Shown here: positions 1 through 64,000 of the stretch, in pieces
Layout of the letters: each line of letters begins with the position of its first letter
Numbering within the stretch: position 1 is the first letter of the stretch
DNA from: Branchiostoma floridae
Lineage: Eukaryota > Chordata > Leptocardii > Amphioxiformes > Branchiostomatidae
Length of the DNA: 64,000 nt
Direction of reading: 5' to 3'
NCBI RefSeq assembly: GCF_000003815.2
Contig: NC_049987.1
Span: 17,022,599 to 17,086,598, forward strand
Position numbers and translations under genes: made by a program
Notes under the pieces: model-generated
The model's input: only the letters and a program-made list of their open reading frames with translations
What the model was told of the DNA's origin: nothing
The model's database searches: none

Positions 1-151
1 CTTTTAAAAAAATTGATATTTGGGGTAATATGACAAATATGTAGGCAATGGGGCTTAAAGTAGACAACTGTTTTCTGATTTTTATGTTTTGTTTTTGCAT
101 AAAGTTTTGTATCTGCCATGCCTTTCTTTTGCTGTTGTCTTTTTTTAAATG

Positions 152-157
152 AATAAA
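152..157 (+). promoter_or_regulatory. possible poly(A) signal
   Basis: AATAAA is followed 11 bases later by a run of A. It could be the 3' end of a gene entering from the left or the tail of a retrocopy. No coding sequence is seen before it in the window. Confidence 0.3.
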
Positions 158-759
158 GAAAGATTGCAAAAAAAAAACAATGACATCTCTAACTTATAGT
201 AGTATACATTTGTACACTGCATGGCTTGAAAAAATGGCTTCGATCAAGTCACTTTTTTTGTGTACCTAAAATTGGAGCTATGGTGACATATTCCTAGTAT
301 GAAAAAACATTTCAAAACCCTGTCTTTGTAATGAATTTTGGACTGCCCTGTCCATTTTCCATAACAATATTCCATCAGAAATAGATGTATCTTTTGTCTT
401 TAATTGCATTTTGAAAAGTGGATGAGACCTAAGTGTGAACTGATACTTGTTACCTCAAGTACCGGCCTTTCAAAGGGTCGCAATTTAATCCATAAAACAA
501 CTGGATTTCATCTATTAGGCAAGTACTCTTCAGTACTTGGTGTATAAGTCCAAACGATTTTTCTTTGCTAAGTACTTATCTTAATGGTACCGTAGGTAGT
601 GGCAAGTATTTTCAATAAAACTCATAGTCGTTAGGAAGTTACAACGATCACTTTACCTGCATACTCTACCTCTGACAGCCTCCTGCTATCGGTCATTCTT
701 TTTTTCACATATAATTTGAGGAGCCTAACTTAAAGATATTTTGGGGAGAGCTCATCTTT
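158..759. other. no gene recognised
   Basis: AT-rich sequence with no convincing open frame or splice-bounded exon and no repeat I recognise. Confidence 0.4.
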
Positions 760-845
760 GTAGGTACACCGGTGCAATAGTCTAGTGGGTAAAGTGCTTG
801 CTTTGTATTTGGGAAGTAGCAGGTTAATTAGATTCCAACTGGATC
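760..845 (+). repeat. tRNA-like SINE head or tRNA relic
   Basis: TAGTCTAGTGG matches the pol III A-box pattern TRGYNNARYGG. It is followed about 35 bases later by a degenerate B-box (GGTTA....GATTCC, with four extra bases). The region does not fold as a complete tRNA by eye, so I call it a tRNA-derived SINE or pseudo-tRNA. Short open frames over it are not supported. Confidence 0.4.
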
Positions 846-1149
846 AAAGACATGAGAAATGGTTAATAATGCTTTCTTTGTGTAGTACTCAGTACTTATC
901 AAAAAGAGCATGGGAGTTAAACACACACCACTACCAGTGGGCACTAGTACTGTCTTATTCACCTAAAGGTGAAGTAGAACTTTGTTTCCTGTAAATAAGT
1001 GATTTTGCAGAAATTCTTTTTATGATCTAAGTTGCTTGAAATTTTGGGTTTTGTTTTAACACCACGAACAACCACAAACAGATCAAATAACAAATGAAAA
1101 AGTATAATACTAGTAAGTAGTGTACACAGGCTGAAAACTTTCTGTAACA

Positions 1150-1490
1150 TGACACTTTGGATACATCAGTCAGCCAGATACATCATCTATGCAATTATGA
1201 ATAAAAAATATGCAGCAAGTCTTAGCTATTTAGTTATTACGAGACAGGCGCGGAAGGTTGGAGGTTCGTCCGTGAGATTAATTTAGCCTTTGAAAATTTG
1301 AGGTAGAAATGGGACATTTTGAAACACAATACCATAAAATGAATATAGGGGTGATTTCTGAAATCATTACTTGCTGCATTTTTTTTTATCTATAAATGCA
1401 TAAACAATGTATCCAGAGCACCACATAAGGTCGTTGCTCCATGTACAAGTGCATATTAGAGTCATTTGAGGTGTTTAGGCAGATACATTT
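1150..1490. repeat. foldback element, short core
   Basis: The left arm near 1157-1225 (TGGATACAT..., ATGAATAAAAAATATGCAGCAAGTC) returns in inverse orientation at about 1368-1415 (TTACTTGCTGCA..., ATGCATAAACAATGTATCCA). The same arms flank the larger foldback at 8025-9240, so these are two members of one family with different cores. Flanking bases to 1490 match 9180-9240. Confidence 0.5.
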
Positions 1491-2632
1491 ACTTGCTAGT
1501 CCACGGGTAGTAGTGACACTGTGTTTAACTACCATTATTATCGATTCACCTTTCTCATATGCATCACATGTACATATAAGGGTACATTTTCTCAAGTCTT
1601 AAGCTTAGTTTTAAAAGGGTTGACCCTAGGACCCCCTGAACACTAAAGCAGCACTCTATCTCCTTAGTTTGGCTAATGCACACCCAGTCTGGTACTTTGA
1701 TCTCTATAATAGAGTCTATAATTGACGCACTATTACATTTTATTCCATTAAAGTTTGACTTCAATGTTTCTCCAGACGGAAACCACGCGGCTCAGTCAAA
1801 CTCAATTCCGTCTGTCTGGCCAGGATGTCAGCTAAGATTGCAACGAGTGGTGAGGTTACAGTCAGGTGGGTTGTACTGTTTAACTCTTTAAAGTTTTGCG
1901 GTAGTTTTGCAACAGCCTTGGTTCACATTGCTGTTTTGTTTTCCCCTTTTTTGCCCTCTTCATTAGAGCAGCCCAAAATATTTGCTTATTGTCATTTGTA
2001 TTGTTTTTGATAGTACAGTTTAATTATGACATTGCTTGAGTATATTGGTGGTATGTGCAAAGAGATCTACCCGATCTTGACACAGACATAAGTTTCAATA
2101 ATTTTGACATATAACTGTGTTACTCTCAATTTCTCAAAGTGTGCTCAACAGCAGGTGCTATTTAGACCACATATTTATGAATTTGTTTATTTGAATTCAT
2201 CATCACTTAGTGAAAGAGGGGACAAAATAGGTGCAAATGCACCTTTGCAGATTGCCCTCCCACACATAAAAAATTTAACTGTGCAATAACATTGCAATAG
2301 CAACAAACATGTATATCAATGAATATACGGGGCCTATAGAATAGCAAGCATAGTCAATATATTGATATACAAGATGCAAAAACTTAGTGTGGCCTTAATG
2401 ACGCTACACAGGAACTATATTGTACACCCACATGAGGTGGACCATGTTGGCATCCATGGTAGGCAGACAGGAAGGGTTAGGCGACCCGTCTGCCTGGCCT
2501 GCACTTGGGTTTTTAAGGTGAAGGAGGGGTGTGCACTTCCTTCTCCACCCTTTCGTCTACATGTACTGGCGCTCTAAGTTCTCCAGGGGTACCAGTATGC
2601 AACGTGTAAGACGGCCAGAGCAGATGCAGGTT
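1491..2632. other. no gene recognised
   Basis: Several short open frames, none with splice context or recognisable product. A short inverted CAGACAGG/GCCTGCACTT-rich patch lies near 2460-2505, just beyond the 3' tail of the retrotransposon. Confidence 0.4.
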
Positions 2633-2653
2633 TACCTACCTACCTACCTACCT
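2633..2653 (-). repeat. (TAGG)n 3' tail of the retrotransposon
   Basis: About five tandem TAGG units (TACC on the plus strand) follow the RT frame directly. Short tandem tails replace poly(A) in RTE and CR1-type elements. Confidence 0.75.
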
Positions 2654-4555
2654 AGTCCCTTGACCTCCAGGTCGTTGGGGGGACAAGGTAGACATGAAGA
2701 TCGAGATTTGCCTCCAGGTTCTTCTTTCCCTAGCCAAGGTTAGTCTCTCCTGTAGGCTGAGGCCCGTCCAGTCAGTGATGTTGTCCTGCCAAGCTTTGCG
2801 TTGACGTCCGCGATGACGCCCTCCCTCTACTGTTCCCTGCAGGATTGTCTTGGCCAGGTTGTTGTGTCTGGTAACATGCCCAAACCATTGCAGTTTGCGT
2901 CTTTTAACTGTCCCTAAGATTGGTTCTTGAGGGCCAACAAGACCGCGTACCTGTTCCCTCACATACTCGTTTGTGATGTGTTCATAGTACGAGATGTGAA
3001 GTACCTTCCGCATGCACTTCATCTCAAAGGCTTGGAATTTCCTCTCTGTGGATGCCAGTAGCGTCCAGGTCTCACACCCATACAACAGTATGGACACAAC
3101 TAGGGTCTTGTAGAGCTTGTACTTGACAGTAAAGCTGATGTTGTTGGATTTCCAGATCCTGGACAGACGAGCCATTGCAGATGTTGCCATGGCAATCCTC
3201 TTCTGTACTTCTGTCCGACTGGTACCATCCTTTGTAATAGACCCTCCCAGATATGTAAATGTGTCCACCTCTTCCAGTTGTTCCCCATTCATGAAGATGA
3301 CCGCATGTGTTTCGTCCCTGCTGTTCACCATCACCTTGCTTTTCTCGGTGCTGACCTCCATGCCAAACGACCCAGTACTCTGTGTTAACTTGTCTGTAAG
3401 GTCTTGGAGTTCAGTGTTGTTACCAGCGAGAAGGTCGATGTCATCTGCGAAGCGGAGGTTACAGATGCGTCTGCCACCAATAGAGATGGAGGTGTGATGA
3501 TCATACAGTGTGTCCTGCATGATCTTCTCCAAGTACAGGTTAAACAAGACTGGCGAAAGCAAGCATCCCTGGCGAACCCCGACTGTTGTCCTGAAGAATT
3601 CCCCCACTTTGTTGTTGAGGAACACTGCACTAGACGCCCTCTCGTACAAAGCTTCGATGGTCTGTATAAGGCCCTCTTCGACTCCAAAACCTCTCAAGAC
3701 CCACCATAAGCCGTCATGCCACACTCTATCAAAGGCCTTTTTAAAGTCGATAAAGTTGTGATAAAGGTCTTGTTGGTGCTGCATGTGTTTTTCAATGATG
3801 AGCCGACAGTTAAAAATTTGCTCAATGGTGCTCCGACCCGGCCTAAAGCCAGCTTGCTCTTCTGCTAGTAGTTCTTCTGCTTTAGACTCAAGCCTCTTCA
3901 AGATCACTTTGAGAAGTATCTTGCTTGGATGGCTGATCAGACTGATGGTTCTGTAGTTTTGGCAGAGACGCGTATTCCCCTTCTTGGGCAGGGGAATGAC
4001 TAGCGACTGTGTCCATTCCTTGGGCCACTTCTTCTGCTGCCAAATCTTCTGACATAGCTCAAAGTACTTGTCCACCACCACTTCACCACCATGCTTCAGC
4101 AGCTCTGCAGGAATGTTGTCAATTCCTGGGGATTTGCCTGGCTTCATGTTGCGCACTGCATCCACTACCTCATCCCTTAGGATTGGGAGGTCTTCTGGGA
4201 CTCTCTCCGCCCAAGGGGGGTTGTTCAGCTTTGCTGTGTCAGGTTGAAGTTCGTAGTTGTAGAGCTTATCACAGTACTCTGTCCACCGGTTGAGGACGGC
4301 CGTGCTTTCTGTCAAAAGGTTTCCACTACTGTCCTCGATCACCGTGGCCCTGGGTTGTTGTGTCCTTGTGAGAGTTTTAAGTGTCTCATAAGCCTTCTGG
4401 CTGTTCCCTGAAGCCATCCCATGCTGTATTTCTGTACACAGGTCTTCTATCCACTTCTCCTTGGCTTCTCTCATCTTCCTCCTGACTGTCGGTACTGTTC
4501 TGCATTTTCCTGACTGGTGCACTTCTGCTGTCTGAGCTCCCTTCTTCTGTCGCAC
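2648..4555 (-). CDS. retrotransposon reverse transcriptase domain (RTE-like, 3' part)
   Basis: A frame of 635 residues. The RT fingers and palm run from about residue 90 to 400: KSPGIDNIPAELLKHG, IPLPKKGN, NYRTISLIS, QAGFRPGRST, FIDFKKAFDRV, GVRQGCLLSP and the catalytic FADDIDLLAG are all visible. The thumb and C-terminal part follow, with YLGGSI, YGCETWTL, LQWFGHVTRH and GGRHRGRQRKAW. No internal stop occurs. The first ~30 residues are out-of-frame readthrough of the linker: homologous reading starts near VRRKMREAKEKW. The stop codon TAG at 2648-2650 is itself part of the (TAGG)n tail, so there is essentially no 3' UTR. Identification as RTE is from motif resemblance; clade not tested by phylogeny. 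Confidence 0.88.
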   Translation of the reverse strand: MRQKKGAQTAEVHQSGKCRTVPTVRRKMREAKEKWIEDLCTEIQHGMASGNSQKAYETLKTLTRTQQPRATVIEDSSGNLLTESTAVLNRWTEYCDKLYNYELQPDTAKLNNPPWAERVPEDLPILRDEVVDAVRNMKPGKSPGIDNIPAELLKHGGEVVVDKYFELCQKIWQQKKWPKEWTQSLVIPLPKKGNTRLCQNYRTISLISHPSKILLKVILKRLESKAEELLAEEQAGFRPGRSTIEQIFNCRLIIEKHMQHQQDLYHNFIDFKKAFDRVWHDGLWWVLRGFGVEEGLIQTIEALYERASSAVFLNNKVGEFFRTTVGVRQGCLLSPVLFNLYLEKIMQDTLYDHHTSISIGGRRICNLRFADDIDLLAGNNTELQDLTDKLTQSTGSFGMEVSTEKSKVMVNSRDETHAVIFMNGEQLEEVDTFTYLGGSITKDGTSRTEVQKRIAMATSAMARLSRIWKSNNISFTVKYKLYKTLVVSILLYGCETWTLLASTERKFQAFEMKCMRKVLHISYYEHITNEYVREQVRGLVGPQEPILGTVKRRKLQWFGHVTRHNNLAKTILQGTVEGGRHRGRQRKAWQDNITDWTGLSLQERLTLARERRTWRQISIFMSTLSPQRPGGQGTR

Positions 4556-5775
4556 AAATCAAGAATGTCATCAGACACCCAAGGCTTGTTCTTCTTCCTG
4601 TGTCTTCCCAGAGTCTCTTCTGCTGTGGACAGCAGCACCTCCTTGATGTTCCCTGCAAGCTCGTCCACGTCAGTGTCATGGACGTTGAGTGCTGCGAACT
4701 TTCCACCTATTTGTGCCTGGAACATCTCTACCACCTCTGGGTCCTTCAGCTTCTCAAGGTTAAACCTGATACGGGGGTTCCTAGGACAGCGCTGGCACTT
4801 CAGTCTCAGTTTGAGTGTAGTTAGCACCAGATCATGGTCGCTTCCTATGTCCGCGCCAGGATAGGTCCTTGTGCGTGATCTGTTGATGCTGGACTTGAAG
4901 CGTTGTGGAGTTAAGATGTAGTCTATCTGGTTGTGTACTTGGCCGTTGGGAGCGTGCCACGTAGTGCGTCTAGACAGCTTGTGGGGAAATAAGGTGTTGG
5001 TGAGGGTCAGTCGCTGCTGCTGTGCGAACTCCAGTAGTCTTAGTCCCCTGTCATTTGTCTCCCCGACACCGTATTGTCCTACCGTCCCTGCCCAGTGTTG
5101 ATATGCATCTGTGCCTACCTTGGCATTCCAGTCTCCCTGAACTACAAGTAAGTCTTTCTTTGGTGCCTTCTCTTTGGTGTTCTCTAGTTCCTCATAGAAC
5201 TGCTCTACTTGTTCATCTTCATGGTCTGTGGTAGGTGCATAAACCTGGATAATGGTGATATTGTGTGGCTTGGCAGAAATCCGGATTGAGATAACTCGAC
5301 TGGAGACTGGCGTACAGCTGATAACACAATTGCTAATCTCATTCCTGACAATAAATGCAACTCCATGCCGGTGCTGTTTTTCCTCCCCACTGTACCAGAT
5401 CTTATGTCCTTCTTCTGTTGTAGTTTCACCAAAGCCTGTCCACCTAACTTCAGCAAGGCCAAGAATATCCCATGTGTAACGATCTAGCTCATGTGTAAGT
5501 TCTTCCAGTCTACCACAGGCATGTAGAGTACGAACATTCCAAGTTCCGATAACTGTACCTTCTGTTGGAAGTTTGATGGCAGGTTGTGCAGTTGTACCTC
5601 TGTTATTTCCTTCCTGGGCTAAACCGATGCTGTGCTTGGCTGATGACATGTCCGGTTGCCTTTCTCTTCTCTCTGTCTTCTGTCTACCTTGTCCTTTCAC
5701 TGGGCTTCTACAAAAACTTGGTGGCGCCAATCTCCTCTCCAAGTTGGGTTTTCCAGAGTTTTCCTTCTCCGTCAA
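4471..5775 (-). CDS. retrotransposon endonuclease domain (RTE-like, 5' part of polyprotein)
   Basis: A frame of 434 residues. Residues about 75-330 form an EEP-family endonuclease that nicks target DNA for retrotransposition. The visible motifs are GTWNVRTL at the domain start, LAEVRWTG (catalytic Glu), QVYAPT, VQGDWNAKVG (Asp and Asn of the active site), QIDYIL and GSDHDLV (the final Asp-His pair). All catalytic blocks are present, so the domain looks intact. The first ~75 residues are basic and low in complexity. The frame runs past the domain and ends in RQSGGR* where the sequence shifts frame into the reverse transcriptase frame, with an 85-base overlap. In related elements both parts are one continuous ORF. 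The start ATG at 5775 is only the first in frame. Confidence 0.85.
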   Translation of the reverse strand: MTEKENSGKPNLERRLAPPSFCRSPVKGQGRQKTERRERQPDMSSAKHSIGLAQEGNNRGTTAQPAIKLPTEGTVIGTWNVRTLHACGRLEELTHELDRYTWDILGLAEVRWTGFGETTTEEGHKIWYSGEEKQHRHGVAFIVRNEISNCVISCTPVSSRVISIRISAKPHNITIIQVYAPTTDHEDEQVEQFYEELENTKEKAPKKDLLVVQGDWNAKVGTDAYQHWAGTVGQYGVGETNDRGLRLLEFAQQQRLTLTNTLFPHKLSRRTTWHAPNGQVHNQIDYILTPQRFKSSINRSRTRTYPGADIGSDHDLVLTTLKLRLKCQRCPRNPRIRFNLEKLKDPEVVEMFQAQIGGKFAALNVHDTDVDELAGNIKEVLLSTAEETLGRHRKKNKPWVSDDILDLCDRRRELRQQKCTSQENAEQYRQSGGR

Positions 5776-7182
5776 GGGTTAGGGTCGCGTTGGTAATCCA
5801 GTACAAATGAAAAGAACGTTTGAAAGTAAAAGCAGAAATAGCCAACTCCCACATGCGGTAGGGTGGGAGGGGGGTGTATCACTGTCCGGTAACAAATGTC
5901 TGACTAACAGCAAAAAAACTCAAAAATGAACATAAAGTGACTTTAAACCCTGTCTAAGTTATCTACTGACAAAGTTGTAGGCCTTCTTGGGCTGTCCCCA
6001 CTGAGGATTCCTATCGATGGAAACCCCAGAGCTGGACACCCCTCAGAAGGCAGCCATCTTGTTGTTTGTTGTTTGGAGATTCCGTCTCCTAGGAGGACTT
6101 CCGACCAAGGGTGCAAGGGGCTCCTCCTACCCCTGACTCGTGTAGCAGGTCCGTCATGCCCGAACATGCCCCTATGGCCTATCAATGTTGTAACATCAGA
6201 CAGATGGGATGCTCACTCTCCAATACCCAACTGGACCCAACTTATAAGTTATACCACATAGTTTCAAGCCTAGGAATATACGTGTGACTGAACAGAGTTA
6301 AGCATACAAAATCATTATCCAATCTGCATCCAGCTTGCTCCAAGTCCAACACCACATCTCATTCCACCGTAGTAGCTCTACATGTACGTCACCTGTACAT
6401 CAAGTAAAAGGCATCGCTTGAGTGTCAAAATATTCCAATACATTGACAATGTGTTGAAAGGAAATCTAGGCCTTAGCTAAAAAGGCCTAAGAAATCGTAC
6501 ATTCAAAGACATTCTATTTTGGCTGGAATTATGTTGAACGTCTACCAGCAGATAGACCTTCTTTTCTAATTAGGTAGTAAATTATTGGTTCAAACTTCAA
6601 AGACAACCAAAATCAAATTTCAAAGGAACTGAGGCTTTTGTAAGTTTCAAGTAGACTAGACCTACATGTACATGATCTACATGATTACAGAAGGCAATGC
6701 CTTTAAGTAAATGAATGTATGAAAGCTGACAACACCAAGAGACTATACTCAAGGTTTAAAGGCCGAGTTACTGGTCCAGGAGGTAATTCCACTCTGCAAG
6801 AAGTGAAATTTAAGCAACTTTCAATTCTGTAGACGACTGTGAAAAATTTAGACTCTGTATCATGTATCGTACATTAAGCAAGTAGATAAAACTATATGTA
6901 GAAACCATCTTGCTCCTGTGATTTTTTCAAATATCTTTTTTAATCTGTACAAATATGCCATTTGTCCTTGCATGGAGTATTGTTTGCATCTTGTTTGTTT
7001 ATTTTGATCTCCATTAGACTTTACAATATAGCTGTAAAATCTATTCTTCTTGGAGTCCATATAGAATTACAAAACAATAAAATAACATAAGTAAACATGA
7101 GTGTATGATAAATATAACATAAGAAGTATTGAAAGAAAGCTAAAATGTAAGATTAAATCAACTCAATGAACTTAAAGATAAT
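5776..7182. other. possible 5' region of the retrotransposon, then no gene
   Basis: Up to about 6260 there is a GC-richer stretch that could be the 5' UTR of the element next door (no boundary seen). From 6260 on it is AT-rich and without a supported exon. Confidence 0.35.
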
Positions 7183-7310
7183 GGAGGTCCCGTATTGCAG
7201 GAGAGCCACACCTCGAAGATGTAAAAGAGCCCACCACACTTTTCACAAATGGTAGCTATAGGGGCCATTCCGGTGTGAGGGCATGAAACCACCTTACAGT
7301 CTGGTCTCAG
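7183..7310 (+). repeat. SINE fragment (middle part)
   Basis: AATGGAGGTCCCGT..GGAGAGCCACACC..AAAGAGCCCACCACAC matches, with divergence, the middle of the tRNA-derived SINE seen at 15938 and 27779. The tRNA head is missing. Confidence 0.55.
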
Positions 7311-7332
7311 TGTTGGCATGTTGAAAAGGTGA

Positions 7333-7513
7333 TACAGTAGAAGCTAGTTAATTGCACAACAGATTACCGCACACTAATGCTAATTGCACAGAATCCTCAA
7401 ATCCCAAACCAGTGTGGTCCAGCTGGATAACTTTGCATTATTGAACCCCCTGGATAATTGCATGAAATATGCTGGCAAATGGGCACCATGTGCAATTAAA
7501 GGACTTCTACTGC
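7333..7513. repeat. TIR element (MITE), copy 1
   Basis: The left end TACAGTAGAAGCTAGTTAAT is mirrored by CTTCTACTGCA at the right end. A second copy at 38446-38620, in the opposite sense, shares CAGTAGA..TTAATTG ends and an interior with TCCAGCTGGAT/GGTTTGGGAT words. Confidence 0.55.
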
Positions 7514-8024
7514 AGTTACCTGTTTCGTCCATCCTTTCATTGATAAATGTGGTAAACCTCAATAGATAAATAAGATAAGTAAATCTTTGGATTTGCATTT
7601 AGGCTACAGTCAAAGGAGAATCTGGATAGATTTGAAAATGGTCAGATTTTCCTGACAGCATCCACGGCCGGTGACTGGATTGTATCGCATTACCCAGATG
7701 TCTATTATAGTAACCTTCATCCACATTTCATGGCCATTGCTCTGATGAACTGTCTGTCTGACTACTTCTTGTAACATTGAGAGCTTTTCAGCGCACCACT
7801 ATCTAGGTTTTCCCAGGACTAGGATTAGGTGCACTGGTTCACCCAACCTAAAAGATTAAGTGCTTCAATTCAAAACCAGTTTTATCACCTTCTCCTAGCT
7901 CAGTCACCTATATCTCCCACCAACTTATAGGTCAGTGCTTTGATGTCATCTCTCAGCCTTGCCCATGTACTAAGCAAACTCGTTTTAGAAAAGTTTGCTA
8001 AAATGAGGCCAAGATTGCAGTCTA
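7514..8024. other. no supported gene
   Basis: A possible acceptor at 7602 is followed by 56 open codons to a TAA at 7772. I could not connect it by codon phase to the exon at 10765, nor recognise the product, so it is not annotated as an exon. Confidence 0.3.
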
Positions 8025-9240
8025 CCTAAACACCTTAAATGACCTCAAACGGCTCTGATATGTAGTGTGCATTGGGGAAACAACCTTGTAAGGCACTCTG
8101 GAATATTAATCTGGATACATTGTTTTTGAATTTATGAATGAAAAAATTCAGCAAGTCCTAAGTATTTACCAGTTATTTTGAGTTAATCCACCAGTTTTAA
8201 GATAGAAGCAACTTCTGGTCGCCATATTGGATTGCCTGTGCTAGGAGTCTGCATGGAAAAGTATTTGATACTTTCTTCAGTCCAAAGAGGACGGTAAAGA
8301 CAGTGGATATTTTAAGGTATTTAGGTTTGCTAAATTGTCATTTTGACCTTCCATTGTTTTCTCATCAGTGAATTAAGAAAGAATTGAGCAGTAACGAATA
8401 TTGATAGATGGGCAAGAAAAAATTCTAAATCTGATTTTTTGGGGGGCCAAATTGATGACGTCATCAGGTTTTATTGCCCCTAATATTATTTTTTCTATGA
8501 CAAAATACAGCACTTTGGTACATACCACTGCAATGAAACTATGTTTTTCATGATGAAAGCTACAAACTCACAGTTGCGCAAATTGATATCTACTAACGAT
8601 CTGTAGTTATTAGAAATTAATTTTTTTTAATTAGATGAAAACAAACATTTTCTAATTACTACAGATCATTAGTAGATTATCAATTTGCGCAACCGTGAGT
8701 TTGTAGCTTTCATCATTATGCAACGAAAAACGAAGTTTTATTGGAGTGTTATGTACCAAAATGCTGTATTTTGTCATAGAAAAAATAATATTAGGGGCAA
8801 TAAAACCTGATGACGTCATCAATTTGGCCCACCAAAAAAAGCGGATTTAGAATTCTTTCATGCCCATCTGTCAATATTCGTTACGGCTCCATTCTTTCTT
8901 AATTCATTAATAAGAAAACCATTGAAGGTCAAAATGACAATTTAGCCAACCTAAATACCTTAATGATGGATGTTTGTAATCAGTTATAAGTGGCTCATAG
9001 ATCATATTATTATATAGCACAATTCTATCATTGTCAACTCATATTGTATACTATAGTTAGTATTTTTCAGCCTCAAATTGCTTCAATGTTGAAACCAGCT
9101 GACCAACTCCAAATAACTGGTAATTAGTTATGACTTGCTGACTGTGTTTTTTATTTATCTATGAATGCATAAACAATGTATCCAGAGCACCACACAAGTA
9201 CAGTGCGCATTAGAGCTGATTGAGGTGTTTAGGCAGACCC
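8025..9240. repeat. large nested foldback element
   Basis: The inner arms 8312-8616 and 8648-8962 are inverted copies of about 305-315 bases with a 31-base loop; both contain TGATGACGTCATCA and GTTGCGCAAATTG-like words. Outer arms at about 8025-8185 and 9095-9240 are also inverted copies, more diverged (CTAAACACCT..., GGATACATTGTTT...). The outer arms match the smaller foldback at 1150-1490. No coding sequence is seen inside, so it is non-autonomous. Confidence 0.75.
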
Positions 9241-10116
9241 ACCAAGATTGCACCATTTTTCCAAATTAGGCACCATCTAGACACAGTTTTTCCCCACATC
9301 TTTGAGCCGACAACCTCTCGCCGACAGCTTTTTTTCAGCGTCTAGATGGAGCTGCAATATCGCCATGATAAAGATATCGGCAAATTTCTCCCGAAAGGTC
9401 CGGACCATTTGCCCGATAGCTTACTAGGGGTCCCTGAAAGCTTAGCAGGGGTCCCCGACAACTTCTGCGTGCATGTAGATGGGTCCCGATATTAGCATAT
9501 ATCGCAGGCTCATTAGGCTATATAGCTGTTTATGAATATGACTGCAAGCGCCACAGGTGTCCCGGCCCCAACGTTCCAGATCAATCCCAACATCTCCACA
9601 GATATCGGTAAAAACTGTCTAGATTAGGCCTTTACTGTAGACTGGTGGAACATTGGACAGCTTGCAATTATACAGGAAGAAATACAAGTTGATTCTATAC
9701 CCTGCTTATTTGAAAGAAAAAAGATTACACTTTGTTGACAGTGTGAAAAGAACTGACTCCCCTCTGTGCAAGATTAGGATGGATACACCTTTGGCAGTTT
9801 CCTGTAAACCATTTCCATCTCATCATTTTCAAATTTCAGTTGGAAAATTACAGGGCAAACAAGCTGAATTTAATCATAGCCTACAGAATTTCCTATCATT
9901 TTGTATATCATTTGTGAAGTAAATTACAAAGCATTACTCGTATAATTGGGCATAAGTTGCCCCTCTGTCACAACAAGCAATTTGCCGTTTCCTGTCAAGA
10001 TGCACGTTCATGAACGCAGCTTACATATTCACCGCTCTGAATTCAACTGGCTTTACTATCACACCTCCCAAGACATGACCTGCTGAAAAAGAGAAATGTT
10101 TAAGGTTGAAATGATC
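9241..10116. other. no gene recognised
   Basis: A GC-richer patch at 9240-9640 with short GGTCCC words, then AT-rich sequence. An 89-codon open frame from 9653 has no splice or family support. Confidence 0.35.
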
Positions 10117-10298
10117 TGTAATTGTTAGAAAATATTTTTTTGCTATTGATTTGCTACAGATAATTACAGATAATCATTAGAAGATATCAAGGGGCGCAAA
10201 CGTGAGTTTGTAGCCTTCATCATTATACACATGAAAAACATAACGTCATTGAAGTGGTATGCACCAAACTGCTGTATTTTCTCATAGAAGAAAATGAA
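10117..10298. repeat. truncated copy of the 8.3-8.9 kb foldback
   Basis: GATCTGTAATTGTTAGAAA, then CAGATAATCATTAGAAGATATCAAGGGGCGC and CGTGAGTTTGTAGC(C)TTCATCATTAT reproduce the loop and the start of the right arm of the element at 8312-8962. Most of the left arm is lost. Confidence 0.65.
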
Positions 10299-10764
10299 TA
10301 AAAGTCAGTTCTGAATAGATCTGTTCATAGATTCCCAATCTTTTGTGTTGAAGCAAGCTTGAAATCTTAGAAACACCCACAATTACTTATTCATTTGATG
10401 GTAACTTGTACTCCTTTCTTATCCACAGCATTTATGCCTTCCTTCCCACTGTGCAATAACTTATAACCACAGAGTGAGCAAAGCGTTACTTTAAAGTATA
10501 AATTGACACTGACATTGGTAAAAAATTACCACCGAGTTAGCAAAGCCTAATCATAGTATAGCGCCGATTCAAATTAAAACTTGCTAAAAAGTTGAAATCC
10601 CATCATTCCTACAAGTGTGCATAATACTTGTGCTTTCTTTGTCAATTACCCATGTCGTTATGTCTGTATAACCAATAAGAATAAAGGCTTGTGATCCACA
10701 CAGACTGACCATATGATGATATCACAATCATTATCATAAATTAAATGTGTTATTCACTTTTCAG
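10299..10764. other. no gene recognised; intron or upstream of the exon at 10765
   Basis: AT-rich. It ends in TTATTCACTTTTCAG, the acceptor of the next exon. Confidence 0.4.
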
Positions 10765-10907
10765 GTATGTTATGACTCACACGAACCACGTACTACCCTC
10801 CGGCAATGTCCACGCCATCGTGCCCCATTTACAGGACGCAAGGCCCGAGGACAAGACCACTCCATCGGATAAAGAGGGGGAGGCAGCCTCAGTTGTCACA
10901 GTTGATG
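10765..10907 (+). CDS. exon of the unrecognised AT-hook-like gene
   Basis: The acceptor ATTCACTTTTCAG and the donor GATG|GTACAT bound it. One base completes the previous codon, 47 codons follow and one base is left over. It encodes YVMTHTNHVLPSGNVHAIV and an acidic linker. The phase matches the next exon exactly. Confidence 0.7.
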
Positions 10908-12797
10908 GTACATGTAGTGTTTTTATCACTCTGCTAATGTTATGACCCAACTTAAAAGTCCATACCGGAGAAAGGTGTGTGTGCGTGTGTGTGTATGTCT
11001 GTTATGCTGTTATGTACATGTGTGTGTGTGTCTGTCTGTCTGTGTGTGTGTTTTTTTGTGTGTACCTGTGTGTGTGTGTGTACAAGTGTGTCAGTGCATG
11101 TGTGTGTATGTGTGTGTGTGTGTGCGACTTTTCTTCAGTCATCTAAAACCTACAAGATAGAAAAATACAAAGTAAAGCTTAACTCTACTCACTAATTGAT
11201 TCTTAGTATCGAAAATACAGTCAAACCTGCCCAAGCGACCGCCTCTTCTTAGCGACCACCTGGCCATTACTACCGCTTTTTCTCCGCCCCGGAAATTTTC
11301 CCAATTGACGTGAGCATTAAGCGACCTCTTCATAACGACCACCTGGCCAATGCGACCTCCAAAAATTAGGACCAAATCCCTGCCCATAACGACCACGTCA
11401 TTTTCAAGTCTTGAGGTGTTATCGATGTTCTATGATAACTAGCGCGATTTTGTGCCAAATTTGACCAGTTTGGGTCAGATTTTGACTGCCATTACTATGT
11501 TACGTAAGATGGTGGCAGATGCATGTGCGTGTGCTTGCTATTTGCCATTAAGCACAACGGAAACCATTTAAACTATGCATCGGGCGTGTTGTGAGTCAAT
11601 ACTCTTCTAACCGACCACCTAACCAAATTGACCGCTTTTGCCTGGTCCCCCGGGTGGTCATCTTGGGCAGGTTTGACTGTAAATCTGTAATATTCTTGTT
11701 GCGGCTAATCGTGGGATTTAATATCTTTTCTAGCAGGAAAGCAATTTTTGATAATTACATGTATGATTGTAGGGTACACATTAAGGCATTTTTGGTGAAT
11801 CAACAAATCTGGTGTCTAAGCAGCACCATTAATTGATGCTCAAATTGTATTTAAAAGCGGATCAAACACAATTATACTGGTTACATAATTCACTGAAAGG
11901 GCCCATGGGTGTTATAGCAGACAGACATCATTGTTGCTTTGATACCCTATTTAAGAAATTAAGGTCACATAAGTCAATACACCCTTTAACTTACTGAATT
12001 GACTGACTTCAAATAGATTTTCAAACAGTTTTTTTCCTCAATTTCCAGGTGAAAACATTGGTGTATCATCAAAGCCCAGCTCACTTTCCAACCACAGTTC
12101 CTCCAACAAGAGACCTGCTGCCTTGCAAAGACAGATAACTCGAATAAACGAAGACATTGTAAGACTACAGACCCATCTTAGCTCGGACAAGGTCGACAAA
12201 GCACAAGCCAATCATATAGAGACCGTATTGCAGTCCTTGCTGCTTCACTGTGGGTTGGAGGAAGATAGGGGAAACCTGAAGAGGAAGAGTGATGTTGGAG
12301 ATGGGAGTAAGATGAAGAAAGCTAAAACGTTTCACGTTTGTGAGAAGTGTGGCATGCCATCAGGCATGGGACGGAGAAGAGTAGGAAGGAAGCCGGGGAG
12401 GAAACCAAAACAACAACAGACTATTCAAGACGGCAACAACGACCCTTCCTGCAAACAAGAGGCGCAGGAGAATCCATACGCACGCCCCACGCAATCGCTA
12501 CACAGCACTCTTCGTTCGCAGAGGTTTCAACGACGCAGAAATAAAATCGAATCAAAAGAGGAGACTGCACACAAACAGGATGCGGAAGTAGAGGCAGTGA
12601 TAGAGCCACAGCAACAGCCCACTGAAATAACGGACAGGGTTTCTTCTGATGAAGGGAAAGCACTTGACACAGAGACAGGAGATCAACAGGAGGATACCAC
12701 CTCTTCCACTACAGACAGATGTGAAGATAGCGGACCATCTGAACATCTAGCATCAGCCTTACTGGAGCTGGCCTCTCACTCACAACAAAGCACATAA
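10765..12797 (+). CDS. 3' end of an unrecognised basic, AT-hook-like protein gene (two exons)
   Basis: Two exons (10765-10907 and 12049-12797) join in phase (G|GT giving Gly) to about 296 residues of C-terminal protein. The product is hydrophilic. A likely helical or coiled-coil stretch (QRQITRINEDIVRLQTHL) follows a Ser-rich linker. A CxxC pair (HVCEKCG) comes next, then a basic patch with GRKPGRKPK that resembles an AT-hook or nuclear signal. The tail is acidic and rich in Glu, Gln, Ser and Thr. This suggests a nuclear protein, but I do not recognise the family. The 5' exons were not found in the window. A 1.14 kb intron carries a (GT)n tract and a TIR element. Confidence 0.7.
10976..11138. 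repeat. (GT)n-rich microsatellite
   Basis: Imperfect GT/TGTC tract in the intron. Open frames rich in Cys and Val over it are composition artefacts. Confidence 0.9.
11216..11681. mobile_element. TIR element with perfect 20-bp ends
   Basis: TACAGTCAAACCTGCCCAAG at the left end is exactly reverse-complemented at 11662-11681. The inside is full of GCGACC/ACGACCACC words and has no transposase. It lies in the intron of the AT-hook-like gene. No clear target duplication. A diverged relative is at 24703-25263. Confidence 0.8.
12049..12797 (+). CDS. terminal exon of the unrecognised AT-hook-like gene
   Basis: The acceptor TTTCCTCAATTTCCAG precedes 249 codons including the TAA stop. An open frame of this length ending with a poly(A) signal 268 bases downstream supports a real last exon. 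Reading starts upstream of the first methionine, as expected for an internal join. Confidence 0.78.
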
Positions 12798-13064
12798 CTC
12801 TGAGAAACTGCATCAAGGAAAATTCATCATTATATAGGATTCTAAATGGTATTGTCAGATCTTAATAACTGTCGTGAAACATTCACTATTATGATGAAAT
12901 TACACAATGAAGTGCAAAACTGTTCAGACACAGTTCAAATTAAGGAAAATTCAGACTGTAACATTTTGACTTAATGTTCCTTGTAGTATACAGTGTATGT
13001 ACTGATTTTTTTGCCTGATAGAAAGGATGATTAACTTGGACAAACATACACTCATATTCTTCTG

Positions 13065-13070
13065 AATAAA
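13065..13070 (+). promoter_or_regulatory. poly(A) signal of the AT-hook-like gene
   Basis: AATAAA, 268 bases after the stop codon; a GT-rich patch (ACTGTTTGG) follows. Confidence 0.6.
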
Positions 13071-13482
13071 GATGTTACAACTGTTTGGAAAATTCTTCAT
13101 TTTGAAATTAGATTTGTGCTGTCATACCACAGTTTGAAAAAGGAAAGTGATCTCGATCCAGTTTTAGCTCACTAAAGAAAGTCGCTATGTACAGTATTTA
13201 CAGGTTCATTGTGCTGGGAAAATTCCCTTAGCTCTTTATGACAAGGACAATGGCTTAACATCCTGTCCTAGGGACTGCAACCCTTTCCGGTAGCATGCAT
13301 GTCGGACGTGAGTGACACAGCCAAAATCGAATTCACGGCTTCTAGTTCCAGAGGCAGGGCTGCTAAGTTTGTTGACTTATATCCTTAGAATAACATGTTT
13401 TTAAAAATAGCAAATTTATTTAAAGGTGAAGTATTAACACAAAACATTTTACTTGTAAAGTTAAGACAACATTGGAAAAGAC
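13071..13482. other. intergenic, no gene seen
   Basis: Unremarkable sequence after the 3' end of the gene. Confidence 0.4.
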
Positions 13483-13745
13483 TGTTAGTTACTTTGTACA
13501 ACTAAACTTTGGCAGGTGTTCATCAGACATGATGTCATGTGCAAAAACATGTAGCAATGTGAAAACAGCTTTGATAGGTACAATTTGTTGCCCTAGACCA
13601 TCTGATGCAGCTTGGCATTTGCCCTCGTGGTCTGTTATAACAGCACTTTGCTACCAATTAGCCTAATTGTACGTACCTACATTGTACATAACTCAGGTGC
13701 GCTTCGTGCATTTTCTTAACACGCAACATATCAAGTTTATGCAGT
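13483..13745 (+). repeat. dispersed repeat, copy 1
   Basis: AGTTACTTTGTACAA, GGTACAATTTGTTGC, CATCTGATGC and CAACATATCAAGT occur in the same order at 15521-15835. The copies diverge by substitutions and small indels. No coding sequence. Confidence 0.7.
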
Positions 13746-13781
13746 TCATCGGCTTGTAAGATGTCTAATGGCTTTGGCATA

Positions 13782-14522
13782 GACATCTTACCAGTATATA
13801 GCAGTCACAAATATGTATGAAATCCATACAAATTCTATGAAAAGCAAGTAGTCACAAATTCTGTGAAAACCATGCAAATTCTATGAAAAACACAGTCACA
13901 GATTCTATGAAAACCATACAATTTCTTCAAAAAACACAGTCACAAATTCAATGAAAACCATACAAATTCTATGAAAAGCATGCATTCACAAATTGTATAA
14001 AAAAACATACAAGTTCTATGAAAAACACGCATTCACAGATTCTATGAAAACCATACAAATTTTATGTAAAATACGCAGTCACAGATTCTATGAAAACCAG
14101 ACAAATTCTATGAAAAGCATGCAGTCAAATTCTATGAAAACCATACGACTTATTTGAAAAGCACACAAACTACTCTGCGAAAATGGTCGAATTTATAATG
14201 GGATTCGTATTCGTGCAAATGCTTTTAATCAATAGGCACACCTTGTGGTAGCCTCAAATTAAGAATGGTATCTTTGTGTGAGATAGATGGAAAAAAATGC
14301 ACCAATGATAACCGACATCTTACCAGTATATAGCAGTCACAAATTCTAAGGAAACCATACAAACTTAATGAAGAACACGCAAATTACTCTGCGAAAATGG
14401 TCAGATTTATAAAGGGATTCGTATTCGTGCAAATGCTTTAATTGACACACCTGGTGGTAGCTTCAAAATATGATTGGCGTCTTTGTGTAAGGTAGATGAG
14501 GAAAAAAATACCAATGACAACC
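13782..14522 (+). repeat. tandem duplication with an expanded minisatellite in the first unit
   Basis: GACATCTTACCAGTATATAG starts both units (13782 and 14314), and both contain CTCTGCGAAAATGGTC and GGGATTCGTATTCGTGCAAA. Unit 1 is 532 bases because it carries about 360 bases of imperfect repeats of CACAAATTCTATGAAAACCA. Unit 2 is about 209 bases with a single such repeat. Confidence 0.8.
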
Positions 14523-15309
14523 TATGAATTATCTGTATTTGGACGGATAAAACGGTTGATGTATATTCCTCGTATTCGTCATGGTTCAGTTGAATTGTGT
14601 CTTTACACTTTCTTCAAAATATAATTACCATACCCTGCGTGCAAGCAAGCAGGCATTCTTTAACGTCTTCGGTGCATGTAACTAGAAATTGAAAATATTT
14701 CAATGAAATTCCCTGCTTCAAGATTTTGGATAAATGAATGGACGTTATAAAAGCTTCTTGGTTCAAGAGAGTAGCCGACAAATATAAAATGGATGTTGTG
14801 GAAAATGAAGTGAATTTCTTTTGCAAAATGCCCTGATTATGAGGCTAAAAGAAACGTATAAAATATAAATAGAGTCTTTTTCCACAATCTCTCCGAGTTT
14901 GCTCCATCTAGAAAACTATAAAAAAAAAACTTTTCTACTTAAGTCCCCCAAACCCACCGTTATCATAAACAAACATGGAACTATGGGGACTATGCAGTAG
15001 CCACTGTCTCCAAAAATTCAAACCCCAATAGATAGACTTATAGACTTGGAATTTTCTACCCTTTTCGTCATCTTGTTTAGCTGTGCAACTATCTTTTAAT
15101 GTGTATGTAAGAGGTTTGGACCTCCTGGCGGCTTTTTCTGGAACTGCAGGGACCGATTTGTTTGAGACTTGGTAAGAGAATTTTAAGTAACTCAAGTCAA
15201 GAATTGACGGATTGTCATGATCTTTTTTTTTTCAAATTTTAACAGCGGTTGTGACAAGATTTATTTTTGTGCAAAACCTAGAACCCGCCTCCGAATGAAA
15301 CAGCCCCTG
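14523..15309. other. no gene recognised
   Basis: 15113-15215 resembles the dispersed family with TGGCGGCTTT..GGAACTGCAGG seen at 36600-36720 and 39240-39450. The remainder is AT-rich. Confidence 0.4.
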
Positions 15310-15460
15310 TCATGCTGCGGTTATAATTGCGGGCTGGGTTTCGAAGCCACAAATTTGTCCCGGTGGACTGCCGAACACAGCGGGCGTTCCTGTCGGTGTT
15401 TTCACGGGTATAGGTCACATCGTTTATTTCCCATAGTGTCCCGAGTTAATTTTAATTCCG
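15310..15460 (+). repeat. dispersed repeat (GGTGGACTGCC family), copy 1
   Basis: GAAGCCACAAATTTGTCCC, GGTGGACTGCC, ATAGGTCACA and GAGTTAATTTTAA recur at 16455-16690. A reduced copy lies at 52060-52165. Confidence 0.6.
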
Positions 15461-15520
15461 ATTTAACTACCATGTGTTTAATGATATCGAATAAACCATG
15501 TTTTTAAGAATAATGAACAA

Positions 15521-15835
15521 AGTTACTTTGTACAATGCTTAATAATGCTTGACAGGTGTTCCCAAGACATGGGGTCACCTTTGTGCAAAACATATGTTTT
15601 GATGGAGTAGCAATGTGATAGCCTAGGTACAATTTGTTGCTCTAGAGCATCTGATGCCACTTGGAATTTGCCCTAAAGGTGTATCTTATATAACAGAACA
15701 CTTCGCTTCCAATTAGCTGAACTGACACCTTCTATGGTATGAAGGTTACCTCCTGAGTCCACAGTGACCTATGCGCCCCAAGTGCGCTTCATGCTCCTTC
15801 TAGCACAACATATCAAGTCGTGCTAGAAGGAGGTG
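15521..15835 (+). repeat. dispersed repeat, copy 2
   Basis: Second copy of the unit at 13483-13745, about 50 bases longer. Its right end holds a perfect hairpin (15794-15832). Confidence 0.65.
15794..15832. other. perfect 13-bp stem hairpin
   Basis: CTCCTTCTAGCAC and GTGCTAGAAGGAG are separated by 13 bases. This is absent from the sister copy at 13.7 kb. Confidence 0.7.
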
Positions 15836-15937
15836 CCTCGACAACGTTAATCAGCCTCATCATTCATTGGGTACCTACTGACTGGCAAAATACACCAGAT
15901 GATAATCATTATTATTATCAAAATTGCACCTGTGATC

Positions 15938-16435
15938 GTCGGATTGTGGGACCGTGCAGCACAGCGGCACCGTGTTCGACCCGTGACCGAGAGGTTGTGG
16001 GCTCGAATCCGGCTGCCGTGTTACCGATCTTGTGCCCTTGGGAAAGGCACTTTACACGGCTTTCCTCACTTTACTCAGGTGAAAATGAGTACCTAGCTTC
16101 GGCTAGGTCCGTACGTCGGATAGAACGTTAAATGGAGGTCCCGTGTATGGGGAGAGTCACACCCCATGCACGTTAAAGAACCCGCCACACGTGCGATGGT
16201 GCGGTGTGCGATGGAACAAATCCCTCAGTCTGGAGTTGGTGATTCACTTCAAATCACCCGGATGGAGGTCTGGCGAACCTCCGTACCGTATCAGCCATAT
16301 GGTGATTTACATCATTCACCCGGACGGGAGACCTGGCGCATCCCCGTCTTGTATTCAGCGAGAAGAAAGGGTGTGCCACCCCGTAAGGGGCGGTATAACC
16401 CCAACGGTGCTGTAATACACCGTATGACTATGACT
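15938..16435 (+). mobile_element. tRNA-derived SINE, copy 1
   Basis: The head has a near A-box (CAGCACAGCGG) and a B-box (GGGCTCGAATCC, 15999-16010), the pol III promoter of a tRNA-derived element. The body (TGCCCTTGGGAAAGGCACTT, CCTCACTTTACTCAGGTG, GTTAAATGGAGGTCCCGTG, AAGAACCCGCCACA) is shared with the copy at 27779-28269. The 3' part differs and its end is not sharply defined. Confidence 0.75.
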
Positions 16436-16454
16436 GACGATCGTTGGGGATGTA

Positions 16455-16690
16455 GCCCCGGTCGGGTTACGAAGCCACAAAGTTGTCCGGGTGGACTGCC
16501 AGACAACGCGGGGTGCCTCTCGGTGTTTTAGGTATAGGTCACAGCGTTTATTTGCTGTAGGGTCCTGAGTTAATTTTAACTCCGAGTTAAAACAAATACG
16601 GAGTATGTCACGGCGTTTATTTGTCGCCGGGTCCCCAGTTGATTTTAATGAGTTAAAACAAATTCGAAGCCCGGCCAAAATATGGCTCTG
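16455..16690 (+). repeat. dispersed repeat (GGTGGACTGCC family), copy 2
   Basis: GAAGCCACAAAGTTGTCC, GGTGGACTGCC, TATAGGTCACAGCGTTTATT and GAGTTAATTTTAACTC; the last third is itself repeated (16606-16690, GTCACGGCGTTTATTTG). It directly follows the SINE. Confidence 0.6.
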
Positions 16691-16869
16691 CGTGTCATGG
16701 CCACGTACATGTATAGAGGACATACTAGAAAGTGCAAAAAAAAAGGCCGTGAACTCGGAAGCCTACGCGTACAGTAGTGTCACTAATTGAGAACGTAGCA
16801 TAAGAAAAACGCGAAATACTCTCCAAGCAGATAAAAAATGCGAAATAATCTCCAAGCAGATAAGCAGTT

Positions 16870-16927
16870 AAGCCTGCGGAGGAGTAAAATTGGCCACGCG
16901 TGGCCAAGTTACTCCTCTGCCGGCTAA
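16870..16927. repeat. near-perfect 58-base palindrome
   Basis: The sequence is centred at GGCCACG|CGTGGCC (16892-16905), with arms AGCCTGCGGAGGAGTAA and TTACTCCTCTGCCGGCT. Its right half is found again inside the left arm of the TIR element at 28860-28930. Confidence 0.8.
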
Positions 16928-17521
16928 ACTCCTTCCCCAGCTTCTGTTACTGTCTTATGCCACGGAGGAATCTGCTCGGAGATTACGAAACACTATACTC
17001 ATTTGCTTTCGACAAGTTTGTCGACCTCTCCAGCATATGTTCAGTAAACGTGCAACAACTATTTAGGTCAGCCTGTTTCAACAAGGAGGTTAAAATAGCT
17101 CCTTGGTTTCAATTATCCTTCAAAGCTGTTCCCAGCGACCACGTGCACTTTGATATTTCCGCTTTTTTAAATTATCATCGTGCACTGTCTCCGCCAAGCA
17201 CTAAGGGCTGCCGTTTAGGTAATGAAATGAGGCTGTCTAGGGTAATAGAGTCACTAATTCTCAAACGCCGCAAAAATTAAATTACCCGCTATGGTCATTA
17301 TAGTAGTTTTACAGTAATAACGTCAACGAGGTCTTCATATATGCGCGATTAATATGTGTTGGAGCTCTTCTCAGTCACGTTTTCAAAATAAATTTACTAG
17401 ACGTCTGCGCTTGACCTAGCCGTACCCTGTGGCGATGAACTGTAAGACAGGTTTGGTCCCAACCATCTCTCTAACGACTTCGTTCCTCAACCTGTCTCTC
17501 CTTGTTTTACCAGCTGCTTTT
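16928..17521. other. no gene recognised
   Basis: A 126-codon open frame spans 16900-17280 but begins inside the palindrome and has no recognisable domain or codon pattern. Confidence 0.4.
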
Positions 17522-17525
17522 TTAA

Positions 17526-19671
17526 CCCTCAAACACCCGAGTGGGGTCCATTTGGACCCCAGGCGTACATTTTGAAGTGCCATTTCAACATTTTTGATCT
17601 GAAGAAAAAATCCTTCCGTGACTTTGTCAGTCAATATGTCTTATACCTTCTCCTAAGTTTTCACAATGATTGGTACAATAATGTGGAAATTATAAAGAAA
17701 CTTTGTGTTCGATCAGTTCCTCTGGGGTCCAAACGGACCCCAGCAAAAATGTGCAGTTTTTAAAACAAACTTTGGAGACTAACTCCTTAACGGGTCTCAC
17801 TAAATACCGAAAACAACCGAAAACAACCGAAAACAACCGAAAACAACCGAAAACTACCGAAAACAACCGAAAACAACCGAAAACAACTTTCACTAAATAC
17901 CGAAAACAACCGAAAACAACTTTCACCAAATACCGAAAACAACCGAAAACAACTTTCACTAAATACCGAAAACAACCGAAAACAACTTTCACTACCGAAA
18001 ACAACCGAAAACAACTTTCAATAATTACCGAAAACAACTCGACACAACCATAAAAAACAGACAATCATTTCAGTGGGTTATTATTTAATAATTTCATTTT
18101 ATTTTGGACAGGAGTTAGGCTACGATGGATTTATTTGTTTGACGACCCCTGTTATTAATACAATATTAGTAATAATAAAGTCAACGACCTCCTTTGCCTG
18201 TTCGAATATATTAATGTTCGCATTCAGATTCAAGGACCCTGTACGTTATAAACGGGGACTGCTTGGTCAACTCACAAACTCATCAATGGATATCTATATT
18301 ACATGGCATCTATTGTGTAACTCCAAGCAGAGGTAACGGTGGGGGCGGGGTGTAGTATTGGCCACAACAAGAAATAGCAGTCACTGCTATCCCCAGACGA
18401 AATCTCTGCTTGGAAAATAGGTTTGCTTATTAATTACTGCTGGCAAATTCTGCTGCCTATTTAGCTAATGTGTACTACATTTTTTTTCTAGCAACCAAAA
18501 CAATCTAGTATATTTCTTGCTCAATTATAACGCATTTCCACTGCCATAACAAATCGATTTAATGGAAAAACCGCAAACGTGTATTAGAGGTCCCAGATTA
18601 AACTAAATGATCAAAATTCTGCTTTACACCATAAAACAGCGTGTGATCGACGGAAAGGTGTTTTCACTGGCTACATCCCCTTTGCTGAAAGAATCCTTCC
18701 TTCAGAATCTTCTCTCCCTCGGCCTTGGAGAAAATAATTCAAGGGAGAGTAACCAGTAGATGAAGATAAAATAGACATTTTTGTTGTTTACGGGTTATTT
18801 TCCGGCTTTTTTCGGGTTCTGATAAGTTGTTCATGATTGCTTTGATATTTTTTAGGTGGCTTCGAGTTGTTTTCAGTATTTGTCGAGTTGTTTTCGGTTG
18901 TTTTCGGTATATTTCATGTTGTTTTCGGTTGTTTTCGGTATTTAGTGAGACCGTCCTTAACCACTTACAGTATGAATACCAAACTTTCAGACAATAATAA
19001 AAATGTAAATTTGAATCATCACAAAAATTTCCGGGTCATCAACATGTAATGTGACGACATTATGACGTCATTTGCCTAATCGGGGCGGCCATCTTGGATT
19101 TTGACCAATGACGTCATGAAATTAGCATACATTATAAATTTTAAGTCATGAAAACTGCATTGAATTTCATAGAATTTAATTGTTGTCAGAAAACAGGTGT
19201 AGTTTACCAAGAAAACCTTGTTTAAATTGAAATTGTCAAATTTTGGCAAAAATATGCCTGTTAGAATATGGTTGCCATGGCAACCCCCAAAAATGATAAA
19301 CTTACTTTATTGACCAAAAACTTTTGCAAACAATATTTTGTGATAAATTACCAAGTTTCGTTGCTTTAGCTCTAGCCGTTCATGAGTTATGCGACATAAA
19401 TGTTGCTGAGGGCCTCAAAATTCCCCTATCTGGTCGGAATAGGTTTAGTGCAAAACTTGGTCCTTCTGAACTTTTGCATAAATTATGATAATGAGTTGGA
19501 ATTAGCAACACCTTAACATCTCAAAATCTTCCTCTTACATTAACGAAGCAATGTATATATAATGCTCGCCGATAAGACATGGTACTGAGATTTTATGAAC
19601 AAAACATTTTGGGGTCCGTTTGGACCCCACTCGGTCATTTTAGACGCAAAAAAAGGTCGGGTGCTTGAGGG
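17526..19671. mobile_element. piggyBac-like non-autonomous transposon flanked by TTAA
   Basis: TTAA at 17522-17525 and 19672-19675 flanks ends CCCTCAAACACCCGA and TCGGGTGCTTGAGGG, which are inverted repeats with one mismatch. TTAA duplication with CCCT.. ends is characteristic of piggyBac. A subterminal palindrome GGGGTCC-NNNN-GGACCCC stands near both ends (17543-17560 and 19612-19629), and a third copy lies at 17724-17741. No transposase is present. A foldback unit (17793-18952) occupies the middle. Confidence 0.8.
17793..18952. repeat. foldback unit with arms of inward-facing 10-bp repeats
   Basis: GGTCTCACTAAATACCGAAA at 17793 and its exact inverse ending at 18952 form perfect 32-base ends. 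They lead inward into tandem CCGAAAACAA units, about 20 on the left (to about 18020, broken by CTTTCACTAAATA phrases) and about 7 on the right (18840-18940). TTAA lies next to the left end (17787-17790) and near the right end (18957-18960), so a nested TTAA insertion is possible. Confidence 0.75.
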
Positions 19672-19675
19672 TTAA

Positions 19676-19885
19676 GGACCCTCATATCTCACAGCTTGTG
19701 AGTTTCCTCTCCTGTGCTCTATTCAGGGTCCAGGTTTGGTGATTGATGTTGATTGGTGTTGATGAATCTGGCCTTGGTCTCCATAGGGATACCTGGGTGC
19801 CTTAGTAGAGGTGCTAGCTGGTAATTGACAGAGTTTCATTCTGTATTCTTGTCTCAATTTCCCTGTAAAAATGCTCCCAGGTAGG
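19676..19885. other. no gene recognised
   Basis: Short stretch between two mobile elements, with GATTGATGTTGATTGGTGTT direct repeats. Confidence 0.3.
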
Positions 19886-20215
19886 GCTGGGTACGGTGTA
19901 CCGGTACAAAAAACGGTTTTTCTTATTGGACCGGTCCGGAAAAACCGGACCTGAAAAAATTCGGTAGACCGAATGTTGGACCTGTTGGAAAATGGACAGA
20001 TTATATGATCAGGAATCTATACGTTTTAGGGCTTACCTGTTAAAGAAAAAAGAGCTAAGTAGGGTGAGCCTATAGTCATTTCTACCAAGTCCTCCTGTCA
20101 ATCGTACAGGGGCAGTTAGCCTTGTAGGATTTTAAAACGCCAATGGGAGTCTTCGAATACTTCACAAAACAGATTTCTTAGTAGCAAAATGGAAATCATT
20201 CTGTCTTTCCTATGC
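19886..20215 (+). repeat. GGTACCGGTAC-family repeat, copy 1
   Basis: It starts GGGTACGGTGTACCGGTAC, then AACGGTTTTTCTTA, GACCGGTCCGGAAAA, ATATGATCAGG, TCATTTCTACCAAGT and CAATCGTACAG. The same string of words occurs at 31254-31626 and partly at 62988-63213. No coding potential. Confidence 0.7.
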
Positions 20216-20429
20216 TGATCCTTATGTCGTATTTATCTGTTTAGCTCGTCTGTGTGATGCTGGAGTTCCTCCCGAGTGTTACTCTCGATATTGATATTTC
20301 TGTCCAAATTTTGTTGTTCAAAACCTGCCTTTTTCCTGAAAACTATTACTAGCGAATGAGCGCCGTGAGTTTGCAGGCCTCCAAGATGTTTCCCCATTAA
20401 AACTTTCCATTTACAAGTTTGTTTGTTGG

Positions 20430-21030
20430 AAGCTTTATTTATTCATGAAAGCTCAAATCGGCCTGCAGGCCGCTTTTCATTGAGGTCATGAGGGAAGAGG
20501 CAAGGGTCAGACAAAGTATATGACAGAGATACAGTTACATCGTCTAGAGTCCTTATAATTATAAGTCCTATAAGTCTATATACACAATTTTACGTACATA
20601 CAAAGAAAGAAACTGCTACATGATTCCGTTCATTTGGCCGTTCCCATTACTTTAAGAGTCACTGAGAGTTTGGGCAGTGCGTATGTCCGGTGGTAGACTG
20701 TTCCAGATGGTGGGCCCACGGTAGGCTATGGCTCTTCTGAAGAATTCTCGGTGGGGTTTTGGCACAGCAAGTTGATTGCTTATGCTTTGCCTTTAGTAGT
20801 TGTTCTTGTGCTTTGGTCTCGGCAATAGACAAACATCTGGCGCATATAGGGTGGAAGTTTGCTGTTCAGAGCTTTGTAGACGAGTACGGCGCTATAGTAT
20901 TGATGTGTTGCCTTTATGTCCTTCCGGCCCAACCAGAGTGTACTTCAGTTGATGGTGTCCTGTGTGGAGCCTCCAGGAATAGTTTACTCGCCCGGTTCTG
21001 CATGGTTTGTAGCTTCTGTAGCATAGGTTC
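20430..21030 (-). mobile_element. 3' end of a CR1/L2-like non-LTR retrotransposon, decayed
   Basis: Read on the minus strand, the end of a reverse transcriptase ORF appears in pieces: LQKLQTMQNRASKLF, then VYKALNSKLPPYMRQMF, then FFRRAIAYRGPTIWNSLPPD, the C-terminal signature of CR1/L2-type LINEs. At least two frame changes and a stop interrupt it. A 3' UTR follows (CGGCCTGCAGGCCG) and ends in AATAAATAAA-like sequence at about 20435. The element is 5'-truncated, as is usual for this class. Confidence 0.7.
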
Positions 21031-21711
21031 TGATCTCGAATCCCTTTGAAGCGCTAAATGCGCTCTCCCTCCTTAAAATGCGTTACCGAGACATGTTGGC
21101 GCCAACGTCAAATTCAGCAGTATAACCGATTTGTGCCTCTTTCTTCGGGTAGTCTTGACTTGAGGAACTGTCCCTGGGATAAAATCTGTGCAGGCGAGTC
21201 TACAGGTTAAGCTAAGGGCACAACCCGCCGTATGTGCAAATACGTGCTGTCTGCGTGCCATAACGTGGGCAATCTTTTGGGATCCGTAAAAGGTAAGTAC
21301 CGCCTCCGTACAATCTCGTAGGGAATCCGACGTATTTTGGAGCACGCAGACACGCCGTAGAACTTTACGTGCAGGCAAGCTATCGGGCTGCGGATTCGCC
21401 CCCCGTACGTGCCAGTACGGGCGACGTGCCTGCCCTGTACAGCCTGAACGTGCCAGGTAGTTTACAGGTTGCTTTTCTCGAGTCCCGATCACTGACCGGA
21501 GCTGCGTGAAAGAAAATCCAATTGTGACCGTACCACGACTGAAGATACACAAACACACTTAGGAATCCACTTAAAATCATGACTAACGCATTGATGTATT
21601 AACGGGATCAGAGTACGCCTACGGCTTTCCGGACGTTGAGCGGTGGTCGTTTTTCTCTACTCTGTGATCATGAAAACAACACACGGAGAAAGACGGGTCT
21701 GGAAAGAGTTA
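21031..21711. other. GC-rich stretch without supported gene
   Basis: A 161-codon minus-strand open frame (21073-21558) has no recognisable domain. Inverted ACGTGCCTGC / GCAGGCACGT-like words suggest a decayed repeat. Confidence 0.35.
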
Positions 21712-22095
21712 TGCCCTTTCAAATATTCTCTTGTTTTGCTCAATGGTTAATGGACTTAGCTCGTAGGATTAAAGAGTAACATAAACGGATGTTGATGTTC
21801 TAGTTTTAATAGTATCATCTTGACTCGCTCTATATTTTCTGTTTTATGCGACCTAGCATATATATTCCGTGTGTAAAAAAAAATATACATTGAAACACCT
21901 GCATAGGAGTCTGCGAAATCTGAAATATAAAATGCACATGGACCGTTGTTTACAGATATGTATATTCATACAGGGATAGACGGATACATGCAAAGATAAA
22001 CGTTGGAAATTACCTATATTAGACCTTCTTCGTCTACAGTTAAAATTGCACGTATACATATATGTATATGCCATATGGTCATTTGATATCCTCTT
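21712..22095 (+). repeat. duplicated segment, copy 1 (upstream of the opsin)
   Basis: CTCGTAGGATTAAAGAGTAA, GTTCTAGTTTTAATAGTAT, GATAAACGTTG and TTAAAATTGCACGTA recur in the same order at 25545-26360 in opsin intron 1. This copy ends about 670 bases before the opsin start codon. Confidence 0.75.
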
Positions 22096-22766
22096 TCATA
22101 TACATGTACATATACATGTATATAAAAATACATGTACTTTTTTTCTCTGTAAACTTGGCATTGCAAAGCGTTCAAAATGCTAATGTCTTTTTTACGAACC
22201 CCACACTTAGTTATGAGTAGATTCACCAACATACAAATGTAACTAAAAAAACTTACTCCCAGTTTGTTGTTTACTTGTCTTTGAATACTTTGAGCTGGCA
22301 TGTAGGTGCTCTCTGATTGGTTGTGATGCTGACCATGATTGACAGCTAGCCGAGCGCGAGGCTCTTGAAATGAAATATGCCTATTTGATGACGTAAGTGA
22401 ATGTATCGCCACTACATATTTGGCGGGCGCAGGAAACCAGCATTCTACCTTTGCCCACCGTATCAGTAAGTGGCTGTTGCGTTTCGTTGCGGCCGGTAAG
22501 CTCAATTCTGATTTATTTCAATTATTTTATTTTCATTTCAACCAGGACAAATATTTTTCAGTTGCTTGATTTCATTGCGTGTTTTTTTTTTAATCATTAT
22601 TATTAAGTCGCTGTGTAAATCGCTGTGTACGGGAGACATTCTTGTCGCAGTCGGGCACAAGTTGTTGTGAAGACGCGTCAATCGAACGACATCGAGACGA
22701 CATAGAACGACAGACACTACCAGAGCTTTGTATAGCTGGGCTCCGGGAACTTGTCATCTTGTCATC
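22096..22766 (+). promoter_or_regulatory. opsin 5' flank and probable 5' UTR
   Basis: The region between the duplicated segment and the opsin ATG. A consensus donor (CA|GTAAGT, 22464-22469) and an acceptor-like TTATTATTAAG near 22600 could bound a 5' UTR intron, but nothing in the sequence proves it. No TATA box is obvious. Confidence 0.3.
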
Positions 22767-38276
<15,510 letters not shown>

Positions 38277-38445
38277 TAATTAACACCAAAATGAGTAGCA
38301 TACGAAGACACGACAAATGAGGTTCAAATTTACATATTTCTTTGAAAAGACAAATTGAATTGAATCATGAATTTTGTTGACCCACTGAAAGATACTGCTG
38401 GTATTTCTACAAAGAAATTCTGATAATGCAAAGTTAGCCACCTAT

Positions 38446-38620
38446 ACAGTAGACGCCGCTTAATTGTACGGTCTATTTGCCAGTGAATTTCGTGCAATTA
38501 TCCGACTGGTGCAATAATAAAGTTATCTAGCTGGACCACACCGGTTTGGGATTCGGGGATTCCGTGCAGTTAACAGAAGTGTGCGTTAATCCGTTGTGCA
38601 ATTAACTGGCTTCTACTGTT
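38446..38620. repeat. TIR element (MITE), copy 2
   Basis: Ends TACAGTAGACGCCGCTTAAT and ATTAACTGGCTTCTACTGTT; related to 7333-7513 in inverse sense. It contains AATAATAAAG. It lies in the possible opsin 3' UTR. Confidence 0.6.
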
Positions 38621-38830
38621 TCTGTATATGTTATTAACTACATGAAATATTCATGGTTATATATTTCAGTAGCGTCTGTGTTGTAACACACGTAATTCAT
38701 GGTGGGTTGAATATAAGCAAAATACCAAACATGCAAATGAGGAACTGATTTGCATACTTAGTGCAAAAAGGCGAAAATCCTTAATTATGATGGGTACTTT
38801 GTACATATGACACGTGTAAGTTGATTTAAG

Positions 38831-38836
38831 AATAAA
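38831..38836 (+). promoter_or_regulatory. possible opsin poly(A) signal
   Basis: AATAAA 555 bases after the opsin stop; the first canonical one clear of the MITE. Confidence 0.4.
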
Positions 38837-38969
38837 AATCACCATGCATAGATTATGTAAAAGTGTGCAAGTCATTTACATGAAATTTATTTCATGGATG
38901 TATGAGGTAGTCGGAATGTAATTATTATGTATGTTGTAATATTTTAGAACTGTGTCTCCAAGGATGCTT

Positions 38970-39480
38970 TTCATTACCTTTGCCAGAATGGCTAAGGTTA
39001 TGTTTTCGGTTTGGTGGTGTGGTTCTCCCCGTTTGTGAGCAGCATAACTCGAGAGGACTTCGATGGATGCAGCTGATATTTGGTGGGTGGGTAAGGGTGT
39101 GGAAGACGAAGGTCGAGTTCGATAATGGGCCTCCTAGCGGCTTGCTAAGGTACTGCAGCAGGACCTGCATGCTTGATATCTCGCGTTCCGGACATGCTGC
39201 GGTCGTGATTTTTGAGCGTTAGGGAGCCCTTAAAGCAGGGAGTGATTGCTGCGAGTTTGGGTCCCCTAGCGGCTTTCATGGAAGTGCAGGCGCCGGTTTA
39301 ATTGCAAACTTTTGTCTGCGGACAGCATAACTCGAGAAGACTTTGACGGATGCAGCTGGTATTTGGTGGGTGGGTAAGGGTCTGGGAAACGAAGGGGGAG
39401 TTCGATAATGGGCCCCCTAGCGGCTTCCCTTGGTACTGCAGCGCAACTTCTGGGTGTGTTTTTCCATCTTCTGAACATGG
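38970..39480 (+). repeat. dispersed repeat, AACTCGAG / CCTAGCGGCTT family, two units
   Basis: Units at 39042 and 39322 share AGCATAACTCGAGA, GATATTTGGTGGGTGGGTAA, GATAATGGGCC and CCTAGCGGCTT, about 280 bases apart. A lead-in CTTTGCCAGAATGGCTAAGG occurs at 38978 and again at 40751. Confidence 0.8.
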
Positions 39481-39889
39481 TATGGCCATGAGTTTCGGGT
39501 GTTAGATAGCTGTTGTGCTCAGGAGTTAGTGACATAAGTTTGGGCCCCCTAGCGGCTAGTGTAGGGATAGCAGGGGCATTCTTGTCGAAAACTTCTGAAG
39601 CTTTACAACCCCACTCCACCTTAGCAGCTGTCACCACAGTTGAGGAGTTCCTGGTCCATGAATTGGACTGGCCTATGATCAGTCAGTGCTGTGAGCAACC
39701 TGATATTTCAGAGGTGTAAAGGTCAGACCTTGCAAATGTGTTAGTTGACCCTTAGGCCATATGATCAACTTGGCAAGCCAAAATGATGGGCTTATGTACA
39801 TAACAACGGTCTTAGTCTGTATTCTTCTCCTTAATTCCTTTGAGTTTGAGAGGTAGGTACACTGTCATCTCTCTTTTCACTACATGGTC

Positions 39890-40140
39890 TCAATTTGAGC
39901 TGTCCTTGCAGTAGTCTTTTGAAAGCCATTTTCAGTCTCAAAGCCTTCATGCATTCAAGTCTGTCTCCAAAGAGTCAGCTTGAACTATGTAGAACATGTA
40001 TCTTACCTTTTATATCATATGGTTGTGAGATTTGGGGCAGAGCTAATTCAGAAGACAATTGCCCAGCAGAAATTACACGGAGGTGATTTTGTGGAAAATC
40101 TTTTGGGTGTACATAGAGATACAAGGAACATGAGGTAGTA
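39890..40140 (+). mobile_element. reverse transcriptase C-terminal remnant (non-LTR)
   Basis: LLKAIFSLKAFMHSSLSPKS, LELCRTCILPFISYGCEIWG and, after a frame break, FVENLLGVHRDTRN resemble the region after the RT domain in jockey/CR1-type LINEs. No catalytic domain remains. Confidence 0.6.
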
Positions 40141-40744
40141 GAGCAGAGCTTGGGACATTGTTCCCAATTGACTTACATATATTTAATGTACAGTCAAGTT
40201 GTGGCTACACTTCAACATTCGGACTTTTCAACACATCCTATCATATTGTGAGTAGGCGTGTTATCACTCTGTCATCAAATTGAATATGAACTGATGAACA
40301 GCTGTAAGGAATTCAGGTTACAAGGCGTAAGGGAAATTTGAAACGATATCGGTTACTTTTTTCTATGGATGTCTGAATTCACAGTTAGACAATAAGTACA
40401 TAATGTACATTGTTAAAAATGTGGTTGAAAGATATATATATCCAGACATGTTTTCATTGAATGTCTACAAAAAAGTAAAGAAGGGATTCTCCAGGGAATA
40501 TTATATAAAATTTTCTAGATAAATATGTGGTATGGTGGGCTTTGTGCAAATTTAGAAGTAGTGCCTACCCCCTTGCAATTGTGACAGGGTGGTGGAAATG
40601 GTACTTGTTTCTCGATGTTTTAAGCTTGAGGGTGACTTCTGAACAGTTTCATACAACTAAAATGCACATTTGTGGAGTTATGGTTTTGGAGCTGAGGGGT
40701 TGCCGCACAAACCTGGACAATAGACTAAAACCACTGCGACAATT
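40141..40744. other. intergenic, no gene recognised
   Basis: No recognised repeat or exon. Confidence 0.35.
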
Positions 40745-41640
40745 TTACCTTTGCCAGAATGGCTAAGGTTAGGTTTTGGATGTGTTTGTGTGTCTGTGTG
40801 TGTGTTAACAGCATAACTCGAGAAGCCTGGGATGGATCCTGATGATATTTGGTAGGTGGGTAGGGATCGGGAAACGAAGGTCAAGTTTGATAATGGACCC
40901 CCTAGCGGCTTGCTAAGGTACTGCAGCAGAAACTCAACTTTGGACGAAATAACTCTACAACATGTTGACGGATCGTCATGATTTTTGGTATGTAGATAGA
41001 ATGAGTGATGACTTACATAATGAGATACTAATTATGCACATCAACAGCTCATTTGCATAATTAATTAGGAAAATTTATAAATCCACAGCATTCCATGATA
41101 GGACTTTCAAACTTGTCACATATGTAGCTGGGAAGGAGAGAAATGGCTATAGATATCAATTATGCAAATGATGACCTCATTTGCATTATTAATGAGAAAA
41201 TATGAACATGTTGACGGATCATCATGTTTTTTGGTATTTAGGTAGCGTAAGTGAAGACCTACATAATGAGATACCAATTATGCAAATCAACAGCTAATTT
41301 GCATATTCAATTAGGAAAAGTACAAAAACCCACTGCATTTCATTATAGTACTTTCATCAAAGTTGTCACATATGTAACTGAGAAAGAGGGAAGAGAGTAA
41401 GGGGTGTATTTTATTAAAGACTGAAAGAGAATAAGTCAAGAATGGATCAAAGGATCATCATGATTTTTGGTATGCTGATAGCTTAAGTAATACTTGATAC
41501 AATTTGATATCGATTAATGGTAACTTGGGATCTAATTTGCATAATCAATGTTGAAATTTTATAAACCAACTCCAAGCATATGATTATAAAGAAAATGAAA
41601 TGAGTAACGCATTTGTCTACAGACATCATTCTACATAACA
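40745..41640 (+). repeat. dispersed and tandem repeats, same family as 38970
   Basis: One AACTCGAG / CTAGCGGCTT unit (40745-40935), then three tandem units of about 240 bases with GACGGATCRTCATGATTTTT, ACATAATGAGATAC and CAGCTCATTTGCATAATTAA at about 40965, 41210 and 41445. Confidence 0.75.
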
Positions 41641-43280
41641 AACCTTGTTATTTGGCAAAGGTATGTGTTCGTGGAACTCTAGTATTCTCACTGCTGTCTG
41701 TTTTGTTATGAAAGGTAGTGGGTGCGTTTTGTATTTCAAATGGAAGTAGAATTCTTTCTTCTGATTCAAAGTTTTTCTCTCATCATTTGGGATTTCCATA
41801 GTTTAATATGACGATTCTCCCTTGTTGAATTAAAGTTTGGCTTAAAGTATGATTGTATTTTCATTGCATCATAGATATCAGCTGTGACGTTTCTGCCATT
41901 CTTGCATAGCACACCAGAGACCTCTAGCGGATGTTTGTAAAGGTGCACCAGGCTTCAGGCGTTTTGTATGTGAGTCAAAACTTCAGCGCCTTTTAGTTTA
42001 TGATTACTAACGATACGATTGTGGGCCGTCTTTTTATGAGTTATGAAAAGCAACAACAACAACAACAACATCAACTACAAAGAAAAATCCAAGACAACGT
42101 TCTGGCACAATGACAATTTATTCAGACCCAAATACAGAGCAAATTTACACGTACTGGATTCCAATATAACTATCTAATAATCTTCTATTTAGTTGTATTT
42201 CAGACCTTATATGAAGACAAAACATTAAGATAAAGCATGAACAAATGGGTGATAGTATATTTGAAAAGCAGAATGTATGGTTTCCATTCGTGTGTCCTCG
42301 GGAGTTTCCGATCTCATTCGTGTATTGTTGGTAATCATCGGAAAACCCAAAACGTTTTCTTTCTGTGACTGCGAACGGTGCACAAGGGTTGGGAGAGAAT
42401 AATCCATACTGTGTATATCTCATATGAAATTACAACCGCCTAAATATTTCCCCATTCATCGTCTTCGAACATACACGGAGTGTTAATTTAGTTACGAACT
42501 GTTAAAAACATTTGCAGTTGGAACTTCAGGGGCTCTATTGTCCACAATCACATCTCATATATTTCAAATATATATTGGTCACTTCGTATTGCCAGATGTT
42601 CGATTGAATCAAAAACTAAACCAAATATGTTAACACGCTGTGGCACATGTATTTTCTATGGTCTAAACAAATGGGTAATATATTAAATATAAATACAGCA
42701 ACAGTATAGATAACGTTACATATATCAACATATTAGCGTTTTCGAAATCATGGCAAAGGCAGTAAAGTTGGTATCTCACAGAAACTGAGGCATGTTGGCG
42801 GCGTCGCTGCGTTCTTGAATTTGTGTTACAATTGATTTATATTGAGGATATCAGACCTTACAGATATAGAGAACTTACTGGTATGGCGTAAAAGACAACA
42901 AAATACAAAGCGTAAAAACAGTCGTTTTTTAAACGACGGAATTCGTTGAATGCTCTATCAAATCGCACGGCGGTAGCGACTTTGCCAACGTGTTGCAGTT
43001 TCAGCGGTCTCATGTGTTTCTCAAGTTTGACCAACGAAGTCTCTAACTTAAAGCTCATATGCTGAATTCACCGTCAGAATACAGGACTTGACAAATTATC
43101 CACGATTTCATTTTGGCTGGGTAGCAAACTAGAAGCACATCTCATACAAAACAGAGCAGGGATCTCCCCTACAAAATAAAAAATTGGTGCTCTCCTTATT
43201 GTATTATAATCCCAACACTGACTAGCTCATTGATTTTGAAGCAAAATAAGGATCTTATAACGAACATTTTGTATTGTTTC
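41641..43280. other. intergenic, no gene recognised
   Basis: An (AAC)n tract at 42051-42072. TTTATT at 42117-42122 would be a poly(A) signal on the minus strand but lies 1.8 kb beyond the GST stop. Confidence 0.35.
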
Positions 43281-43285
43281 TTTAG

Positions 43286-43448
43286 AATGCAAATTTTAAA
43301 GAAGATTTATGAAAAAGACAAAATGCTGGAGATTTCGCCCTCGGAGGAGGACCGTGCGTTTCTCGCCTCGAACAGCGTGCGCACCACCGGAAGCTTTCGT
43401 CTCGCAAACGGTCGATACCATTTGAAACGGCCGATGTCTTGTTGGTGA
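43286..43448 (+). CDS. possible orphan terminal exon
   Basis: TATTGTTTCTTTAG looks like an acceptor and is followed by about 53 codons (MQILKKIYEKDKMLEISPSE, ending RPMSCW) and TGA. The composition looks coding, but no partner exon or family was found. It may be a fragment of a mobile element. Confidence 0.25.
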
Positions 43449-43595
43449 ACTTTTTCTCACAAATTTCTTAACCATTTTTCAAGACATTGTCGTGTGATTG
43501 TAATTTTTTTTTACTTCTTCACTAATTGTTATCCCCCAAAAGTTGTGATACGCTAGAATATAACATCGACCTGTCAGCGATATGGCAACGAACTT

Positions 43596-43845
43596 TCAAA
43601 TGGAATCGACCATTTCAAACGGCACCGACAGTTTCAAATGGCATCGACCGTTTCAAGTAGCATTGGCCCTTTCAAATGACAACGACCGTTTCAAGTAGCA
43701 TTGACCCTTTCAAATGGCAACGACCGTTTCAAGTGGCATTGACCCTTTCAAATGGCAACGAACGTTTCAAGTGGCATTGACCCTTTCAAATGGCAACGAC
43801 CGTTTCAAGTGGCATTGACCCTTTCAAATGGCAACGACCGTTAAC
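43596..43845. repeat. 38-bp minisatellite
   Basis: About six units of GTTTCAAGTGGCATTGACCC + TTTCAAATGGCAACGACC; the first units are irregular. It lies 120 bases past the GST stop. Confidence 0.88.
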
Positions 43846-43965
43846 GATTTGAAAATCTAACTCACAGATGTGGCCATTAGACTCATGGGGAGATCCCTGC
43901 AGACTAACGTTGAATTTTGGAAAGAAACTGGTCCCATTGTTACAAACAGGCGTTTTCCTTGGATC

Positions 43966-44082
43966 TTACGAAAGGATGCCCTGCACTAGTTCCACATATT
44001 TGTCGTCTGCAGGCGGCTTGCGGTGACTGGAGTTGAGATATTTGGCCAGGTTGGGCACTTCACGCATGTAGCTTAGAAAGTC
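43966..44082 (-). CDS. GST exon 6
   Basis: Acceptor TTTATTTTCAG; 38 codons DFLSYMREVPNLAKYLNSSH through VQGILS and TAA. Confidence 0.94.
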   Translation of the reverse strand, partial: DFLSYMREVPNLAKYLNSSHRKPPADDKYVELVQGILS

Positions 44083-47000
44083 CTGAAAATAAAATAAAAG
44101 AGAGATAGATTCTAATTTGACTTAACGAGCGATGTATTAGGACAATGTATTGGTTATACAACATTAGAAGTTATATACTACATGTACATCTTTTGTACTT
44201 CTAAGTAGTCTTGCTGCCTTGCAGTTCCTTTAATTCTCGCAAAGGGGCGCGAGGTAATCATCACACTGGTCCACCCGGTCGGTATTCGGTGGTACCGTGG
44301 TGGCGCTCTGCACACAGAACTGATAAAGATGTTTGGACGCTGAAAGAACTGGGAAACGTTATGCCGGTACTGTCATCATGCTCTTGAATATAAATGAGGC
44401 TCAACACGAAGGCACTTCTCTGATTGTCTGACACTTGGATTGTGGCCGCGCCCCTTATACCGTCTTTCTCACGACTAAAAAGGCAGGGTCGATATCCTAA
44501 GGCTTCAGGCGAGAGTCAATCCTGTGTGGAAGGATGGATATTTCACTGATGCATGAGATCTTCAAACTCATCCATGATATTAACGCCAACGTGCGGAAAC
44601 GCCTTACCACTGCAGCTGAAACCCCACTTAACGCATCATGCCAAATAGTAACATTTCAAAAGTAATCTCCTGATAAAGTGCCTCTGACTCTCAACCACTT
44701 ACCAACACCGCGAGAAACGCTCACTAAGCTCCAAATGGAACAATTCTAGCGTAATGGTACTAGCTCTCAGCCCAGAGCCGGTCCAAAACAATCGCTCAAG
44801 CCTTTCAATTGTGTTAGAAGAGTCATTGGTCTAGCACGTAAAATGCGGATCAGTAAAAGGGTATTACTCTCGAGAGGCCTTGTTCCTAGGTGTATGACTA
44901 CTTCAGGCTAGAGAAAAGTGTGAGTAGCCATTAGCTTGGGAGTTAACGCTGTTCTGCGTCGCTGAGCACTGCACTTTTCAGACACAAGTCCCGGTGAAAT
45001 TCTAGCTGTCATGATGGAGAATTGCTAGCGAGGTGTAAAGATCCCATGATCACCAAGTTTGCGTTGCGGAAAAAGTCGTAAAATTGCAGTAACATTAGGC
45101 TTAAAAGCAGACTTTGTTCAACAACAAAGGTCTTTGCGTCTTCTACATCGACCGATCCACACTAACAGTAAAGACATAAACGTCCATTTTTGAATTAGCA
45201 AATTTTGCCAACTTTCTTTGATAAAAAGGACTGGTACATGCTTAGTCTAATCCATAAAGTTTTAGGTTTCACAAATACACACAATAGAACAATAAAACAC
45301 AATAAAACACGTCACAAAGTGTTAGTAATACCCTTAACTATGTCTTTACGAAAGCAAAATGTGTAGTACTGGTATTTTTTTAAGACTTAGTTGAGTTTTG
45401 AGTTCTCCACGTTGAAACAACAAAAAAACACCTTTTTTTTAACAACAAAGAACGCTTGAAAAACGGATCAAATGTGTTTGGCCCCCACCTCCAACTTGGA
45501 ATAATCCTCCAGTGCGTAGGGATACAACTCCGATATGGTGAGAAGCGGTTCCAACAAGGCCACATCAGCAAACGTCATGCCCGTGCCGACCAGGAAACCC
45601 GTCCCGTTGTCATCAAGGGCCTGCAAAAAGTTACGGGGAAACATTGTCAGAGGCGGCGGCAGGAAATTTCGTCTGGGGGGGCGAACTTTTACTGACAGAA
45701 TTTTGCAGCACACGCTAACGTAGCGCAGGCGCTACCCGTCGCGCCGGAGGCGCGACCACCCTAGGGGGGTCCGGGGGCATGCTCCCCCGGGAAAATTTGA
45801 AATCTAGATCCTCTAAAACGGCATTTCATGCGTTTTGACGGGCAAATTTTGCTGCCAGACTAAGCTAAGTTTGATGGCAATTCTGTTAGAAAGACACATG
45901 GTTTTAGTGAGGGCGATGCCCACAAAATATTTTCACGATTTCGAGTGCCGAAGGTGCGAGCTGTTGCAAGGTTGGTCTTTGGAAATTTTGAAATCTGCAC
46001 CCTCTGAAACGACATTTTCTGTATTTTGAGGGACAAGTTTTGCTTGCAGACTATGCTAAATCTTATGCCATTTTTGTCAAAGAAAGAGATGTTTGAGGGC
46101 GATGACCTAAGCTACCACGCACAAATTTTCACCATGTCGTTGTGAGCGCCGGAGGCGTAAGTCATCGCTAGGGAGGTCCGGAGAAAATTTTAAAATCTTG
46201 ACCGTCTGAGACGTCATTTCCTGAATTTCAGTGGCACATTCTGCTTGTAAACTAAGCTAAGTACGATAGTACAATTTCTATTGGTTTAAAAGATTTTTCA
46301 GAGCAATGCTCCCGCAACATATTGTCCTGCGTCGAAGGCGCAGTCGTCACAAGGGAGGTCTGGCGAAATTTTGAAATCGGGACTCTCTGAAACGCCATTT
46401 CTTGCATTTTCAGGGGTAAACTATGCTGTTAGACTAGCTTGATTTTATGAAATTTCCATCATCAAAAAAATACACAAGGTTTCAGCTTGATTTTTTGGGG
46501 GGGCGACGCCCCCCCAACATATTTTCCGGGGGGGCAGCTGCCCCCCCGGTGCCGCCGCCACTGATTGTAGAACATGCGACATGCTATGTTGCGTACTTCT
46601 GTGCTTAGTCTCATGCTAACACGCCTTATGTGGCTTCTTGAGGTTTATGGGCAAAGTTATCAACCAAGGATTCAAAAGTTCGTTATTTTGAATTCTCTAA
46701 AACTGTCTTAGAATAGAACGCGATGGCATCAAATACTGTAGGGGCATTGTCACTAGAAAGCTTTACAACAACGCTTGTAGCTAGATGTTAGGCATGATAT
46801 GTCGTTTAGTGTCATGTAACCTTCGAAGCTGGTGTGTTACGCCGAAGGGCGGTTATACCGGCTATATAGATACAGATACAGAAACTGGTGTGTTACGCCG
46901 AAGTGCGGTTATACCGGCTGAACAGATACAGGTACAGAAGCTTGTGTGTTACGCCAATGGCACGCAGTTATACCTGCTAAGCAGAGGCTGGTGTGTTACT

Positions 47001-50000
47001 TCGAATTACTGTTATACCAGCTATAAAATTTAGATATAGATACAGAATACTTCGAAGGGCTGTTGTCGATTGTTGGCTATACAGATACAGATACAAAAGC
47101 TGATGTGTTTTGACGAAGAGCGATTATACAGAAGCTGGTGTGTTACACCAAAGGGTTGTAATACCGACTATATACGTATACTTAAATATGTACAGATACA
47201 TGCTATAGATTGACCTGCTCGAATATCGGCAGCCATCTCGGCAGCACGTTGTCCTGTATCTCATCCTCTGCTGCCGACCGGTCCGGTGCGAAGGGGAGGG
47301 CGTTGAAAATCTCGTTAAAGTCCCGCGCGCCTTCAGCCAACATGTCACACCTGAAAGAATAGGATTTATAGTAATAAGTTTATTTGCAAAATCACGCCCG
47401 AGGGCTAATTGCAGGTACAGTCTCAAAGTAATTAAAGTATATAACAAAGTGGAATTTGTGTTTTAATAAAAATATAGGCTCTTGGAGATCTTCTAAATGG
47501 CAAAAGTTCGGCGAAATTGCGGAAACAGTTTGGAACACAATAAGAGCGACGACATAAAAGATTAAAGACATACCAGTAAGTACTGTTCTTCAAAAATCAT
47601 CACAAGTTTAAAAAAAAATGACAACTTTCTCAATATTGTGTAAATGTCATGACTTCATATCAGATGTTCTTCTGGGACACAATGCCATCAACCCAAAACA
47701 TACTCAACGCAATATTATGGTTCACTAAAACGACGAATGTATGTACATACATATGTCAAACCCTACATCTGATTTAAGCAATGTCATCATGCTTTGTCCA
47801 GTTGTAGAGTTTGATTTAACTGTAAATTGCATTTCCACGGATGTGTAGCCTTCACCAATGTAACGGAAACCCTAATACAGTAACATATTCAGAAACTCGG
47901 AGAGCACCTGTGTTCTAATGGTGTAAGCAACCTCGCCGTTATGAGTGCGCATATATACAGTGTGATGTAAGTTTATTTTTATTTTTTTATTGCAACATTA
48001 ATACAGTACAAAACATAGTGGTGCCCCCACTCAAGCACACAGGCTTATATTAAAGACACCACTAGACAAAACAACAACACAACATAGGACAAAAAAGATG
48101 AAACGGGTACGGGAACGCCTAATTCTAAAAAGAAACGGACGGATAAACTTATGTTACCAATAGTAAATGATAAGGATAGTCAAAAAGCAATTATTAAAAT
48201 CGTTTTGTTTCGGATAAATATGATTGAGTTATGGAGAGAGTTTGGGAATTCGAATTTACATCAGATGTCAGTAAAGCCGATCCTGATGTAAGTTTGAATC
48301 TATTAATTTGTAAACAGTCTTTTATCTAGATGTGCTGGCCACGTGGATATAATTTTCGTCTCAGGGGATTTGACCTCTGACCTTACCCCCAATCCAACAC
48401 AGACCCTATGTATACATATGGGATTACGTTTAGGGTATGATATCTGTGAGAATTGCGTACTTAGCCGACTCCACGTTGTTCTTGCCATAGAGAGCAGCCC
48501 GTCTGGCAATATGGCGGACGATAGCTCCCACCTGGACCAACTTTACACCGTTTATCTCCAGCAGAGGCAGTTGGAGAAACAACAGGTCTCCACCTGGAAC
48601 AACAGTAAGGAATTACAAAACGTTACCGAACTAAAATTTTCAAAATTCCAATCCAGAGGGAAATCGAAACTTACTCCTAAATATTGACAATCAGTGCAGT
48701 CTTCGTAAAGGGAAGAATTATTTATTGCTTTCTCACACGTCACGATACCACGTGACCGGCATGCAAGTTAAGCCGTGGCCGGCACACGAGATAACACGTG
48801 GCCGGCACGTGAGATAACACGTGACTGGTACGTGAGATAACACGTGAAAGGCAGGTGAGATAAAAAATGTCACCAATGAAAAGTCACAGAGTAACTGGAA
48901 GATTTGAGTCTGTATCGCCTCCGGGTCAACAGAACGATCTATCATCACCCACGTATACAAACAGTATATATGATATGCAAAACAGTTCAACTTACCTTCC
49001 CGAAGCTTTTCTAACTCGTCTTTCGTTTCAACGTATTTCTCATCGAACTGAAAAAGAAAGAGAAAAAATACATTCCAAATGTTTCGTACATTATCCATGT
49101 TTTGCACCGTATTTAATGAATATTTCTTATGTAGCTATTAACGCAATTTATAGATATACATTTGATACAATGAGCTATTAATTTGCCTTAATCATTGAGA
49201 GTAATTACACCGAGGTTAAAACCACTTACTCTCAGTAAAAGTATGCTTTTATACCTGTTTTCTACTGTTGTTAGTCCGTGATCATTGTATAATGGATAGG
49301 AGGGAAATGGATATCATTACTAGGAAGGGCACTTGGCTATGTTGAAGCACATTTCAGAGTAGAAATCTATGGCTGTTTCTCCAGAAATTGAATACTTTTA
49401 TCTGGGTCAATGAGTTCACGTTACATGTTTTCTTCAATGCGACAGAGTCGTTTCAACTGAGAACGACAAATATATTTGATACGTTTCTTGGGATATTCTA
49501 AAGACGAACAGTTAATTTGATTTAATCGTGGACCTCATTTACACGCAGATTACATGCTAGTCTATGCTACAGAAAACTGTATTTCTGTTAACACCACACA
49601 ATACATATGTCTACCAAAATGTTAGGAATTTCATCCTACACTGCACACAGAAAAGAAATCAAACCCAATAGCACCCGCTTCAGATTAGAAGTAGCGCAAT
49701 TAGCCTTCGAGCATGAATTTGCAATAAAGATTATAATCATTAAAGTTTATCACCGCATTTGGTGACTATTGAAGTGTGGTTAATTTGTGGTTTACGAAGT
49801 GTTATTAACAATAGGAGAATGTATAACATTTCAACAAAGGAAAATCCTTTAGCAGTGATCGGTGTCAGAAGTTCGAATACTCTTCATGACAAATTGCATG
49901 CATGTATACAGTTCCTAGTGGAATATATAGTCAAACTACGAAACACATATGCAGTTCCAAGGAAACCTGCCAGAGGGCACCAACGTATTTCGTAGCAGAA

Positions 50001-50734
50001 GGAAGGCCTATCTACCACCCAAAACCTAGATCATAACATGTCTAGAGCACGAGATGGAAAACCCAGAATTTCAGCTGCAGTACCAAGGAAAGCCACCAGG
50101 GAGTTCAACATTAATCATTTCTTTGATAGAACATGACCTGCGAACATACCAAGTTTTATGACAATTCATTCATAGCTGCTTTAGTCCTTTTGTTATACTA
50201 CATACACATACTAGTATACTTTTATACATTACCTAAGATATAACGTGCTCGGTGTAGGTATTAATTATTAGCTCCTGTATCAGATATGCTTGATTTTCTA
50301 GATGAAGTCTGTAAATTACCAATATGTGTTTGAAATGTTGATTGCTAGCATTTGAATGTCGCGACCTACATACAGAAAATCACACTCATTTCTCTGTGGG
50401 TGTTCCCGCGCCTGTTTCTCGGTAATTGAGGCATTGCCACTCCAAACCAATTACAGGTCGCGACCAATTAGAATCTGCATAATTAAACACCATCAACTGC
50501 CAATCAATTGTCATTTGATACAGTAATTTCTTTGCCCAAAATATTCTTGTTCAAGCTTTTAATCGTCGTTATGTCGGTCGTATCTTCGGTGACCCAGAGT
50601 GACATGGATTAATACTTGATCTACCAATGAACGTAAGTCACCTCTATCCCGGCTGCCGCCAACATCAGCCGGACACTCTCGGCCTGCCCTCGGCCGTTGA
50701 AGTAGGTCAGCTTCGGTTTTCCCGGCTCGGACAT
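43966..50734 (-). CDS. glutathione S-transferase, alpha-like (six exons, 220 residues)
   Basis: A cytosolic enzyme that joins glutathione to electrophiles. On the minus strand, exons 50642-50734, 48996-49047, 48461-48593, 47215-47350, 45489-45620 and 43966-44082 join in phase to exactly 220 residues, the usual length. The thioredoxin-like half (1-85) has the catalytic Tyr11 in LTYFNGRGQAE, the ETKDELEKLR stretch and the cis-proline in QLPLLEINGVKLVQ (Pro58). The helical half (about 95-220) has the N-capping TFADVALLE (T154, D157) and a C-terminal RKPPADDKYVE typical of the alpha class. The loop that usually reads Q-[ST]-[RN]-A-I reads QVGAI here (Q69, V70), which removes a glutathione-contacting hydroxyl. 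It converges with the opsin. Introns carry mobile repeats. Confidence 0.95.
44083..45488. other. GST intron 5, no further gene supported
   Basis: Mostly unremarkable. A short LARKMRISKR-like reading near 44830-44860 resembles a transposase helix-turn-helix but is surrounded by stops. Confidence 0.35.
45489..45620 (-). CDS. GST exon 5
   Basis: Acceptor AACTTTTTGCAG, donor TTGGAG|GTGGGG. 44 codons, with FLVGTGMTFADVALLEPLLT. Confidence 0.93.
45648..46563. mobile_element. TIR element with internal ~190-bp tandem units in GST intron 4
   Basis: Ends CAGAGGCGGCGGCA and TGCCGCCGCCACTG are inverted with one mismatch, and both are flanked by ATTGT, a likely 5-bp target duplication. Inside are about four diverged units (GAAATTTTGAAATC, CTCTGAAACG, GACTAAGCTAAGT, GCGCCGGAGGCG), and C/G runs near both ends. 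It begins only 28 bases from exon 5. Confidence 0.8.
46785..47200. repeat. ~50-bp minisatellite beside GST exon 4
   Basis: About seven imperfect units with GCTGGTGTGTTACGCCGAAG, GGTTATACCGGCTATA and AGATACAGATACAG. It ends within 20 bases of the exon 4 donor. Confidence 0.85.
47215..47350 (-). CDS. GST exon 4
   Basis: Acceptor ATTCTTTCAG, donor GAGCAG|GTCAAT. It encodes CDMLAEGARDFNEIFNALPF to WLPIFEQ, the first helices of the C-terminal domain. Confidence 0.93.
47351..48460. other. GST intron 3, no further gene
   Basis: No recognised repeat or exon. Confidence 0.4.
48461..48593 (-). CDS. GST exon 3
   Basis: Acceptor TGTTGTTCCAG, donor GCTAA|GTACGC. It encodes GGDLLFLQLPLLEINGVKLV through LYGKNNVESA, the glutathione-site half. 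Confidence 0.93.
48730..48865. repeat. short CACGTGRCCGGCA repeats in GST intron 2
   Basis: Five imperfect units of about 22 bases (GAGATAACACGTGGCCGGCA), each with a CACGTG E-box. Confidence 0.7.
48996..49047 (-). CDS. GST exon 2
   Basis: Acceptor TCTTTTTCAG-like (TTTTTCAG), donor GAAG|GTAAGT. It encodes FDEKYVETKDELEKLRE plus one base. Confidence 0.93.
49048..50641. other. GST intron 1
   Basis: No exon. 49950-50165 is an inverse-strand copy of the CTAGCGGCTT / GGTACTGCAG dispersed family (GCTGCAGTACCAAGGAAAGC). Confidence 0.45.
50642..50734 (-). CDS. GST exon 1
   Basis: 31 codons from ATG (MSEPGKPKLTYFNGRGQAES) to GIE; donor GAG|GTGACT, phase 0. A longer upstream open frame is 5' UTR reading. 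Confidence 0.92.
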
Positions 50735-51573
50735 ACTGGTCGTCTCGGTCAGCTCTCTGGTCAAACTACAGACATAAAGACACAAGAACATCTTCTCAAT
50801 CTTTAGTAATATTGAACAAAGGCGGTAGCTAGGAATGGAAAGGTTTATAAGCAACAAGTATTATCTAGTTTGCAGCACGTAAAAATCATCCATGATCATG
50901 ATAATTCTACTTTTTACGTATTACATGAGGCCTGGTCGCATTCATCGTACGATTGTCGTACGATTGCAAATTGCAGTGGTCATTCTTGGCATAGTCTTAC
51001 GTACACATAGTCGTACAGCAGGTAGCTGTCCTATTACGGAAATGTTGTCTTACATTATAGATCCGTGTCTATGACAATCTTCTGGAAAATTCTACGACAT
51101 CAACGAAGATCGTACCACTGCCCGCGACAAATGTGACCACACCTTTAACGATAAATGGTCTCGAACAATATGGCCGCAAAAAGATGCCTCCAAATCCTAA
51201 AATGAACCTTCGGAAGCAAAGTATGTCCTCTGTAGGTGCTCTGAAGAAAACAACTGTCTGTGTTGATTCAGACTACACAGTACAATCCAGGCTCTTGTGT
51301 GGGCAGCCGGATGTTTGTATAAAGATGACTGAGGAAGCGGATGTGCATGTCTGATGAGTGACGTTCGTATAAGAGTTATGTGGACAGCGATTATAGAGAG
51401 AGCAAGCTTACACGCCGACATGTATCAAATGTCATAGAAGTACAGCGGCTTTACCTCTCCAGAGTGCTGAAAATCTTGCAGTTGTGTCGCGTCTTATTGA
51501 TTTTATCCAGATCTACCAGGCAATGCAATCTCACATAAAGAAGATGATTGTTGAATGTATCATTTATCATTCC
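50735..51573. other. upstream of GST, no gene recognised
   Basis: A weak inverted pair GGCCTGGTCGCATT / ATGTGACCACACC bounds 50930-51145, possibly an old MITE. Confidence 0.35.
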
Positions 51574-51794
51574 CATCCTTCTACACTGGGAAATCCAACA
51601 GCGAAACCGCCAGTTTGGATGTACCCTGCTTTCTCAACCGTCACCCTTATTTCCTGATAGCCCTGCTTATAAATATTAATGAGCTTACCCTTATATATGC
51701 GAGACCTCTTTTGAAACTAAGAGTGACGGTTGAGAAAGCAGCGGTACATCCAGACTGGCGGTTTCGCCGTTGGATGCCCCTGCGCAGGAGGATG
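51574..51794. mobile_element. TIR element (MITE), clean copy
   Basis: Ends CATCCTTCTACACTGGGAAA and CCCCTGCGCAGGAGGATG. The arms of about 90 bases share GCGAAACCGCCAGT, GGATGTACC and GCTTTCTCAACCGTCAC; about 65 bases of unpaired loop. Sister of 28817-29162. Confidence 0.82.
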
Positions 51795-52762
51795 ATCATT
51801 CCATGAAATCCATGAAGCATATGCAAATGATAAAGATTAGCCCTACGACAGATCACATAGTGTAAGGTCGTTTTTTTGTATATTTGTATAAACCAGTTTA
51901 TAGTTTCCAGATATTGTGCCGGAAAAGATGCCGTATGCAGCGAAAGGAATTGTGTTGAAACGACGACAAAAACATAACTGTGATGAATTCTACTAGAACT
52001 GTATACTATGTATACGGTCCCATTTGCACTAGTGTCCATATGGGTTGTAGCACCGGCCAGGCTCTGAGGCCGGATAGCCCTCTAAGGTTTACGATTACGT
52101 GACGGTGTCTGTTTGTTGCCGGGTCCCATGTTAATTTTAAGTGCTAGTTTGATAAAAATTGGCCCTTCTAAGCCCCAAATTATCCCGGTGACCGCAGGAT
52201 GTCCTACGGGGCCACATAAACGTCACGCCCGAACTTGCAAAAAGTCTCCTTTTTCCATTTGTGACCGTAACATACCATAGTTTCCCTCTAAGTCACAAAA
52301 TCTATTATCCAAGTCACGCATACTAGCCAAATGTCTCGTTTTAATAGGTCCCGTGCCTGCCGCGGTAAAAGGTTTATCTGCATGCCAATGATAAGGGTAA
52401 ACCATTATGTCACATTTGTTTCGTCTCTAACACTAGTGTTGCGTAGGGCCCACCCGGTAAAAGAACGGCTGATTCGTAAAAAAGATCCTAACGGTTATAC
52501 AAGGGATTTGCAGTCGTTCAGAAGAAACTAGAACACTATGCATTTTATATGCCTCTAAAGGCCTTTGCGATCATGATGATTTCTTCTTCTGTATTAAAAT
52601 ATTACTACCAATAATCATCAAGAGCCATTCATTCAAAAGAATACTCTTTATCCAACCACTGACACTGTTGCAACTCATAACGTTTAATGGAGCACTATTT
52701 GATGATGATTGAATTCTAATCAAATCAAGGGATATGTGAGCATATTTTCTATTAACAAAAGA
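51795..52762. other. no gene recognised
   Basis: 52060-52165 is a reduced copy of the GGTGGACTGCC family (TGTTGCCGGGTCCCATGTTA). Confidence 0.4.
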
Positions 52763-52865
52763 NNNNNNNNNNNNNNNNNNNNNNNNNNNNNNNNNNNNNN
52801 NNNNNNNNNNNNNNNNNNNNNNNNNNNNNNNNNNNNNNNNNNNNNNNNNNNNNNNNNNNNNNNNN
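52763..52865. other. assembly gap (103 N)
   Basis: Run of N; its true length is unknown. Confidence 1.
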
Positions 52866-53407
52866 GCTTTTGGTCATGATGATTATCAAGTGAGGGGATA
52901 CGTAAGGGATTACTTGTCAATCTCCATATCTATGGCTGTAATGAAAAAGTAAGACATGGTCATCTTTCATTCATAGCAAAATCGATAATCATTGTCATGA
53001 AAGCCCTCGAATGAACGGCAGGATATCAGAAGAGTTATAGGGCTCGATTAATCAGGGTAATTTAAGAAGGGAAAATTAACAGCAAGTCGTATTGGTAGTT
53101 AAGATCACCATGGATAGATTCTTAATAGAGGAGAAATTTCTTGAAACAACAGAATATGTCATATTTTATGACATCTTTGCGTGTTTTGCGACAGCTTGAA
53201 ATGTTCCTTGCGATAGTGCTGTCACCCATTTTTTGGCAGCTACCTACTGGAAGCAAACTTATCTGCAAAAAATATCTGTTCAAAATTCAAAAGCCTAGGC
53301 TTTGGCCACCTGGCATTATTTCCAAGAATGACCTGTCGCGCGAAATAACATGTTACTAGTCAGTGGGCAGCCTTGCTTGCATGTTATTAAGCAGGTTCAC
53401 TGTTTAA
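52866..53407. other. no gene recognised
   Basis: No recognised repeat or exon. Confidence 0.3.
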
Positions 53408-53735
53408 ACTGCGCATGCGTAGCGAGATGCATGTGGGTAATATGTCCGTAAGTAAAACGTCCGTTTTGCTGATATTACCCTCGTTGTTAATTTCTGCCTG
53501 AGCATGCGCAATATAAACCATGAAAGACATAAAATGATGAAACAAAAAAGCTTTCATACTTCCGAGTACGCATGTGCAACGAAAGGCAACTGTGGGTAAT
53601 ATGTAAAGGCCCCTGACTTGTAAACATTACCCTGTCTCGACGATCTCCAGACGTGCTTTGTTTATGTCTCAGGAGGTAGGGGCACCTTTGCTACATTACC
53701 CACAATCCCTGTCGCCGCGCATGCGTACTCGGAAG
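53408..53735. repeat. two adjacent GCGCATGCG-bearing palindromic elements
   Basis: Unit 1 (53410-53512) has TGCGCATGCG..GGGTAATAT mirrored by GATATTACCC..GCATGCGCA. Unit 2 (53567-53733) has ACTTCCGAGTACGCATG..GGGTAATAT mirrored by ACATTACCC..GCATGCGTACTCGGAAG. Non-coding. Confidence 0.7.
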
Positions 53736-54790
53736 CGTGATAGGCTTATAAAATCGTTGCGTGTTGCTGCCATCAATAGAATATCATTAGTGCGGCCTTG
53801 CCCCGTACAGCACGTGGTGCTGACATCACAAGGCTTTATAATTCAAGTCACGGCGTCTGGCACTCTCAACAGGATGATTGGTCTTTCAATGCGGTAATTT
53901 GTTCCCTTTCACCTACATAAATGGCAGTTTTATCCCTTAAAGGTTACCGCAGTTTTAGAGCGCATCAGATGCTGTTCTCTTATTCCTGATACAAGAGAAT
54001 TGTCGATAATAACGTTCCATGTAATAGAAGCACGATCCATCAATACCACGTGCACACATGAAGAAAGGTTACGGAAATGTCATATTTGTCTTTCACGTCG
54101 CATCCAAGAAATCTACTGACAAATATTCATCCGCCTTTGATAAGCCTTTACGTATAAAATATCTATTTTCCTGACATGATGTGAATGTGGCATGCTCGCT
54201 AATAATCTATCCCCTAAGGACTAATTAAAGGGTATGATTTAGCTATTAGCGGAACCCCCGAAAGATCTACGCCTAACAAGGGACTGCTGTTTTTGTGTAC
54301 AGAACACATCAATGTTCTCGTTATGGTTGCTAGTATCAAATTATTCCATGCACCTGCGTCCCTCTTTCACGATCCGGTGTGTGCACATGTGAGTTTTGAT
54401 CAAAGTCTTTTCATAGTCAAATTTTGTACATTTCTTGAACGTTTATCTCGAAAATGGCGCCGTTTTGACAAAAAACAATCTTCAATTGAAAAAAGCGAGC
54501 TATTTTAGGAAGCCACCAAAATACATTCTTATTTCTTTGCCTTTACATATGGAAAGAAGGCTAAACTACCGCTATTGCCAAAGAAACTGCGCCATATGAA
54601 AAAAGAGGGTTCTTTTTCTTCCACTGTTAAATAATGTCAAACACAACAAGGTTTAGAACCTTAGCGACTGATTTTAGAGTAGCCACGTGTGTCATCTTGT
54701 CATTGTTTTATATGCTTTGTATTATTCACATGGTTATTTGTGAGTATGCCAAATAGCAGTTACTCTTTAAGCAACTGAATATAATTTTGT
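53736..54790. other. no gene recognised
   Basis: No recognised repeat or exon. Confidence 0.35.
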
Positions 54791-54940
54791 GAACTGTCAG
54801 ACGTTTTGGATAGCCTCCACTATCTTCCGTCAGTGACACTGAACAGATCTGTTGAAGATAATCTATACCTATTCTTCAAGAGATCTACTGAGTGTCACTG
54901 ACAAAAGGTAGTGACTGCTACCTGAAACGTCTGACAGTTT
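54791..54940. repeat. 150-base TIR element, AACTGTCAGACGTTT ends
   Basis: AACTGTCAGACGTTT (54792-54806) is exactly inverted at 54925-54939. GTGTCACTGA and AGTGACACTGA words inside are also inverted. The GAAACGTC end recalls the 27.2-28.4 kb cluster. Confidence 0.75.
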
Positions 54941-55055
54941 ACAAACAAGAAAGCTTTTAAAAAAAGCTGGCCGGGGCGCATTTGGAAGGACTACCTCAAA
55001 ATTTCATGTTGTGTTCCAGTAAAATGTGCATCATTATTAAACTAGAAGTTTATAT

Positions 55056-55502
55056 CTAAAATCTATGGGAAGTTGGCTGGAAACCTTTGTTCACTGGTAT
55101 AATTGGATTTTCCGGCGTACTTTTGTGGGCGGAATTGTATCCCTTGTGTGCGCTGTGTGCCGGATATAAAAATCGTAAAAGAAACTCCGGTGCGAGACCA
55201 CAGCCAAAGGCGGGAAGAGGTCCCGGATGTGCATTGTCGTTCTTTCTTCTGCTCACAGGTCTCATTTGCTTTCTTTGCTTTGTATGATGTTCTTTGTTCT
55301 GCAAGACTCTCTGTCTTCTGTTGATAGGTTTGTTTTTCTTGTTTGTCCTTGCATATTGCGCTTTGGATTGCAAGACCTTGCACTTTTTTATCATTTAAAT
55401 TTGATGCTGCATTTGGTGACATTACTAATTGATTCAAGAGGCCTTCATTCCTGTTCTCTGGCATAGCACTTGGATGTTTGCTTGTGGTGCATGGCACAAT
55501 GT
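55056..55502 (-). pseudogene. basic Lys/Arg/Gln-rich segment downstream of the protease, frame-broken
   Basis: Read on the minus strand after the gap: SPNAASNLNDKKVQG, then QQKTESLAEQRTSYKAKKAN and EQKKERQ, a charged repeat-like stretch of the kind that precedes replication or helicase parts in some transposon proteins. A second frame (55056-55394) carries NKKNKPINRRQRVLQNKEHH over the same bases, so at least one frame is not real or there is a shift. The link to the protease crosses the gap and is not proven. Confidence 0.4.
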
Positions 55503-55602
55503 NNNNNNNNNNNNNNNNNNNNNNNNNNNNNNNNNNNNNNNNNNNNNNNNNNNNNNNNNNNNNNNNNNNNNNNNNNNNNNNNNNNNNNNNNNNNNNNNNN
55601 NN
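55503..55602. other. assembly gap (100 N)
   Basis: Run of N that interrupts the protease element; translations across it have no meaning. Confidence 1.
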
Positions 55603-56291
55603 ATAGAAGAAACATTGCTAGTCAGATTGATAATGTGTATACCAGTAGGTTCAACTGATAAGAAAACATTTTCTGCTTGTACTGGGACAACCTCAAAATT
55701 GCATGTTGTGTTCCAGTTAAGTTGTTGCAAGAATGAAACTAGATTGCTGTTTGAACTGTGCATGCTTAAAGTAGAAGTGCCATGGCTATCTGGCAATGCT
55801 GTTATGGGACTTCTGGCATGTGAGTCATAAACAAAATACTTGTTATCAGCGTGCAACAATGCTACTGTTGAACCAGTTATTCCATGTGCTGTTATGAAAA
55901 GACAAGTGTTGGATTCAGCAAATGCTGCTTCTAGGGCTTTCTTTAAGGTGTAATAAGGATAGACTGCTTCTGTGGCAAATATGTCTCCAGTGTAAGACTC
56001 TTTTATTGATACACGTACAGTATTGTTGTAAAGTTGCAAATAGTCTGGAATATCATCAACGGAGAGGAACTCCACACCAGATCTTAGTGATGGTTTTATG
56101 TAGGTGTATAGTGCATCTCCTTGAAAAAGTACACCATCAAGGTCTGTACTTGTCCAGGTAATTGCTTGTCTGCAAGTACTGTGGTTAACAACTGCCATTA
56201 AAGCATTTGCAGTGCATTGTTTGCCTCTATTATCTCCACTGAAAATGATGTCACCTTGGTGGTATTTTCCCGATAAAATAGATTCACACAT
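55603..56291 (-). CDS. cysteine protease, C76/OTU-like, probably transposon-encoded (partial)
   Basis: From ATG at 56291 about 229 residues are open up to the assembly gap. RGKQCTANALMAVV places Cys26 as nucleophile after a Gly-x-Gln. YFVYDSHARS gives Asp156 and His158, a Cys...Asp-x-His arrangement known from the C76 deubiquitinase/deneddylase family and from papain-fold proteases in some animal transposons. Between them lie DDIPDYLQLYNN, ESYTG and CLFITAHG. The likely role is removal of ubiquitin-like tags or processing of the element's own protein; this is inference. The bases after the gap belong to another frame, as the gap length is arbitrary. A 42-bp minisatellite lies just upstream. 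No introns or host-like neighbours are seen. Confidence 0.6.
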
Positions 56292-56333
56292 TGTTCACAA
56301 TATATGTGTTCTTTGCTTGACTTTATTTGCACA

Positions 56334-56640
56334 ATGCACAGTGCTCAGTGGCACGATTGAGTCTGGTGTGTGCAAAATGCACAGTGCTCAATGGCACGAT
56401 TGGTCTGGTGTGTGCAAAATGCACAGTGCTCAATGGCACGATTGGTCTGGTGTGTGCAAAATGCACAGTGCTCAATGGCACGATAGGTCTGGTGTGTGCA
56501 AAATGCACAGTGCTCAATGGCACGATAGGTCTGGTGTGTGCAAAATGCACAGTGCTCAGTGGCACAATTGGTCTGGTGTGTGCAAAATGCAGTGCTCAGT
56601 GGCACGATTGAGTCTGGTATGTGCAAAATGCACAGTGATC
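56334..56640. repeat. 42-bp minisatellite, ~7 copies
   Basis: ATGCACAGTGCTCAATGGCA + CGATTGGTCTGGTGTGTGCA + AA repeats with exact 42-base spacing (56377, 56419, 56461, 56503, 56545, 56587). Since 42 is a multiple of three, several frames stay open on both strands. Confidence 0.95.
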
Positions 56641-57010
56641 AATGATCTGTTAATAGGTCTCAAGGTCTAATTTGGTTGGATCAAGGACTCTCTTTCAAAC
56701 CTCTTTGGTTGGATGCAAAATGTAATGCGTAGATTTCAGCAGAAGAAGTATAAATGTGTACTGTGTAAAATCTTATTGAGTACAGACTTTTGCTAGCTGT
56801 AAGTTTCTGTATATTACTGTGTCACTTGTATATATAGCAGAGAACAGTCTAAGGCGTCACTGAAACAGAAAGAAAATATTGTCTTGATCACATAACATCT
56901 TACTAGTACCAACAAAAAGCAAAAATCTACAAAAGTTCAGGTGTGACATCTTGCCAACTGCTTTGCTGATTGTTTAACAGTTAGCTACAATCTGTTGTTT
57001 TCTACTATTC
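56641..57010. other. no gene recognised
   Basis: No recognised repeat or exon. Confidence 0.3.
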
Positions 57011-57518
57011 TTTGGAAATGTATGTTTTAATGTATTAGAATCCGATCCATCTTTTCAACTTGTACGATATTTTTACAATCAAAAATGCCCTGCATAATGC
57101 CTCGCATCGGCTCAAGCACAGTGCACCATTAAACTATCTAAATTCTCGTCAATCCCCACACACTGGTTTTACTAAAAAAACTATATACCGTTCCTTGGAA
57201 ATATGTTTCAATGTGTCCGAATTCATGATCACTATCTTTTCAAATTGTACGTTACTCTTACGATCGAAAATGTCCTGCAGGACCTCCTGCAGCTGCATAT
57301 ATAGACGCACGCCCCCCTCCCACCCGCACGTAAACTGTTCCAATCGTTGCACAATAAACTTGACTGTATACCCTCCACAAAATCTTTCGTCAAATGTCGT
57401 GCTCATTTTACTCACATGACACTACGCCTTAGAATGTAATGTTATATTTTAATACATCCGAATTCCAGAAAGATAACTTTACAAACTGTACCAATTTCTG
57501 TACGATAAAAATCTCACC
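57011..57518. repeat. three spaced, diverged ~85-base repeats
   Basis: Copies at about 57011-57095, 57193-57280 and 57427-57518 share TTGGAAAT, AATGTRTYMGAATYC, CTTTTCAA-TTGTACG and TTACRATCRAAAATG. Spacers of about 100-150 bases between them are unrelated. CATATATAGACG follows copy 2. Confidence 0.6.
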
Positions 57519-57537
57519 TCCTCCGCACCGTCAACGC

Positions 57538-57752
57538 CCGTGAGGGTATTTACCGGAATAACCCGAAATGACCCGGAATAACCCGGAATAACCGTAATAT
57601 TTCTTGTTCCCATGGCCATATATACATTATTTTATGCCAAAATATTGCATTCTGCGATCTTAACTTATCAAAGCACACTGTATTTCGGTAGCTTTCATCC
57701 TTTATTAAGGTTATTCCGGGTTATTCCGGGTTATTCCGGGTTATTCCGCTAA
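57538..57752. mobile_element. foldback element with 10-bp repeat arms and 10-bp target duplication
   Basis: CCGTCAACGC flanks both sides (57528-57537 and 57753-57762). Inside, GGGTATTTACCGGAATAACC on the left and GGTTATTCCGCTAAATACCC on the right are inverted. The arms consist of tandem CCGGAATAAC units (10 bases), facing inward, about 4 on each side. The loop is about 110 bases, AT-rich. Confidence 0.8.
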
Positions 57753-57934
57753 ATACCCGGACCCGTCAACGCTATCGCAAAATGAACCGTGCGATTTAAC
57801 GACAACTCCTCAAATGTTACATGACCAGTGTTTTACTGCAAATCAAGAAACATTTTCCTTTCCTAGACTTTGCTAATGAGCGCTGCAATGTTTTCTGTAC
57901 GAGTAGAGGTCATGGATAAACAGTATTCTTACAA

Positions 57935-58050
57935 CGTTTATTTGAAGGGCTAAGAAGGGCTGAGAATTGTCGTAAAAACGCACGGTACATTGCGTTTATT
58001 TGAAGGGCTGAGAAGGGCTGAGAATTGTCGTAAAAACGCACGGTACATTT
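57935..58050. repeat. 58-bp tandem duplication
   Basis: Two nearly identical units starting CGTTTATTTGAAGGGCT, each with AATTGTCGTAAAAACGCACG. Confidence 0.9.
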
Positions 58051-58731
58051 TGCGACCATAGCAGACCCATCCAAGGACGAACCATTAAACCGGGGACAAA
58101 GCCGGGCGCCTGCGGCGCCCCGGCAAAAATCATATCCAGTTACTTGAGCAACTGCTATTTGGTGTATCATATCACCTGGATGTCTAACCTTCATCGACTA
58201 TCGCTCGGGCATGTTGTATTTATCGTTGTTGAAATATTATGGGGATCATTACCTATTACACTTTCGACACAAAAATTGAGGAAATAACATTGCAATTATC
58301 TTATTGCATCGACTTCACAACGATAGCTTTTTATTATGATTAATGCGGTAATTGAAGAAGGTTACATAAATATTCGAAAAAAAAAGTTATCATTTAAAAG
58401 AAAAAGAAATTAAAGCCAATCAGTATAACCTGTCATTTTGCCCAACCGAGCTAAGTACAGGTCACAACAGATTCAGAACATAGATGATAGTATCATGGAC
58501 CTAGTGTAACATAGACGTTCGGCTTCTTCTCGCTTCTTGGTAATGGGAAAATGTAGGACTGTATGGGTTTGTCTAAACGCATGAGGAATATAAATTTGTT
58601 AGTGCTACCCATGTGTCTACGTATACAGTGAGGGAATCTACTTTCTATATAGCTGAGTATTTCTATCATTAATACACATAGTGATTTCATCACATTTTAT
58701 CGTATGTAATCCTAACATAGGATTCTATGTA
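58051..58731. other. no gene recognised
   Basis: No recognised repeat or exon. Confidence 0.35.
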
Positions 58732-58831
58732 NNNNNNNNNNNNNNNNNNNNNNNNNNNNNNNNNNNNNNNNNNNNNNNNNNNNNNNNNNNNNNNNNNNNN
58801 NNNNNNNNNNNNNNNNNNNNNNNNNNNNNNN
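58732..58831. other. assembly gap (100 N)
   Basis: Run of N. Confidence 1.
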
Positions 58832-59796
58832 GGTATGTGATAAGCTCATTGCTGTGAGAAGAGTTTTTCGTAAGAAATCGCTCATCATCCAGTTTATCGT
58901 CTTTTCCCACCAGACAAGCGTTAGACAGCCTTGCACGTAGAAGCGTTGGCTTGATGGAAGACCGCCAGCAAGCAAGCTACAGCAGGATCTGTCTTTTGTG
59001 TTGGCACTGTGGAAATTGATGATGTGGATATCCTCCCTTATGTTGGCGGCCCATCTCCAAAGCCCCCGTCACAAATCAAGAGCTTGGCCGACATGTAGGC
59101 TAGTTCAAAATGGTCAATTTCAGACAAAGAGCGACCGACGTCCTGGCGTTTACTAGTGCCTCGGTTGATTTTTAGCAGCTCTTCCGTTGGCATTTAAACC
59201 TCCGCGTGATGTCAGCTGTACACGATATAGACAACAACTTAAACTTTCAGGAATGAAACAGCGAGCCCAGTCCAATTCTGTGACGGGGTAGATTTTTAGC
59301 AAAAAATACGGTCGACGCTCGAACGATTTNNNNNNNNNNNNNNNNNNNNNNNNNNNNNNNNNNNNNNNNNNNNNNNNNNNNNNNNNNNNNNNNNNNNNNN
59401 NNNNNNNNNNNNNNNNNNNNNNNNNNNNNATGGCCAGCATCGCTTGATTTGTGAAGCAGGCTTCCGGGATCGTCGCAACAAAACAAGTAGAAATCTCACT
59501 GCTGCTGCTATTGCCTGCTCATTCATCAGAGCATTTCTGCCCGTTCGTTTCATATTTTGTGGCTAGGGGCTTGGAAATAAGTACTCTTTTGTACTGTACG
59601 CCAAACCAGCGGTACTGTCTATGAAAAGCAATTTCAGTAACCTTGCCTTCAATCAAAAGTAAATCCGGCCGGAAAACATCGTGCGGAAAGACGATGCCTA
59701 TTCTGTTTAGTCACGCTCGAAGCTGCACAAGGGCTTCACTGAAATATGAAGTAGCCAACATTTCAGGTGTCTCAACAAAATGAGAGCGTTTTGTAT
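58832..59796. other. no gene recognised; contains a 100-N gap at 59330-59429
   Basis: Short open frames here are bridged by N and cannot be trusted. Confidence 0.4.
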
Positions 59797-60046
59797 TGGT
59801 GAAATCTCTATTGGATATCAGACTATTCATGGATAAATTGAAGTATACAATCGAAATATGGAATCCTGAGGGCGCGTCATTATATCTACGTAGATACTGT
59901 ATGTAATATTTGCTTAATACGTGGTGAAATCTCAATTGGATATCAGACTATTCATGGATAAATTGAAGTATACAGCTGAAATATGGAATCCTGAGGGCGC
60001 GTCATTATACGTAAATACTGTATGTAATGTTTGCTTAATACGTATC
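59797..60046. repeat. 125-bp tandem duplication
   Basis: Units at 59797 and 59922 share TTGGATATCAGACTATTCAT, GGAATCCTGAGGGCGCGTCA and TTTGCTTAATACGT. Confidence 0.92.
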
Positions 60047-61040
60047 CAGGTGATTTTTTGACTCTGTAGTGTGGATTCTATGTTTTAGGTGTGTTTATGT
60101 GTTCAGATCGGCGCGTATGTGTCCGTATGAAGTAATTTGAATACGCTGTTAGGTGAGTGACAGGAAGTGTGTGGGAAAATGGCCGCAAAGCTAAGACTTG
60201 CCAGAGTGGCAGGAAATACTGCTCAGAGGTGGTAGAACTAGTCATTAGTCAGACATGACATGGGTCCTACAACAAGCTACTAATTCAAAGGGAGGTTTTT
60301 TTTTAGTCTATCAGTGTTGGCTGTGTTTTGCCAGTTACATGATGTTATTGTACCCTGTTTATCAAGGCTTGCACCTGTTGCATTCTAAACTTGGCAACAC
60401 CAAAACAGAAAGGATGTAAAAGTGCAGCGAGCACAAGAAAGACTGTCGCATACTTGATATTGTAAAACATATGACCATGTTCTTTTCTCCAAGCATGGAA
60501 CTCTACAGTATCTGGTATAGACTGCAAAACATCTATGTTTCCCTTTCAGCGTAAATAATTTTAAATTTTGCCACGAATGTTACCTGTCAATCAAATAACT
60601 GTAAATAAATGTAGTGGCTTCATTACGATTTGGAGATACTGTTTCTAATATGTTTGTGAACATTAGACATCCAGGTATTGTTAAAATTGAAGAAGATTCA
60701 CTCTTCAATTCTGGAAAATTTAATAGACGTTTCGAAAGGCATCCACCTTTTCTTCCTCAGTGAAATGAAAATGAAAATGAATTTTTTTGTTTCTAATATG
60801 ATGGCAAGTTTGAAGATAAGGCATAATCGGTCAGAATACGGCGTCTTCAAATGTAACGTTTGAACGATTTCATCTCGATTGAACATGAAAAGAAACCGTG
60901 CTTATTCCCTTTGGCAGCGTGTTTCATCAAAATAGGGATCAGAGGTCACTCTTACGCAGAATGACGTCACGACGCCGAGGGTGATAGATAAAAAAGATGT
61001 TTGACGCACGACGAGGACACATTCGTAGTAAGACTTTAAG
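60047..61040. other. no gene recognised
   Basis: Contains TAGACGTTTCGAAAGGCATC near 60723, a word like the CGAAACGTC families. Confidence 0.35.
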
Positions 61041-61317
61041 GTGGAATCTCACTGCACTTGGGGCACCGGTGCGGCACTGCGAGGTTCGTTCACTGCGGCA
61101 CTGTTTTGGTATTTTTGCCAAAATAACAAAAAAACAATAACTTAGATAATAACAACAATAATAATTTTAGATATTGTTCAATACGTAAAAGTATGACTTG
61201 GAAGACAAAAAAGGCACAAAACGTGAGAAAATGTATTCTTTATCTCTGAAATTCGTTGAGTAATCTTTCGAACCCCGCAGTGCCGTGTCGGTGCCCCAAG
61301 TGCAATGAGATACCACA
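61041..61317. mobile_element. TIR element (MITE), 48-base ends
   Basis: GTGGAATCTCACTGCACTTG + GGGCACCGG.. on the left and the inverse of GTGGTATCTCATTGCACTTG + GGGCACCG.. on the right. The arms of about 48 bases are about 85% alike. AT-rich middle without genes. Confidence 0.82.
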
Positions 61318-61766
61318 TTTGCGATTTTGATCGATGCAGGAGAATTTTCAAGATTACTGCGACAGAACCAACCACAGAGAAGGATCTAAGAGTAAGGCAG
61401 CCTTTTCTGGAACAAAACATGTACGATACATGTACGACACCTGCTCGACAACCCCAAGAGTGTCCCCATGGATCGTAAAACAATCGAACGACTGTGTAAC
61501 CGCGTCCTTCCTTGATAAAAGAGTACCAGTTTATAGCTAAAGAAGTTGTTGATGAAGTACTAACTGCAAAAATGAAATCATCTCTTACTAGTCTAGACGT
61601 AGAAAACTGTCGTACGGTTTATCATTAACAAAGTTGTTGACACTTGTCTAAAATTCGTCTTATTCTTATTTCGGATTCATAAACAAAGAGACCAGACGAG
61701 CCCGTGACAAAGATAAGAAATGTTCGTGTGAAGATTTGAATTCTTGAGAAATAGGAATTTTACTCA
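61318..61766. other. no gene recognised
   Basis: No recognised repeat or exon. Confidence 0.3.
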
Positions 61767-61963
61767 AGTCCCTATCTCACCAAGCAGAGGCACTTTGGAG
61801 GCACTGTTGATTTCGACAACACAAACGTGCCTCCAACGAAATCCAACGTCCTTCAAATAAACGCGCTGTTTTTGGAATTAAAAAAATCGCAAGTGGTAAA
61901 ATGCCTCCGCAGTGCCTCCGCAGTGCCTCCACAGTGCCTCCGCTTGGTGAGACAGGGGCTTTA
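61767..61963. mobile_element. TIR element (MITE), GAGGCACT repeats at the ends
   Basis: AAGTCCCTATCTCACCAAGC is mirrored by GCTTGGTGAGACAGGGGCTT. Both ends run into GGAGGCACT / AGTGCCTCC units (2 left, 4 right). Confidence 0.8.
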
Positions 61964-62987
61964 GATTGACATGAGCGAAAATTCTGAAGAGAATAACTTC
62001 TGCATATTGTTGCGTGGTAATTCGTCGTACTTCTGGTTCACAGACAACGTTAACGTTAAGGAACAAGATGGGCACGTTATGAAAATGTTTTGTGGCATTT
62101 TGAAACTGAGGAACGTGCCACTGTCACGTTTTGCGACAGGCGCGTGTTTTTCTCTTTGCGCGTCAGGGTGTGTAAATGTCAGGCGAAGGTTAGCGTTCAT
62201 CCGGGGACAAGCCGCGCTGAACCAACACAGTAGCAGTTACATTTTATAATTTAGCATGTCAGAAACATGACAAATACTCACACACACACTAACGCACACA
62301 TACACACACACAAACACACAGACACATCGTTGACATCTGTGAAAACACAACACAAGAAACCGAACATTACACAGCTAGGGCAGCAAAATTTCTATATAGT
62401 AAACCGTTATTCAAGAGGAAGATACTATTTGGCCTAATTGAAAGCGTTTAGTTAGTTGTCTTGTTCATATACCAAGGTATCAAAATGATGATTTGAAAGT
62501 GTAACCGTTTAAAAAAGTTCACTTTACCACAATGCACAGCTGCTTCTACCCTAGAACGTGTAGGTTCAATAGGTTGTCGCTAAGAGATTTTATAACTGTA
62601 AATTCTTTTACTGTTTTTGCTTAATTTTGCGGTAGGAGAGGAAACGCAATTTTCTTGCCATTTGAATTCGCGGTTGAATTCCTTCTGTAGTGCGTACATG
62701 CGAAATCATTTCTTGATTAGCGAAAAACGTGAAAATAAAACGACCGCTTGCATGTCAAATTTTACAGTACACACCAGTGATGACTGTCTCCCTCCACCAA
62801 CCACATGGTAGACGTCCCAATTAAATCCATCTTTTTCGGTTCCATTTAGCAAATTTGGCAGGATTGGCGCCACGGGGCACCTTGTGGTTGTGGAGCGAGT
62901 AGAGGCAGTCCGAAACCCGTGTGATGTTTCACGGCAAGGGCCTGGTCATTTTGGTCGTGAGATCGGTTCTACGATCGCAGGTAGAGG
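61964..62987. other. no gene recognised
   Basis: A (CA)n tract at 62278-62325; otherwise nothing recognised. Confidence 0.35.
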
Positions 62988-63213
62988 TGGGGACCGGTAC
63001 GATGTACCGATACAAAATCGTTTTTTTTTTTGTTAGACCGGTCCAGAAAAAAATATGGACCGAATGTTGGGCCGATTCTAAAATGAACAGGTTATACCGT
63101 CAGGCGTTCACGTGTTTTGGGCTTTACAGGTCCAAGAAGATAAGAAGAGCGAAGTAGAGAAGAGGTCATATTTTTACATGAATTTTCTGTACTGGTATCC
63201 ACACCTAATCGCA
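62988..63213 (+). repeat. GGTACCGGTAC-family repeat, copy 3 (internal deletion)
   Basis: AGGTGGGGACCGGTACGATG, AGACCGGTCCAGAAAA, CCGTCAGGCGTTCACG and an end TACTGGTATCCACACCTA. Compared with copy 2 it lacks about 150 bases before the right end. Confidence 0.7.
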
Positions 63214-63719
63214 AGTATTGTCGGGTTTGCCTTACAAGTATATTTCGTATGTTTAAGCTGTCTTGTTACAGAAAGGCTGTATTGAATCCTTGTCCGTGGT
63301 TGGTTCTGTAACAGCCTGTTTTAGTATCTTAAATCACACGACGACTTTAAACGAGTATTTGCAACAAAGCACTTTGTAAGACAAAGTGCTGGAATATTAT
63401 CACAAAACAGATGTACAGCGTAAGACCATGAATTTCAGTCGTCTTCTTGAGACTTTTTGCACCCTTTTTCTATCAGGTAAATGGCGACAACAAGAAGTAT
63501 ATACAAAGCTTAAACTACTCCTTGGAGATTAGAATTCCACTTTATTTAACATTACTAGAAAAGTATTTGGGGGATGTTTGCTTTCGATAATTCAGTATTT
63601 CAAATTATCTACCAATGTAAGGATGCTTGCCCTGGAGGATCTAAATATTGTGATAGGCCGACCTTGCCTTATCTGTATCAGACAGCTGGTGAAATTCCCA
63701 GGGACTATGGAGATGTATG
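63214..63719. other. no gene recognised
   Basis: A short inverted pair AAAGCACTTTGT / ACAAAGTGCT at 63365-63392. Confidence 0.35.
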
Positions 63720-64000
63720 GATGTTGGAGTATGTAGATTGTCTAGATGTTAGACCATGTAGATGAATAGATGATAGACCATGTAGATGTGCAGATGTTGC
63801 ACTATATAGATGTGTAGTACCAGTTTTAGACTATTTAGATGTGTAGATGTTAGACGATGTAGATGTGTAGTACCGGCATTAGACTATTGTAGATGCCGAA
63901 CTATGTAGATGTGTAAATGCTCCACTATGTAGATGTGTAGATGCTAGACTATGTAGATGTGTAGATGCTAGACTATGTAGATGTGTAGATGTCACACTAT
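63720..64000 (+). repeat. 24-bp minisatellite running off the window
   Basis: Units of ACTATGTAGATGTGTAGATG + CTAG, irregular at first and regular toward the right end; it continues past 64000. Confidence 0.9.

Follow-up and report, generated by a model that had tools for sequence, protein, structure and literature searches.

The window, the 64,000-nucleotide stretch of DNA analysed here, contains on its minus strand an internally deleted Helitron2-type element (54944-58129; 3186 bases in the assembly, 100 of them the Ns of a gap) that shares its ends with other copies in the genome and lies between flanks unrelated to theirs. Within it an open frame at 55605-56291 (minus strand) encodes 229 residues from its ATG and carries the motifs GKQCTANAL and VYDSHARS; the plus-strand reading of 55603-56289 contains nine stops. 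The motifs supply C26 (codon at 56214-56216), D156 (55824-55826) and H158 (55818-55820, all minus strand), and translation thus bears out the cysteine protease-like arrangement that a first-pass annotation of this DNA had read here without stating a strand.

Against Pfam-A the 229-residue piece matches Herpes_teg_N (PF04843) at 29.3 bits (cut-off 25, E 7.9e-7), the sole family found at E<=10, and within the whole 1984-residue protein of a longer copy (described below) the same domain scores 24.1 bits over residues 11-161, just below the cut-off. Among PDB chains, phmmer aligned residues 8-175 with 8add_A (E 5.2e-13), the crystal structure of a zebrafish Helitron viral-tegument-like deubiquitinase (VTD) with published activity on Ub-PA, Ub-AMC and di-ubiquitin (PMC9741609), and found the KSHV tegument protein 6ppb_n at E 0.025. 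With a profile made from three subfamilies of the element these values became 2e-16 and 0.00099, respectively; the fimbrial-subunit, TcdB and phosphoglucomutase chains that it also returned (E 0.0028 to 0.63) were taken as chance. The VTDs of 3/3 subfamilies match PF04843 at E<=1 (best 8.6e-10). In the alignment with 8ADD, C26 falls on the catalytic cysteine, D156 and H158 fall on the FDSH motif, and D79-D80 fall on the acidic pair D376/E377 of DrT1-VTD2, which was shown to matter for the ubiquitin C-terminus (PMC9741609); all five residues are invariant in 3/3 subfamilies aligned. The 8ADD numbers were counted by hand from C322, which places the Asp-x-His pair one lower than the printed D451/H453, the motif itself being unambiguous. 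Judged by sequence, the frame is a VTD (peptidase C76), in line with the C76-like protease proposed earlier, in which the catalytic and ubiquitin-binding residues appear by alignment to be in place and which would be expected to be catalytic. Its fold is predicted to be papain-like from its homology to 8ADD, while AlphaFold run on the single sequence gave a mean pLDDT of 32.8 and no usable model. A chance frame is ruled out by the PF04843 match together with 107 matches in the genome. In viral and prokaryote sequence collections a pattern search returned 128 and 75 stretches, respectively, none of which was confirmed by tblastn as a relative.

The frame does not end where the 229 residues do. 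The assembly gap that had been noted (55503-55602) lies within it; in copies of this deletion class that lack a gap the interval is 146 bases long, and in one of them (L008) the frame crosses it and runs for 424 codons. Beyond the gap, in the same frame as the VTD, are a linker and the start of Lys/Gln-rich STPR repeats (55250-55502, minus strand), so that the Lys/Gln-rich segment which the first-pass annotation had set next to the protease is present as part of the same protein. An RbfA match of this piece in NCBIfam (21.2 bits, cut-off 136) was taken as chance. At 55249-55250 (minus strand) a deletion junction joins element base 2926 to base 14984 of a 15.3-kb copy, and the frame continues into the 3′ terminal region (54944-55249, minus strand), where it stops at 55060-55062. 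The nearby repeats that had been reported are also real and consist of 42-bp units (7.5 copies, 56328-56644) placed in the 5′ leader of the element. The leader further contains a 58-bp tandem duplication (57935-58049) and two short arrays of one decamer, CCGGAATAAC / GGTTATTCCG, at 57553-57593 and 57709-57748, inverted, about 115 bases apart and within the leader aligned with that of other copies; these arrays could form a long hairpin.

The 15.3-kb copy lies on contig C18, measures 15,289 bases from terminus to terminus and contains one uninterrupted frame of 1984 codons. Its protein comprises Herpes_teg_N (residues 11-161), STPRs (383-452), DUF6570 (595-717), an HUH Rep domain (Helitron_like_N, 870-1025, E 5.4e-26) and a PIF1 helicase (1504-1693, E 9.6e-26). 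The full-length relative thus carries an HUH Rep and a PIF1-type helicase in one protein, and the linked helicase that the first-pass annotation had proposed to look for is found here, in frame with the protease. Its Rep motif, RGSPHLH, carries the S that is a Helentron signature (PMC4067079). We looked for an AP endonuclease in this copy and found that the frame ends after the helicase; with Pfam none came up at E<=0.01 when the 6.8 kb downstream were translated in six frames, nor at E<=0.1 in a three-frame translation of the adjoining 0.9 kb, and since the long-frame scan missed a weak RPA-like match a decayed endonuclease could be missed as well. That weak match belongs to an antisense 340-codon frame inside the full-length element (L019:4352-5371, plus strand), which scores 22.8 bits against PF08646 (Rep_fac-A_C; cut-off 28.5) and possibly encodes an RPA-like single-strand DNA-binding protein. 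Two further VTD-Helitron subfamilies occur on contigs C1 and C5 (L021-L026), with VTDs 60% and 57% identical and stop-free frames of 1960 codons (two copies) and 2041 codons (one copy).

In the coordinates of the C18 copy, the 2926/14984 deletion takes DUF6570, Rep and helicase out of the window element, leaving it without the two enzymatic domains of an autonomous Helitron. The window element is a non-autonomous Helitron2 copy that arose by one internal deletion and has kept both termini and an open VTD frame.

The termini common to the copies are TTTTTGCCGGGGCGCC at the 5′ end and GCGCCCCGGCCAGCTTTTTTTAAAAGCTTTCTTGTT at the 3′ end, which in the window lie at 58129 and 54944. Comparison of the termini places a 5′ asymmetric terminal inverted repeat, GCCGGGGCGC, at 58115-58124 (minus strand) after TTTTT (58125-58129, some of which may be host), and this region folds as DNA into a 5′ terminal hairpin (58098-58129, minus strand) of −12.8 kcal/mol (z −2.73, with 2 of 200 shuffles as stable). 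The 3′ counterpart, GCGCCCCGGC, is found at 54970-54979 (minus strand) just upstream of a 3′ hairpin (54952-54968) whose fold (−4.7 kcal/mol, z −0.63) is weak, being matched in stability by 57 of 200 shuffles. The element sits in a host palindromic repeat (54749-54945), and when the window flanks are joined they run through the site in five paralogous repeats, which represent empty sites; one of the five is supplied by the window, as the opposite arm of this same palindrome. Compared with the empty sites, the joined flanks contain two extra A/T and are otherwise free of duplication, so that insertion followed TTTT without target duplication, with up to two Ts at the site assignable to either element or host. 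The palindromic target is itself another repeat family, with relatives in L023, L020 and L017 that are empty sites. Helitron2 elements have asymmetric terminal inverted repeats and hairpins at both ends and insert between TTTT and T or C with no duplication (PMC3627910, PMC5148889), and the termini and empty sites observed here fit this group.

A search of the genome (513 Mb, 431 contigs) with the VTD gave 107 matches, and this count, which the first-pass annotation had sought, excludes the single host orthologue that it had named as the outcome speaking against its reading. Together with the near-identical sequence of many copies, their different flanks, their shared ends and the empty sites, the number establishes the mobile origin that it had suspected. 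Of these matches 52, the window included, reach the top score with identity over 229/229 residues. At the DNA level, all 687 VTD bases are present in 14 further loci among those compared (13 distinct copies, as L003 and L011 are a single place), and each agrees with the window at every base. Over a 1141-base stretch of the leader, 13 fully covering loci (12 copies) differ from the window by one base, the same in each, which indicates a change private to the window; some partial loci differ from it by up to four bases. Identity of the VTD DNA among copies implies that there has been little time for decay.

The window, 52 loci representing 51 distinct copies, and another 15 sites were searched for junctions, with the C18 copy as coordinate system (VTD at 1839-2525). 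The VTD is kept to codon 220 or beyond in 43 copies, which fall into 12 deletion classes with a read junction. The largest is that of the window, 2926/14984, with 17 other loci, followed by 2959/15141 (9 copies, plus L089 within 3 bases), 2500/14991 (4), 2697/14774 (2) and 4900/14968 (2 copies with the VTD read). Single copies represent 2687/15004, 2802/13164, 2602/14704, 2944/14709 and 3098/15143, as well as 3886/15194, with a gap between VTD and junction, and 2592/15236, with unmatched DNA between them. In one gap-free read derivative, L077 (about 2270/13016), the deletion cuts the VTD, before D156 and H158. The remaining sites were left unclassed because of gaps or because the junction lies beyond the stretch examined. 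With 43 VTD-keeping derivatives in 12 classes against one broken, elements that retain the deubiquitinase as their only enzyme have spread recently.

We also probed for copies that have lost the VTD from either end of the element. For the 5′ end, 40 of 112 candidates were scored, and 28 of the 40 reach VTD codon 220 or beyond; in the other 12 a gap begins upstream of or inside the VTD, where loss and gap look the same. For the 3′ end, 40 of 240 candidates were scored: a VTD match lies upstream in 25, a gapped 5′ end in 5, and 10 show neither. Followed over about 0.8 kb, these 10 comprise four that enter gaps, three that show the 4900/14968 junction, two that continue in element sequence and one flanked by non-element DNA. 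A gap-free, two-ended copy without a VTD was not seen among these 40 of 112 5′ and 40 of 240 3′ candidates.

Among the three subfamilies the VTD has dN/dS values of 0.373, 0.289 and 0.300 (bootstrap limits 0.181-0.544; upper limits 0.544, 0.428 and 0.452), compared with 0.10-0.13 for Rep and 0.13-0.17 for the helicase. In full-length elements the VTD is under purifying selection, less tight than that on Rep and helicase. By this measure it evolves 1.7 to 3.7 times faster than either, which suggests that its role may be less constrained. For the short derivatives we compared retention of the VTD with that expected if left breakpoints were spread evenly over element 1914-3100: one of 11 classes is VTD-broken against 34% expected (p about 0.07), in a set of copies found mostly through the VTD. 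At this p value we make no claim of selection on the VTD in the derivatives.

VTDs in Helitrons are a known kind of enzyme, published in 2022 (PMC9741609), a precedent that the first-pass annotation had lacked along with the Helitron2 identity and the internal deletion. The zebrafish elements DrT1 and DrT2 (8ADD; PMC9741609) resemble the present one in placing a VTD in a Rep-helicase transposon and in having the Cys and Asp-x-His residues and the aligned acidic pair. They differ in that they carry two VTDs, or one VTD and an OTU domain, whereas the lancelet element carries one VTD and STPR repeats. A further difference is that, according to PMC9741609, Helitrons in which a VTD can be recognised have an AP endonuclease at their C-terminus (Helentrons), while none was found in the 15.3-kb lancelet copy. 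In this respect it is like the Helitron2 elements (PMC3627910, PMC5148889), which have no endonuclease and share with it asymmetric inverted repeats, a 5′ hairpin formed by the 5′ repeat, a 3′ repeat that immediately precedes the 3′ hairpin (a weak one in the lancelet element), and insertion after TTTT with no target duplication; to this plan the lancelet element adds the VTD, the STPR repeats and the weakly RPA-like antisense frame. The herpesvirus large tegument deubiquitinases (KSHV 6ppb; M48, UL36, BPLF1) share the Pfam domain and the catalytic order but are part of a viral tegument protein and distant (6ppb E 0.025, phmmer). This unusual deubiquitinase occurs in Helitrons as well as in herpesviruses.

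Short derivatives have their own parallels. HINE and DINE-1 derivatives of Helentrons likewise have internal deletions, ends shared with longer elements, T-rich targets and, in some, tandem repeats (PMC4067079), but are described there as being without coding capacity, whereas the lancelet derivatives keep an open deubiquitinase frame. Non-autonomous Helitron2 elements that encode an accessory protein have a precedent in CRe-1 to 3; these carry Fanzor1, and the lancelet derivatives a deubiquitinase instead. The words 'Branchiostoma' and 'lancelet' do not occur in the main text of PMC9741609, and among the papers listed in searches of open-licence literature no title or abstract beginning describes the element. 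What is new here is the host, probably a lancelet, the lack of a detected endonuclease and the spread of the deubiquitinase-only derivatives. This widens the range of Helitron VTDs to include a genome that is probably a lancelet's and a transposon for which the search returned no AP endonuclease. With a full-length, open-frame element and many very young derivatives that retain hardly anything beyond the VTD in one genome, the contribution of the VTD to mobility could be tested with matched elements.

Taken as a whole, the locus is very probably best explained as the N-terminal VTD domain of a non-autonomous Helitron2-type transposon, likely deubiquitinating for the transposition machinery. 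The VTD would strip ubiquitin chains (K48, K63 and perhaps K11) from the Rep-helicase or from host factors at the element and would thereby shield the transposition machinery from proteasomal turnover. The Rep-helicase of longer copies may act in trans on the intact ends of short copies, which would spread and might add deubiquitinase. Zebrafish Helitron VTDs favour K48 and K63 chains, two of the three also K11, and Erven et al. suggest that Helitron VTDs shield the Rep-helicase or its co-factors from the proteasome (PMC9741609). For the lancelet VTD we infer catalytic activity, substrate, linkage preference, expression and a benefit to the element; it could, as the first-pass annotation put it, stabilise the element's proteins or evade silencing.

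Two other identities for the protease are barely credible on the evidence above. OTU-like proteases are known in Helentrons (PMC4067079), and the frame could have been one of them; Pfam-A gives Herpes_teg_N alone and no OTU family at E<=10, and the Asp-x-His order is VTD-like, which speaks for C76 in the choice between C76 and OTU families that had been left to a family search. VTD genes outside transposons have been published in flies and nematodes (PMC9741609), and a domesticated host gene, as proposed for Drosophila ms(3)76Ca, might equally have been sought in the lancelet. For the window copy we consider this refuted, as it is one of 107 genome matches, identical among many copies, bounded by transposon ends and fused to a Rep-helicase in the longer copy. 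The target of the enzyme is a separate matter. The idea of a VTD directed at the host's chromatin or small-RNA silencing factors and not at the transposition machinery draws on the speculation of Erven et al. that ancestral deubiquitination in the male germline helped to overcome a limit on transposon inheritance; the published VTDs act on generic ubiquitin chains (PMC9741609), and we regard such a target as rather unlikely.

For the short copies in particular, we put the chances about even that the VTD frame has no role in them and rides along in copies too young to have decayed, the 5′ 2.5-3 kb being kept because deletions tend to begin downstream, near the repetitive STPR region. The identity of the VTD DNA leaves little time for decay, 10 of the 12 VTD-keeping classes have a left breakpoint within element 2500-3098, no further along than the point where the STPR repeats begin, the retention test gives p about 0.07, and L077 is a derivative with a broken VTD. 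Purifying selection between the older subfamilies speaks against a mere passenger in full-length elements, and five multi-copy deletion classes all keep the catalytic core, though these were found mostly through VTD matches. It is a considerably weaker possibility that the derivatives are deubiquitinase-only satellites, short Helitron2 copies that spread by keeping, and benefiting from, their own VTD. Were the VTD to act near its source, or its dosage to matter, a VTD-rich copy might be better mobilised by the borrowed Rep-helicase, and short copies would supply one enzyme and borrow the rest, unlike ordinary non-coding derivatives.

Elsewhere in the window, a frame with MSEPGKPKLTYFNGRGQAESVRLMLAAAGIE at 50621-50860 (minus strand) resembles the N-terminal exon of sigma-class glutathione S-transferases. 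A 43-bp tandem array of 14.6 copies occupies 32747-33367, in surroundings with a GC skew of 0.216.
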